Source of the DNA: Zasmidium citrigriseum
Lineage: Eukaryota > Ascomycota > Dothideomycetes > Mycosphaerellales > Mycosphaerellaceae
Reading direction: 5' to 3'
Length of the DNA: 64,000 bases
Assembly (NCBI GenBank): GCA_002786025.1
Contig: NHNW01000009.1
Coordinates: forward strand, 6,376 to 70,375
Shown one piece after another: positions 1 to 64,000 of the stretch. The position numbers were made by a program, and so were the translations under genes. The notes under the pieces are model-generated. The model ran no database searches. It worked only from the letters and a program-made list of their open reading frames with translations, and was not told where the DNA came from. How positions within the stretch are numbered: the stretch's first letter is position 1; every line of letters begins with the position of its first letter.

Positions 1-2128
1 ACTATTATAGTATTAGCGACGTATAGCTATACTATAGCTATAGTATACTCTTACTAGTAAGAAGCTCTATTATAAATAGAACTTCGTTTATATTAGAATC
101 GCTAAACCGCTTATAAGATATATCGACTTCGAAGGCCTCCTACTATATAAAGGCTATAGCTTAGTCGTAGTAAAAGTATATAATATAGTACGTACTATAC
201 TCGTCTTAATAGTAATCGCGGATATATCGCTATAAGGAAATTAGTATATACGGCTATCGTATACCTATATACTATATATACGTCGCCCTCGGTTAATATC
301 TTCTCTTATTTAAACTTATATAAGACCGTATTATAGTCCTTCGCGCTAGGGTAGTAGAGGAGCTTTATCCTTTATATAAAGGTATCGATTCGAGAGGTCG
401 TATTTAGCGTATTCTCTAGCTAACCTTAGCTCTTAATATTATACTCTACTAGCTATACTTTAAACGTAGGGTACTACTATAGCTTAGCTATATATCGTTA
501 GTATAGCCGTAGTATAGCTATATAACGGCTATACCTACTAGTTATTATAGTCGGATCCTTCGCTCGCTATATAATATCCTAAAGCTCGTCCCGAATATAG
601 CTAATAAGGAGGTTTAGTAGTAGTAACGAGTAGGTATAAGTTCCTTTAGATATAATAAGGATATATAGCGTCTTTACTAGATCCTTAGGAATAATAAAGG
701 TAATAACTATATTATAGCTAATCGTACGAAGGCGGCCCTTACCCTAGGGATAGTCTATAACTATATATTATTAGTATAGCTATACTACGGACGTAGTATA
801 CTTATAGTATATCTTATAGGAGACCGTTATTTACTTAATAACTATATAGTTCTTTATAGGCGGCGGTAGCGGGTTCTAAAGTATCTCCTCGAGTATTTTC
901 GCGAACTACTTCCTATACCTAGGGAGAGATTAGTAGAAGTAACCTAGACGGGTATCTAGATACTAGTTTATATAAGTAAGCTATTATTCGCGATAGCTAG
1001 ATATACTCTATACTAAGGTTAGTATATAGCTATAGTATAGCGATACTATAACTATACTAGGTAGCTCGCTATCTAAAAAGCTATATAATATATACGATAC
1101 TACTCCTTATAGAGCTTATTTTTAGCCTTTATCTAATAAATAGTAAAGTATAGCCTAAGTACGAGCTTAGTATAGCTATAGTACTAGTATATTATTACTT
1201 ACGCTCTCGTATTTTCTACTCTACTAAGCGGATCTTCTCTCTTATCGATAGCTTAACTAGCTACTATCTATCTCTTAAACTATAAGGGTATAGTACGCTT
1301 ACGCTATACCTAAAACTCGCTCGTAGGACTAGCGTTAGTATAATCCTAGGCTAAGGTATCGTTAGTAGAAAACTCGTATACCTTATACTTACTATATACT
1401 TTCTTTACTCGTATAGCTAGAGTATTATTAAGCTAATAATATATTATAGGCTAAGGCTAGGCTTTTTATAAAGCCCTATACTAGATCTACGATATTATTA
1501 GACTATACGGCTATACGCTAGCTATAGTATAGCCGTATTATATACCCCGTACTCTAATACTAGTAGTATAGTTACGACTATCTTTCTAGTTTTAGGGTTA
1601 ATAGGTAGTATAGCTAGGAAGTACTTATTACCTACGATATATATAACCGTATAATAGCCTTATAGATAGGACTTTAGATAGCTTAGGATAATATTAGTAA
1701 ACTCGAATTCTAAAGTATATATAGCGCTAGTTAGTACTATTATTAGGAGCGTTCTAAGGCTTTCTTCTAACTATAGTATAGCTTAACTTAAGTTACTCTT
1801 AGGCTATATATTTATATTACCTTCGGGCTATATATTAGTATTACCTTTAGGCTATACTATAGTTAGTAGTCTAGGCTAGGCCTACTACTTAGTATAATTA
1901 GCGTAGGGCTACTATATAAGTATAATATAGCGGTACGTACTTCTTTAATATTTTTAAGGAGCGTACGCTACTCGTACCTCTCCTTAAATTCTAGGTCTAG
2001 CTAGTATTAATCTATAGTATAGGTAACGTATAAGCGTACTAAAAAGGTTAGGAAAAGGAAGAGGAAGCGATAGGGGCGGTTAATAGTCTTTTAACGCTAA
2101 AGCTCGCTTAACTACGCTAATATCGCCT
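1..2128. repeat. RIP-saturated AT-rich repeat (family unknown)
   Basis: Reading the stretch base by base, I find no CA and no TG dinucleotide before position 2129, while AC, GT and CG stay common. This is the end point of repeat-induced point mutation, which converts CpA to TpA on both strands of duplicated DNA. The result is dense TATAG/CTATA-type low complexity with stop codons in every frame. Because TG is absent, no ATG can exist on either strand and the region is non-coding now. The original element, probably a transposon, cannot be recognised. The left end lies outside the window and the right edge is abrupt. Confidence 0.93.
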
Positions 2129-3375
2129 TGACCCGTGCACTGTCCGCTCTTCCCTGTACTACTAAAGTCAAATTTAGCTTTGCGAGCCCGCTTTGCCGCC
2201 TGTTAAGCGAGTGTAAACCTGCTCACAACCTGCTTGCGATCTCGTCCATCTCACCTCGCCCAGCTGTCAGCAGACATGTCGCAACCTGCGCGCCCCACTC
2301 TCGCTCCAGCAGATGGAGGGCGGGCGCACACTGTGATTGCTGGACGGGTGTACGACAAGCGCGTTCCAAGCTCTGCGAATCACTCGACTCGCAAGCAGAA
2401 GTCTAACGCGCGCCGTGAGCTCTGGTCTTTTCCCTCTATCGATAACACGGCCACTCAATTTCGGTGCGCGCCAGCTCAAAGGTCAGGGCTCTCTGTGGCC
2501 GAGGCCCTTGATCCAGCGTCTCCTGTCGTGTCGCGTTGCCTTGTGCCACCTCGCGACGCTGCGGCAATATCGAAAGCGCCTTCGCATGCAGGAGGCTGGC
2601 GTGTCACTGCCGGAACTTGTCAGGCATGCAGTCTTTGAGACGAGCCCATCTCCAGAGCATGCATCCCAGACTCGCAGCGTCCAAGTCTCAGGCTGGCCGC
2701 TTGGTGGATCTCGGCGGAAGGTCGGCAGGAGCCGCGCCAGCGTTATTCCAACCCGTCCAATAGCGTGTGCTGATCTGCATATACGAGATCGACACTCCTC
2801 GACCGCACGTGTTGGCCAGAAGTATTCTTCCACCACCTGACTCGACCTCTGGCTTGCGGGACGACGGCATATCGGGGGCGGTATACATACGGCTGCGTCA
2901 GCTCGATGGATGGCTTGCTCTGCGACGTCTGATCGCCAAGTATACATGCTCTCCAGCAGCGGCCGTATCGCATCGCATCTGGTCCCTACCGCATGGCATG
3001 TGAGCAGCAGGGTTACTGACGACGACAGGCTAGCTATGCGGAATGATGACACAGCGGCCGTACCGGTATATCTCCGTCGATACCAAATTGCCGAGAGATC
3101 TGATGGCGTGTCGACGGGAAGAAGGTGAGGTTGAATCAAGGTTTGTGGGTGAAGCAGTTGGGAGGATTGTGTACCATGGGGATTACCAACCAGAAATGCA
3201 AAGAGCACGCATCGTTGTTCTCGAATGGATCTGTGCTGACTGTCATCAAAAAGCTCCAATACTGGTCAATCCATGCAAACACCATGGCTCTCCATGAAAG
3301 AATGCGGCCGATACACATCGGTTCTCGGCGCTGACACCATCAAGAATATCAATCGCCAATGAGAATCACCTCTTT
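2129..3375. other. Non-repeat stretch without a recognisable gene
   Basis: Base composition returns to normal, with frequent CA and TG, immediately after the RIP edge. Several overlapping open frames up to about 258 codons (minus strand, 2483-3259) are present, but none gives a recognisable domain and none has a convincing exon structure. I see no RNA gene or repeat here. Confidence 0.5.
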
Positions 3376-4119
3376 CTAGACAGCTCCATCACCAAGATTC
3401 TCATCGACTGTCTTCCTCTCTTTCCCGACATCATTGCTGCCTTGATCGATCGTTGTCTGCATTCCACCAATGCTGTCATGGCGGTCATCTTCCGTCTCCA
3501 TCGCGTTATCAGGAAACATCATCCGCTCGGACCAAGGCCTCTCTTGTCCATCGTTCCATTGCAGGCCCAAAACATCAGGCTCTCCATTGTCCCACCGGAT
3601 CATGCCGCAAAACTCCTCTTCAAGCTGTTCATTCTGGACCGCACAACGCTCGACTTGGGTTGTCAAAATATAATCCCACCAACGGAATGTCACCTCCGGG
3701 ACATGGTTGTATCGGCCGGTGCAAAGCTGAAGAAGGCGAAGTGTCTCGCTCGCCTGCTTCAAGGCCGTCCGGACTTTATGAAACAGATCCCACGCGCTGA
3801 GGACCGGACACTCGTCGAATCGCCATTTGGCCTGGTGCGGATCGAAGTCAATCCTTGAGTCCATCACTCGGTCGAGAAAAGTCCAGCGATAGCTCCAAAC
3901 CTGGTCTCGAGCGTTTTCGCATGCACTGACAAGTTCCTTGATATCGGCCGCGCGAAAAGGGGGCGGTCTGTTTAATTTACGAGAGAGGTTGTTGTAACAG
4001 TTGCAAATTCCGACCTCTTGGGGTGTTATGGGATCGCGTATTGGGAGCTGAATCCAGAGCTTGCCAGGGTATAGAGTCGCATTTCTATTGATGATAGCCA
4101 ATGCCTCTGTTGTGTCCAT
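3376..4119 (-). CDS. Hypothetical protein, 247 aa
   Basis: A single open frame from a true ATG at 4119. The composition is that of a soluble protein, rich in Trp and charged residues, with several W/R/D-rich segments in the middle (residues about 90-190) and a polar acidic tail. It has no signal peptide, membrane segment or motif I can assign. It resembles the many lineage-specific fungal proteins found near repeats. It is the first intact frame beyond the RIP block. Function unknown; an additional exon at either end cannot be excluded. Confidence 0.5.
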   Translation of the reverse strand: MDTTEALAIINRNATLYPGKLWIQLPIRDPITPQEVGICNCYNNLSRKLNRPPPFRAADIKELVSACENARDQVWSYRWTFLDRVMDSRIDFDPHQAKWRFDECPVLSAWDLFHKVRTALKQASETLRLLQLCTGRYNHVPEVTFRWWDYILTTQVERCAVQNEQLEEEFCGMIRWDNGEPDVLGLQWNDGQERPWSERMMFPDNAMETEDDRHDSIGGMQTTIDQGSNDVGKERKTVDENLGDGAV

Positions 4120-4447
4120 GTTCGAAAGAATGCGTGGATGGATGTTTGGTCGAGAGACGATTGCTGATGACGTCTGGATGAAAGAGACGACTGGAAATGC
4201 GCATCAAATACATGTACGAAAGGCGCTTTGTTGGTGGTGACCATGGGGCAGGTGTGTCTCATCGCCTGGGTAAGAAGGCAGAGAGTGCCTGCCACGACGA
4301 ACTTGACGAATGCCCTTTCCGAGACACTGACTAACCACAAGACCGCGAGCGAGCTAAAACACCACTGGGCAAACACATGTGTGAGGCGATCTCTCCGACA
4401 GGCTTCGAGGACGACGTCTGGAGTGTCCAATGCATGCCATGGCTTCA
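4120..4447. other. Intergenic, nothing recognised
   Basis: About 330 bases separate the hypothetical gene from the 3' end of the CoA-transferase gene. Only short overlapping frames are present. Confidence 0.4.
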
Positions 4448-5920
4448 TCAAGACCATGTGCGACAACCGCTCAGACAAGCAGCGTGACTTCCTGAAAGCC
4501 ACTCCATCTTCGACACACCCCACGGCTCCGCACCTGCCTCAAAACCAGACTTTATACCACCATCAAACTGAATCTGAGTCGGCAAATACGTCGTCTCCCC
4601 AAGTCTCCCGACTACAGTCTTCATCTCGAACATCTTCTTCAGCGTCGCGACATCCGGCCTCGCCAACCCGTCCACCTGGCTCCGCTCAAACATCCCCAGC
4701 GAGTGAACCCACATACAGATGCGACTGAGATTGACCTCTACCCGCCAGGTGCCACCCTCCGTCGCCCTCCTACGCAGACACTCCACCATCGCCGCAGCGC
4801 CGAGCGCCGCAGCGAGATAATCGTTCAGCAGATGAGTCGGCGGCAATGACGGTCGTTCAGCCTCACCTTCCTCCCGCGAGAAACCCGTCGCAGAGCAAGC
4901 CAGTTGGTCAAAGCCTCCTCTCTCCCTCCAAGGCCCTTTCGTTCCCCAAGCATGAAACTCCATAACCACAATCCCTGGCCGCCGCTGAATGATCTCGTGA
5001 GCGCCAAATCCCTTCTTATCGAGATTCAGATAACTCGACATGTACACATCCGCCCCCTGGACCGTCTCCCAAAATTTCGCCCGGTCCTCTTCTTTCTCGA
5101 GATCACACCAGGCCGCTCGCTTCCCGATCCCCGTCTCCATGAACATGCCCAGAGGATCACGGTGTTTCGGCGCCGACATACACAGAACGTCCGCGCCGTA
5201 CTCCGCCCCCATGCGTGCGGCCATCGGTCCTGCGATGACGTGGGTATTGTCGAGGACTCGGACGCCGCTGATAGGCTTGCCGTCGACAACATCAGATCTG
5301 AGAACCTCCGGTTCGGCATCGCCAATCTTCTCAATCGTCACCACATCCGTCCCCATCAGCCCCTTCCCTACCTCTGTGGCTTGCCACTCCTCTCGACTCC
5401 TCACAACAACACAACACCCACCCCTCTCACTAACCTCCCTCTCCAGCTCAAAAGCATCCCACTCCTTCACCTTCTCCTCAAACAGCGCTTTCTCACTCGC
5501 ACACCCTAACACGGAGCAAGCGATATCCCTCAAATGCGGATACGTCGTCAAGAGAAACACCCACCGTCCGTCTTGACACTCGAAGAAGTCGTTATTGCCG
5601 AGGAGTTTGGGATCTTCCATCCAGCCCATGCAGGAGACGCCGTTTGTTGTGGTCAAGAAGGCGGCCATGAGCTGGGCGATGCAATTCTGGGCTGAGATTG
5701 TTGAGCCTGGTGGCGGAAGGGAAGTGCGCAAGGTAAGGAGATTTGTGAGGGTTGTTGAGAGGAGGGCCAGGGCGACGCACATTGCTGTCGTTATGCGGTG
5801 CGGGCTGGGACATATTGGATCCTGGCCGATGATCTTGGGAGGCGTAGGAGACGGAGGTATTCTGAGAGTTGCCAAGAGGGACGACAAGATCTCTTCCGGT
5901 GAGGGATGTTTCGAGAGCAT
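4448..5920 (-). CDS. CoA-transferase family III (CaiB/BaiF-like)
   Basis: Family III CoA-transferases move CoA between carboxylic acids through an aspartyl-CoA thioester. The second half of the protein is diagnostic. It has the entry strand GVRVLDNTHVIAGPMAARMG, the segment around GADVLCMSAP, a DLEKEEDRAKFWE helix, and GPWRERGGFDQLACSATG, whose aspartate is the likely nucleophile by position. The first half is the divergent N-terminal lobe usual in fungal members of about 500-600 aa. The frame stays open upstream to 6121, and a possible intron (donor GTAGCAG, acceptor TCAACAG) lies near 5950-5985, so a short 5' exon is plausible. I start at the ATG at 5920. Substrate unknown. Confidence 0.8.
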   Translation of the reverse strand: MLSKHPSPEEILSSLLATLRIPPSPTPPKIIGQDPICPSPHRITTAMCVALALLSTTLTNLLTLRTSLPPPGSTISAQNCIAQLMAAFLTTTNGVSCMGWMEDPKLLGNNDFFECQDGRWVFLLTTYPHLRDIACSVLGCASEKALFEEKVKEWDAFELEREVSERGGCCVVVRSREEWQATEVGKGLMGTDVVTIEKIGDAEPEVLRSDVVDGKPISGVRVLDNTHVIAGPMAARMGAEYGADVLCMSAPKHRDPLGMFMETGIGKRAAWCDLEKEEDRAKFWETVQGADVYMSSYLNLDKKGFGAHEIIQRRPGIVVMEFHAWGTKGPWRERGGFDQLACSATGFSREEGEAERPSLPPTHLLNDYLAAALGAAAMVECLRRRATEGGTWRVEVNLSRICMWVHSLGMFERSQVDGLARPDVATLKKMFEMKTVVGRLGETTYLPTQIQFDGGIKSGFEAGAEPWGVSKMEWLSGSHAACLSGCRTWS

Positions 5921-6335
5921 GATGAGTCGATCAATGGTTTCCGGTGCTGTTGATTTCGAGAGAGAACGTCTGCTACCGATATGGTCTTCCAGATGGCCAT
6001 TGTATCTTTGCGACAACCGCCGAAGCGCCGAATCGCCGAGCTGGTATTGAAGTGAGTTTGGATGGCTCGTTCGCAGCACGTAAAGCCTCCCGTCCTTCCT
6101 TTGCATACAGAACTTCCGCATCCAGCAAGCCGACGAAGGAATCGACGAAGGGCGAGGACTTCACACCACCGATGGACCCAAATCACCCCCCAAACTTCTA
6201 GCACTTTTCACGTTCACCGGCCGTGTCGACGTTCAAGGGGCCAAGGTCCATTGCCATTGTCGACAACGAAAGCCATCGTTCTAGCGAGAGGGGAGAATTC
6301 TCGAACAAAACGACTCTCTCACCAATACCTCCCCT

Positions 6336-7502
6336 TTACGGCGGCTTCTCATCCATCAACAACCACAGCCTCGGATTAGGCGTCACAGTCGGCGCGCCCT
6401 CACTCCCCTGACACTTCAGATGATACGGCTCCGTCCGCATAATCGTCGCCACGTTCGTATCCTGCCAAACGACAAACCGTCGAAAATAACTCTGACTCTC
6501 ATCCAACTTCCCCAGCCCGCCACGCATATTGATCATTTGCACCAAACCTTTCATGTGGATGTGGTAATTCTCCACGGATCCTTGGAAACCCTCGTGCGTG
6601 GCGATGATCATGATGGCGACGAGGACCGGGTCTGTGAGACAGCGTGAGGGATCTTGGATTGCGGCGTTGATGTGTGCTAGGGTGAAGTTGCGGAGGGCGT
6701 AGATGCAGTGGGCTGTGGTCGTGGACATGGGCGTTGCGCGGATGGAGAGCATGTGGCCCGCTGCTATCAACACAGCAGTAGCGACCAAGGCAGGGTCTTT
6801 GGAAATTACTGGTATGAGGTTCTGGAATCCGGAGCCCGGGGCCAGATCGGGCATGAAGTGTTTTTCGAAGTCTCGAGCTTGGGTTGCTACGATCCAGTTG
6901 TAGTGGTCCATTACCATTGGGAAGTTGAGACGGAGACGACCAAGAATGTTGGCTATGGTGTCTGTGGGATCGTGGAGCAGTTTTACTCGGGAGGTGCGGC
7001 TTGCGAGGGGGGCTGAGCGGAGGATGGCTTCGACGCTGAGCATGTCTTCTCGAATTGGCGATCCGCGACGCTGCAGTTGAGTGGAGGGTTCTGCTTTTGA
7101 GGGATCTGGTTTCGACTGAGATTGACCTGTCGAAGCCTCGTGCATCCATTTGAGGACTTTGCCGCCATCCGCGCCTTCGTCTCTGGGTTTCGCGGTGCTA
7201 CGCTCTTCGACAACTTCTTCCTTGGAATCAAAGACTTGCTGACTGGGGCCAGACTGCTGCTTCTCGGAATCCCGCTCTTCGACGTCTTCTTTCTTGGAAT
7301 CACCAGCCTGCTTGGATTCCTGCTTCTGCTTCTCTCGCTTCCGCTGCTCTCGATTTATACGATGCTGTCGCGAAGTCACATGCCGTCGGACCTCTTTCCG
7401 GACTGCTCTATCGTTGCTTCCGGATGGGCCATCGACGATGATGAAGTTGAATTGATCCCCTTGTCCGGATCCAGACGCCTGACTTGTCTGCTTCGGAGGC
7501 AT
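6336..7502 (-). CDS. Fungal transcription-factor-like protein without zinc cluster
   Basis: About 388 residues from the ATG at 7502; the open frame extends five codons further without another start. The N-terminus reads FNFIIVDGPSGSNDRAVRKE followed by a long Arg/Lys/Glu-rich low-complexity segment. This is typical of fungal proteins annotated as tachykinin-like or Fungal_trans_2 (DUF3468) proteins. The C-terminal half (about residues 170-385) carries the alpha-helical middle-homology-like region, with DPALVATAVLIAAGHM and ENYHIHMKGLVQMINMRGGL. No Cys6 cluster is present, so direct DNA binding is doubtful. It may be a regulator or cofactor. Role inferred from family resemblance only. Confidence 0.6.
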   Translation of the reverse strand: MPPKQTSQASGSGQGDQFNFIIVDGPSGSNDRAVRKEVRRHVTSRQHRINREQRKREKQKQESKQAGDSKKEDVEERDSEKQQSGPSQQVFDSKEEVVEERSTAKPRDEGADGGKVLKWMHEASTGQSQSKPDPSKAEPSTQLQRRGSPIREDMLSVEAILRSAPLASRTSRVKLLHDPTDTIANILGRLRLNFPMVMDHYNWIVATQARDFEKHFMPDLAPGSGFQNLIPVISKDPALVATAVLIAAGHMLSIRATPMSTTTAHCIYALRNFTLAHINAAIQDPSRCLTDPVLVAIMIIATHEGFQGSVENYHIHMKGLVQMINMRGGLGKLDESQSYFRRFVVWQDTNVATIMRTEPYHLKCQGSEGAPTVTPNPRLWLLMDEKPP

Positions 7503-8077
7503 GATGATGCTCTCCAAAAATCATGAGCGGGAAGAGGCGGGGTTTTGTACACGTCTCCAGCATTTATAAGAGCTCGTCATGGTCGGCACCAGAGTCCGTC
7601 TCATGCCACTCCAGCCCGTCAAGGAGACGGTGTCTCTTGGAGCCATGCTGCGTTCTCGTTCCCGGTGAGCTTCATCTGACCGACTGAGGACCTAATCAGA
7701 CCTGGAGGCAAATAAAAAGAGGACAAGAGAGAAGATAGTTGATCTGGAGGTTCGGGAGGATCTAGACGAGAGGAAAGTCTATGCACGGACGAGTGTGTTT
7801 TCCTATTGCGTCGGAGCTTGAGGGAAAGAGAAAGTTTAAATTCTGAAGGTGAACTACCACTGCCGTACCAAGATCCGACGTTTCAGATATCGTTGACGAA
7901 CATGCAGATGTTACTGATGAGATCAAGCTGCTGTCTGCGGATGGTTCTGCTACGAGACGAGAACATGTACATGACACGAAGTCGAAAAAAGCAAGCCAAT
8001 GGAAACAACCAAGATCTGTCTTTCCTGGAATCGACGTCCAACCAAGACTTCTTCGATTTCCTCAACTACCGGATATC
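7503..8077. other. Intergenic, nothing recognised
   Basis: About 575 bases between the 5' end of the regulator-like gene and the 3' end of the alcohol dehydrogenase gene. It likely holds the promoter of the former. No domain or RNA gene seen. Confidence 0.4.
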
Positions 8078-9305
8078 CTACTCCTTATTGAAATCAATGA
8101 CCACTCTTCCAGCAATCTCTCCCCTTCGCAACGCCTGCACACTCTCATCGAATCTCGACAGACCCCTCACCTCCGCAATCCCCTTCAACAGACCCCGTCT
8201 CGCATACTCCAAAGCCGCAGCAGTATCCTGCATCGTGCCAACTAAAGTCCCAATCACAGAAACATTCTTAAAGACGAAGAAATTCGGATCGGTGCCGAGA
8301 GTAACAGCCCCAGCAGGCGGGAGAGCAATGCACATAATCTTCGCTCCGACACGATCTCCGATGAACGAGAAGGCGTCTTTGTAGGCCTGGTAGGCTGTCA
8401 CCAGGACGCCATGGGCACCGATGCCGTCGGCCACTTCTTTCACGCGGGCTCCTACGTCGGCGTGCTCTTTGAAGTCGACGAATTCTTCGGCGCCCATTTC
8501 TTTGGAGAGGGTCTTTTTGGAGTCGCCGGAGTCGATTACGATGGGGCGCATGCCCATGGCCCTATATCACATCCATCAGCCGTCATGAAAGTCCAAGGGG
8601 GTTGAATGAAGGGCAACTCACTTGGCCAACTGCACACCCTGAATACCAACACCACCGCCTCCTCCAGGGAACACCACCCAATTCCCCGGCTTAAGTCCCG
8701 AATCCACCAACGCCCTATGCATCGTACTCGCAGAGCACATAATCGGTCCCGCAACCTCATCCGGCACACCATCCGGAATTCTGCTGGTATATATCGCCGG
8801 ACTCAGAACATACTGCCTATACGTGCCCTCGGCCACGAGGCCAGTGTACACGCCATTCTGGCAGTAATTGTCCCTTCCGATCCAGCACTGCTCGCAGTTG
8901 TGGCACACGTCCCAGAGGGGTTTGATTCCCGCGCGGTCGCCTACGTTCCAGCTTTGCACGTTGGGACCGACTTTGACTACGACGCCGGCGCCTTCGTGGC
9001 CGGCGCATTTGGTGCCGAATTGGGACATTGGGGGGACGGCCCAGTCGTTCATCATGAAGTGGACCTAGAAGATCACCACAACAGTCAGACCGCGGCTTTT
9101 AAAACGACGACTCGGGGTCTTGGGGTAGAGGTAAGTGGAAGGAACTTACGTCTGACATACACAACCCCGTGCAATTCAACCTCAGCAGCAATTGTCCATC
9201 TTTCGGCTCCGGGACTTCGACGTCTTGGACTTCGATGTGGAAGTCGGGGCCTTCGTTGACGCAGACGCCGGCTTTGCCGGTTTTGGGGATTTGTTCGGTG
9301 GACAT
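8078..9305 (-). CDS. Zinc-dependent alcohol dehydrogenase (ADH1-type)
   Basis: Three exons, 9305-9150, 9064-8622 and 8561-8078, join in phase to give 360 aa. The introns have GTAAGT and GTGAGT donors. The protein is a medium-chain NAD(P)-dependent dehydrogenase interconverting alcohols and aldehydes or ketones. Catalytic-zinc residues are visible as GLCMSDVH (Cys49, His54) and CAGHE (His75, Glu76). The structural-zinc cysteines are at 106, 109, 112 and 120. The Rossmann fold has the loop GGGGGVGIQG and an Asp at the end of the next strand (VIDSGD), which favours NAD over NADP. It resembles yeast Adh1-type tetrameric enzymes. No signal or membrane segment is seen, so it is probably cytosolic. 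Confidence 0.93.
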
Positions 9306-10447
9306 TGTGGGAACAGCAAAAAGTTACGAGGTTGGGAGAGACAAGAGGGGTAGAGGGAGATGAAATTGAGGCTTCCTACCTGCTCTTATACTCCCCTTGA
9401 ACCGCAGGGCCACATGGCGAGGCACAGGCACGCGCGCGCGTGGAGCTCTGCCTTCGTGAGGGGTAGACAGGTCAGGTCCCACGCGGACAAAGGCAGAGGA
9501 TCCTTGGCTGGCCAGGTGGTTCGCGAGATCCTCAATCTTGCCACCGGGAATTGGACGGCAGATGCATGTTGTAGCGCTGACGAGCTGGAGGAGTGTCGTC
9601 GCTGTTCTCGGAACGGATGTGGATAGGAAGGAGAATGCGCCGGACGTCAGAGTGCGAAGAGATGGATCGACCTCGGGTTCCTGGAGCTTCCAGCTCCCGT
9701 CAAGCTTCGATCGAAAGGGACGAAGAACACAACGGAGCTCTCTGGTCTCGTCTTGTTACTTATATTCCCCAGGACTATCCATCAAGGTCGCCAACACACC
9801 CTTCGTTCTCCTTTCGATTCTTCCATGGTCTTTAGTCAAGGAGATTTCAATCCTCGTTTCGAGGCCTTGAGGAGATGATGTCGATAGTGGGGTATACATG
9901 GGGCCCCGCACTGACATGTGACAAGCAATCCGAAACGACAGCTGCTTCGCAAAAAGCTCGGTCTGCGATTCAGGTTGCTCGAGTCGTCGGATAGGATAGA
10001 ATGGTCACAGCTCTGTCAAACGACGCTCATAGCCCTACCACATCGAACGACAAAGCCGGTCGGTTCTTGATAGAAGCCTAGCGACGAGATTGGATGTTTG
10101 ATTGAGTTCTTAAGGGTTGGTAGATTTGATCGCATGGATCATCCAGGGATGGAGCATTTCTCGGATTCTGGGATGTGAAGGTCAGCTAGGTTGCGGGATT
10201 TGATTGATACGATTTTGATCGGCAGCCGGATGTTGGGTCGACTGTCAAAGACGAAGTGTTCATGAGAAACGCGGCAAGTGGGGAGCAGAGGTGAGGCTCA
10301 AGACGATTTTCATGTTCATGTTCATTTGCATTCTCATCACTACCTCTCATCATCAAAGAGTCATTCAAGTCCTCCTCATCTGCATCAAGCAATTCCCAAT
10401 CTCATACTTTTCCTTCAGCGATCCAGCCGCTGCCTCCTGCTGTCACT
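9306..10447. other. Intergenic, no gene recognised
   Basis: About 1.1 kb between the ADH promoter side and the 3' end of the HsbA-like gene. Only short overlapping frames occur, with no coherent domain or splice pattern. Confidence 0.4.
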
Positions 10448-10996
10448 CTACTTCGAGTAAACAGCAATAGCCTGGTCAAACTTATCATCAATCTGCTGAA
10501 TAATAACTGGAGCAGCACCCTGGTAGGTCTCGCTCAACTTGGGGGTCAAAGCCGCGCCAAAAGAATCCGCCGCCTTCTTCGCATCCTGCAACGTAGTCTT
10601 GACAAGCGGGCTCGCCGAGAATCCAAAAAGCGCAGTGTCAAACTGCGGCTTGTGCTTCACAATATTGTCCAAGAGGGAGTTGATGTTGGGCTGGAGGTTG
10701 ATGACGGCGGTGGCGACGTTGAAGGACTGGTCGTCGTTCAAGGGCGCGGACATGTTGGCGACTGAGGCGGCGTTGTTGACGCTGTCGGTGAGCTTGTCGG
10801 ATTCGACTTTGATTTTGAGGGCCGTGATGCTGTCCTTGGGCTTGGTGAAGGTGTTGAGGGTGTTGTTGACGGTGGTGATGTTGGATTGGATGTAGGCGAT
10901 TGCTTGGTCAATGGCGACGTCGTCGCGCTTGACGATGGCGGCGGGGCTGGCGAGGGCCAGGGCCGCGAGGGGGAGGAGGGTGAGGCCGGCGAGCAT
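10448..10996 (-). CDS. HsbA-like secreted hydrophobic surface-binding protein
   Basis: 182 aa in one exon. Residues 1 to about 17 form a classic signal peptide (MLAGLTLLPLAALALASPA), followed by a Lys-Arg (KRDD) processing site of Kex2 type. The mature part is alpha-helical, low in aromatic residues and free of cysteine. It has the pattern of the HsbA / cell-wall galactomannoprotein family, with ITTVNNTLN and the tail QQIDDKFDQAIAVY. Family members bind hydrophobic solid surfaces and recruit hydrolases, or sit in the cell wall. It stands alone between gene-poor stretches. Assignment is by pattern; the ligand is unknown. Confidence 0.85.
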   Translation of the reverse strand: MLAGLTLLPLAALALASPAAIVKRDDVAIDQAIAYIQSNITTVNNTLNTFTKPKDSITALKIKVESDKLTDSVNNAASVANMSAPLNDDQSFNVATAVINLQPNINSLLDNIVKHKPQFDTALFGFSASPLVKTTLQDAKKAADSFGAALTPKLSETYQGAAPVIIQQIDDKFDQAIAVYSK

Positions 10997-12949
10997 TTTG
11001 GCTGTTGTGGTTGGTTGGTGGTGGTTGTAGTGGTTGTTGATGAGGTTGTTGGTTGATGATCCTGTGAACGGCGGAGGACTTGGGTTGTTTTATATCTTGT
11101 TCGTCGTTCAGAATTGCTCCTCGTTCTGCTCAACGGCCGAGGCAGTATCATCCAGATGTTACATTTCCTTGCGGTGGAGGAGGTTGGCCAGCATCTCCTA
11201 GTGCATACTCAAACGCACACCGAACCCCACGGGGTTGCTCGAAGCTATACAAACGCACGCCGAATGGCGGCAAGTTAAACCTTGGTGGTTGCCAAGGTGA
11301 GGACAGTTCGTAGCTTGACCGTTCTTCAAACGTCTCGGCATGCTTCTTGGAAGGCAGAGCATGATCTCATCGATCAAGATGCTGTTTGTATCGACATCCG
11401 GCCATCGCAACAGTAATGAAATCAGCTCATTCTGATCTGTAGAGGGCGAGAGAATGGTCAATGCCAAGCTGTGTGATGGGCATGGTGAAGTGTCTCTCCT
11501 GCGTCCTCGCACGTGTGTGTTTCCTTCGGCTCGTTCGATGATCTTTTGCTGCACCCCTGCCCTTCACCTACGTCCATTCGTCGGAGAGCACGTTCTGCCT
11601 GTAGCTCGGCTCGGCCAGACGACCTATGGCGTTCGAGCAGTCCGTCGATGAATTACTTGAAGAGGTAGTTGATGCAAGCAAGCGCCGACCATCTTGGTTC
11701 GAACAGAGGCGGGGAGATGCAAGGTGCATCTGCAAATCACGCAACCCGTCGGTCTCGTTATTTCCTAGAGGATCATTCTTGTGAAAAGCCGGGTGGTCGT
11801 CCAAGGCGCTGACATATCCATGCTATGTCGGAAAAGGTGACCGAGCATGACGATCGTGCAACTTCAACCCCAGAGGAGTAACTTCCTTAGGCTTAAGCTT
11901 ATACACTATTTTGTTGTAGTTAAGCTCTAAGTTGAAGCCATCTTTCAGGAACGCTTCTTTTGTGTCTGGGGAAGTGAGGTCGGGAGGCGCCGAGGCATGG
12001 AAGCCACAATCTATTCTTTTCATCTTGTGCCGTCTTCACGGCATTGTCTCTGTCGCTCAGGGAGTCGCTGGGATTTCTGTTGCGCGCGGAATTACCGGGA
12101 AAGATTTGTGGTGTTCCAAGATGTGGTGGAGGCCGCATGTAGCTGTGTGAGGACGCCTTCCCACAGTCTTTGGGCCTCGGAAGGACCATTCGGTCTCCTA
12201 GTGCTGCTGTCCTAGTTACAGTTCAGCCTAGCAAAATGCGACCCTCACCTGTGACCTCAGTGGAGAGGTTTTGCAAAACAGCTATAGTTCGTGCTGAGTG
12301 CATTGAGCGGGGTGGATTAGTCTGTGAGACTATGCACGAGGAGCTTTTCAGTCCACTCCCAGCCAAGTCGGAAGTCATGGAAGCTTTGTTCCTTCCCGAA
12401 CAAGACGGAAACCAATGTCGTGCAGCTAACGGGGACGACTGCCTCGGTGGCGAATATGTGTGCGATCGCAAGAACGGAGAGGTGTCGAAAGTGGTGCAAG
12501 GATGACTTACCATCCGGTCACCGTCGGTCCTGTGGTGACTTGACGCATCTCAGAACTCCGAGGACTCGTCTTCGAGGCAGTCTTGTCAAAAACTGACAGT
12601 TGTCTTGCTGGTCCTACGACTGAGCACTTTCGAAATGCGATCCTCATAGACTGCTGGCCAGTCGTCCTTTCCCTCATCGTATGTCGACGTACAACATGAT
12701 CCCAGCCCTCTCTCGCAGATTGGCTGCAAACGGCGACTCCACTCTTGCTCAAGAGACCATCAAGAGGAGTGGTTCTGTAAGCTCCATGACGGAGTCTTGA
12801 AATCTCGTCGAAGGTTCACGGCATAGGTGTGCCCTTCCGACAAGATGGCCCAGAAACAGGCGGCGGTATGTTCTGAGGATAGATTGTTACGAGCGGTGCT
12901 TCATCCCCAGGCGCCTTCGTTTGCACATGCTGTGCTTGTGTAGAGGGCA
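10997..12949. other. Gene-poor stretch
   Basis: Nearly 2 kb without a supported gene. A 66-codon minus-strand frame at 11823-12023 looks somewhat protein-like (LNYNKIVYKLKPKEVTPLG) but has no partner exons or family, and may be a gene remnant. No RNA gene or repeat is visible. CA and TG are frequent, so this stretch is not RIP-affected. Confidence 0.4.
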
Positions 12950-13532
12950 TTAGCGTCCTGTCTTCTTTCGTGTTGTATATCTCACGACCTTTGGGACTTC
13001 GACAGGAGGCTCTGGTTCACTGTACTCCATCATGGCGATCTCCTCGCTCGTCATGGCTTCCTCGCCGACGTCTGGCGGGTCTTCGTCAACGCGAAGCGAG
13101 CCCTCGCGAAGAGCATGTTCGAGTTCTGGAAGCGTGAGGGCGTGATTCGACCCGTCACTAGAATCTTGTTAAAAGTGAGTACTGAGACGAGGAAGTCCGC
13201 TTTCCTTACATGTTCACGGTCTGTGGTCCGTAGATGTATCCGTTACATTCCACGAACTCCACGCCTGGATCGCTTCTCACTTTTTCAAGATTTTCCGGGG
13301 TCAGAATACCTGCGTAACAAACCTTGTCCGGCCCGTAGACAGTCAAGAGATCGCAGTTTTCGTCTGTTAAGATTTCTTTGCCGACGAATTCTTTGTGTTG
13401 CGTGATCGGGTGGCCGCGCTTGAGGTAGACTATGTAGCTATTGGGAACTCGGTCGCGTGCGTCGGCGAGATGCAAAGGTGCGAGCTGGGAGGAGTGTGTT
13501 TCTTTCTGGTTGATTGGGTCTGAGGAAGTCAT
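12950..13532 (-). CDS. Small I9-like (subtilisin-propeptide-type) proteinase inhibitor
   Basis: Exon 1 (13532-13210) and exon 2 (13157-12950) join in phase across a 53-nt intron (GTAAGG to TTCTAG) to give 176 aa. Residues about 28-105 follow the inhibitor I9/propeptide pattern: VPNSYIVYLKRGHP at the start, then CYAGILTPENLEKVRSDPGV and EFVECNGYIY. This is the fold that chaperones and inhibits subtilisin-like proteases, and it also occurs alone (yeast Pbi2/IB2, Pleurotus POIA1). No protease domain follows. Instead there is an acidic linker and a basic end (RYTTRKKTGR). No signal peptide, so it is probably cytosolic or vacuolar-targeted. Ignoring the intron would give a 108-aa product ending at 13206. 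Confidence 0.7.
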
Positions 13533-13936
13533 GTTGGAGTGAGACTGAGGGAGGAGTAAGGGATGATGGATGATGGGTGAATTCGTTAATTGATTGCTTG
13601 CTCATCGAGCGGGAAGTCGTCGGATGATGAGAGAGAAGGGCGACATCTTGAAGTGATGATATGTATCGTTTTTCCTGATGAAGCGGCACAGCAAGGTGCC
13701 ACTCGCGTCAGAGTGCTTTTGACGCTGTTGCTGCCCATAGCGGCTTCTTAATGGTTTCTCATGGGCAGACAGCATTGAGACTTCGGCGCGAAAGATTCCC
13801 ACGTATGAAAGATTGTGATGCCGTAGAATAGTAGACGGCTCGTCGGAACCAGGCTTCGCAGATGGAATGATGTCGTTGTCGATGGACTGGATGAGGGTGT
13901 TTCTGCAAGCCAATGGAGGAAGAAAGGAGAACGGAG
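13533..13936. other. Divergent promoter region
   Basis: About 400 bases between the 5' ends of the I9-like gene (minus) and the Whi2-like gene (plus). It presumably contains both promoters. No motif I can defend. Confidence 0.4.
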
Positions 13937-15899
13937 ATGAGTCCGGCTCGTCTTGGCAACATCGAAGCGCCGACCCGACAACGCTCCAACCGCAACCCAA
14001 CCTCACCTGCCCTGTTTACTGTGATTCCACCCGCGCCTGCCCACTCCACCGCCGTCGACACCGCTCCCGGCAAGCGCTCCGCCCCGCCTGATACGCCCAC
14101 CACCGCCGCGCATGCTGCCCGTGTGACAGCGCCGCACCCCCTTTCACCCTCCCGCTCACCGCCAGCGCGTCCAAAGTGGATTCCCCGGCCGACGACGCTT
14201 CTATCCACTCCACCCCCTCCCTCCGCGGGCACGCCGCCCCGAAGATCGACGTCGACTCGCACTTCCATCTCGACTCGCACACTCAGAGAGACTCGAGCGC
14301 GCGCCAGGAGGAGCCGTCCTCAGCCACGGCCGAGTCGCCGCCCTCCTTCCACTCCCACAGCTTTCCCTCCCACTACTTCCCCGCTCCCTCGCCCGCCGAC
14401 CCCTACAAGGTCCTCGTCACCGGCTCCTGCGCCAGCGAATCGCTCACCGCCTTCGCGCCGTCTGGTCCTGCTCCGCCATTCGAGGAGGTTGAAGCGTCAG
14501 CCGCTGCGCCAAGTGTTGTTGCTGAGACCAAGGCTGCGCTTCCACGCGACACCAAGGACGGTCAGTCAAGCAAGGATCTCGACGACGGAGAACCACCACC
14601 CCCGTACAGCGAAGGATCCAGTCCCATCGAAGGCTTCACATACGTCATGGCAGCGGCAGGAGGTGCGGCGAGCATCATCACTCAGGTCCAGCAGGGTGGC
14701 CCGGCTCCCATCAACACTGCGCTTGGAGGAGGTCAGAATCAGCACAATTGGAAACGTGGAAGAGGGAAGCTGACTCGACACAGGCTCGGATGAGAACATT
14801 ACGCTCGAACTACGGTTTGTCCCAGGCCAATCATTCCTTCTAAACAAGTCTAATTACCATTCCCAGCGGCACTCGATTCACCCTCTCACGAGATGAGCTT
14901 TTGACACTTCCCGAATTCGTCCTGCTTTCGCTCTTCCCGAATGGACTTCTCCCAGACGGCCACATGAACAGCTATCACGATGGCGACGTCTACCCAGTTG
15001 ACGTAAGAACCACCCAAAATCCAAAGCCTCGCGCTCTCACGCAGGCGAAGCCCCCTGTCAATGCACAAGACGTTCAAATCATCCTCGCAAATCCTGATGT
15101 ATATTTATCTGACGAGATCTATCAATCACAGTACGACCCCATGTCCCTGCAATACATGTTGGAGTTCTTCCGACATGTCGCGCAGACCATCCCGCAATCT
15201 TCAGAAGAGCAGTCCGGTCCACAAGGCGATCCAATGGCACCGAACACCATGCCCATCGAGCCAATGCCTGGTAACGCACGCGATATGCTTCAAGATCGAG
15301 CTGGTATCATTGTCTTGCGAGAAGATCTCGACTTTTACGCCATTCCGCCACGCAAAGACATTGAGCAGATGGAGATGATTAACATCAAGCGAGCTGCGAG
15401 CCGAGCTCTGTTGAAGCAAGACGGCATCTTCTCTGGTCTGCGGAAAAGTGAAGAGCCTGGCACCACGGAGCAGCACTTGATTGAGATGCTGACCGCTGGG
15501 TAACCATTTACCCGCTCATCCTGTTGTTAATCCCTTGCTGACACTTGCAGCGGCTTCAATCACGAAGATGCCTGGGGCCATCGCGCGGCTGAGCCACAAA
15601 AGGCTGTTATATGTTCCATCGCTTTGGCACGCCTGCGTACCGATATCAAAGGCGACACTGCCGGCTCAGCAAACGCTGTTGGCATGGCTCAGAAACTACT
15701 GTTGTTCTGGAGGAAGCCAGCGAGAAGGTGTTGGTGGGAAGGCGTCGAATTGGATAATGTGGAGGGCGTTGAAGGGAACTTGAAGGTGTGGATACGCCGA
15801 GTGTGGACGTTGGAGATGGTGAGTGCATATTCCTTTCCACATATGCCATGTTCTCTGAGTGCTAATTTCGAATCACAGAGCGTCATTGGATTGCGTTAG
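13937..15899 (+). CDS. Whi2-like BTB/POZ phosphatase activator
   Basis: Well-supported exons are up to 14731, 14784-14814, 14867-15499, 15551-15818 and 15879-15899, all with phase-compatible GT-AG introns of about 50-60 nt. The core around GTRFTLSRDELLTLPEFVLL and GHMNSYHDGD is the KCTD/BTB-like fold of fungal growth-regulation proteins related to yeast Whi2. Whi2 works with the phosphatase Psr1 in stress signalling and TORC1 restraint. The conserved C-terminal part includes EPQKAVICSIALARLR and FWRKPARRCWWE. The N-terminal region is Ser/Pro-rich. The 5' end is unresolved: coding-like sequence changes from frame 2 to frame 1 near 14120-14130, and no ATG exists in frame 1 upstream. The start at 13937 is provisional. 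Confidence 0.78.
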
Positions 15900-16467
15900 G
15901 ATCGATCGCCGAGCATCGACTCCACGCTTCTTGATTCCGAGCAACGATGAAGATATATACATACCACGGAAAAACAGCACGCTGCGCCCGGAAACGGTTT
16001 CATCATTTTGGCGCGGCGATACCCCAAAGACAGTTCTGATACCACCTCTGACATGGCAGCGGGACATTCAATGCAGTGTGTACGTTTGAGGATTGTTGAT
16101 ACTGCATGGCGCAAGATGGAGAGTGCGGGTTTGACTTTTGTACGTTATGGAACCTACAGTGCTACTATTATTGCGACTGAGAGGCGGAAAGATTGAAAAG
16201 GAATTAGATGTATTGTGTACTGATCACTCGATCCATTTGAGTCAGCACCCTTGAGTGCGTTCTTCGGCCGCGATTTCTATGTCTAATCATTTGCGCTGGC
16301 CTTCTCTGCGCCGTGCGAATGCTCTGGCCTGTCTCCTTTTAGCACTCTCCCGTTGAGTATTGCTCCCATCCTGAACGCCTTTGCTAAAGAATCACAGACT
16401 CGCTAAATCCATCGCTAGAATCAAAGACTTTCCACACAACAACATGTCCTCTTCAGCTGTTTTCGAT
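15900..16467. other. Convergent 3' intergenic region
   Basis: About 570 bases between the tail-to-tail Whi2-like and DUF1275 genes. It is presumably 3' UTRs. Nothing else recognised. Confidence 0.4.
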
Positions 16468-17681
16468 TTAGTCGCCCCAAAGAATCTTCGAAACAGGCGT
16501 GACAGTCCCCTCGACCTTCGCGCCCCCATCCTCCAGCGTCCGTCTTCTCTCGACCAAGCCCCGATTCCCCAAGAAGCTCAGGAATATGACCCCTTTCGTC
16601 GCCGCCGTGATGACCAACACCGCCGTCGGACTCCTGTACCGCAGAATACTGGCGCCGATGAAACAGCCTGCGAGCATGGCGCAGTAAAAGAGCAGGCGTC
16701 GATTCCGTTTTGGGTTCTTCAGAGACAGGATATGTCGATCCGTGCAAAGCTGGATTAACGCGCCAGTGATCATCGTCGTATTCAACTCCGGCATCGAGAC
16801 ATTGAGTGCGTTGGCGATTTGGCCTGCTGCTGCGAAGCTAAGCAGAGAGAGGATTGCCAGTGCGCCGGGGCCGGTGGGCGTCCGATCCGCCCAATACCTG
16901 ATCCCCGCCGCCGCCAATATAAGCAACGCCTGGAAAAGATTACTAACCAGCAACCAGATTCTTCTCCGCTGGCGACTGACGTGTCCGATATGTCCGAAGA
17001 ACACCGCGCCGAGGATGAAGACGCTTATGGAGACTCCGACGTTTTGCTCGAAACCGGGGGCTATGGCCGGGAGACGGAAGGCGTAGAGGGCCAGGAAGAG
17101 TGTGTTGCCTGTTTGTTTTGAGGCGAAGACGCGGTAGGTTGTGAAGGTCATTGCGTCGAGGATTCCGGTTGCTAGGGTCATTAGGCTGGAGGGGGGGTTA
17201 GCTTGTGGGTTTGGGGGTGGAATGGGAGGGGAGGGGAGGGGAGGGGACTTACAGCAGTTGGGATTCGAGAATGCTGTCGCCGGCGACTTCTTGGAGGAAG
17301 TAGGTTTGCCAGGCGCGAGAGCTGGGGAAGGTGGAGGGATGGAGGGGGTTGAAGAAGCGGCGGGGTGGAGGTGATGGTTCGTCGGACTGGAGAGATCTCG
17401 TTAGAGTGTGTTGGTCTTGAAGACGGGATGATGCATACTTCTGAGGAATCGTTTGTCGACTCCGGGCCCAAGTCGTTCAATTTATCTTCCGATCCGTTCG
17501 ACGTCGAACTAGTCCTCCTCTCCTTCTCATGGACTCTAGCATGCTTCTTGCGCTCAGTGCCATCGGGCTTGAATTCTTTCTCCAGAGCAGCAGCCAGTTG
17601 CGGTGCTGTGACAGCTCTCGTCGGTATCGAAGGTCGATCCGGAGACGAAGGTATCGTTAACATCTGCTGGGGCGACGACAT
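16468..17681 (-). CDS. DUF1275/YoaK-type multi-pass membrane protein
   Basis: Exons 17681-17439, 17386-17253 and 17185-16468 join in phase to give 364 aa. The first exon encodes a polar, Ser/Lys-rich cytosolic head of about 81 residues. Exons 2 and 3 encode the DUF1275 region, which starts with a W-Q-T-Y-F-L segment, contains the family-typical GILDAMTFTTYRVFASKQTGN, and continues with about six hydrophobic helices. DUF1275 proteins are integral membrane proteins of unknown transport role, widespread in bacteria and fungi. Intron 2 contains a striking C-rich tract on the coding strand. Confidence 0.85.
17224..17247 (+). repeat. G-run tract with G-quadruplex potential (inside intron)
   Basis: The plus strand carries five consecutive runs of three to four G separated by single A, within intron 2 (17252-17186) of the minus-strand DUF1275 gene. 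Four or more closely spaced G-runs satisfy the usual G-quadruplex pattern. In the transcript this is a C-rich pyrimidine tract downstream of the GTAAGT donor. Confidence 0.7.
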
Positions 17682-20317
17682 GATATTGACCGGTCCATGC
17701 ACAAGACAAAGCCAAAAATGATTGAAATATCTCGAAGTTGGGTTCGTAAACTCCGTAAGCGAAGAATAAGTCGTTGGTCCCTGGGAATCCCAACAGTCTG
17801 GTCTCCGGCTTCGATGATGTATCCTCGATCCAAACGAGTGAGATTCGGAACCAGGTGAAGGAAGAGGGATTAGGTGATGTTCAGAAGGATTCAATATGAC
17901 GAAAGCACAGCCTTCTTCAGGGTTATCAAGATCTGAGTCGAGAACGCCCAATGTAATCTGAAGGATCCAGGAACAGGAAAGGGGAAAAAGCAATGGCTTT
18001 AAAAGCGTAGATACACCTACTTTTGGGCTCCAGTGCCCATCAATGCTTTGCTTTGAGGTATTTGGTGTCGCCGCCGGTTTCTTGGCTCCGTGGATGGAAG
18101 ATAAGGACGGACCCTCATGTGTATGCGTCGCTCCAACTTTGTCTTGCAAGCTTGGAGGTCAGTGAAACAAAGCATCCACACGTTCTCCTGTCCACATCAG
18201 CTTTATCAGATGGTCCCACATTCCGGGCGTGGGATCGACCTATGGCTTGAGAGAAGTCGACGGCGTGGTGTGTGTGTGTTGCGTGGACGGACGGGGAGCG
18301 GTGGCAGGTGGGAGGGAGGAAGTGGAGCTGGGGGATGATGAGAGCCAAGAAGGTTGCTGCTGCAGGTCCGCGTTGGTGGCTCTTGCGCTTTCACAAGATG
18401 TGATCGGCCGCGGGCCGGAAGATCGCCCGTTGCCACCGTTGCTCGAGTGAATCCCGGTTTGTGGACAGGGATGGGACGTTTCGTGGTGGACTTCTTCTTA
18501 ACACCATCCACTGCTTTGCTGATGATGATGTGGCCATCTTCGCTCCTTGGCTGCAGAGCGATCAATATCGGACTGATCTTTGATGTGCTTCTCCTTCTGC
18601 TTCTTTCTTTTCGATGACGCTTATCTCCAGCCCTGCCCAGAAATCTCCTTGGCAAGACCACCGTCATCCGTTACTCAAAAGCCAACGATAAGCCATTTCG
18701 AATAACACAAATTGCAGGGCCCAGACTGCTCCTATTTCTCCGGATTCCGAAAGCCTACGTGGGAAGTGAGCACGATTGCACACCGTTCAAAGCATCGCAC
18801 CCCGAAAACGCGCAAGCGCCAAGTCCTCCCAGGGCAGTGGACGATGGGGCTTGCTATATGGATGTCTTCTCGGGACAAGACGAAGGGTTGCACGGTGATG
18901 GAGCGAGCTATTCAACAGGCCGGCAAGGTGTGAATTGATCATGGGGTTGGTCGTTGAGATTCGTGGTACTCTACTGGAATATGCTCTCATGGTAGCGTTT
19001 TACACTGTCTTTCGCCATTGAGGGGATATAACCTTTCGGAACTGCACCAGCCGAGAGAACATGGGGATGGAGACGACTCCGAGGAAGTTCAATTGGTATC
19101 CTCACCTGCTTCTTGGCGAAAGACCGTGGCCTTTGCTATCGACGTTGAAATGCATCTTACGAAGACAGCCAAGACCGCAGTCCCACCGAGGAGCCCAAAC
19201 AATCTAACAACTTCAGTCTTGACGCCCGACGTCCTCCACTGCCGATGACTCCGCTCTCGACACAGCCACAGCGGTATGCAGTCGATCATGGTGTCCGCGC
19301 GCCCGCGGTGGAGAGCTGTTGTTTATCCTAACATCACTTGCTTCGCCCAGCCAGTCCGTCGTTGTGAATGCACGTGCTACTGATGCACATCCACTTTGGA
19401 GGAGACAAGTCCGCTGAATCAAGAAGGAGACAAGCTGTTTGCCAAGCGCACATGCTGACGATCGATTCGCTCTCCGATGAGATGTTTCTCATTGAGCGAC
19501 TTGCCGGGGAGAGGTCTCCACTGTCGACAGCATAGCTAGGTCGCAGGATACGTATGCCAACGGGGTTAAGACTTCGTTGCCATGGCTGTGAAGAAAGTCG
19601 CTCATGAAAAGATATGGCAGGTAGATTTCAACTGCCGGAAAGCGTCGAAATCCTAGCGATGCTCACGCTTGTTCACGCAAGCTTATGGCTCCTTCAGACC
19701 AGGATCCTTTCGATGTCTTGCAGGAGCCGGCCGTGAAAGACTTCATCCGTGATCGACAATGCCAGGGAATCCAGCTTCGGAAAGAGAATCCACATTGATG
19801 TCCACATAGAAGCATATGCAAAGACAAGTCGTTATGCTTGACATTGAGTCACACGTTCTTGTGATCTGATAACGGAGAAATGTAAAGTCCAACCGATGGT
19901 GGAGACGTGAGGTCGTTCGGGTTTCACATGCACATGCAGGGGAGCTTCCATGTCACCATTGCTTTATGCTCAGTCGTCATGTGCAACCACAATGGCTGGA
20001 CATCCCACGTTGGCCACGTCAGATGTGAAAGCATGTGATAGTGAGGACTCAATGGATCAGACCTTCCGACCTTGGCTCTTCTCTCCATTATCTCATTTGG
20101 TTTCTCGGACCAACAATTCCTCACTCATACGACGTCCACACGTGAAAGACTGAGCTCCAGCGGCTGCCTGCATCTTCAACAAACGCTGTACTGCACGACC
20201 GACCTTTCCAGAGCTCTTGCCGTCTGCAGCAAGCCGCGGGAGAAGTCTGGGACAAACGAGCTGCAACGGATGTAAACAGCAAGAGAACTTTAGTCCCAAC
20301 AATCAAACAAACAATTC
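17682..20317. other. Gene-poor stretch, 2.6 kb
   Basis: No supported protein-coding gene. Frames up to about 320 codons on the minus strand (17181-18149) are continuations of the DUF1275 5' region with no domain of their own. CA and TG are normal here, so it is not RIP-affected. The tRNA at the right edge is the only clear feature nearby. Confidence 0.4.
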
Positions 20318-20405
20318 GTCACCGTGGCGCAATCGGTAGCGCATTGGAGTCCGGTGGAAAGATCCTCCCATCCAAAGGTTGCACGTTCGAGCCGTGCCGG
20401 TGACG
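20318..20405 (+). tRNA. tRNA-Arg (anticodon CCG) with short intron
   Basis: A full cloverleaf can be drawn. The acceptor stem is GTCACCG (20318-20324) with CGGTGAC (20398-20404) and discriminator G20405. The D stem is GCGC/GCGC around AATCGGTA. The anticodon stem is TTGGA (20344-20348) with TCCAA (20371-20375). The T arm is GCACG-TTCGAGC-CGTGC. The anticodon loop reads GTCCGG then A, giving anticodon CCG at 20351-20353, once a 15-nt intron (20355-20369) in the canonical position 37/38 is removed. Internal A and B boxes are present. Confidence 0.92.
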
Positions 20406-20420
20406 ACAATTCGATTGATC

Positions 20421-20427
20421 TTTTTTT
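20421..20427 (+). terminator. RNA polymerase III terminator (T7)
   Basis: A run of seven T residues sixteen bases after the tRNA discriminator base, as expected for Pol III termination. Confidence 0.85.
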
Positions 20428-20536
20428 GTCATTTCGTTTTGTAGGAATCTCGTAGTTTGTCGTGAAGCCAGTAGGAGTCTCACAGCTTTTGCTCAGGTCT
20501 GGAAATCCTTCTCTTCAGCTCTCACACCGCCCCATT

Positions 20537-21385
20537 CTAATCCTCAACCTCGTCCTCTTCCTCCCTCGGCACTTCCATCGACGGCGGAGCTCCCTTCCAA
20601 CCACTCCTCCTCGCAACGGTCGAAACCGGAAACCCACCCGGCTGCGTCAAAAGCTGATGTCTCTCCTGCCTAACATCAAAAGCCAACATCCTCAAACTAC
20701 TCTCCGAGTCCTCCGCCCCATCACACCCCGTATCAAGTCTCTGCTCCGCACCCAGCACCTCTTTCACAGCTTTCACGAAATCCTCCCTCTCCAGCTCCTC
20801 AGGCCCATTAACCCTCCCAATCCGAAACGTCACACCTCCTTTCTTCTCTTTCAGTCGTCGTAAAGGTCGGAGGATTTTGGCCTTCTCATCCCACCGTCCC
20901 GTCCCCGTCGAATCGCACCAACTAACAACCACAACCCTCAACTTCCCCGCTTTGCTCAACACCTCACACGCCCTCGCCGCGCGTCGTTCAATCTCCGCAC
21001 AAAAACTCTCGACCCCGAAAGACGGATAACTCTGCAACAGCAACACATCAATGAAGAACACCACCTCCACTTTCCGTATATGCGACAGGCTCGGACTGGA
21101 CTCCCACCTTCGTAACTCGGGATCGACGCGGAAGAAGTTGAAGGCGTGGCTGAAGACCAGCTTCCAGGTTGCGAGCGTGTAGAAGTAGTCGAGGATTTCG
21201 GCGGTTAGGAGGGGGTGGATGTTTAGGAGGGAGGAGGTTGGTGGGCGGTGCGAGACGGAGGTTATTCCGACTGAGGGGAGGGGGTGCGAGACGTTTTCGG
21301 GGGGGAGGAGGTGCGTGTAGATTTGTTGGCGGAGTTCGAGGGGGAGGCGGAGGAGCGGTGGGGTTGTCTTGCGAGGTGATGCCAT
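20537..21385 (-). CDS. F-box-like / small fungal LRR-less protein
   Basis: About 282 aa from the ATG at 21385 (an in-frame ATG-less extension reaches 21421). The N-terminus PPLLRLPLELRQQIYTHLLP is the short F-box-like (2EXR-type) motif common in expanded fungal families, followed by SLLNIHPLLTAEILDYFY, the usual second conserved block. The C-terminal half is charged and ends in a Glu/Asp-rich tail. Such proteins are presumed substrate adaptors, but function is not established. Start chosen as the first ATG before the conserved motif. Confidence 0.65.
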   Translation of the reverse strand: MASPRKTTPPLLRLPLELRQQIYTHLLPPENVSHPLPSVGITSVSHRPPTSSLLNIHPLLTAEILDYFYTLATWKLVFSHAFNFFRVDPELRRWESSPSLSHIRKVEVVFFIDVLLLQSYPSFGVESFCAEIERRAARACEVLSKAGKLRVVVVSWCDSTGTGRWDEKAKILRPLRRLKEKKGGVTFRIGRVNGPEELEREDFVKAVKEVLGAEQRLDTGCDGAEDSESSLRMLAFDVRQERHQLLTQPGGFPVSTVARRSGWKGAPPSMEVPREEEDEVED

Positions 21386-21771
21386 TGTAAGGGAGCAATG
21401 GCTGGGTGAGTAGGCGAGCAATGGTATCGATTGAAGGATTGACTACGAACGTGAAAAAGGGAGTCTGCAACATGAACTTGCCAATGTAATACCAAAGCTA
21501 CGAGGAAGTAGCGACCTTCTCGGGACATAAACAAAGCCCCGGAGCATGTGACACAAGTGAATGACGATGGAAGCTGGGAGCTCGGGCCAACACCCCACGC
21601 GCCGAACCTAAAAACGCGTCTTCCCGACCTCAGCGCGTCTCAATCGCCGATTTCAACCGCCCAAACCACAAACATTGTTCGCATTGCCATTGTTCACCAA
21701 CGACGCGATGATTGCTACGACTGCCATGACATTGATACGGCCGACGCGATAGAATTCTTCCTTTGCACAGC
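21386..21771. promoter_or_regulatory. Divergent promoter (F-box-like gene / SLD3)
   Basis: A 386-base spacer between divergent start codons. It presumably holds both promoters. No specific element identified. Confidence 0.4.
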
Positions 21772-24348
21772 ATGTCTAAGAGGACGAGAGAGGAGAGCGA
21801 GACTGAGGGGAGGGATATTGATAGACGGCCTTTTAGTGTGAGGGTGAGTACTCCCTCAATCCAGAATGAGGAGAACATTTGGGGTGCTGATGGGAATCAG
21901 CACGACTCCTCCGACCCCTTCGCGAAACCCCGAATTTTCACGCCGATATGCCTCCTCCCGCGCTCGCGACTGCCTTTGGCGTTTTTGGATACCGCACACG
22001 ACGGTTCACGGATATTCACAGCAGACATTTTTGTTTTGGAGGGGGGAGATGAGGGGAATGTGTTGATTGTGGAGGAGGACCAGGAGGGGAGGAGTTTTGC
22101 TATTGAGAGGGTGTGCAGGAGGAGGTATGCGCTTTGTCGGTTGGTTGAGGGGGTTAGGAGGGAGGATTTGGTTGGGCGGAGTACGGGTGGGAGGGATGTG
22201 GTGGAGAGGAAGAGGAAGAGACGGGCTGTTGGTGGTGATGAGTGTGGGAAGCCTTGGTGGGTTGATGCTGCTGTCGATGTTGATGTGGAGGACGTGGAGG
22301 TGAAGAGGGATATGCCGAGGCTTTTGATGCTCAGGAAGCAGGATGCGAAATCATCGACAACTGCAAAACCGGCACAGACAGCGGCCAGCGATACCCAAAT
22401 ACTGGAGAATGCACCGGGCCTTCAGAACAAAGACCGCCTGGCTGCAGCACCAGCAACTTCGCAAGACCCTCTGGAAGAACTGGCGAGATCATATCTGGAT
22501 GCTCTATACCTCTCTCGGACCCCAATCGCGTACTTCGTCAAGGGCCCTTTGGCTCGTGCAAGAGCAGCATTTGCATCACAGCCGGCTGAACTGGTTGCGT
22601 TCTTGCGTCCAGCAATTCTATCAATAACCGTCGCGGACAAGAAGTACCGAGACAGCATCCCGGAATACATCAAGGATCTACCATTACTAGACACGCCAGA
22701 GAAATCAAAGCGTCAGAAGAAGCGCAAGTGGAAACCGACGAGAGACAAGTCTGGCTTCTTTGTCAGCGAGAAGGACTGTCTCGAACAATGGTGGAGAAGC
22801 GATAACGACCAGGGGACGGCCTTAGGTTCTGCAGAGAAACTGGACGATGCTATACGACGCAGATCACAGAGACTGCGAAGTCGGGAAACATTCCTCCAGG
22901 TCATTCTCATCTTGGAGACCTTAGCCCTGGAGGCCACTACTGCGAAATCCCACGGCGCAGCCACAACGACGGCTGAATCCCAGAACGTTGATTCGCAAGC
23001 CGAGGAAAGTCAGGCTATGGTTGGACAGAAGAAGACCAGAAGGAAGAAGGAAGTCGACGTTGCCGAAGTGCTGGACACATGGCTCGATCGACTCAATATG
23101 TGGTCTATGATCGACCCGACCTCACCCACGAAGACTGCGGACAAGGACGATTGCGACGACGAGTCCAACGATGAGCTGAAGAACTTCGCATGTGAGGTCG
23201 TCATACCATTCTTCTCTGCTCGAATTTCCGAGCAAGCGTACGCAGCTAGCAAGAAACTCGGTGGGCCAAAAGCACCACCCAAAACGAAGAGCAAGGTCTC
23301 TGTCCCTAGGAAGCCGGGAGAGCCAGCAGTACGACAGCCACCAACAAAGGAGCCAAGAAAGCCATTGGGGAGGGTGTCATCAGACACACTAAACCAAGCC
23401 GGCAAACGAGCTCCATCCCTTCATCGCGCGGCGACTGATTCGGATACTCTATCAAACATGATCAAGCGTGAGATGAGCGAGACCCCGCCGCTGGACAGTA
23501 TCCCGCTGTCAAGATCACGATCGCAATCAAAGACCCAACCGGGTGTAAAGAAACGGCCCAGCTTACTCGAGTCCCTCGTCAAACGGGAGGTGGACCTGAC
23601 GGCAATAGCGCAGGCCAACGAGGCGAAGCTGAAGAAGAAGTCGGAACTCGAAGAAAAAATGCGCGACGCTATCAACACGCTCAAGAAACCTAACAGGGCT
23701 CGAGCTGTGGAGGAGACCGCGAAGAATGCCGATGAAAGTTTCGCCCGTGCCATTGCGAAGGGAAAGTCGAATGGCCAGCGCAAGGCTTCTGATAAGAACG
23801 CTGTTGCCATCACGGCTACGCCTCGCCAGGTCCAGGCTACTCCTGCGCCTAAGAGGCATGTGTACCAAGGCCCTGGTCATACTTTTAGCTCGGGAGACGT
23901 CTCTATCGTTCCGGCTACGTCTGCGAGGCAACGAGCGCTACCTGACCAGATTCCAAGCAGCTCGTTTGCGGTTCCGCAGACGAATCATCGGCCGCGGAAT
24001 GGGAATGCGTTGATCGAGGAGACACCCTCGAGAGGATTTGCCAAGTTCATGCCGCCTGCATTGTCAAGAACGCCTGGAACATTGCTCGAATCACCGACAG
24101 CCACCCGCAAGTCGCAGATTCAGTCGACGCCTGCCAAAATCTCAAAGATGCCGTCTTTGATAGAGACGCCATTGGCGAAAGTGCCTGGGTCGACCTTGAA
24201 AGGGCGAACATACAGCCCCATCAAGAACCTTGGCGCTTCTTCCACGAAAGCTGACAGCCGAGAAGACTCTGGCCTTTGTCTGGACAACGATGCTGCGTTG
24301 TATAACGCCCTGGGATGGGACGATGACGAGTATGAAGAGCTCCCATAG
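21772..24348 (+). CDS. SLD3: DNA replication regulator Sld3
   Basis: 858 aa in one exon from the ATG at 21772. Sld3 binds Cdc45 and, after CDK phosphorylation, Dpb11, so loading Cdc45 on the MCM helicase at origins. The conserved Sld3 domain runs from about residue 230 to 560: DPLEELARSYLDALYLSRTP, a FVKGPLARARAAF block, DKKYRDSIPEYIKDLPLL, then the helical segment up to FACEVVIPFFSARISEQAY. The C-terminal third is disordered, basic and rich in Ser/Thr-Pro sites, as expected for the CDK-regulated region. It ends in an acidic tail with W-D-D-D-E-Y-E-E. Nuclear. Confidence 0.9.
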   Translation: MSKRTREESETEGRDIDRRPFSVRVSTPSIQNEENIWGADGNQHDSSDPFAKPRIFTPICLLPRSRLPLAFLDTAHDGSRIFTADIFVLEGGDEGNVLIVEEDQEGRSFAIERVCRRRYALCRLVEGVRREDLVGRSTGGRDVVERKRKRRAVGGDECGKPWWVDAAVDVDVEDVEVKRDMPRLLMLRKQDAKSSTTAKPAQTAASDTQILENAPGLQNKDRLAAAPATSQDPLEELARSYLDALYLSRTPIAYFVKGPLARARAAFASQPAELVAFLRPAILSITVADKKYRDSIPEYIKDLPLLDTPEKSKRQKKRKWKPTRDKSGFFVSEKDCLEQWWRSDNDQGTALGSAEKLDDAIRRRSQRLRSRETFLQVILILETLALEATTAKSHGAATTTAESQNVDSQAEESQAMVGQKKTRRKKEVDVAEVLDTWLDRLNMWSMIDPTSPTKTADKDDCDDESNDELKNFACEVVIPFFSARISEQAYAASKKLGGPKAPPKTKSKVSVPRKPGEPAVRQPPTKEPRKPLGRVSSDTLNQAGKRAPSLHRAATDSDTLSNMIKREMSETPPLDSIPLSRSRSQSKTQPGVKKRPSLLESLVKREVDLTAIAQANEAKLKKKSELEEKMRDAINTLKKPNRARAVEETAKNADESFARAIAKGKSNGQRKASDKNAVAITATPRQVQATPAPKRHVYQGPGHTFSSGDVSIVPATSARQRALPDQIPSSSFAVPQTNHRPRNGNALIEETPSRGFAKFMPPALSRTPGTLLESPTATRKSQIQSTPAKISKMPSLIETPLAKVPGSTLKGRTYSPIKNLGASSTKADSREDSGLCLDNDAALYNALGWDDDEYEELP

Positions 24349-24546
24349 CACCATCATTGCTTGGTCTATGCAAGGCATAGCCGCTGACCAATCACATCCT
24401 TCCAAGCCAATGCTACGCCGCATCCTTCACGTGAAGCGAGGAAACTCTACTGCCTAGCTACATACATCACCAAACCCCAACGTGATGATGCTACTCTGAT
24501 TACTTACTGACAAGATACATAGGTGCATAGCTTTGGCGTGGAGAGG

Positions 24547-25943
24547 ATGCGCTTGTCAGCTTCGTTCGCCACCATCCTTGCTACGTGGAACATAGCCGTA
24601 AGCGCTAGTAGCTATGATGAGACGCAGCAGGTCCTTGGGGTGGCGAAGCCTACCGACAGTGGAAATGAAGGTCTGAGGACTGTAGTAAGTCAAGAACATC
24701 TTTGTTATTACATATGGCTTTGCTTTTGACTAAGATCTAATAGCGTCTTCGACAAATCCAGCACCATGGCTCCCACCGCTATCCCAACCTCCACCGGGTC
24801 ATCGACATTGACAACATAACAACTACAATCGCCGGCTCAGGCCCCTTCCATATCCAAACCTCTGAGACACAGATCGAGCGTCTGGTGGATCAAAGCCCAT
24901 CAGACATCGACGCCCTACTCTCCAAAGCCACACCACCCACCTGGGAACTCGCCTCCCTCCCCGCCCCAAACATCACCAACAAAGAGACCATCCTGAGCTT
25001 CGCCCGCATGAGCGCCAACGCCTACTACGAGGGCTCCAACCAAACGGGCTGGAAATGGAAAGATATCAGTAAAGGGTACAATTATACTTCTGATTTTGGG
25101 TGGGAGGAGGATGGACTCAGGGGCCATGTTTTTGTTGATGAGGGGGAGGGGAGTGTGGTTGTTGCGTTGAAGGGGATGTATTTGAGAGGTTGAGACGGGA
25201 TGGGGTGGGTGCTGATGACGGTTATAGGCACGAGTGTCCCCTGGCTCGACGATCCGAGTACCACGCACCGGGACCTCCTGAACGACAACCTCTTCGCCTC
25301 CTGCTGTTGCGGCCAGAGCGGATCAATTTTCTGGAAACCTGTCTGTGACTGCGCCCTGCCCTCCAAAGACAAGTACAAGACCTGTAACTCCACATGCCTG
25401 GAATCTGAATTAAGAAATTCCTCACACTATTACTCCGCCGCGCGAAAAATTTTCGAGGATGTCCGAGAGCAATACCCACATAGCGACATCTGGCTCACAG
25501 GCCACTCTCTGGGAGGTGTGGTTGCGAGTTTGCTTGGGTGGACGTATGGCGCTCCGACTGTGAGTTTTGAGGCTTTTCCGGAGGCGCTCGCTGCAAGTCG
25601 AATAGGAATTTCTATGCCACCAGGCAGGCAAGGGCATGTTGTGCATTTTGGGAACACCGCCGATCCCATATACATGGCCTCTTGCAACGGCGCGCTTTCG
25701 CCTTGTAGTCTCTGGGGCTACGCTTTCGAGAGTCGGTGTCATACCGGAAAGAGGTGTGTTTATGATACGGTGGCGGATTTGGGGTGGTGGGTTGAGGTTC
25801 GGAATCATGGGATTGAGAGGGTTATTGAGGAGGTTATTGGGGTTTATGAGGGGGTTCCGGAGTGTGTGGATGTTGGGGAGTGTGTGGATTGTGAGGGGTG
25901 GAGGTTTGTCAACGGCAGTGAGAGTAAATTGTGGGAGGGGTAA
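24547..25943 (+). CDS. Atg15-like lipase
   Basis: Exons 24547-24684, 24744-25188 and 25228-25943 keep phase and give about 432 aa. Atg15 is a vacuolar phospholipase that degrades autophagic bodies. Matching features are an N-terminal hydrophobic segment (ATILATWNIAVSA), the QHHGSHRYPNLHR block, YYEGSNQTGWKWKDI, and the nucleophile elbow GHSLGG with Ser at about 288. The tail matches as well, with CNGALSPCSLWGYAFESRCH and YDTVADLGWWVEVRNHGIE. The second junction is uncertain. The best-phased intron is only 39 nt (25189-25227, donor GTTGAG) and leaves a few extra residues between ALKG and TSVPW, where relatives read straight through. Could be the true Atg15 or a secreted paralogue. Confidence 0.8.
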
Positions 25944-25983
25944 CGAGGTATGTCTTTGACGAATGTATGGTTTGTGAGTTGAT

Positions 25984-27930
25984 CTAGATGACATGTCCCT
26001 TCGTCTGGTGGATTTTCGAAACATCCAGATTCCGCCAGAGTAGCACGGCCACGATTCCTAGTGCCCAGACTGCTGTCGCTGCGATCAAGATGTCTCGTTG
26101 GGCATCGCCGTACGCTCTTTGAATCGCTAATCTCGTTGGCGAACCAACAGGATACGACAATTGTGTCGTGAGATCGCCGTAAATCGTCAAGAAATCAGGC
26201 TGCGCCTCGACTGGAAGGTACTCGAGCAGCTTCTTGGGAAACGTATTCTGCCAGATGGCGCTTGTGACGCTGAGGCCGATGGCGCCGCCGATGTTGCCGA
26301 AGAAACCCAAGGTTGCGAGCGCGACGGCGATGTATTGATGAGAGGCGACTGCGAGGATGGCGATTTCGTCGGCGACTGCATTCGATTAGACCGTGTTTTG
26401 CGATTGAGGGAATGAGTGACTTACTGATGATTATCCCAGCGCCAAAGGCAATAAAGATCTGGCACATAACAATATAGCCCACATCGCCATTAGGCTGACG
26501 GAAGTGCAGCATCAGCCCACAACCGAGAATACTGAGCGGAACACCAAAGTACAGCGCAGAGGGCTTGAAGCGTCCGGTGTAGTGGATCAGCGTCCCTGCG
26601 GCGAAACCCACAACGACAGACCCGACGCTGTACGTGTTGATGAGGTAACTCGCATTCGTCAGGCTGAGATCGTTGACGACTTGCAGGTACGAGCTGAAGT
26701 AGCTGAACCAGCAGAAATAGCTGAAGAAGAGCGTGGCGCTTAGCATACAAGCGCCGACGACGGTGCGGTCCAGGAGGAGGTTGTAGGGGATGAAAGTCAC
26801 CGGAGCGAAGAACTTCTCCCAGAGGACGAAGAGGACCAATAGAACCACGCCGAAAACCAGCAGGCAGATGATCAACGGAGATGCCCACCCTTTCGGTTGC
26901 AAGAGCCAGAGATTGAAGGGCAGCAGGAAAAGCGCGACGCCTGCGGTCAGGAGAAGGAGACCGATGATGTCGAATTCGCGGCCGTAGTAGACCAGAGATT
27001 GCCAGAGATTTCGACCGCTGGGGCGTGCGGGTACGACGTTTCGTTTCTTCGCTTTGAGGTAGTTCCATTGCATCAGGCCGAAGAGGGGGAGTGTGACGGC
27101 TGGGACTAGGATCGTGAACATGCCGAAGGCCCAGGGCCAGCCGGATCCGTTGAGGAAGGCTGTAGAGATGGGACCTGCGAGCCAGCACTTTTCACCATCA
27201 TCAGTCAGTCAAATTCCCAGTCAATCCCTATGAATGGATGAGATACTCACAGTAATCATGTTAGGGCTATACGCAAACGCCTGCATCAAGCCCCGATTCT
27301 TCAGCGAACTCGTATCCGCCACAAACACGCTCAGACTGTACTGCAACCCGGTATTTCCCACGGTGTAGAAAACCATGGCTGCGGCGTAGGCTTCGACTTC
27401 GCGGCAGGCGGCCATCATGATTAGGCCCATCACGGCGAGGATGATGCAGAAGAGGTAGCCTTGGGGGCGGCCGAAGACGTCGAGGATTTTGGCGATGGTG
27501 ACTGCGGGTTTGTTAGTGGAGGGTCTTGGACATAGGAGCGGGGGAGATGGTACAGTTCGTGCAGCCGCCAACTACTGTCGAGATTACGCTGACGGTGGGC
27601 GTGAGACTATGTTCCGCGAAGGCGGAGGTTACGAAGGGGAGGAGAGCGGCTTGGGTTCCTGCAATATACGTCTTTAGCCATGAAGCCCAATGCTTTTGAA
27701 ATGTGGTAGTTGAACTTACCTGACAGCAACCCTTCGACGAAGTATGTGAGCCATATCAGGATGTATGCGATTGCGAGAGCGCCTTTTCCCCAGACGACTG
27801 TGACGGCTTCGATGTTCTGTACTCCTGGCTGTGCTTCTTGCGACACCACGTCGCCTTGGGTGCTGTTGTTCCCGGAATGGACTTCCACGTCGTCGCTCAA
27901 GGGAGCTTTGTCGTGCTGTGACTCTGACAT
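25984..27930 (-). CDS. Siderophore-iron transporter-type MFS permease (SIT/ARN family)
   Basis: Exons 27930-27720, 27658-27554, 27501-27251, 27187-26425 and 26375-25984 join in phase to give 573 aa with about 14 membrane helices. The polar N-terminal tail precedes the first helix at WGKGALAIAYILIWLTYFVE. Family hallmarks are the AKILDVFGRPQGY loop, FYTVGNTGLQYSLSVFVADT with SLKNRGLMQ, and DEIAILAVASHQYIAVALA followed by IGGAIGLSVTSAIW. SIT permeases import ferric siderophores or related metal chelates across the plasma membrane by proton symport. It lies one gene away from the isocyanide/NRPS-like locus, so a link to metal-chelate uptake is possible. All introns are GT-AG. Confidence 0.9.
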
Positions 27931-28921
27931 GATTGGCGAAATCCAGCTCACAGTTCACGCCAGAGAAAGTACAAGACGATGTAGAAAGGAAAGAACCAGG
28001 CTGTCCCTGTCCACCAACGAACGAAGAAGAACAAGAAACCAGAAATATTATCACTTCCACAAGACCAACGTCCCAAACCGCCTCATCATCCGCACACAAT
28101 ATCGACAATCTAGACCTGCGGCACGGGTGTTTGGCGAGGAAGTCGTCCCTTTCGGCGAAAGCGGGACCGAGTGAGCAAGTTTGCGGGCATATGCTTCTTT
28201 CGCCTGCAGGAGAATTCCTGCAATGTCTCTGCTAGATGGAACTAGTGCACTTTACGATGCTACTATACAATCCTCTCGGCTACTTGGCTCTCAACCTACC
28301 ACTGGCGTTGTGCGCAAGTAAGCGTGGCGATACTACCACACTTGTGCGCTGAGGCTGATGTGAGCGGAGGGCTTGGAAACAGGGGTCGCGGTCCCCAACT
28401 GCTCGTATTAGGACTCCAGCGCGACGTATATATGCGTGTGGAGACTCATCAACAAGTGCAGAGAGTGGGCATCCTCGTATTGCTCGGTCAAACGAAACAT
28501 GTCGCTTCTACAGAGGCCCCAAATCCAAACCCATCCATCCGAGGTTGCACAGATCTCATCTCGATCGTGCAACATACGATCGACGGGCAGCTGCAGACGT
28601 TCGCAGCGACACCGTCAGGTCTACACGTGGCGGCCAAAGCACAAGCAATGGAAAAGAAATTTACTCTTATTCACTCAGACCCTGCAAGCCACAAGCGAGG
28701 GCCCTGCAGAGGGTCCTTGGTGCGAGGCTATGGATCGGCGCGGACATCTCGGTCCCTGATGTTGCCCCGTTTTGGAGAAGGTAGGGCAGTGGACGCTAGG
28801 GTGGCTGCTGGTTATCGGGGTACATACACGTGGAAGGTGGTGGTCGCACGCAACCGAAAGTTGGCTTCAAGATCGAGAGATAGGGTTTCTTGACTGGATT
28901 CCAAGTCTGCTGTTGACGAGG
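27931..28921. other. Intergenic, 1 kb
   Basis: Between the 5' end of the SIT transporter and the 3' end of the NRPS-like gene. Only short, mutually overlapping frames; no recognised gene. Confidence 0.4.
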
Positions 28922-31900
28922 CTAACTCCTATCCATGAGCTGTGCATACTCCATAAACTCCTCGTCCTTCTTCAACATCTCCAGCTCATCCGGCAGTGTC
29001 CCCAGCACGAGCTCGACACCTCCGTCCTTTCTCATGGGAAAGATGACCAGGAACCTGAAGCGTCTGCTGCCTCGGTCGATCTGTGGTCGTAAAGACTCAG
29101 GAGAGCCTCCGTTGGCGAATAATCCGTCTCCGAAATCGATCTCGCTGGGTTGGAAGAGGATCATGTTGGAGATCATGGCGTGCATCCCGTCGAGTCCCAT
29201 GTCTGCTATTGAGAAGTTGTTCGTGCTGACGTCTGGGAGGGCTTGGAGGAGTGAGAAAGCGTCGTGCACCAGAGAGGGAGTGATGCGGGAGGCTGCTTCG
29301 CGGAGGACTTTTGCCACGGTGCCGATGCTGGTGCGTGGGGAGCAGAGGGTTTCGACGTTCATGGTCGGTCGGTTGAGAATTAGCATGCTGCCCATATAGG
29401 TCGATGGGAGGAGTGATGAGAAATAGGGTCGGCCGTCGATGGGCAATTCTAGAATGGCGGTGTCGTCGGGGGCAATCTTCTCTCCTTGGATTTCTGTTGC
29501 GACTCGGTATCTGGCGCGGATGGCTACTCTCCAGAAGAAGGCTTGGACAATATCACTGATGGAGGTGATCCCCTTCGCCTCTGGGTCCGCTGTGACGTGG
29601 CGTTTGAGCTTTTGAATCTTCTCGGGGGTGATCAAGAACATGGTCGTTCGCAAGCATCGACCAGCTGGGTCGGGAAGAGGCGGCCAGATCGTTTTGTGAG
29701 GCCACACTGGTGGTGAGGGCAGAGTCTTTGCATGCTGTTGTTCGCCATTGACAGCGCCGTTGACTTGCGGTTTGTGCTGGAACCCTTCTGGTCGAAGGAA
29801 AGGCAAAAAGCCCCAGACACTAGGATCGACCTCCTCCGCCGGCTTTGTGTAGCCCTCAACTTCATGCAAGACTTCAGGTAGACTGTGGTTGAAGCTTTCA
29901 GGATCAAGCCAATCGCACGTCGCTGTCTGGTCTCCACTGACGAATTTGCAGCTCTCCGCCCAAGTCTTGAGAGCAATCATCACACCAACGCCGTCCAAGC
30001 AGCCGTGGTGGAAGTTGCTGGCGAGGATTACGCCCCCTTTGACGAAGTTTGCCTGAGCCACGAGGATATCTGCTGGATACGATGGGAAAGTCGGACATGG
30101 AAGGACAAGATCGTCTGGAACGGACGACGGAAGGAATCCAGTCTCTCGAAGTCTTTCAAACGAAGGAAGGTACTCGCTCAAGTCCTTGAACCGCAGCTGC
30201 CGGGGCGTGGGGAAGTGTCTCCCTGTCGCAGTCATTGGTGGCAAAGGAGGGATCGTGAGTCGAAGATCGCCTTTCCTGTATCCGATTTCTTGGTCGTCTT
30301 CAAACATCATCCGTCCGTCCAGAGCCGGGATGAGCTGCAATGCTCGTTTGAGACCAGCCTGCAGCTTTTCAAATGCGTCCTGGAAGCTGACACCTTCTTG
30401 CAGCGGGAAATACAGGTTGATGCCCATGTAGTGGTTCGGGTTGACATAGTCAAAGCTGTTCATCTTGAAGGACCTTCGAAGATTGTGTTGCCTCACGAGA
30501 TCGTGAACTTGATTTGGTGCGGCTTCCTTCGACTCTGCTTGTGCTTCCCTCATCTCCAGGTGCAATTGGTACAGAACAGCCGCAAATTTGGCGAGAGTCG
30601 GGTTTGCGTAGACATGCCGTGGGGCAAGTTTGTCTTGTAATCCTAGAGAAGCCCGGATGGTGTTCACGGCCTGGAAAACAAACAGTGAGTCCAGTCCGAG
30701 GTCGAAAAAGTCTGTATCTGGCGAAGCGTCGTAAATGGTGGGCAACGAGGCACCGAGTAGCTCACGAAGAGATTCCATAGTGGCATTTACAGAGCTGGTG
30801 TCGATCGAGACTGGCTCTGGCTCTTCCTCTCGGCTGCTATAGAATCGATCGATATAGTCGGTGTACAGCTTGAGGGTAGCCGCACGCTTCACAGTCCCTT
30901 TGTCGGTCTTGATGAATGGCTTGTCAGGCTCTGCAAAGGTCACGTAAGATCTGTGTAGCTGAGCCTTGTGGAGTGAGTTGGCCATGGCTTTCTCCACGGT
31001 CTCCCAAATGCTATCGAAGAGGTCATTGTCCCTGGCTGATGGGTCTTTCAATTCAATGAGCAGTCCGGCCTGACGCTTGCCGCTTCCAATCTGTACAGAT
31101 GTTAGGATCATTGGTCGCTAGCGGGTCGTAGGAGGCTTACCACCAAGCAGCTGTCGACAGCTGGATGAGTTGAAATAAATGCTTCCAACGAAAGCGGCGA
31201 GATCTTGTAACCATTGGACAAGACAACGACATCATCACTCCTGCCCTTGAAAGCCCACAAATCAGGCTTGGTAGGATGCTTGACGTAAAGATCCTTCAAG
31301 TTGACGGAATCTGTGTCCGGAAACGTCTGGAAAATGCCTTGGAATAGTTCCCAGTGCTCGTTGCGATGGACCCAGTGCTCGTACGTCCCAGGCTCGATCT
31401 CCTTGAATTCGAAGCCGGACCATGGGTGGAATGCAAACCAAAGGAAATCTTCTCGCTCGACCCAGAGGTTACCGATGAACAGGCCTTCAGTCGTTCCAGT
31501 CAAGTTGAGAATCCGGATGACATCGTTGACCTTGCGTGCAATGTCTGGACTGACTGGACCTGTTGACATGAACATCAGCAGCGTTCGCCATCATGGTAGG
31601 CAGTCACTCACCTCCTGATGCGCAGATGAACTTGGATCCGCATGTTCCGAACTTTGCAAGCACATCAGGAGTCTCTCCGAGCTCGTCCACGAGAGAGGGG
31701 ACCATACTCCAGATGTCGATTCCTGCGTGGTCAACAAGAGTTTCAATCAGGTTCATATTAGGTAGGATGTTAGGTGGACCAAGCACACAACGGAGATCGA
31801 AGAGAGACGGCATCATGATGTCCATGATGATTCCTTTCAGACAGTCAGCATCACGGTTTGCGGCTGTGTAATGTTGATGAATGTTGATGACATACCGGCA

Positions 31901-32779
31901 CCCTGGGCATCGTTAGCAGGATCGATCAAGCTTTGAGCAGGTATCTTCACTTACATGGCTCATTGGAAACGACGAGTAGATCGTATCGCCTTTACACCAG
32001 TCCGCGGTCCACGGTTTCATGCCTCCGTCGCCTTTCGTTGGAGGAAGCAGCCTCACAGCATCCATGGTGCCGACAAGAGCATGAGACCACCAGATAGGCT
32101 TCGGCACACCGGTAGTCCCAGAAGTATGCAGCATGCAGAATGGTTCTTGTGCAGCTTCGTCGAAAGTCTTTGTGAAGGGGAAAGGCTCCACTGATCCTGC
32201 ATCCAGGAGTTCATCGAGCAGAGGAAGCTGGATGACCTTCATCGGCCTTTGCTTCAAGACACCCTCCATCAATGGAAGGATCGATTTTTCGGACGGATTG
32301 ACCCAGACATCGCATTTTGCTGCTTTGAGTACCGCGAGTGCGCCTTCGATGTTGTTTTTGGGAGAGAGAAATAGTGCCTGGTGGGAAGTGAGTTCTCGAA
32401 CCTGATTTGATGATGGATGTGGGATGAAATACCGAACAATTGATCTTGTTCGCAGCATACGTCAACAAGATGTGCCTCAAATCATCTGCGAAGTATAGTC
32501 AATTCTTTGATCTTCAGAGTCTTTGCTTGTCAACGTACGAGGGCCAATGTATCCCAGAGGGCGAATTGCATCGCCGTTGCTGACCTGGGACTGCAGCCAC
32601 CACGCTGTCTTGTCGACTGCCTGAGCGAATTGCCTTGCTGTGATGTGCCGAAACTCTCTTTGGCCATCATTGAGCATGAGCAGCGAATACACGATGCGTT
32701 CTGGCTCGGTCCTTGCCACCTCGTCGAGTATCTGAGGAATGAGTCTACGCCCATATGCAGGCAGCTCGTCTCGAGCCAT
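28922..32779 (-). CDS. NRPS-like enzyme: adenylation-thiolation-BAHD-type acyltransferase
   Basis: Seven exons (32779-32539, 32485-32433, 32377-31955, 31902-31896, 31833-31612, 31559-31141, 31090-28922) join in phase to give 1,177 aa. The adenylation domain (about 1-530) shows MLHTSGTTGVPKP, a SFPMSHGAG segment, LTGTTEG, GRSDDVVVLSNGYKISP and an A10-like KTDKGTVKR. The thiolation domain has DTDFFDLGLDSL, with phosphopantetheine Ser about 590. The C-terminal 540 residues resemble BAHD/trichothecene-acetyltransferase proteins: catalytic HHGCLDG (HxxxD, about 817-821) and DFGDG in place of DFGWG (about 1107-1111). It would activate an acid, load it on the carrier and pass it to an acceptor. Divergent from the isocyanide synthase fusion. 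Exon 4 is only 7 nt. Confidence 0.9.
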
Positions 32780-33997
32780 GACGGACAACAACCTAGCAGC
32801 TTGTTTCGTGGTGTTAGTCCGTGGAGATGCTGTTTGTTGAGACAAAGCCTGAGATGCGGTCTTTGTATGGCAGAGACGTCCGACATTGCCAACCGTCCAG
32901 CTGGAAGCATTTCGGATGGATAGACTCAGCCCCAATGCAAGTACCCGACGTCACGTCCGTGGCATCGGAATCCATCGTGCTTGACTTGGACCGCCGATGT
33001 TGGCACAAGGGTCCTCATATATCGGGCATACCGGACAGGACTTGTGATCCTACGGTGCAAATTCCTTTGCGGGTTAAAGTTGGATGGTCAGCAAGGCGTG
33101 GAGCCGCAGACTGCTCGCGGCTGTGTGTCCGGCGGGCGCAAGTGCACATTCGTGTTAGCCTCATCTGCTGTGCGACCAGCAGTGGAAGATGGATCATGGC
33201 TGACCGCGCCAATACGAAGTGTAAGGCTGCCGGCATATGCCAAGCGGCCGCAGTTTTCGCACCGGTCTGCGTTCCGACTCTGGCACTTTAGCGACTATAC
33301 ATGGTGTTTCGAAGCGAAGGAGTCCTCGAGCGATCCTTCGACGCTGGGCGGGCTCGTTGTTTTTGCCGTGAACTGCTGGTGTGGCCTGGTGTGCGTCTGC
33401 GAAGATATGAGCAAGTTATAGGATCGGGCTAAAAGGGTAGCGCGGTTGCCGTCGACACAAGAGGCTATCCCCGTAGCATCTAGACCACGCTTGTGCTGGC
33501 CAGCCCAGAGCGGGACTCAATAGCGCATTTCGCACGCATCCGCTGCGTGTAGACCCTGCGCGTTCAGCGTTCGCAGATGTGCAAGTGGGAGGGTGTCATC
33601 ATGTGCAGCGATGTGCAGCGCGGCTTACGCTGGCCCCTGAAACTCTATTCTGGCTGCACGCTTCCGACTCCTTCGCTCGCCATCGCCCGTGGCCGTTCAT
33701 CGGATACACAACTCGCAACACGAACGGGCGACTTTGGCAAGCTCCGCAGCTCGACCAAGCGATGGCTGAACTTGTGCTTGTCAGCTAAGGCCGGCACCGC
33801 CAAGGTCGCCGTGATCCTACTGGCGGCGAAATGGCATTCGATAAAAGGCAAGTAAGGTTCAGAGGCCAGTGGCTTTTCCATTCCTAAGCCTCGCCATCAA
33901 CTGGACGTACCCGTAGAGACGTCAAGTCCACAGTCCTCAGTCTCTCGTTTCGTCCAATTCCCAACCCCCGCCTGCTTGCACTCCCTCAGCCAGGACG
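32780..33997. promoter_or_regulatory. Shared divergent promoter of the NRPS-like and isocyanide synthase-ABC genes
   Basis: 1,218 bases between the two start codons, with no credible gene inside. Candidate elements seen are a perfect tandem repeat of a 10-mer (33601-33620), a third ATGTGCA at 33577-33583, and TGAGCAAG at 33408-33415, whose reverse complement CTTGCTCA resembles fungal Mac1 copper-response elements. These are motif resemblances only. The arrangement suggests co-regulation of both genes. Confidence 0.55.
33601..33620 (+). repeat. Perfect 10-bp tandem duplication in the divergent promoter
   Basis: ATGTGCAGCG occurs twice back to back. The ATGTGCA core also occurs 18 bases upstream of the first copy. 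It could be a regulator binding site, but no factor can be named. Confidence 0.6.
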
Positions 33998-36900
33998 ATG
34001 ATCCCGGCAGCAGCCTCACCTGAGGCCACCGACATTGAGGAAATCTCCTCCAAGGTCCTCGACATTATCTTGGAGTTACAATTACAAAAGAATGTGGAAG
34101 ACTTCGACGAGAGCACGGTGGAGAAGCTGGCTCTAGGAAGACCCAAGTTTCTCGCTGTCATCTCCAAATTCGTTGCAGCAGGTACACGGATAGAGATGTG
34201 CTTGCCCGCCTTTCCATTCAAGTCTGCAAATCAGGTGTGCAAGATCCTGAAGGGCCTCGTTCGAGCACTAGCTAAACTCGACAGGTCTACAAAGTTCTGG
34301 GCACTCTACCTGACAAAGCTGAGGAGCTGGCCCTGGAGCGTCTCGACTCAATGTGCATTCGCATCGGGGAGATCTACTCACCAGGTGCAACTCTGACCAT
34401 CATCTCGGATGGCCTGGTCTACAACGATCTCCTCAGTGTATCAGATCGGGACACCTGGGCATATGGCGAAGCTCTACGCAAAATGGCGTCCCGGAAAAAG
34501 TTTGATCACATTGGATTCTCCAGACTTCGGGATCTGGTCAAGTTCCCAGGGCCTGACAATCTCAACGAAATCACCTACGTGGCCAGCGCGACCAACTTTC
34601 GACGACACCTCCTGAACGAGTTCGGCAAAGATGACCTGGACATTGACCACGAAATCTCGACGCAACCAGACACCATGCTTACGTATCTCGGCTATCGAAG
34701 ATTCCTTGTCTCCGACCTGAAGTACATATTCCCCCTGTCGGAAGACCGATCAAAGACCAACTACAAGAAGAACGTGAAGTACCTCGCCAAGCAGATGCTG
34801 ATGCGAGGATACGTGAGTCTCGCCAAAACCTTCTCTGGTTCAAAGACTAACCCATTTTGTGCCAGGCATTTGCAGGTGCTGTCAAGTCAGCTTACCCAAA
34901 CCACCTCCGTCTCTCTATCCATCAGTCAACCGGCGAGCACAAGATATCACTTAGCCTCCTCAATACCAAAACCGGCTTCACAACTCCTTGGCATTGTTGT
35001 GTCGCACAGACGGCCAGCGGAGAATGGCTAAGTGCACCAAAGGGTGACTTTGAATCTCAGCTCAAATTCAAGGTCATCTTCGAGGACGGCAGACCGAGTT
35101 ACTTCAAGGAGACGGACACACTATCAAGTAGCGAGCAGAAAGATATCGTTGCAGAGGTCCAAGAGGTTGGCGAAAGCTCTCCCGAGATCATCGACAGGAA
35201 CCAGCTGCTCCAAGGTCGGGGTCCTCGAAACAGATCCTCCACAAACACCAATGGACCTAAAGCTGCGAATGGGTACGTTCCATCATCGTTGAGTGCAAGC
35301 ACAACGGACGTACAGAACGAGAAGGGAGAGCCAGTTAACCCCTTTCTGAACTCAGGCCATCCGCTCATGGACCCCAAGTCGGAGAGTTTCAGCGCAAGGG
35401 CATGGCTCCAGTCCCTGATGGACATGATCAAAGGCAATCCTGAACTTTATCCTCAACGGGTGGCAGGTGTCGCATACAGCGATCTATCTGTCCATGCGTT
35501 TGGATCACCGACTGACTATCAACGAAACTTCTTCAATTCGGCGCTGACATTGGTTGACTGGACCAAGAGGCTGTTCGGGGTACAGCAGCAGCTGAGAATC
35601 AACATTCTTAAGGGGTTTGAGGGACTTGTGAAAAGCGGGGAGATGCTGGTGGTTCTCGGACGACCTGGAAGGCAAGATACAATCAGTGGCACATGATCAA
35701 GGATAGATGCTGACGGGCACCAGTGGTTGCTCGACGTTCCTCAAGACAATCTCAGGAGAGCTAGACGGGTTGAACTTGACTTCAGATTCGTATATAAATT
35801 ATCAGGGCGTTTCAAGAGAAGTTATGCACAAGGAGTTTAGGGGCGATTGCATCTACCAAGCTGAAGTCGATGTGCATTTTCCTCAGTTGACCGTCGGTCA
35901 GACACTGTCGTTCGCGGCTGCTGCTAGAGTAAGCTACAATACCCTCGTATGGACTTTTCGCTGTTGCTGATATGTTTAGGCTCCTCGAAACCGGCCTGGC
36001 GTGGATCGAGAAGTGAGTGATTGAGGAGGTAATCTCATGCGGTCCGCTGACTTCAATTTCAGACGTATACACAACATCTTCGGGACGTGGTCATGGCGGT
36101 ATTCGGGCTCAGTCACACGGTTAACACCATGGTTCGTAACCTCCCACTCGCCTTTGGATGATTGGGCTAATGAGACGATAGGTCGGAAATGACTTTGTCC
36201 GAGGAGTGTCAGGTAGGATCTAGGATGCAAGCCCCCATGTGCTTGCTGCCACTTACCAACGAATTCGAACAGGAGGAGAAAGGAAACGAGTCAGCATCGC
36301 CGAAGTGTCTATATCAGGAGCCCCGCTCCAGTGTTGGGACAACAGTACAAGAGGCTTAGACAGGTAAGTCGCTGGAGAGAGTTGCCTCGATCGCACGCTG
36401 ATCTCATGCAGTGCCACCGCATTGAACTTCGCCCAAACACTCCGAACTTCAACGGAACTCACAGGCTCAACTGCTCTTGTCTCACTCTATCAAGCCTCGC
36501 AGTCCATCTATGATGTAAGACATATGCCCATTATCATCGCACGTTTCATCGCTGATGACAGAAGGTCTTCGACAAAGTGGCTGTCTTGTACGAGGGCAGA
36601 CAAATCTTCTTTGGTCCTACGCAAGCAGCCAAGGAGTACTTCACCAAGTTGGGCTTTCAATGTCTTCCGCGCCAAACGACTGCAGACTTTCTGACTTCCA
36701 TCACCAACCCGGCTGAGCGACGAGTGTCAGAAGCCTTCAAAGGCAAGACGCCAAATACCCCTGACGACTTTGTAGCTGTCTGGCTGCAAAGTGCCGATCG
36801 AAGCAGACTGCTAGAAGAGATTGAAGAGTTCAAAGTCCAGCATCCCATCGGCGGCCCATTGCTTGACGATTTCAGACGTGCGAAACGGGTGTCTCAAGCG

Positions 36901-39900
36901 AAGACTCAGTAAGGTTGAGGATGATTATCACGATGAACTGCATTGACTGTTTACAGACGCCAAAACTCGCCGTACACCATCTCCCTCCCGATGCAGGTCA
37001 GACTCTGCCTCAAACGAGGCTTTTGGAGACTACAAGGCGACATGGCTACTCTGATCACCAGCGTCATCTTCAATGCAGTAATGGCCCTCGTCATTGGCAG
37101 TGTGTTTTACAACTTGCCCGACGATACCGGTCACTTGTACAGCAGAGGGGCGCTCTTGTTCTTCGCTATTCTGCTCGCAGCCTTCTCAAGTGCTCTGGAG
37201 GTACCCTTCCATCTGAGATACCTTTCAATGGTACAAGATACTGACACGCCCAGATTTTGGCTCTGTATGCCCAACGTCCGATCGTGGAGAAACATGCGAG
37301 ATATGCGTTCTATCATCCATTCGCCGAATCAATTGGTATGTTTTCGGGCTCTACATCACCGACTGATACTGACTCTGCGAAGCATCTATGCTGTGTGACC
37401 TTCCGAACAAAGTGTTTACGACCATTGGCTTCGACCTTGCTCTCTACTTCATGACGAATCTGCGACGGACTCCAGGCCACTTCTTTGTATTCCTGCTCTT
37501 CACGTTTACGTGCACGTTGACGATGAGCATGTACTTCAGATCGATTGCTGCTCTGTCCAAAACACTAGCTCAGGTGAGTACATATTAGACCTCGATCGGT
37601 TACAGTGCTGACAAGCAAAGGCCATGGCACCGGCATCTGTCTTCAGTCTCGCCCTGGTCATCTACACGGGCTTCGCCATTCCAACAAAGTACATGCGACC
37701 CTGGTTCCGATGGCTGAACTACTTGAACCCTGTGGGCTACGCCTTCGAAGCACTTATGATCAACGAGTTCCACGACCGGACTATTCCATGTTCGACATAC
37801 GTGCCTTCTGGTGGTGGTTACGAGAACTTAACTCCGGTAGAAAGGATCTGTTCCACGACTGGAGCTTCTACTGGGGCCAACTTTGTCGATGGCGATACGT
37901 ACCTGGCTGTCAACTTCAATTACCATGCGAGTCATCTTTGGCGGTATGTGTTTTATTCCAATCGAGTAGGAAGACGGTCTGAATTTGTTACAGTAACTTC
38001 GGTATCATGATCGCCTTGATGATCTTCGGCTGCGCCATCTATTTGCTCGCAAGCGAGTACGTCGTGGAAGAGAAATCCAAAGGAGAGGTATGCGACTTTC
38101 CGTACTCCGACATGCCAGTCACTAACACAATTTGCATTTTAAAGGTCCTGGTGTTCCAACGCAAGACGCAGAAGATGCTCCGGCAACTCTCGGACGAGGA
38201 AACTCACAGCGATAGCAAGATCGACGCAAGCATTCTGGCTTCCGAGAAGGATCGGCCTAGTAGCTACACTGGCATACAAAAGCAGACCGCCGTGGTGCAT
38301 TGGGACAATGTCCGTTATGATATCAAGATCAAGAAGGAAGAGCGACGACTGTTGGACAGCGTCGATGGTTGGGTTCGTCCGGGGACAATGACTTGCTTGA
38401 TGGTACCACCAATGCCTCTCCATTCAAGACGAAGTCATACTGACGCATGTCTGCAGGGAGTGACGGGAGCCGGCAAGACAACCCTCCTCGACGTCCTGGC
38501 AAGCCGTGCCACTTTGGGCGTCGTCAGTGGCGACATCATGATCGATGGTAGACCTCGAGATCCCGGATTCCAACGACGAACCGGATATGCCCAGCAGCAA
38601 GACCTCCATCTACCAACGACGACAGTTCGAGAGGCTTTGACTTTCAGCGCTGTTCTGAGACAGCCGCGACATATTCCGTACGCTGAAAAGGTCGCCTATG
38701 TTGACGAGGTTATCAGTATTCTGGAGATGGAGGCCTATGCTGAGGCTGTGGTTGGTGTGCCGGGAGAAGGTTTGTCAGACCAATGAATGACTGTGATATC
38801 AGAATGCTTACAACGAGAAAGGTCTCAATGTCGAGCAGCGAAAGAGACTCACTATAGGTGTTGAGCTTGCTGCTCGGCCTGCTTTGTTGTTGTTCCTCGA
38901 TGAGCCAACCTCCGGTAAGCCATGTCAAAGAACCTATGACACCTTTTGCTAACGATATCCTCAGGCCTCGACAGTCAGACCGCATGGTCGATCGTTACCC
39001 TTCTTCGAAAGTTGGCGGACAACGGACAAGCCATTCTGTGCACACTGCACCAGCCATCTGCCCCTCTGTTCCAAACGTTTGATCGACTGCTGTACCTTGC
39101 CATGGGGTGAGTACAGTAACTTGCTTTCAGATAAGCATATACTAATCACTACATCCTATCTTAGGGGCAAGACTGTATACTTTGGAGACATCGGCGCATC
39201 ATCCAGGACAGTCATCGACTACTTCGAGAAGAACGGAGCACGCACCTGCGGCCCTGAAGAGAACCCGGCTGAGTACATTCTCGAAGTGGTTGACAAGACC
39301 GTAAATGCTGGTCTAGAGATCAAGATGGATTGGCCTGAGGTCTGGGCTACATCAAACGAGCGGCAGGCTGTCAAAGCCGAACTCGCCCACATGAAATCGA
39401 CTCTATCGGAGAAACCGGCACCAGTGACAGATGCGACGACAATGCTACCATTTGCTGCCTCTTTGAGTACTCAGCTATGGCACGTGCTCAGTCGCGGGTT
39501 CACGCAATACTGGAGAACGCCATCGTATCTCTACTCAAAGATTGCACTTTGCCTCCTCAGTGTAAGTATCTACCGTTTTTGACACCCATGATGAACCAAG
39601 ATACTGATTGCAATGCAGGCGCTCTTCATCGGCTTCTCCTTCTGGAAAACACCCAATACCCTCCAAGGCCTCCAAAACCAAATGTTCGCCATCTTCCTCC
39701 TGCTGACAATCTTCTCGAACTTCTGCAATCAAATCATGCCACACCATATCACTCGGCGTGCCCTCTACGAGGCTCGCGAACGACCCTCGAAGACATTCTC
39801 ATGGCAAATATTCATAATCTCGGACATCATCGTCGAGATTCCTTGGAATACGCTCATGGCCGTTTTGATCTTTGTCAGCTGGTACTATCCCATTGGACTC

Positions 39901-40562
39901 CAACGGAATGCAGAAGTAGCAGGTCAAGTCGCCGAGAGAGGAGGGCTGATGTTCTTGTACATCTTCCTGTTCATGAACTTCGCGGGAACATTCACGACGA
40001 TGATGCTATCGGCCTTGGGCGGCGCTGAAGCAGCGGGCAACATTGGGAATTTGTTCTTCTCGTTGTCGTTAATCTTCTGCGGGTGAGTCTCCCAGGCCAC
40101 TACTCCTGTTGGCATTCACTGACATATTCTCGCAGTGTTCTCGCCACGCCTCAAGCCCTCCCAGGCTTCTGGATCTTCATGTACCGGGTCTCGCCATTCA
40201 CATACATCGTCTCCGGAATCCTCTCGACCGGTCTCGCCAACTCGTACATTACTTGCTCTGACGACGAACTCCTGCGGTTTCAACCCCCAGCAAACACAAC
40301 TTGCTCGAGGTACATGGACACCTACATCGATACGCACGGCGGATATCTCACCCCAGAGAGCATGGAATCTATGAGCGAGTGTGTCTTCTGCACCGGTGAA
40401 GATACGAATACGTTCTTGGCGAGTATTAGTTCGAATTATGATGATCGTTGGAGGAACTTTGGCATTGTGTGGGTGTATGTTGTGTTCAATATCGTTGCGG
40501 CGATAGGATTGTACTGGCTTGTGAGGGTACCGAAGGGGAGGAAAGTGAAAGTGGAGAAGTGA
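33998..40562 (+). CDS. Isocyanide synthase (DIT1/PvcA) fused to PDR-type ABC-G transporter
   Basis: Twenty-two exons keep phase from the ATG at 33998 to the stop at 40562, giving 1,824 aa. Residues about 1-335 match the DIT1/PvcA isocyanide synthase family: [50 protein letters not shown], then FSRLRDLV and [12 protein letters not shown]. Family enzymes convert an amino-acid amine to an isonitrile. After a polar linker (about 336-410) a complete PDR transporter follows. It has the N-terminal HPLMDP and [20 protein letters not shown] blocks and NBD1 with GRPGSGCST, VSGGERKR and GLDS. TMD1 comes next, then NBD2 with [17 protein letters not shown] and [13 protein letters not shown], and TMD2. Exon 3 (34866-35671) alone spans synthase end, linker and transporter start without a stop. 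Its donor is GC (35672), in the first Walker A codons. Confidence 0.9.
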
Positions 40563-40961
40563 TTGAGGAAGGGAGTAGGTGACGAAGAAAATGAATTTCG
40601 TGGATAGAACTTGTATCCAACTGAAACCATGGTATTGTAAATAAGGTGCCATTGTGGTACCAGTGATCTAGCTATACCTCCTAGGCCGTTCTCTGGCAGG
40701 CATGTGATTGCCAAGGCGGCATGTGGATCGGGCCATGCTGTGATTATGTAAATGCTGACAAAATCCCAGTCGCGCTAGGAAGTCGCACCTACCATCTTGA
40801 ACGTCCAACACATTCACTGCCCACTTTCACATGCCAGGCATTGCCGTCCGGACTTGTCAATACTGCCACCGCCCGGACCACTGCCGTTGGAGGAATACTG
40901 TGGCAAAACAGTGATGCTAATAAACAATTCGCAGTGAAGAAGCCGTCCCTACACGCCCACG
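40563..40961. other. Intergenic; cluster boundary
   Basis: About 400 bases separating the transporter fusion from the housekeeping TEX1-like gene. It presumably holds a 3' UTR and a promoter. Nothing else recognised. Confidence 0.4.
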
Positions 40962-42080
40962 ATGGCACCTCCACCTCGCCCACGACCTTTGCGAAAGGAC
41001 CACACCTCTGCGGCCTTCAAGAGCAAGCCTGTCCTCTTCTCCGAGACGTTCAAAGCCTCAACGCTTGTTCCAAATATCAAGAGCGTAACATGGTCGCCCA
41101 CCGGGTCCATGGTCGCGCACAGCACCGGCATCAACATTCGCGCGTGGAATCCTGATCGGCCCGACGTTAAGAATTCTACGGAGCTGAGGGAGAACCTGAG
41201 CAAGAATGGAGCACATGGCAGTGTCATCGAGAGGTTACAATTCAATCCGAGAAGCGAAGGCTTGTTGGCAAGCACAGCTGCAGATGGACTGGTCAAGCTC
41301 TGGGATGTGAGATTGCCTGGCGCGGCAACGGGCATCGTAGCTGGAGGGCCGGCAGCTGGAAAGATAGGCGGTTTTACACCAAAGGCCGCGGAGCATACCA
41401 TCGGTGACAAGGGCCTCTTCTTGACCTGGCATCCCAATGGGACGGAGCTCCTCGCGGGAAGGCACGATGATGTCGTGACTGCTCTCGATATACGGCGGTC
41501 CAACGTCGCCATCTTCGATACAACCACCGCATCCAACACCAATCGCTACGACGTCGAAGCCACTGACCGAACCCCAGTTAAGGACAAAGGCAACTTCAAC
41601 CAGATGACATTCTCCAACACCGGCCGAGAAGTCTTCGCCACGACCGCCGAAGGCCCTGTCAAAATCCTGGACTACCCCTCCATGACTGTCATTCACACTC
41701 TCTACGCCCACAGCACCAGCACATACTCTGTGAAAATGTCTCCCACCGGTAATTACGTCGCAATCGGCGGCTCCGACAGCCTCATCACGCTTTGGGATAC
41801 TACGAGCTGGATGGCTACCCACGTCCTCACGAACCACACTTGTGCCGTCAAGGATTTGAGTTTCAGCTTCGACGGAAACTATCTCGTGGCGGGCAGCGGT
41901 ACAGAGGGACAGAGGGAGGGTGACAAGGGACTGCACATCTACCATGTGGATACTGGGGAGATGGTGCACACTGTCGAGACTTCGAATGCGCCGAGGGATG
42001 TTGCATGGCATCCTTTACGGTATGCGGTTGCGTATTCTGGGGATCCGGGTGGATTGAAGTTGGCGGGGTCGATGACTTGA
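40962..42080 (+). CDS. THO complex subunit Tex1/THOC3-like WD40 protein
   Basis: 372 aa in a single exon. WD40 repeats are visible throughout: IKSVTWSPTGSMVAHST, GLVKLWDVRLPG, GLFLTWHPNG, NQMTFSNTGREVFATTAEG, YSVKMSPTGNYVAIGGSDSL, ITLWDTTSW, DLSFSFDGNYLVAGSG and a final DVAWHPLRYAVAY. Length and order fit the seven-bladed propeller of Tex1/THOC3, a component of the THO/TREX complex that couples transcription to mRNA export. Nuclear housekeeping gene; it marks the right border of the metabolite locus. Confidence 0.87.
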   Translation: MAPPPRPRPLRKDHTSAAFKSKPVLFSETFKASTLVPNIKSVTWSPTGSMVAHSTGINIRAWNPDRPDVKNSTELRENLSKNGAHGSVIERLQFNPRSEGLLASTAADGLVKLWDVRLPGAATGIVAGGPAAGKIGGFTPKAAEHTIGDKGLFLTWHPNGTELLAGRHDDVVTALDIRRSNVAIFDTTTASNTNRYDVEATDRTPVKDKGNFNQMTFSNTGREVFATTAEGPVKILDYPSMTVIHTLYAHSTSTYSVKMSPTGNYVAIGGSDSLITLWDTTSWMATHVLTNHTCAVKDLSFSFDGNYLVAGSGTEGQREGDKGLHIYHVDTGEMVHTVETSNAPRDVAWHPLRYAVAYSGDPGGLKLAGSMT

Positions 42081-42894
42081 AGAACCGGCGGAAAACACGA
42101 TGGTGATGGCAGATCCAGAGAAGAAGCCCTCGAGTTGGATTGAAAAGATGCAGCGAAACGGCCGAAGTGTCTATCGGGGCAGCTCAGCATCTGCAGGAGC
42201 TCACCAATTCAAAGCGACGATTCTACTCGGCACCAAAGCCATTGTTTCCGCCACGGGACTGCGCGGATGCAGAACTAATATCAAACCGAGCTGGATAGCC
42301 GCTCGATATTTACAGATTCGCCATGGCGCTTATTCCGATACGATACGCTCCGCTGCACGCACGTCGACCAACAACTCTGTCCACTACTTGTCGCCATTGT
42401 TGGAGGCGCAGCCGACTCCAACGCACGAGGCCACGAAATCGGGTATCAGGTCTGCTCGCGCCCATCGAGTAACTGATGTACCACTTCGCCGTGACGAAAG
42501 ATGCGAATGAATATCATCTCGGTGTGATGGCATTCGAATCAGTGATTAATCACGAATTCTAGCCAACTTTCGAGTTTGGTGGAATGGATTTTGGAGGCCA
42601 ACGTGAGAACGAATCACTTCAAGCTACCTTATAGTCCCGCTCCTGATAGGCGCCGATTTGTTATTTTCTCCCCGTGGCGATGTTGGCCATGCATTGACGC
42701 CGCAAGTTGAGATCTCATTGGCCATCAAGAATGCATAGTGCCTAAAGCAAGAGGGCCAGCGCTACGAGGTCGATCCTTTGAAACTCAAAACGCGCAGTAA
42801 GGCTGAACTTTGTTCAAGTCTCTCTTATCAGGAGCTCTTTTCCCCTGGCCGTGCAGCAGATGCATCAACAACGAGCAGTCCGAGACCATTCACG
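42081..42894. other. Intergenic, 0.8 kb
   Basis: A 136-codon frame at 42100-42510 has no domain and unusual composition; I do not call it. The rest is presumably the promoter of the next gene. Confidence 0.4.
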
Positions 42895-45420
42895 ATGAAT
42901 CAGTCTCGCTTCGAGAACCACGAGAACGCGAATGGCTTTACCCTGCGAGGGCGAGATCAACCATGGGCCGGACGAAACACCAATAATCATATCGATCATG
43001 GCTCTGGAGTCCATTCGAGCGGCCCACAATCTATCCACACCACCGAAATACCTCTGCTTCCCATCGCTTCACACACTGCGAAAGACGGAGTTCACAATCA
43101 GCGACACGCGGACGTCTGTGCTGAAAACTTGGCTGGACATGAGCGGCCTGCATATTCCACTCGATCTTCAAGCGCCTCATTGGTATCGAAGGACCCCGCT
43201 CACATGATGGAACATACACCTGGACCAGGTTCGAGGAGGTCGGGACCAAAGACCGTGCTCCAACGCATTGGCTGGACCGCTTTTGGGACTCTTCTGGTTG
43301 CTCTATTGCTCAAGCTTGCCGCGGCCTGCCTCCTCCTCTTCCTCTGGTATTGCGGCCCAGAAAACTCCATTTGGCAAGTCATTATGGCACGGCAATGGCT
43401 CACCAGAGTGGTTTCCATCACGGCGCTTGTTGTGCGGACCGGCACCGAATTTGAAGCCGGTATAGCTGTCGCCATGCTCGCGTCTCTTCTTCTTGAGGCT
43501 GGACTAGTGAAACTGAAAGATGCCCCGCTGGTGTCAACGACACGAGTGGCAAAGTCGTCACCTGGCAAGCTGCTCTATCCATACTTCGATACTGCCGGAT
43601 CGCGCAGCTATGTGGCCCCCGCCGCCATCTTGCTTTTGTGTGCCACGACGTACTCTCTGCAATTCAGCTCGACCGTCCTCCTGTCCGACATCAAACTGGG
43701 CCAGCTGCCTTCGCTTCCTTCTCAAAATTCAACCGCCTGCGACTTTGCGTACACTTTTGATCCCGCCTCGAGCCTTGATGCATCAAACGATCCTAATGCC
43801 AATTACAATTGGAGCTTTCCTTTCGAGCAACGAGGCTCGACGTGGCTACGAGCCCCGCCAGCATTCCCAGCGTTTGCTGAGTATAGGGATCCAATGACAG
43901 CGTCCGAGCACGTTGACGACACAGGTACTCTGCTTCGAGCCTTCTTACCGTTTCCGGATGCGCAGTCAAGAGAGCAGGTCCGTAATTACACGGGGAAGAC
44001 TGTAGTTCTGGACTCCCGCGTCTCGTGTCAGCCTCCCCGGTTGTCAGATGTGCACATTAGCACCGACGGATCCTCGGTCGGGTCGTCATCGCTTGGGGCA
44101 CATTTTGCTCCTTCACGGCACGTGACCGGCCTCTGGGCTCCGCCGCTCAACAAAGGTCACTTCAACTGCTCCTTCTTTCCCGTCGTTGGTGTACCGTACG
44201 TCTGTCAACCAGCCTGGAGAGATGGTGCTGGGAACGCCGTCGGAGGTCTTCTGAGCAAATTCAGTAACGTGTCCGATTCAATGACCATTCCACCTATACT
44301 CGAGGCTGCCCTGTCCGATGGTAGCAGCGTCTCACCAATCCCCTGCGGCTCAGCATTTCTCATCTTCACAATGACGAGCATTTTTGAAGACTGGTGGGAC
44401 ACTCTTAACTTTACTCTAGACAGTGCGACCACTTACAGTGAGAATGGGCCTTGGCTGAACATTAATGCGATCAATAAAGGCAGACGAAGCGTTGCAAGCG
44501 TATTTAGCGTCACGTTATGTTACGCTGCGTGGGATACTGCCCGGTTAAACGTGAATGTTCACAGCGACACATCACGAGCCGAGCCCATCATCCATTGGAC
44601 CCCTCAGGAAGGCCTATACACAAGCCCTGACGTCCATGCTCAGCTAGGACTTTCTGGAGCAAACGTTTCTACTTACCAGTCTCGTGGCGTTATGGAATTG
44701 CGTGAACGACCCTCTTGGCTCCCTGAGGCTGACGACTATCCTGGCATCCCACCAATTTCTTTGACTTTATCCTCTGCCCCTGAGGCCGAGAGATACTCCC
44801 TCAGCCGGGGAATGGAAGCATCCCCCGACTGGACATTCCTCATTCTGGACGACGAATCAGACAAACCCACATACTTGTTAGGCTATACGATGCAAATGCT
44901 CTACGACTTTGCCAGACACTACCCAATTCCAATACTGGGAACCGATAGAACAATGGGCGCGCTCTTCCGTCAATTTCTCCGTCGTACACAATCGCCTGCT
45001 CAGGCTCTTTCGGCTATGATCACTATTATGTCAAGCATGACGTACTATGACCAGATGCCGCGATACCAGTACATGACGAACTCGACACAGGTCTACTTCA
45101 TCACCGTCCTCTTTCTGCAGTCGCACATTGGTCTTTGGGCGGTGCTCATTGTTATGGCGGCACACACCATTCTGGTCACAGCTGTCGTAATCGCCTTCGC
45201 AGTACAGTCAAAATTCACATTGATCGGGAACTACTGGCAGGCCGTCACGCAGCTGTACTCTGAGGAGAGCGCGAGGTTATTTGAAGAGACGACCATGAGG
45301 ACGGACAAAGAAGTCAAGAAGGCGTTGGAGCTGGCTGGTGGAGGGGATGTCGTTGTTGGCGTAGGGCTAGATGAAGGAGGAAAAGAAGAGAGGGTCGCGC
45401 TTTTGAGGAAGGATGTTTGA
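42895..45420 (+). CDS. Large fungal membrane protein of unknown function, 841 aa
   Basis: One exon from the ATG at 42895 (an in-frame non-ATG extension reaches 42778). The topology is a polar Ser/His-rich N-terminal tail of about 120 residues, then hydrophobic helices near residues 130-155 and 175-210 and at about 270-285. A long Ser/Thr/Asn-glycosylation-rich lumenal or extracellular segment with cysteines (about 290-740) follows, then a last strong helix around SHIGLWAVLIVMAAHTILV and a short charged cytosolic end. This layout recurs in uncharacterised ascomycete membrane proteins. Function unknown. Confidence 0.8.
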   Translation: MNQSRFENHENANGFTLRGRDQPWAGRNTNNHIDHGSGVHSSGPQSIHTTEIPLLPIASHTAKDGVHNQRHADVCAENLAGHERPAYSTRSSSASLVSKDPAHMMEHTPGPGSRRSGPKTVLQRIGWTAFGTLLVALLLKLAAACLLLFLWYCGPENSIWQVIMARQWLTRVVSITALVVRTGTEFEAGIAVAMLASLLLEAGLVKLKDAPLVSTTRVAKSSPGKLLYPYFDTAGSRSYVAPAAILLLCATTYSLQFSSTVLLSDIKLGQLPSLPSQNSTACDFAYTFDPASSLDASNDPNANYNWSFPFEQRGSTWLRAPPAFPAFAEYRDPMTASEHVDDTGTLLRAFLPFPDAQSREQVRNYTGKTVVLDSRVSCQPPRLSDVHISTDGSSVGSSSLGAHFAPSRHVTGLWAPPLNKGHFNCSFFPVVGVPYVCQPAWRDGAGNAVGGLLSKFSNVSDSMTIPPILEAALSDGSSVSPIPCGSAFLIFTMTSIFEDWWDTLNFTLDSATTYSENGPWLNINAINKGRRSVASVFSVTLCYAAWDTARLNVNVHSDTSRAEPIIHWTPQEGLYTSPDVHAQLGLSGANVSTYQSRGVMELRERPSWLPEADDYPGIPPISLTLSSAPEAERYSLSRGMEASPDWTFLILDDESDKPTYLLGYTMQMLYDFARHYPIPILGTDRTMGALFRQFLRRTQSPAQALSAMITIMSSMTYYDQMPRYQYMTNSTQVYFITVLFLQSHIGLWAVLIVMAAHTILVTAVVIAFAVQSKFTLIGNYWQAVTQLYSEESARLFEETTMRTDKEVKKALELAGGGDVVVGVGLDEGGKEERVALLRKDV

Positions 45421-45516
45421 CGTACGTATTGACAATCAAGCTGTCGTTCTCGTTTTCGCATCATCAGAACGGAGCCTGATCTGGACCATCTTGTCGCCTG
45501 AACATGATGTGCCAAG

Positions 45517-46827
45517 ATGAATGCGGCGCAGGAAATATTGCCAAGCCAATGCGAGGCCGCCTGCATGAAGGTGGAGCTGAAGACCCTCAGCCACCTCTCC
45601 ACAACTTCATCTTCAACTTCGACTTCGACATTGCCGAACGTCAGCCAAATACCATTCAACATGTGGTATGAAATCTGGTACATCGCCAGTGCCTTACCCA
45701 CAGGCTTCAGCAATTTAGTACACAAGATCCTGCCGAAGCGAAAGACTCTTCCCGACACGCCAACGCAGGACCCACCGCCCAAACCCCTGGCTGAAGACAG
45801 GATCTATGCTCTGACGCCTTCACCATCTCGAGAGTCCCGTATCCCAGACCCTCAGCTCTCGTCTAAATTCTTCACAGCCCTGAGCGCAGAACTCCGAATC
45901 GCAATCCTGACGGAAGCGTTCGGCGGGCGGACGATGCACATCCACTATCACGACACAAGACCTCTCAATCCGCACTCACAACCTCAACCAAAGCGGAGCC
46001 GCTGGAAGAAAAAGCGTCCCTTGAAGTACTCAGAGAAACTCCCCCGACCAGAGCTCAACGGCACCGTCTGTACCCGCACTCGATACAGCAAAGACGGCCT
46101 CCGGAGCTATGATCCAGGGTTGTATGAGGATACTTGTTTTGCGTTTTATCCCAAAGAACCGGATTGGCCGGAAGAAGAGCTCTTTCCGATTCGGGTGGGG
46201 ACGATGGGGTGGTTGTGTTCCTGTCGCAGGGCGTATCAAGAAGGCATCGAAATCCTCTACGCCAGCAACGGCTTTCATATCCAAAGCCCACGACTTGCGG
46301 CGAATTTAACGGCTTTTGTTCTGCCGCAGAGGTTGGAGAGGATTAATAAGCTGGAGCTTGCGTTGGAGTGGGGACGATATAGACGGTATAGCACAAGAGA
46401 GGAGGGGCCGTTTGATGCGCAGCTTGCACAGATCTGCCAGAACCTCTCGGCTCTCTTTCCCCGGCTTACGACTCTGGAGCTCGCGCTGCAAGACAACCTC
46501 TACGCCTTCTGCGCGAGACCCTACGATGATACCACCACGAAGCAGGATCTGTTCGTCCCATGGATGGAGAAGACTGTACTTGATCCCCTTGATACGATGG
46601 TCAAGGAGATGCGAAACCTACAATCGTGTAAGGTGTATCTCACAGGGTCCGTGAGGTGGAGTTTGAGGCACGTGCCTGGTCTGGAGGCCATGAGGGAAGA
46701 GCACAGTCCGGGGATGGTGTGGCGGGCAAGGGATGTTTGGAGGACAGTGGAGGGCGAGAAGGGGTATTGGGTCTGTGAAGGGAGGGATGATAGCCCGAAG
46801 ATGGTTTGTGGGTTGGCGTTCTCCTAG
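45517..46827 (+). CDS. DUF7730-type fungal protein, 436 aa
   Basis: One exon. The conserved core starts at FFTALSAELRIAILTEAFGGRTMHIHY (about residue 117) and continues through a segment with GWLCSCRRAYQEGIEILYASN, the pattern of F-box-like DUF7730 proteins abundant in Pezizomycotina. The C-terminal part (LERINKLELALEWG onward) resembles the usual helical tail. The N-terminus is Ser/Thr/Pro-rich with one hydrophobic stretch (MWYEIWYIASALP). No known biochemical role. Confidence 0.75.
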   Translation: MNAAQEILPSQCEAACMKVELKTLSHLSTTSSSTSTSTLPNVSQIPFNMWYEIWYIASALPTGFSNLVHKILPKRKTLPDTPTQDPPPKPLAEDRIYALTPSPSRESRIPDPQLSSKFFTALSAELRIAILTEAFGGRTMHIHYHDTRPLNPHSQPQPKRSRWKKKRPLKYSEKLPRPELNGTVCTRTRYSKDGLRSYDPGLYEDTCFAFYPKEPDWPEEELFPIRVGTMGWLCSCRRAYQEGIEILYASNGFHIQSPRLAANLTAFVLPQRLERINKLELALEWGRYRRYSTREEGPFDAQLAQICQNLSALFPRLTTLELALQDNLYAFCARPYDDTTTKQDLFVPWMEKTVLDPLDTMVKEMRNLQSCKVYLTGSVRWSLRHVPGLEAMREEHSPGMVWRARDVWRTVEGEKGYWVCEGRDDSPKMVCGLAFS

Positions 46828-47019
46828 CAAGCAATTGCGCTGCTGATGAATAGTTGAGGCAGCGGTCTTTGCGGGTAATGTGTTTTGTAAGGAGGATCTG
46901 AAGGAAGTAAGTCATATCGAACGCCTAAGAGCTATAAGCGTCCCACCAATTCCCACTCCTCGTACTTCATCACTCCAACGAGATGCCCGTTGAAGTCTCG
47001 ATGCATGAGAAGTACGGGC

Positions 47020-47391
47020 TCACTGCATTCTCATTAGCTTCTCACAGCCCCAAAGCGAAACCTGCTGAGAAATGACACTTACCAAGCAAGTAGCATGCGC
47101 CTCCTGTCCAATATGGAAGAAGCAGGAATTGCCTTCCTTGGTACACTACGACTTCCATATTAGCATCTGCTCATGAATTAAAACACCTCCAACGCGTACC
47201 GCATAATCAGTGTAGCACTGCACAGTCGTCTCAACTCCGTCGTCGTCGGCAGCGGTGCAGGTTCCTGGTGGGTAGTCGTAATCTGGCGTTGTCGTGCAGA
47301 CGCCAATGGAATGGTCGACACGCTTGAAGCTGGCGGCGGAGACTGTACCGACGGCGGCCAGAAGCGGGAGGATGGAGAGGACGAAGTGCAT
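47020..47391 (-). CDS. Small secreted cysteine-containing protein (effector-like)
   Basis: Three exons, 47391-47200, 47145-47083 and a last exon containing only the stop (47022-47020), all in phase 0 with GT-AG introns (GTACGC/GTCGTAG and GTAAGT/AATGCAG). The product is 85 aa. Residues 1 to about 19 are a signal peptide ending in VSAA, followed by a possible Lys-Arg cut (FKRVD). The mature part has six cysteines: GVC, GTC, VQC, DYAC, NSC, ATC. Without splicing the frame ends at 47146 and loses three cysteines. Even cysteine count and size fit fungal secreted effectors or small wall proteins; no family recognised. Confidence 0.65.
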
Positions 47392-48035
47392 TTTGGCGAT
47401 GCTGTTGTGGTGTTTGGGTAAGGTCGTGTGCTTATGATGGTGTAAAGTATTGAGATGGAGACTGGAAGCTCATGTGGCAGCGATTCGAGATATAAGCATC
47501 AACGATGATAGATCCAAGGGCAAGTTCAATCCTTTAGCTGATGCAGCCGCAGACGACAGTGACACAACCGCTTCTTAGATGGACACGATGCTGCCTCGCA
47601 ATGCTACTTCGCACATTGCCGGCCACTTAGTCCCAATCATTGGATGTGAGACCGTGCACAAACTGTGCCCAGAGACTGATCAAGGGCAGCTTTGCGAAAT
47701 CTATTGTTGTGCAGAGCGACACAGCCACGAAGGAATACGAAGTCACCGAGATTTCGACTTCGCAGCCTTGCGTTTTCAGCCTCACCTCACCGATTTTATC
47801 CGTCTTTGTTCGATCGTTGCACAGAAGTATTGGAATACAGATGACAGAGCAAAGTATTCGTCAGCATCGTCATCGGTGAAGGGCAGTCGTATCGTAAAGT
47901 AACATCAGGATCATCGTGCGTCTCAATATCATGTATCATCGCCATTATTCTGACCTTCTCCTTGTCCAAAACCAGCCTCTCCAAGTCAAATACTCCAGAA
48001 CTCCACATTCAAGTCCCTGAGACCCTCCCTACATC
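47392..48035. other. Intergenic, nothing recognised
   Basis: About 640 bases; upstream region of the small secreted protein and 3' side of the next secreted protein gene. Short frames only. Confidence 0.4.
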
Positions 48036-48665
48036 CTAAGGCGGGATATTAGACTCGCAAGGGAACGACGGTCCCTCGCTGGCGATGCGATTGGTCCAAC
48101 CCGTACCGTCAGGAAACGTATTATCCAAGATCTCCAGCCCATCACACTGCTCCAAAATGTCTCCATCCCTAACCGTCTGCACCCTGAGTGCCGAAAGCGC
48201 ACAATTGCAGTCTCCGCTCCAGACGCTCGCCTGTGTGCAGCGCTCCTCGCAGCGGCGCTGGTTGGTGATGTGGAAGTTTTGGATTGTGATGGATTTGTAG
48301 TTGTTCTGTTGAAAGAGTTGAGTTAGAGCGAGGACTTGGGCATGAGCAGACAATGCAGTGTTCGAAGGCGTTGCTGGCACGAGACTTACCCAAACGCAGC
48401 CTGACCGTGTGATGTAGTTGTCTGCTCGTTGGCGTGAGCTTTCGCACGCCACGCGGCAGGATTCTTGCAGCAAGCCAATGGATGGCGCAAAGAGCTGATC
48501 GAGGGTGCCGGAGAGGGTTAGGTGGGCGCAAAGATCGTCGTCCTGTTGACGAGGGAAAATGTCGCGGACTGCGGCGGCGGGCTGAGCTGGTGTCGCCGGA
48601 GTGGGTTCGGCGTGGATGAGACGCACGGTGGCGAACATGAGTATGATCGTTGAAATGACACTCAT
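48036..48665 (-). CDS. Secreted cysteine-rich hypothetical protein
   Basis: A signal peptide spans residues 1 to about 19 (MSVISTIILMFATVRLIHA), then a Pro/Ala-rich segment and a likely Kex2-type FPRQ site. The mature part has about ten cysteines. An 84-nt intron (48389-48306, GTAAGT to CAACAG) divides exactly between TGC-GTT-TGG and AAC-AAC. Spliced, the product is 181 aa and joins GCVW to NNYKSITIQ. Unspliced, the intron is in frame and free of stops, giving 209 aa. No family recognised; secretion is the only firm inference. Confidence 0.65.
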   Translation of the reverse strand: MSVISTIILMFATVRLIHAEPTPATPAQPAAAVRDIFPRQQDDDLCAHLTLSGTLDQLFAPSIGLLQESCRVACESSRQRADNYITRSGCVWVSLVPATPSNTALSAHAQVLALTQLFQQNNYKSITIQNFHITNQRRCEERCTQASVWSGDCNCALSALRVQTVRDGDILEQCDGLEILDNTFPDGTGWTNRIASEGPSFPCESNIPP

Positions 48666-49298
48666 TGTGAAGACAATGACGAGAAGAGAGGTTGGATTAT
48701 GTCAAGGTGGCGATGAGGAATTGAATGAGAGTCGTTCTCGTAGTTGATATGTTTGCTGGTTTCCTTCCAACGGACTCGGTCACATCCTCTCACTTTTATA
48801 TCTCGGCTCGACTGGTCTCCCTGTTGCTCAGAAATTGTGGAAGGACCATGTCCACCTCTACCATAGCAGGAGGATCCATTGCGGTCTGAGACATACTGCT
48901 CTCAGCAGCAGAACGCAATTCACAGAGACCAGAGCCGGACACAGCACCATTGCCTCCATTCCTCAGGGAGAAGACGGGGCGAGAAACATCAGATGCGTGT
49001 GTAATGCGGTATTTAGGCTTTCTCTTCCGTACATCGAACGCTTTGGTATAGAAGGAATCCCTGTCTTATCGTCAGGGCCACCGACGAATCGGGGTTTTAG
49101 TCACCTGGCCACTTGCATACATTGGTGCAAAACGCTCGACTGATCAATGGACATTGTCTCAATTTGCTTCGCTTAGAGCAACAGGTCCCCTTGACGGTTT
49201 GACGATAGCACAGGCTCCCATGGTCCCACGTTCTTCAAGTACAAGTTCAGTGCCTAGCATCTTGTCCTACAGTGGCCGATGCTAGTATGTGAGGCTTG
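48666..49298. other. Intergenic, 0.6 kb
   Basis: Promoter side of the secreted protein gene and 3' side of the Zn2Cys6 gene. No recognised feature. Confidence 0.4.
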
Positions 49299-50786
49299 TC
49301 AAGGGCAAACGACACTTGAACATGAGTGTTGCCCAGATAGTGGACTCTGGCGACGCTTCCGAACAATCAGTTTCGCCGACCCAAGAAACTCCCAGGCGCA
49401 GCCGAAGTATCTATGACCGAGTATTCCGTCGATCTGTGCAGATTGAAGCGTCCTCAAGCGCTCAGCCTCGTCGGCAACCTCTCGGGAGTCCCAGAAGCCC
49501 TCACACCATCTGCGGGAGCGTAGCGCTTGGATTGCTCGGTTCGAGAGACATGGATCGTTGCAGTGCACGGCAGCGAAGAATAAGCCCGGGATGACGGCAT
49601 GATCCACGAAGAATGTGTTCCGGTCCTGCTGGTGCAGATTCATGAATGCTTTGCATAAGCTGATGTGTTCTGCAAATTCTTCGTTGGTGGGTAATTGGTT
49701 CAATGATACGACTGTTCGCATTACCGAGAGGGCTGTTTGGCAGAGAATTCGAGGTAGCAGGATCTTGCGAGGGTCTTCGAGCGAAAACAACGCAATCGTC
49801 TGGTCGAAAGCGTCCTGCCAATGCTGCAGAAGTCTTGCTCCGCGGCCCAGAATGATTTCGATGTCTTCGAGCCGCCCGTCTGAAGCCGAGTCGTGGACGC
49901 TTGTGAACGTGTCCTTAATGATGGTTTGTAGAGCAAGTTGTGCGTCATCAATGTCTAGGAAACCACCACAAGGCCTCAAGGAACGGTGCATATTGGAAGC
50001 CTCGAAGGTGAAAGGACGTAAAGCCAGCCCAATAGCCGAATTCTGTATCTTGTCCTGGGGCTCAAACTGTAACAGACGGCGACCAAGCATCGGATGGATC
50101 CAGCGATTCAACAAGTCCTCCTCAGACGTCGTTCGTGCTCGGCATGAAGCCAGAAGGCGCAGTGCGGTGCAGACTTGCGCTTTGGCAGGACAGAGCTCGA
50201 CATTTTGACGAAGCTCCAAAGCGACGTACAAAACAGTTGCGATCAAGGGCACTAGGATGGAGTCCCTCCCAGTTCGCATACTTTGCTTCAGGTCGACCAG
50301 CGACTTCTGATACTGGTCGAGGGCGAGAACATGAAGTCCTGTTCGACATGAGGCGTCAGGCGCTCGATTGTGCTCTTCAACGGCACCCAAAGCAGCTATT
50401 GCGTGCAATAAAGCAGAACTCGTATGGGATATCTGCTTGAGAACGCATGTCCAGAAAGCCTTTTCAAACATTAGCAGTGCTTATATTGGCCATATTAGAC
50501 GATAGAGACTTGCATATTCATTGTGTCCGGCAATCCGTGGCGCAACAACTTCGAAGAAGTATTCGTAGCTTCGCTTCTCAGTCGCATCGCTCAACGATAG
50601 AAACCGTAATGCTCGAACGACATTGGCGTAGCCATCGCAAGGTTTTCCGTCTGTTCGACAACGACGGCACAGTGGCCGCTCACCATCACATTTCAGGTGC
50701 CTTTGCCTGCATATCAAGCAACCGGTGGCGGTCTTTGCAAATCGAGCCTTTCGAGGTATCCAATCGCGGCTCGTGACGCCGGACAT
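49299..50786 (-). pseudogene. Zn2Cys6 transcription factor interrupted by one in-frame TAA
   Basis: Residues 23-50 hold a fungal zinc binuclear cluster with cysteines at 23, 26, 33, 40, 43 and 50 (C-x2-C-x6-C-x6-C-x2-C-x6-C), preceded by basic residues. The frame stops at TAA 50483-50481, then continues in the same frame for another 390 codons from 50471. That part has the usual fungal-specific factor helices (FWTCVLKQISHTSSALLHAI onward). No GT-AG intron of plausible size removes the TAA while keeping phase. It is therefore either a recent nonsense allele, a sequence error, or two products. The full length of about 495 codons fits the family. It diverges from an MFS exporter gene, a common regulator/target pairing. 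Confidence 0.65.
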
Positions 50787-51169
50787 GGCTCAGAGCGACA
50801 GGACACTCCGGATCACCGCATGTACAATAGCGGCATTGCCGACAGGAACAGCATTGGTGTGCTGGTGACGTAGTCTGTGGTAAGTCAATAGTCTGTCAAG
50901 ATGATGATGGTGATGGTGATGGAGAGCAAGAGCAATAGAGAGAAGGAGCGATCTGCGTTTGTATTACCAAGCGGAGTGCCGCCAGAATGACGACCTGGCT
51001 GCGAAAAGGGCGCTAGTGCGACACCATTAAACGGCGGTTTTTGATTGGCTCCCTTTGAGAGTATTTATACAGCCTCGCTGCCTCAGAACCACTCTCATAC
51101 GCTCCATCAAACCTCGTCTGGCACTCTCCTACATTGAAACAACCTCCTCGCAGCGTACGCGCGCTCCCA
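50787..51169. promoter_or_regulatory. Divergent promoter (Zn2Cys6 factor / MFS exporter)
   Basis: 383 bases between divergent starts. It includes a short GATGGT-type microsatellite near 50900-50922. Likely shared promoter; no binding site assigned. Confidence 0.45.
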
Positions 51170-52761
51170 ATGGCCCCAAATGTCGCCAATTCGAAGGAGA
51201 CCGCCTTCTACATCACGCCCCCATCCCTCGTCCGAGAAATCGCCATGGTTGCAACGATCATATCAGCCCAAGCCCTCGTCCAAGCACTCCTAGCACAGGG
51301 AATCTTCGCTACGTCCGTAGTTCGCGAGGCGTTCGGTACCAGCGTTGTGGATGGAACATGGGGGCCTGCGGTTCGTCCAGAATCTTTTGGGCAATCAACA
51401 ATTGCTGACATTATAGCGTTCAGGCATACGGACTAACATCAGGCACATTCATGCTCCCCGCCGGACGCATAGGTGACATTTACGGCCATCGCCTCTGCCT
51501 AGTAGCCGCACTCATAATCGTCAGCGTCTCGTCACTCCTGGCTGGTCTAAGCGTTTACTCGAAATCCTTCATCTTCTACGCCGTCTGTCGCGGTCTACAA
51601 GGCGTAGGCTCCGCCGCCATCGTCCCCTGCGCGCTGGCTCTGCTCGGATCGATATACCGCGAGGGACCCAGAAAGACGTTGGTATTCTCGCTATATGCCT
51701 TTGGCTCCCCGTTCGGGTGGGTGATTGGGTGTGTGTTCTCGGCGATTTTCGCGCAGTTGACTTGGTGGCCTTGGATGTTCTGGACGACGACTCTCGTCTG
51801 TTTTGGGTTGGCTGGTGCTGCTATGCTGTGCATACCAAGCATGAGAAGTTCCGCAGGAGTGGGAGATGGCGGACCGAGGATATATCCGGTTAATACCTTC
51901 GCTGGCACAGCAGGTCTCATTCTCTTTTGCTTCGCATGGGTCAGAGCGCCGGCGACGGGCTGGCAAAGTGCCGAGTGCATCACCACACTCTGCATCGGCC
52001 TCGCACTCTGTGCTGCCTTCGTCTACCTAGAAGGCCGAGTCAAACACCCCCTCCTCCCCGTCCGAGAGCTGAACTGGGAAGGCGGCTGCAGTCTCCTCGT
52101 GACAGGTCTCGCGTGGTCCTCCTTCGGCGTAACAGTCTTCTACGTGGTCACCTTCCTGACCGAACTCCGAGGGGAATCTCTCCTCCTCACAGCAGCGCAA
52201 CAGATCCCCGTTGTACCCTTCGGCCTGGCTGCTTCTCTGCTCAATAACTTCCTGATGGGAAAAGGCTTCACCGGTGCGCAAGTCCTTACCCTGGCGACTC
52301 TCTGGTTCGTCGTCGACGCTATAATTCTGGCCACGGTACCTCTTCATCAGCTGTACTGGAAGCAGCTGTTCTGGTTCTTTGTCGTGGCACCTTTCGCTAT
52401 GGATCTCAGTTTCCCGGCTGCGACGTTGCTTCTTAGTCAGGCTGTACCGCCGGAGCGGCAGGGTATTGCTGCGTCGTTGGTGGGAACGGTTGTGTACTAT
52501 TCGCAAGCGCTGGGACTGGGTATCGCGGGGACTGTAGAGGCTTATACGGCAGAGGTCAATTCGTTTCAGGGGATTCGGTCGGCGCTGTATACGGCTGTTG
52601 GGTTGGCTGGAGCGAGTTTGATTGTTGCTGCTGGAGTGTTGGTGGGGATACTGATGCGTGGGAAGAATGCGGCAACAGAAGGTGCTCAATCATCTGCTTC
52701 GATCGAGAACCCTGACGAGAAGGCTCCTGCTTCGGAAAAATCTCCTGGAAATCAACCATAG
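51170..52761 (+). CDS. MFS transporter, DHA2-like drug/H+ antiporter
   Basis: The ATG at 51170 opens a first exon (VREIAMVATIISAQALVQALLAQG as helix 1). The second exon runs to 52761 and covers the remaining helices. Family motifs are GTFMLPAGRIGDIYGHR (motif A), YAVCRGLQGVGSAAIVPCAL (motif B) and SFPAATLLLSQAVPPERQGIAASLVGT. Expected product is about 510 aa with 13-14 helices and a polar Glu/Ser-rich tail. The junction near 51385-51413 is unsettled. Alignment logic wants WGPA joined to VQAYGL, but the visible GTTCGT...TTATAG intron leaves the frame one base off. A GC donor or a one-base error would repair it. Export of drugs or small metabolites is inferred. Confidence 0.82.
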
Positions 52762-52819
52762 CCAAGGCAATGAATGACTCTGTGATTACTTCGGAATCTA
52801 GAGAGAGTGTCAATCAATT

Positions 52820-53426
52820 TCAATCAACCCTCCTCACCCTCCCCGTCTCAACCTCATAAACCCACCCACTCACTGTCCTCCCAATCAACGCCTCGTTCCC
52901 TTTCAGCCACTCCACGTCATCTCTGACCGCCTGCTCCAGATCTCCAAAAGGCTGGAAATCAAATTCCCTACCCAGGAGCTCAGTTCCTACGATCTGATGA
53001 GCTTGTTCGTTTGTGAAAGTCAACATGCCACAGCCCGTCTTGATCTCGCCGTCAGCGCAACGAATAAGTCGTCGAGGGTGGCAAGGGCTGACGCACATGC
53101 TTGATCAACAAGATCTCGCGAGTTCCGAGCAAATGCTGTGAAATCAGAATGCTTCGGAGGGAGTCTTTGGCGTTTCCACCGGCGTTACGAATGATGTGGG
53201 CGTCGCCGAGGGGTATGCCGAAGGCGGAGGCTGGGTCGATGCGGGCGTCCATGCAGGTCACTTTTGTCAAGATGTTGTTAGAGACCTGGAGACAGATGGT
53301 CTGAGTTAGAGGAGATGTACCGACGAGATATTTCTTCGCCGGCGGGAGAGGCAGATGGCCTTTGTCGAAGGTCGAGGCGTATTCAGCGTTCTTTTCTGAG
53401 AGGTTATATTGGATTTCAGTGGCCAT
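52820..53426 (-). CDS. Beta-carbonic anhydrase (short fungal type)
   Basis: Exons 53426-53321, 53260-53097 and 53038-52820 join in phase to give 162 aa. Beta-carbonic anhydrases hydrate CO2 to bicarbonate at a Cys2His zinc site. Visible ligands are the Cys of VTCMDARIDP, with the Asp-Arg dyad, and the His and Cys of IKHTGCGM, which is created exactly by the second splice. HIIRNAGGNAKDSLRS is the conserved helix between them. At about 160 residues it belongs to the short class rather than the about 220-residue Nce103 type. No targeting peptide, so probably cytosolic. Confidence 0.92.
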
Positions 53427-53708
53427 GGTATGGACAATCGTGATCGAGAGATTGGCGGTTGGTCGAGACTGAATTCTTCAACCCAGCAGGCCTGGCTGCT
53501 TGATTGTTCTTTGCTGTTATGTCTTCGTTGTACCATGGCTTGTGCAGGTGGGGTCATCATCGCACGCCATCCAAGCTAGAGCTTCGTGCACATGCAAGAC
53601 TCTCGTAAGCTTTCATGCCCAGGCTGCTGAGATGGAAGCCCTGACAAGGATCTCATCCGCATAGATCAGCGTGTACGTCTTTGAGAGTTTGAAGCCCCGA
53701 CAAGTATT

Positions 53709-54674
53709 TCATCCCCTCAAATCAGCACTCACAGCCCTAATGAACGCCGGTCCAGTACGACAGCATCCACCGATCAACTTCGCCCCATTCTCAGTCCATG
53801 GACTCGTATCGAAGCATTGCGAGGAGTCCGTCTTCAAGATATCATCCGGTCTCTCACCATGCCATGAGTTTGTCGCTGAGTCGAACGTCTCACCCGAGTT
53901 GGGATAGCACAACAGCGGAATATCCGTAAGAGCGTTCATCTGCATCAAAGTCTTCTCCACGCCCGCCATAGGAACACAGTTCACGCCCACTGCGATGATC
54001 TGGTCTCGATGCTGATGTACGAGTTTGAGAACATTGCCCCAGTGACATCTATCCGCGATATGCCCCGTGTCATGGGTTGTGAAGGACAGCCATGCGATAG
54101 CCTCGGGAAAGTCTTCTTTTAAGAGAGCTAGTAAAGCCCTCATCTCAATGAAACTCGGGATCGTCTCAATCGCCAGGAGGTCGACGTCGGCTTCGATCAA
54201 GGCCTGTATTCGGGGGCGGTGGAAGTCCTTGAACTCTTGTAGTGTGCGTCTGTAGGAGCCTGTGTACTCTGATCCATCGTGAAGGTAGGCGCCGTAGGGA
54301 CCTACGCTCCCAGCGACCAGCAGCTTTCTGCTTGGATCAATGCCTTGAGAGTACGCCTTTTCTCGTGCCTTCTGGGCGACTTCCACGCTGCGCTTGATCA
54401 ACTCCGCTGCCTCATCCACATCTAGACCGAAGTGGTCCTCAAGTCCCTGAGTGGAGGTCTGGTAACTCGCCGTAATCGCCACATCCGCCCCCGCCAAAAA
54501 GTAATCCAGATGGACTTTTTCTATGGCTTCGGGGTCATCGCGGAGAATTTTTCCGGTCCAGAGGGGATGGTTTAAGTCGTGGCCACGAGTTTCGAGCTCG
54601 GTGGCGAGGGCGCCGTCGATTATCAAAGGACCCTGCGATTTGAAGAGGGAGGAGAAGGATGAGGGGGTGAGCAT
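53709..54674 (-). CDS. Homocysteine S-methyltransferase
   Basis: 321 aa, one exon. It transfers a methyl group from S-methylmethionine or S-adenosylmethionine to homocysteine to give methionine (Mht1/Sam4 type). The barrel starts with LIIDGALATELETRG. ADVAITASYQTSTQGL and VAGSVGPYGAYLHDGSEYTG follow. The zinc thiolates are in GVNC and in the terminal GGCC (Cys304, Cys305) followed by RTGPAFIRA. Length matches the family. Cytosolic. Convergent or close to the carbonic anhydrase gene, without functional link. Confidence 0.93.
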   Translation of the reverse strand: MLTPSSFSSLFKSQGPLIIDGALATELETRGHDLNHPLWTGKILRDDPEAIEKVHLDYFLAGADVAITASYQTSTQGLEDHFGLDVDEAAELIKRSVEVAQKAREKAYSQGIDPSRKLLVAGSVGPYGAYLHDGSEYTGSYRRTLQEFKDFHRPRIQALIEADVDLLAIETIPSFIEMRALLALLKEDFPEAIAWLSFTTHDTGHIADRCHWGNVLKLVHQHRDQIIAVGVNCVPMAGVEKTLMQMNALTDIPLLCYPNSGETFDSATNSWHGERPDDILKTDSSQCFDTSPWTENGAKLIGGCCRTGPAFIRAVSADLRG

Positions 54675-55238
54675 GGTGATTTGAGGTTGGGAGTGGGTTC
54701 GGATATTGATGGGCGAGGGGCCGGAAAAAGGTGCCAGAGGTGGTACGGAGGGCTAGATGACAGACTGGCAGGGAACTTTTGGGATGAACTCATTTGCGAG
54801 GAAGATGAACAAGACTTACTTTCCACCTGTTGGTTCGAATTGTCGGATTGACGATAGAAAGGGTTGTTTCAACAGAGAGTTCCTTGATCCAAGCAGTTCC
54901 AATATCATTCGCCCCAAAAAGGAAGTTGCGAGATTTCGGAGAACCAGTCGGCTTCGGGGTCGCCAGATCGTTCGGCTAGCCGACCAAGTCGGGGTCATTA
55001 TGGAAATCTGCACCGAGTGCATATTTTCGCTGAGGGGGCAAGCGAGCGATCGAGGGCTTGATGACCCCAAACGCAAGTTCCTCTATTGCCATGACGTCTC
55101 AACTTGACGTCGTCGTCAATGCCATGAGGGCTCTTCGATGGCATATAAGGACCTGCAGTGCAAGTGACATGACAGAGACATATCAGCAAACATTCGACGA
55201 AACAACCCACCGAAACCACCTGAAAATCCACAGCAACG
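54675..55238. promoter_or_regulatory. Divergent promoter (methyltransferase / amidohydrolase)
   Basis: About 560 bases between divergent starts. The stretch close to 55239 is rich in CACC/AACA as in fungal 5' UTRs. No specific element identified. Confidence 0.4.
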
Positions 55239-56409
55239 ATGTCCAAAATCGACGTCCACCACCACATCTACGCCCCCTTCTACACCTCAGGTACTTTCCC
55301 TCCCTACCTGCCTCTTCCATCCCCCTAACTTCCTCTCCAGCCCTCAACGCAACCGGCGGCGACCCCTCAGGCTGGTACATTCCTCCCTGGACCCTCGAGC
55401 TCGACCGAGCTTTTTGCAAAAAGATCGGCGTAAAGACAGCGATTTTGTCTCCGACTGCCCCGTTCCCTGATAACTTCGCCACTGCCGAGGAACAAGCGTC
55501 TTTCGCGAGGAGGTTGAATGAGTTTAGTGCGAAGATCCGGGATGAGGATCCGGAGCATTATGGATTTTTTGCGGCGGTGCCGAGTTTGAGGTTTAGGGGC
55601 GAGTGTTTGGAGGAGGTGAGGTATGCTTTTGGTAAGTTTTGTGGATGGGTGTTGGGGTGGTTTCTTACTGATGAGGTGCTGGGTAGATGTCCTGAAGGCC
55701 GATGGAGTGGTTCTTTTGACGAGGTATGATCCCGGGATGATGTACCTGGGACATGAGGATTTTAGGCCTGTGTGGGATGAGTTGGATCGGAGGGAAGGTG
55801 AGCCTGAATTATTCCCTGCAGAATGAGTGCTTCGACTTACAATTTTCCTAGCTGTCGTCTTCATCCACCCAACCCACGGCACCGAAACCCGTCTCGTAAA
55901 CCCCTCCCTCCCACAACCAATGTACTTTCACCCAGCCACCCTTACCCTCTTCCCCCTGCTAGTAGTTGCGTAGGTGGGACTACCCCCACGAAACCGGCCG
56001 CACAGCAATCGACCTCATCACCTCCAACACCCTTTCCCGCCACGCCTCGCACTGCAAAATCATCCTCTCCCACGCCGGCGGTACGCTCCCCATGCTTCTC
56101 GGCCGAGCCGCAGGCATGGCGCCCTTCACATCTTTCACGACCAAAACTCGGGAAGAGATGTACGAGGAGGCGGGGTGGTTTTACTTCGATACGGCTTTGT
56201 CGAGTGATCCTGGACAGTTGGCTGCGTTGGAGGCAGTGGCGAGACCGGGACGTGTGCTTTTTGGGAGTGATTATCCGAATGCGCCGGAGGAGGCGATTGT
56301 GCTTTTCACAAAGCAGGTGGAAGAAAGTGAGGTTTTGAGTGGGGAGATGAGGGAGGGGATTCTTGGGGGTACGGCTGGGAGGGTGTTGTTTCCTAGGTTG
56401 GGGAAGTGA
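55239..56409 (+). CDS. Amidohydrolase family 2 (ACMSD-like decarboxylase/hydrolase)
   Basis: Five exons (55239-55290, 55341-55631, 55687-55797, 55852-55921, 55974-56409) join in phase to give 319 aa. This metal-dependent TIM-barrel family includes ACMSD and 6-methylsalicylate decarboxylase. The first metal site is KIDVHHHIY (HxH). Further hallmarks are [16 protein letters not shown] with the third-strand His, [24 protein letters not shown] with the conserved His, and [11 protein letters not shown] with the catalytic Asp. The residues expected for a working centre are present. Substrate unknown; aromatic or salicylate-type acids are typical. Confidence 0.9.
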
Positions 56410-56962
56410 ACGGTGATAGTATGGGTCTGTCCTGATGCACACAGAGTAAGATCGAATGAAGTGTTTGTCTTCCTCTGAGAGGATGTTGTTGCTGAACATG
56501 GATTTCTAAGATGAAGCCGAAGAAAAGATCAAATAGGAAAATACAACAACCTCGGGGCTTTCTTTGATTGTGAAAAGGCGTCAGAGGAGCCGATAGGGCT
56601 GTGGAAGATGGAAATGACGATGGTATTTCGGGGCAGTGGTTGCCAACGGCTGCGAGAAGCCGTGCGGTGTGCGAAATTGTGGTAGACTCCCCCATTCCCC
56701 GATGCCGCGGAGGAGAGGTGCATATAGGGAGTGCCACCCGGTCAGACATCACTTCCTTGCATCTTTTGACCATTTCATTGGTGATAGTCACTCATTTGGG
56801 AGTGGATTGAAGAGGTGAAGTCGACACCGCGTGGTCTCGCAGGGATGATGGGCTGCACCGCCACACCTCAGCGGGCATGACGACGGCAGGCTTCCGCATG
56901 CTCCCACTGCTGCATCTCAGCTTCCGCAATCACAAGCCATTGACCTCTCCTCTTAATTAAAG
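56410..56962. other. Intergenic, 0.55 kb
   Basis: 3' region of the amidohydrolase gene and promoter of VPS26. No gene recognised. Confidence 0.4.
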
Positions 56963-57901
56963 ATGTCGCTCTTCTCCTTCTCGACGCCGCTGGACATCGA
57001 CATCGTGCTCGACAACACCGACGACCGCTCGACCGTCGACGTCAAGCTCGACAAGAACCGGCGCGAGAAGTGCCCGCTGTACCTCGACGGCGAGACGGTC
57101 AAGGGCGCCGTGACCATCCGCCCCAAGGATGGCAAGCGCCTGGAGCACACCGGCATCAAGGTGCAGTTCGTCGGCACCATCGAGATGTTCTTCGACCGCG
57201 GCACCCACCACGAGTTCCTGTCGCTGCAGACCGAACTGGCCGCCCCGGGCGAGCTGCAGCACCCCGTCACGCTCCCCTTCGCCTTCAAGAACGTCGAGAA
57301 GCAGTACGAGTCATATCACGGCATCAACGTCAAGCTGCGCTACTTCCTGCGCGTGACCGTCTCCCGCCGCATGGCCGACGTAGTGCGTGAAAAGGACATC
57401 TGGGTCTACTCCTACCGCCAGCCGCCCGAGAGCAACAGCGTCATCAAGATGGACGTCGGCATAGAAGACTGTCTACACATCGAATTCGAATACAGCAAGA
57501 GCAAATACCACCTGAAAGACGTCATCGTCGGCAGGATATACTTCCTGCTGGTCCGTCTAAAAATCCGACACATGGAACTCAGCATCATCCGGCGAGAAAC
57601 AACAGGCGTGCCGCCGAACCAATACAATGAATCCGAGACCCTCGTGCGCTTCGAGATAATGGACGGCTCCCCCTCACGAGGCGAAACAATTCCCATCCGC
57701 CTCTTCTTGGGAGGTTTCGACTTAACACCGACATTCCGAGACGTGAACAAGAAATTCAGCACACGATACTACCTATCCCTCGTCCTAATCGACGAGGACG
57801 CACGACGATACTTCAAACAAAGCGAAATCGTCCTCTTCCGCCAAGCGCCCGAGAACTCGGCGCTGGCGATGCAGCAGGCGAAAGAAATCCAGGCCAGCTA
57901 G
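56963..57901 (+). CDS. VPS26: Retromer subunit Vps26
   Basis: 312 aa to the first stop, one exon. Vps26 is the arrestin-fold subunit of the retromer that recycles receptors from endosomes to the Golgi. The N-terminal domain begins MSLFSFSTPLDIDIVLDNTD and has PLYLDGETVKGAV and HTGIKVQFVGTIEMFFDRG. The C-terminal domain has WVYSYRQPPESNSVIKMDVG, the KYHLKDVIVGRIYF block, GGFDLTPTFRDVNKKFSTRYYL and FKQSEIVLFR. Length equals the usual family length. Codon use is strongly GC-biased (C/G third positions) in the first half. The frame continues after the TAG; see the following entry. Confidence 0.95.
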   Translation: MSLFSFSTPLDIDIVLDNTDDRSTVDVKLDKNRREKCPLYLDGETVKGAVTIRPKDGKRLEHTGIKVQFVGTIEMFFDRGTHHEFLSLQTELAAPGELQHPVTLPFAFKNVEKQYESYHGINVKLRYFLRVTVSRRMADVVREKDIWVYSYRQPPESNSVIKMDVGIEDCLHIEFEYSKSKYHLKDVIVGRIYFLLVRLKIRHMELSIIRRETTGVPPNQYNESETLVRFEIMDGSPSRGETIPIRLFLGGFDLTPTFRDVNKKFSTRYYLSLVLIDEDARRYFKQSEIVLFRQAPENSALAMQQAKEIQAS

Positions 57902-58216
57902 GAAAGCGCTAATGAGACACGAGGGCGTTATCAGGAGCATATCTTATCATCACGGGGGTATAGTTATGGGGACAGCAACGGGCGGCCGCAGAGTGCTATG
58001 TTTGAGGATCCGCCGCCGCCGCCTGCGCCGCCTCCGGAGAGGGGGGAGTGGGGGGCGTTGTTTCGGGAGGCGGCGAAGAAGGATCTTTTGCAGCAGCCGC
58101 CTGGGGCTGGGAAGGGCAAGGCGAATGGGGTTTCGGATTCTGGGAGGCATACGGCAGTGGGTACTAAGAGTGATTCTAGCAAGGCGCATCGGAGGTATGC
58201 TTCGGCGACTATTTGA
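57902..58216 (+). other. 105-codon in-frame extension downstream of the VPS26 stop
   Basis: Immediately after TAG (57899-57901) the same frame stays open to TGA at 58214-58216. It encodes a hydrophilic tail with a Pro-rich block (FEDPPPPPAPPPERGEWG), a charged LFREAAKKDLLQQPP segment and a Gly/Ser/Lys-rich end. It looks protein-like and could be reached by stop-codon read-through, by an allele-specific nonsense change, or by unrecognised splicing. I see no donor upstream of the stop that would bypass it. It may also be plain 3' UTR. Confidence 0.45.
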
Positions 58217-58618
58217 GCAGGGAAATCCGAAACAGTTCTACATCTTCTTCGACCTGAGTTCAGATGCCTTCTCTTTTCACGTTACGCTCAAGATGAGCTG
58301 CAGGGCGGTCGGCTGAAGCATCAATAAGGGATCAGTGCACTGGGAACGGGAAGAACGAACCGACGGGGCTGCACATGCGGTCTTCATCAATGTACCCGCA
58401 AGTATTAGCCGATAGTGTTCCACTCTATCGGGCCATCAATGTCGTGGCCTTCGCAAACTCGAAACCTAATTAGCTGGATCTCTCACGACGCTAATGGGTG
58501 CTCTTTTCCGACGCGCGGAAAATGTAGCCGTCTCGGCCTGTCACATGCAAATTTTTCGGAAAACGTAGGCTTGTTCCAACGCATAACACATACTCATTCG
58601 TCTGAGTTCGGATAATCT
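58217..58618. other. Convergent 3' intergenic region
   Basis: About 400 bases between VPS26 and the tail of the beta-lactamase-like gene on the opposite strand. Nothing recognised. Confidence 0.4.
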
Positions 58619-60391
58619 CTATAGATCCTGCTTCTGCACAACCAACCCGTTCATATCATCTTTCTGATCGGCTATACGGAGGGTGACGTTCCACGCTGGA
58701 AGTTCTACCGTCAATGTCCCTCCTTCGCCATGCCAAAACACAATCTCATTAACAGCCTTCCCAGCATACGTAAGCGTATCGACGTCCGTGACGCAATTAT
58801 CTTCCCAGACAGGAGAACCAAGCTTAGGGAATCCAGAGGTTACGGAGAGGATGCGGAAAATTTCTCCCGTTTGCGTTGTTTCGTTGGAGTAGAGGTATGT
58901 GGGGATGAGTTGGGCGTGCCAGAGCTGTTCCTTCGATGAGGTGGTGGTGAAGGGGAAGGAGGAGCCACGACGGCCGAGGGGTCCTTCGGAGAAAACGGCC
59001 GTCAAGACGTCTGTGCCGTTTGAGATGAAGGATTCGATGTGCAGGCCTTTCGCCAGCGAAGTTGAGAGTACGAGGCTGGTGTTGAGGTGCGCGTATGGAG
59101 CTGTCGGGGTGTACTTCCCCGCGTAGACGGAGTGCATGTCTTCCCAGATGACCCCTTCAGCGGCGCGGATTAAATCAACAGTTACCGGGGTGTGGAGATT
59201 TTCGAAAACGTCCGGGTTCCCGCCGACGAGGATCGTGATTCCGAGGCCGTATTCTTCCAGAAGGTAGATGTGGGAGTAGTAGCCTGGTAGTCCACCGCTC
59301 TTCGTGACGTATGTGACTGGGCGGCGGGAGGGCAGGAGGTCGGGCGTGCTGAAGATCTCCCACGGCATCCCGTAGAAACTATGCGGACCCGTGGCCATAC
59401 TCACCGGAAGGAACCAATTAATCCCCTTGGCGAGGGTGTTGTAGTGCGTCAGCACATAACGAAGGTACTTTCCCATATCCTTTGCGGAGGTATAGATCCC
59501 GCCTGTGGGATTCTGCACCCCTTCGTCGACGTCCCAGTAGTGTTCTCCTGAGGGCATTAGGGGGAGGACGGCGTGTTCTTCGGAGGAGGGTTTTGTGAGG
59601 GAGGACGAGGTCATGTTTAGGGGTGAGAAGATATCTCTCTGGATGAGCTCTTCGTAAGACAAGCCGGAGACGTTCTCCAGGACCAGTCCAAGGAGTTCGA
59701 AATTGAGGTTACTGTACGTCGACTTCTGATTCGGAGCAAACACCGGTTTCGCCCTTTTAAGTTGTTGTAGGAGGTCCGATCGATTACAAGGCTTATAGTA
59801 ATTATACTCATCACACGTCGGCAGACCCTCTCCACTCGCGGGCGGTAATCCCAATTTCGTAGGATCCTCAATGGCATTCCAAATGTCGCTTTGGGCGAAT
59901 TCTCTTGGAATGCCGGAGAGCTGACTCGCCAGGACCCGGAGCGTGATGTCGTTCCATGGGAGTGTGTAGGCCGAGGAATTGAGTTCGGGGATATACTTGG
60001 TCACCGGATCATCTAGACTCAAATTCCCAGCCGCATGCTGATACAGCACCGCGAGGGTTGTGAAGGTTTTGGTTATGCTTGCTATGCGGTAGAGGCTGTG
60101 TGTGGAGACGTTGGTGTCGCCGGGGCGGGTGGAGTTCAGGTGGGTGGCGGTGTGGTGGTAGGTCCATAATGTCTCTGATTTTGATGTGACTTCGATGGAG
60201 AAGGAGGTGTTTTCGAACTTTTTCTGTTGGATAAGGGTGTCGTAGGTCTTTTCGAGATCTTGGAATGCGGCCTGGAGGTCCTTTCCTTTATCGGGCCATG
60301 TTGGGACTGGGAAGGCGGGATTGGGGGCGTGGCAGCGGCATGAGACTGAGACTACGAGAGATATGAGCCAGAAGCATCGAAATATGGTCAT
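58619..60391 (-). CDS. Secreted beta-lactamase-related serine hydrolase
   Basis: 590 aa, one exon. A signal peptide occupies about residues 1-18. The beta-lactamase/class C-like fold shows the SxxK motif as SITK (Ser105, Lys108) and the YxN motif as YSN (226-228), plus FELLGLVLENVSGLSYEELIQRDIF. The C-terminal 150 residues form the extra beta-domain seen in fungal LACTB/EstB-like proteins. There are several N-x-S/T sites and a few cysteines. These enzymes are esterases, amidases or peptidases; some sit beside biosynthetic clusters, but here no cluster partner is evident. Secreted or vacuolar. Confidence 0.88.
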   Translation of the reverse strand: MTIFRCFWLISLVVSVSCRCHAPNPAFPVPTWPDKGKDLQAAFQDLEKTYDTLIQQKKFENTSFSIEVTSKSETLWTYHHTATHLNSTRPGDTNVSTHSLYRIASITKTFTTLAVLYQHAAGNLSLDDPVTKYIPELNSSAYTLPWNDITLRVLASQLSGIPREFAQSDIWNAIEDPTKLGLPPASGEGLPTCDEYNYYKPCNRSDLLQQLKRAKPVFAPNQKSTYSNLNFELLGLVLENVSGLSYEELIQRDIFSPLNMTSSSLTKPSSEEHAVLPLMPSGEHYWDVDEGVQNPTGGIYTSAKDMGKYLRYVLTHYNTLAKGINWFLPVSMATGPHSFYGMPWEIFSTPDLLPSRRPVTYVTKSGGLPGYYSHIYLLEEYGLGITILVGGNPDVFENLHTPVTVDLIRAAEGVIWEDMHSVYAGKYTPTAPYAHLNTSLVLSTSLAKGLHIESFISNGTDVLTAVFSEGPLGRRGSSFPFTTTSSKEQLWHAQLIPTYLYSNETTQTGEIFRILSVTSGFPKLGSPVWEDNCVTDVDTLTYAGKAVNEIVFWHGEGGTLTVELPAWNVTLRIADQKDDMNGLVVQKQDL

Positions 60392-60740
60392 CTTGGATGA
60401 GTGGTGCCAAAATTGTGAAAGATGAAGAGGAATGGTCGAAGTGAAGTTGGTTGAGAAGTGGGGTCCGGAGTTCGGTGTTCAAGGTTTTGGCCTATCTTCC
60501 GTCAAGTCCCAAGGCAACGAGAGAGGAGTGTACGAACACGAAGGGCGAAATTGCTTCCATGGAAGGAAGTCGCATGCACAATTTGTACATTGACATGTTC
60601 TCTCTACTTCTTGTTACGAATCTCGTGATATATCGTTCAACGAAGCTGCAATCCGAAAAGCCATTGGAACCATGACATGCCATGCAAACGCTCAAATGTA
60701 AAACAGACATCAATATCAAATAGGACTTGGTCTTTCTCTC
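60392..60740. other. Intergenic, 0.35 kb
   Basis: Promoter of the beta-lactamase-like gene and 3' side of the next minus-strand gene. No feature recognised. Confidence 0.4.
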
Positions 60741-62099
60741 TCAAACAAAAGCCATCTCCCTCTCCCTCTTCTTCTCACTCCGTCCCTTAAACAAACTCTT
60801 GAGCACACTGGGCTCCTTCTCCTTCTTCGCCTTGCCACTCTTACTCCTAGAACTGACTTCACTCCCCGCCTTCCTCGACTTACTGCTTTTCTTTCTGCTC
60901 TTTCCACCCTCGCTCTTGGCCTCGATTGGTAGCAAATCCGCCTCCGTCAACCTCCCATCCTCAATCATAGTCCTCGTAGCCACAGGCGTAATAAACTCCC
61001 CATCAACACTCGTCCCCACCGAATGGACCTGTTCGTCCGCAATGCCGCGGCGCCATTTCTCGATGCGAGAGATTTCGCGGAGTTGGTCTTCCTCGCCCTC
61101 ACCATACACTTCTGCGGTGGGAGTGTTGGGGGCTTCGAGGAGCTTCTCCTCGGATTTCTTGGCCTGGATCTTCTTGATGATTTTGTACCCGCCGAAGGCG
61201 ATGATCGTCACGCCGACGCCGACGCCCGCTGCGATGGCGAATTGCGGGCTGGCGAGGAGAGCAACGACGGCGGGGAAGGAGGTTTTCATTGCGGCGAGGG
61301 CGCCAGGGGCCATTTTGGCGGCAATGTTGGAGATTTCTGCCAAAGTCAGGGCGACTGCGGCCAGGGCGTCGGGGTTCTTTTGGAGATCGTCGATGATGGC
61401 GGTCACGGAGTGTTGCATGCAGTTCCCTTCATCGAGGAGGACTTGAAGGTAGTTCATTTTGGATTTCAATTCGAGCTCGTCTTCGCGTTTGGTTTCTGGG
61501 AGGGGTGGGGGCAGTTCGCCGTAGGCTAGGTCCATGTCGATGCTGTCGGCGGATTTGCGTCGGCGAGGCTGACGGGGTTCTTGTCGGCGGGAGAGTTGCA
61601 TGCCGTCGGTGTGGCGGCGTTGGAGTTCGGTGATGCGGGGCTCGTCTTCGAGCATCGAGGCGGTGACATCGTTGCGAAGGCGGGAGGACTGGTGATGGCG
61701 GGGACGGTCGTTGGCGTAGAAGCTGTCCGAGACGCCGCGTTCGACGGGTGGACGATCGCCTGCTCGGCTTGGGACTGGCTTTCTTCTGACGGAGCGGCCA
61801 CTTCTTGACCGGCCGTCTTCGCTGCCTCGTCTTGATCGGCCGTCCTCGCTGCCCCGTCGTGAACTCCTCCGCGACATGTTGTCGTCATCTTCCAAGTTCA
61901 ATGCGTCCAGCTGTTTCCGTGCCTTGCGTTCACTCTCCTTATCCGCACTCTCCTTCTTCCTCATCGCCTTGATCTCCGCCTTACGCTCATTGTAAGCGCT
62001 CTTGGCCTCGTTGAAGACATTGACGAGGTGTTTTGAGGTGCTGACAATCTTGCCCGACTTGTTGACAATGGTAACGGTCTGATTGACCAGGGCAGGCAT
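60741..62099 (-). CDS. Conserved fungal protein with RS-like repeats and glycine-zipper helix
   Basis: 452 aa, one exon. The N-terminus (MPALVNQTVTIVNKSGKIVS, then KHLVNVFNEAKSAYNERKAE) begins a basic coiled-coil-like segment. At about residues 78-100 the unit RRGSEDGRS is repeated in tandem. The centre has helices (DDLQKNPDALAAVALTLAEI, NIAAKMAPGALAAMK) and then a Gly/Ala-rich hydrophobic helix with AAGVGVGVTIIAFGGYKII, which could insert in a membrane. The C-terminus is very basic, Ser/Lys-rich, ending KKREREMAFV. I do not recognise a named family; it looks like a conserved ascomycete protein of unknown function. Confidence 0.75.
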   Translation of the reverse strand: MPALVNQTVTIVNKSGKIVSTSKHLVNVFNEAKSAYNERKAEIKAMRKKESADKESERKARKQLDALNLEDDDNMSRRSSRRGSEDGRSRRGSEDGRSRSGRSVRRKPVPSRAGDRPPVERGVSDSFYANDRPRHHQSSRLRNDVTASMLEDEPRITELQRRHTDGMQLSRRQEPRQPRRRKSADSIDMDLAYGELPPPLPETKREDELELKSKMNYLQVLLDEGNCMQHSVTAIIDDLQKNPDALAAVALTLAEISNIAAKMAPGALAAMKTSFPAVVALLASPQFAIAAGVGVGVTIIAFGGYKIIKKIQAKKSEEKLLEAPNTPTAEVYGEGEEDQLREISRIEKWRRGIADEQVHSVGTSVDGEFITPVATRTMIEDGRLTEADLLPIEAKSEGGKSRKKSSKSRKAGSEVSSRSKSGKAKKEKEPSVLKSLFKGRSEKKREREMAFV

Positions 62100-63355
62100 T
62101 TCGTAATCTCGTAGGTGTTATTCGTTGGTTCGTTCGGCTTGTCCAGCAAGCTTGTACAGTTCGTAGCGTCGTAGGGATAATGTTTGTATGTACAAGAAGC
62201 TGGAGTGGCAGGGGAGAAAGGCGGTATACAAGCAGTAGTGAAGGCAGGCGGTTCTTTGTTCTCCAGCGAGACAAAGCTCCCAAAATACCCTCTCTCTTCA
62301 GACAATGATGTCTTTGTGCCGCGATATCGAACGAGTAGGATGGAAGCCCGGCAGCTGAGCAACCAGCGGTACTAAGGCCTGCTAGAGTGGTTCCTGATGT
62401 CGACGTGTCGCCAGTCGGCTGGGCGAGGTGTTGGCTGTCGTCCCGCGATTCGCTGGGCGGTATGGAGTTTTGGGCGGCAATCAGAGGATTGGCTGTCGAC
62501 CCTCACACTCCCGCCTCGCGCTCGCAGCAGATATCGGCGGGATATATGGACATCTTTGCGGTTTGATGGCAGCCGTGGAGCCTTTTGCACACACTAGGCA
62601 GTGAGAGCCGGTGTCCAATGGCCATGGCGGAATATGGCGGTGAGGTTGCAGAGTCGAGCGAGCTGGAGACGGGCACTGTCTGAACGAGACACGCCACACT
62701 GTGGCTGAGTTCTGAAGGAAAAGCGATGACGATGGGGCCTGGATTCATCTGTCTGCTCTGTCACATGTTTTTGCTGTTTGATCGCGAATATCGATCACGT
62801 CGCACAATTGATGTCATGCCCTGTCACTCGAAACACGCTGCTGTCGTGCAACAATGAGTGTGCAGTGCCAAAATGCAGACGTTACCTAGCGTCTCTCAAT
62901 TTCAACCCAATCAGCGATTTTTCGGAAAAGCAGACCGAAACTCGAAGATTGCATGTGAAAGACGGCTGTATTTTCCGCCATCGGAAAAGAACACCCATTA
63001 GCGTGCTGCCAACATCAGTCAATCAGCATTCCAGCAATCGACTTTGATGAAACACATATGTACAGGCGGCAATTGATGAACCGAAAGGAAAGTGCCAGGT
63101 GGTCCGAGCGCCTGAAGTCCACCTGCCCGACCTCACCTCTTCTTCTTCCTGCTCTCACACACTTCGAGACATCAACATCAAAGCAATTCAATGCATAAGA
63201 TGGCGTGTACATGTACATCTTGATTCGGAAGGGTAATTTGGCAAGTCCATTCCACTCATGTCTCAGAAATATCATCAGGCAAACATCTCTTGCAATTTCC
63301 TTCAAATATCCAATCCCATCTACAGTCTACTCCTCCTCTCGCATATGTCAATCTA
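62100..63355. other. Intergenic, 1.25 kb
   Basis: Upstream of the previous minus-strand gene and downstream of the last one. Short overlapping frames only; no domain, RNA gene or repeat seen. Confidence 0.4.
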
Positions 63356-64000
63356 TTAACCCTCGCAGAACATCTTCCCATCCCAGCCGCGAGCAAACCA
63401 TTCGTCGAACTCGAGCTCACGACATGCCGCCCGCCACTTATCGATGCGACGCCGCCAAGATCCGTCTGCTACCATGCTGGCGCTGTCTTCGAGTTCGACG
63501 GATCTGGCATCCCAATCATCAACATCGACTTCGGACTCGGGAGGCTGGCCGATGGCCTCAGTGCCGAGCGTTGAAGCGTCCGGGATCTGCGCCAACCACG
63601 ACTTGATCGATGCCGGGTCAACGGCCTGTACCATGTCCCTCTCTTCGCTCATGCGGTATCCATCATCCACATCATCGAGGAAGCCGGACTCGAGATCCGA
63701 CATTCCAAAGTCGACCTCTGCAGCAAGACAAGCCTCCTTGGCTCGGGCAAACTCGTCTTCAGCCTCTACCAAAGCTTGCGTCAACCGCTGAGTCTCGTGC
63801 AGCTCGTACGCATCCATCTTGAGGCGCATCTTGGGACCGATCTTCTTGCCGGCGGCGGCTTTGGTCTTCTCGAAGTCCGCGCGCTTCTCTTGGAAACGCT
63901 CCTGTCGGAAATCGAAGTCTTCCTCGGCCCCGATGAGGATGGCTTTGGCCATTTGATAGTCTGCCTTGAGCGCGACTTTCGGATCTGGTGGCGGTATTGA
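63356..64000 (-). CDS. Hypothetical acidic coiled-coil protein (5' end outside window)
   Basis: The minus-strand frame is open from the stop at 63356 to the window end. The first in-frame ATG is at 63952, but the preceding codons (reading ...VALKADYQ) remain open and fit the same helix. The gene therefore probably starts beyond 64000. Visible residues form a charged coiled coil (FRQERFQEKRADFEKTK, then LVEAEDEFARAKEACLAAE), an acidic middle, and a Trp-rich end (RRRIDKWRAACRELEFDEWF). No known domain. Confidence 0.65.
   Translation of the reverse strand, partial: SIPPPDPKVALKADYQMAKAILIGAEEDFDFRQERFQEKRADFEKTKAAAGKKIGPKMRLKMDAYELHETQRLTQALVEAEDEFARAKEACLAAEVDFGMSDLESGFLDDVDDGYRMSEERDMVQAVDPASIKSWLAQIPDASTLGTEAIGQPPESEVDVDDWDARSVELEDSASMVADGSWRRRIDKWRAACRELEFDEWFARGWDGKMFCEG

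What the first reader, a model, noticed from the sequence alone, without database searches (positions are those of the whole stretch)
33998..40562. Isocyanide synthase fused in frame to a full-size PDR-type ABC transporter
Seen directly: 22 exons preserve phase across 5,475 coding bases. Exon 3 runs unbroken from the end of a DIT1/PvcA-type domain through a polar linker into the conserved N-terminus of a PDR transporter and up to its first Walker A motif. There is no stop or promoter-like gap between them. Known fungal isocyanide synthases stand alone or are fused to oxygenase or NRPS-like parts. I know of no described synthase-transporter fusion, though I cannot check. It would place isonitrile formation at the membrane, coupled to export of a reactive, metal-binding product.
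Basis: partly seen in the sequence, partly recalled or inferred. Interest (0 to 1): 0.95.

Follow-up and report, generated by a model that had tools for sequence, protein, structure and literature searches.

The report
Isocyanide synthase fused to drug pump
One fungal gene encodes an isocyanide-making enzyme joined to a full-size membrane pump; similar joined genes occur in five classes of fungi but are sometimes cut in two by gene finders, and here the gene sits beside the remaining parts of a known copper-linked isocyanide pathway.

Summary
Window 33,998-40,562 (+) is one 22-exon gene, 5,475 coding bases, 1,824 aa: a DIT1/PvcA isocyanide synthase (ICS), a ~65-aa linker and a complete PDR (ABC-G) transporter. 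It is no local accident: 16 of 117 homologue clusters have ICS plus ABC domains in one protein, and two shorter fusions came from another search; five ascomycete classes were checked. All 19 fused transporter halves fall in one clade (100*), and ICS and PDR distances correlate (16 fusions, r=0.885, 0 of 5,000 permutations). The intron in the first Walker A is GC-AG; six database models break off exactly there, so the fusion is under-annotated. Other ICS models carry eroded transporter remnants. Beyond the finding: the divergent neighbour (28,922-32,779, -) is the A-T-transferase part of CrmA as a separate gene, followed by an MFS gene related to the MFS module fused to CrmA elsewhere. This looks like a crm-type cluster whose ICS is joined to a PDR pump instead of the NRPS-like part. 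Most likely it makes and exports a CrmA-type isocyanide; substrate and export are inferred. Transporter domains on CrmA homologues were noted before (Won 2022), so this is a new variant. No transcript was available.

The parts
33998..40562 (+). ICS-PDR fusion gene, 22 exons, CDS 5,475 nt with stop, 1,824 aa
   Evidence: gene model; Pfam; homologues with the same domains
33998..35105 (+). isocyanide synthase part (PF05141 at aa 55-322): exons 1, 2 and the first part of 3
   Evidence: relatives in PDB: PvcA 3e59 E 1.8e-31, isonitrile synthases 9dhm and 9dh4
35106..35300 (+). interdomain linker, about aa 336-400
   Evidence: open only in the coding frame; median identity 0.20 among 16 fusions against 0.72 and 0.70 for ICS and transporter; pLDDT about 25-31 in most of the linker of relative P0319, in a low-confidence model
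35301..40562 (+). full-size PDR/CDR ABC-G transporter (ABC_trans_N, NBD1, TMD1, PDR_CDR, NBD2, TMD2)
   Evidence: Cdr1 and Pdr5 align over nearly the whole half, E 0; Walker, signature and H-loop motifs
35672..35723 (+). intron 3, GC-AG, splits the first Walker A
   Evidence: six database models leave the transporter sequence at this point, after GRPGR
28922..32779 (-). stand-alone NRPS-like gene: AMP-binding, AMP-binding_C_3, PP-binding, BAHD-type transferase; 7 exons, 1,177 aa
   Evidence: tblastn with four CrmA-type proteins, sequence, model, Pfam
25990..27951 (-). MFS transporter gene, relative of the MFS domain fused to some CrmA homologues (bounds and exons approximate, from alignments)
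   Evidence: tblastn with the C-terminal parts of P0019, P0023, P0051, P0106; Pfam TRI12 just over cut-off on one open frame
32780..33997 (.). 1.2-kb divergent intergenic region between the two start codons
   Evidence: models; one TGCTCA core, 0.70 expected by density

Best explanation
The gene makes one polypeptide in which a CrmA-type isocyanide synthase is tethered by a linker to the cytosolic N-terminus of a PDR pump. With the divergently transcribed NRPS-like protein (adenylation, carrier, acyltransferase) and an MFS carrier it forms a crm-type cluster. Shown by sequence: the fused reading frame, intact ICS and PDR motifs, the wide occurrence of the architecture, and the neighbouring CrmA parts. 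Inferred: the ICS turns valine (or a similar amino acid) into the isocyanide, the NRPS-like protein activates or esterifies it, and the pump exports the reactive, metal-binding product at its site of synthesis, giving self-protection and delivery.
For: Gene and frame. Same domains in 16 of 117 clusters plus two shorter fusion models, P0275 and P0319. All 19 transporter halves fall in one 28-row clade of the 78-row tree at 100*. ICS and PDR distances correlate, r=0.885, 0 of 5,000 permutations as high, 16 fusions. 9 of 24 parsed linkers contain no Met, so no separate start there. Six of the 120 listed ICS-only models leave the transporter sequence at the GC-AG point. Neighbour: CrmA minus its ICS; in the C-terminal block 62% identical to Lojkania P0009 and 57% to A. 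fumigatus P0070. Published: CrmA makes valine isocyanide (PMC9381783, abstract and passages). The ICS is 63-70% identical to P0070 and P0009 and 49-51% to the two ICS-TauD hits. In Glarea the fusion model runs on into a DJ-1/PfpI domain; its best structure hit is a ThiJ-family protein (3mgk, E 1.3e-35), next isonitrile hydratase InhA (E 4e-19).
Against: No transcript, protein, metabolite or localisation data. Several relatives have the ICS alone, or a transporter of the same clade alone, so coupling is not essential everywhere. The ICS tree does not make the fusions one clade; the AU test rejects it. The MFS carrier in the same cluster could be the exporter. The copper-response core in the divergent region is no commoner than chance. 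In A. fumigatus none of the other crm cluster genes is needed for CrmA products (PMC9381783, section 13).
Confidence: 0.6

Rival explanations
1. Two adjacent genes read as one: the ICS ends in the linker through an alternative splice or early polyadenylation and the transporter starts from its own promoter.
For: Some relatives are annotated as two proteins: in Exophiala aquamarina ICS P0217 and transporter P0254 lie on contigs of the same stated length (128,113 bases) and meet inside the linker. The window linker has one in-frame Met, aa 423, at 35,367-35,369 by count from aa 401.
Against: No stop in the coding frame through the linker, while the other frames have 2 and 3. Met 423 stands where the 23 other parsed rows have Leu (the parsing motif allowed only Leu or Met), and starting there would remove PDR N-terminal residues kept in solo transporters. 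9 of 24 parsed linkers have no Met. Six split models are explained by the GC-AG intron.
Confidence: 0.1
2. The fusion is real but the pump is an importer or recycler: it takes back a metal-isocyanide complex, or the ICS domain acts as a sensor.
For: CrmA products are made under copper starvation (PMC9381783, abstract); some PDR proteins such as Pdr11 take up sterols (PMC7822014, start of abstract in the listing).
Against: The nearest solo relatives carry names such as AtrD and CDR4 (efflux role recalled) and the best structural relatives are the drug-efflux pumps Cdr1 and Pdr5.
Confidence: 0.12
3. Tethering serves co-regulation and equal dosage only; synthase and pump work independently and the joint is neutral.
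For: The linker is fast-evolving (median identity 0.20) and the fused state appears lost in several lineages.
Against: The joint is found in five classes. Four Plenodomus-type ICS proteins keep two transporter-derived hydrophobic segments at 0.71 identity against 0.57 for their linker, which hints that a membrane anchor itself is kept.
Confidence: 0.18

Closest known systems
CrmA, ICS-NRPS-like enzyme of Aspergillus fumigatus (P0070; Lim 2018 PMC5974471, Won 2022 PMC9381783)
   Same: same kind of ICS; the window holds all CrmA modules (ICS; adenylation, thiolation, transferase) within 11.7 kb
   Different: in CrmA these are one protein; here the NRPS-like part is a separate divergent gene and the ICS is fused to a PDR transporter
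CrmA homologues with an added transporter domain, mainly in Dothideomycetes (noted in Won 2022; P0019, P0023, P0051 and P0106 carry an MFS domain)
   Same: isocyanide synthase and transporter in one polypeptide
   Different: in those four an MFS carrier comes with the ICS-NRPS protein; here the MFS is a separate gene and a PDR ABC pump directly follows the ICS. Won 2022 does not say in the sections read which transporter type it means
ICS-PDR proteins already in databases, e.g. Zasmidium cellare M409DRAFT_63711 (P0001), Glarea, Zymoseptoria, Fusarium langsethiae
   Same: same domain order; P0001 is 70% identical over the ICS end and 77% over the transporter end
   Different: source names are hypothetical protein, ABC transporter and the like; I found no paper that describes the architecture in ten searches (most papers listed were not opened)
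Cdr1/Pdr5-type PDR transporters
   Same: nearly the whole transporter half aligns; degenerate first and canonical second ATP-site motifs
   Different: an ICS domain lies in front of the PDR N-terminus
ICS-TauD proteins (XanB type); one is the second ICS of this genome (L007)
   Same: PF05141 synthase
   Different: dioxygenase partner; used as outgroup

Membership tests
DIT1/PvcA isocyanide synthase | PF05141 domain over its whole length | tested here: met
   aa 55-322, profile 1-269 of 273, E 7.9e-101
DIT1/PvcA isocyanide synthase | homology along the domain to solved isonitrile synthases | tested here: met
   PvcA 3e59 E 1.8e-31; 9dhm and 9dh4 E 2e-28 to 3e-28, with LPAFPxKSxN, SDGxV, RLSIH and TPWH shared in the alignments
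DIT1/PvcA isocyanide synthase | makes an isocyanide from an amino acid | not testable with these tools
   needs enzyme assay
PDR/CDR (ABC-G full-size) transporter | (NBD-TMD)x2 with ABC_trans_N and PDR_CDR | tested here: met
   alignment with Cdr1 and Pdr5 over nearly the whole half
PDR/CDR (ABC-G full-size) transporter | asymmetric ATP sites: degenerate first Walker A, canonical second | tested here: met
   GRPGSGCST at aa 520, GVTGAGKTT at 1214, VSGGERKR at 635, [11 protein letters not shown] at 1319 (that this asymmetry marks PDR proteins is recalled)
PDR/CDR (ABC-G full-size) transporter | ATP-driven transport | not testable with these tools
   needs assay
CrmA ICS-NRPS-like enzyme | ICS, adenylation, thiolation and transferase in one polypeptide | tested here: not met
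   the last three are a separate divergent gene, 28,922-32,779 (-)
crm-type isocyanide gene cluster | all CrmA modules in one cluster | tested here: met
crm-type isocyanide gene cluster | copper-starvation control (Mac1 sites) | tested here: inconclusive
   one TGCTCA core in the divergent region, 0.70 expected by density (motif from passages of PMC11563359)
crm-type isocyanide gene cluster | product derived from valine | not testable with these tools
   needs assay or metabolite analysis
CrmA with fused transporter domain (Won 2022) | transporter domain on the ICS-NRPS-like protein | tested here: not met
   the MFS is a separate gene; the fused transporter is a PDR on the ICS alone

The most novel reading that the evidence does not exclude
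The ICS-PDR fusion arose once, early in Pezizomycotina, as a make-and-export unit, and the ICS later changed partners: CrmA-type ICS-NRPS proteins and many single-domain ICSs descend from fused ancestors, some still carrying transporter stumps, and in the Plenodomus group the stump survives as a membrane anchor. Isocyanide synthesis of this kind would then be ancestrally a membrane-bound process, and, fused or not, this PDR clade would be the exporter of CrmA-type isocyanides.
Probability: 0.3. Interest if true: 0.8.

Novelty: new variant of a known kind. Interest (0 to 1): 0.62.

Why it matters
In the passages and sections I read no exporter of CrmA-type isocyanides is named. A synthase physically joined to one PDR clade names a candidate and gives a direct test. 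It also points to an architecture that a survey did not list: 4,341 fungal ICS genes, all sorted into three kinds (PMC10153163, passages and section 18), while a GC-AG intron breaks at least six annotated models of this gene. The cluster shows CrmA taken apart into separate genes, useful for assigning functions to its modules.

Tried and rejected
Annotation merge of two genes: rejected as main reading because the joint recurs in five classes, lies inside one exon here, and is open only in the coding frame. Single clade of all ABC-bearing ICS domains: tested and rejected (47 of 103 rows, log-likelihood 206 lower, p-AU 8e-74; intact fusions only, 25 of 103, 229 lower, p-AU 1.5e-6; quick tree), so one unbroken fused lineage does not hold for the ICS half; repeated loss or repeated joining both remain possible. 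One of the 47, P0131, was put there as a Fusarium near-copy although its own tail had no match. Copper control: one core site against 0.70 expected, not evidence. Alpha/beta-hydrolase partner: the gene at about 25,194-25,943 reads as an Atg15-like vacuolar lipase (my reading, recalled; Pfam gives Lipase_3), so it was not counted in the cluster. Structure of the joint: AlphaFold2 on relative P0319 with a 22-row alignment gave mean pLDDT 55; most of the ICS is at 60-94, the stretch 355-428 is below 50, and no statement on ICS-NBD packing is possible. Codon-position GC did not separate the linker from non-coding sequence and was not used. A first tree of NRPS-like parts had rows that still held their ICS; it was redone on the window protein's columns, and the window protein's place there is not firmly supported, so it does not tell whether the separate gene is older or younger than CrmA. 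The first splice optimiser missed introns and the GC donor and was replaced by reading each intron. Blast of ICS tails used a five-sequence database and no shuffled control; its weakest matches (E 7e-4 to 1e-3) should not be leaned on singly. The rows of the trees were chosen by me from the listed hits. Papers opened without use: passages of PMC11719821, PMC4859500, PMC12542154, PMC2848647.

Full report
What is there. The gene at 33,998-40,562 (+) was rebuilt from the sequence: 22 exons, 21 introns of 47-60 bases. Pfam finds DIT1_PvcA at aa 55-322 (E 7.9e-101), ABC_trans_N, two ABC_tran, two ABC2_membrane and PDR_CDR, each over its cut-off (on the 1,825-aa first version). Exon 3, 34,866-35,671, carries the end of the synthase, the linker and the transporter N-terminus up to Walker A. 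The linker has no stop in frame; the other frames have 2 and 3. Intron 3 is GC-AG. Both halves look intact: the synthase aligns with PvcA (3e59) and two other isonitrile synthase sequences over most of its length, and the transporter aligns with Cdr1 and Pdr5 from near its start to near its end, with PDR-type ATP-site motifs.

It is a family. A search with residues 1-420 of the fusion returned 117 protein clusters (7,989 candidates scored). Sixteen of 117 carry PF05141 together with ABC_trans_N, ABC_tran and ABC2_membrane (15 also PDR_CDR; 115 member sequences by the table; two, P0013 and P0105, are short models of 1,371 and 1,429 aa); 99 of the other 101 have NRPS-like domains and two have a TauD domain. 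A transporter-half search added two shorter fusion models, P0275 and P0319, among the 120 listed of 7,532. Taxonomy look-ups of five of the named organisms gave Dothideomycetes, Leotiomycetes, Eurotiomycetes, Sordariomycetes and Lecanoromycetes. In a tree of 78 transporter sequences chosen from the hits (19 fused, 59 solo) all 19 fused halves lie in one clade of 28 rows with 100* support; the other 9 are annotated as stand-alone. That tree is a quick one with SH-aLRT support only and warns of two long rows, P0008 and P0016. Two of the nine solos are nested among fusions with starred support (P0245 and P0254). Distances of the two halves among 16 fusions (P0105, P0275 and P0319 left out as short) correlate with r=0.885, reached in 0 of 5,000 permutations. 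The linker evolves fast (median identity 0.20 against 0.72 for the ICS and 0.70 for the transporter) and contains no Met in 9 of 24 parsed cases (25 were given; P0155 was not parsed).

Why it was overlooked. A search with the ICS alone gave 453 clusters, 120 listed. In 118 of the 120 the end of the ICS could be located; 43 have a tail of at least 40 aa and 27 of the 43 tails match the transporter half, 16 do not. Six of the 27 leave the transporter sequence after GRPGR, exactly at the GC-AG donor: P0122, P0146 and P0224 end there, P0143 runs on 4 residues, P0127 and P0155 run on 21 residues of other sequence. Three stop a little earlier, inside ABC_trans_N (P0128, P0137, P0227). Three fusion models (P0003, P0020, P0105) skip to the same acceptor...GCST, and the solo P0238 reads GRPGRQSSGCST, which fits a non-canonical intron there that gene finders handle badly. 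I infer that part of the single-domain ICS count in surveys is this fusion. Nickles 2023 states that all ICS enzymes in its set matched one of three architectures (PMC10153163, section 18).

Erosion. Of the 27 matching tails, 13 are Fusarium models with a degenerate ABC_trans_N stump (one genus, near-copies, best seen as one event), four are Plenodomus-type models (three named, one unnamed) with a piece of the first membrane domain, and one (Oidiodendron) has a piece of the transporter C-terminus. The Plenodomus-type stump has two hydrophobic stretches (best 19-residue windows 1.87-2.42 and 1.29-1.41) and is better conserved (0.71) than the linker before it (0.57; ICS 0.89). These are annotated proteins; I could not see their DNA. 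In Exophiala aquamarina an ICS (P0217) and a transporter of the clade (P0254) are on contigs of the same stated length, 128,113 bases, and by eye their ends match the two parts of the linker of P0004. In Amniculicola a CrmA-type protein (P0017) and a solo transporter of the clade (P0258) share a contig length of 504,244.

Evidence against a simple history. The ICS tree (103 rows chosen from the hits, quick, rooted on two TauD rows) spreads the fusions among CrmA-type and single-domain proteins, with 45 of 100 inner branches unsupported. Holding the 47 rows counted as ABC-bearing, or the 25 intact fusions, together is rejected. With the single transporter clade this fits one old fusion with repeated loss and change of partner, or repeated joining of two genes that travel together; I cannot decide between them.

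The neighbourhood. On the other strand, 28,922-32,779, lies a 7-exon gene for 1,177 aa with AMP-binding, AMP-binding_C_3, PP-binding and a BAHD-type transferase. It matches CrmA-type proteins after their ICS: the C-terminal block is 62% identical to Lojkania P0009 and 57% to A. fumigatus P0070, the N-terminal block 49-50%, and it has the motifs TSGTTG, LGLDSL and HGCLDG. Downstream of it, 25,990-27,951 (-), is an MFS gene whose relatives include the MFS part of P0019, P0023 and P0051 (55-60% over the main block; P0106 42%). Outside lie genes that read as housekeeping: SLD3 at 21,736-24,345, a lipase read here as Atg15-like, and a THOC3-like WD40 protein at 40,938-42,077 (the THOC3 profile is under its cut-off, WD40 is over). 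So the window has CrmA in pieces, with the ICS joined to a PDR pump. The genome search found one other ICS, an ICS-TauD gene by reading its open frames, and ten other PDR matches, the nearest 50% identical.

Mechanism. CrmA of A. fumigatus makes valine isocyanide, which ends up in fumivalines and mannitol esters (PMC9381783, abstract, passages and sections 6 and 13). By descent the fused ICS most likely makes the same or a similar isocyanide, the separate NRPS-like protein does what that part does in CrmA, and the PDR pump removes a reactive product where it arises. Only the parts list is shown; substrate, product, membrane and direction of transport are inferred.

Against what is known. Won 2022 already notes CrmA homologues with an added transporter domain, mainly in Dothideomycetes, and suggests that it may contribute to the pathway (sections 6, 13). 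By the domains the ones I see are MFS domains, 4 of 117. The ICS-PDR architecture itself I did not find in ten searches of the held library (listings, most papers not opened), in passages of Lim 2018, or by term search in a survey of fungal ABC transporters (PMC2848647); subscription papers and supplementary files were not searched. Hence: new variant of a known kind.

Noticed in passing
window 28,922-32,779 (-): Stand-alone A-T-transferase NRPS-like gene equal to CrmA without its ICS, divergent from the fusion.
   Followed up: yes
window 25,990-27,951 (-): MFS gene related to the MFS domain that other fungi fuse to CrmA.
   Followed up: partly
window 35,672-35,723: GC-AG intron inside the first Walker A; probable cause of split gene models in relatives.
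   Followed up: yes
L007 (G000:C116:352,500-362,400), ICS at C116:357,061-357,978 (-): The genome's second ICS lies in open frames that read as an ordinary ICS-TauD gene.
   Followed up: partly
database proteins P0145, P0150, P0156, P0159: ICS proteins with a short C-terminal stump of the PDR first membrane domain, two hydrophobic stretches, better conserved than the linker.
   Followed up: partly
database proteins P0132, P0133, P0152 and other Fusarium models; P0138 Oidiodendron: ICS proteins with degenerate transporter remnants at the C-terminus.
   Followed up: partly
database protein P0007 (Glarea lozoyensis), C-terminal ~250 aa: Fusion model runs on into a DJ-1/PfpI domain (best structure hit a ThiJ-family protein, next isonitrile hydratase InhA): a neighbour gene merged in annotation or a triple fusion.
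   Followed up: partly
database protein P0108 (Paramyrothecium): ICS-TauD protein with an MFS domain, another synthase-transporter combination.
   Followed up: no
G000 C58:851,866, C135:100,053, C136:14,954: Three PDR loci with identical score and open frame length (1,627 codons), which look like recent duplicates.
   Followed up: no
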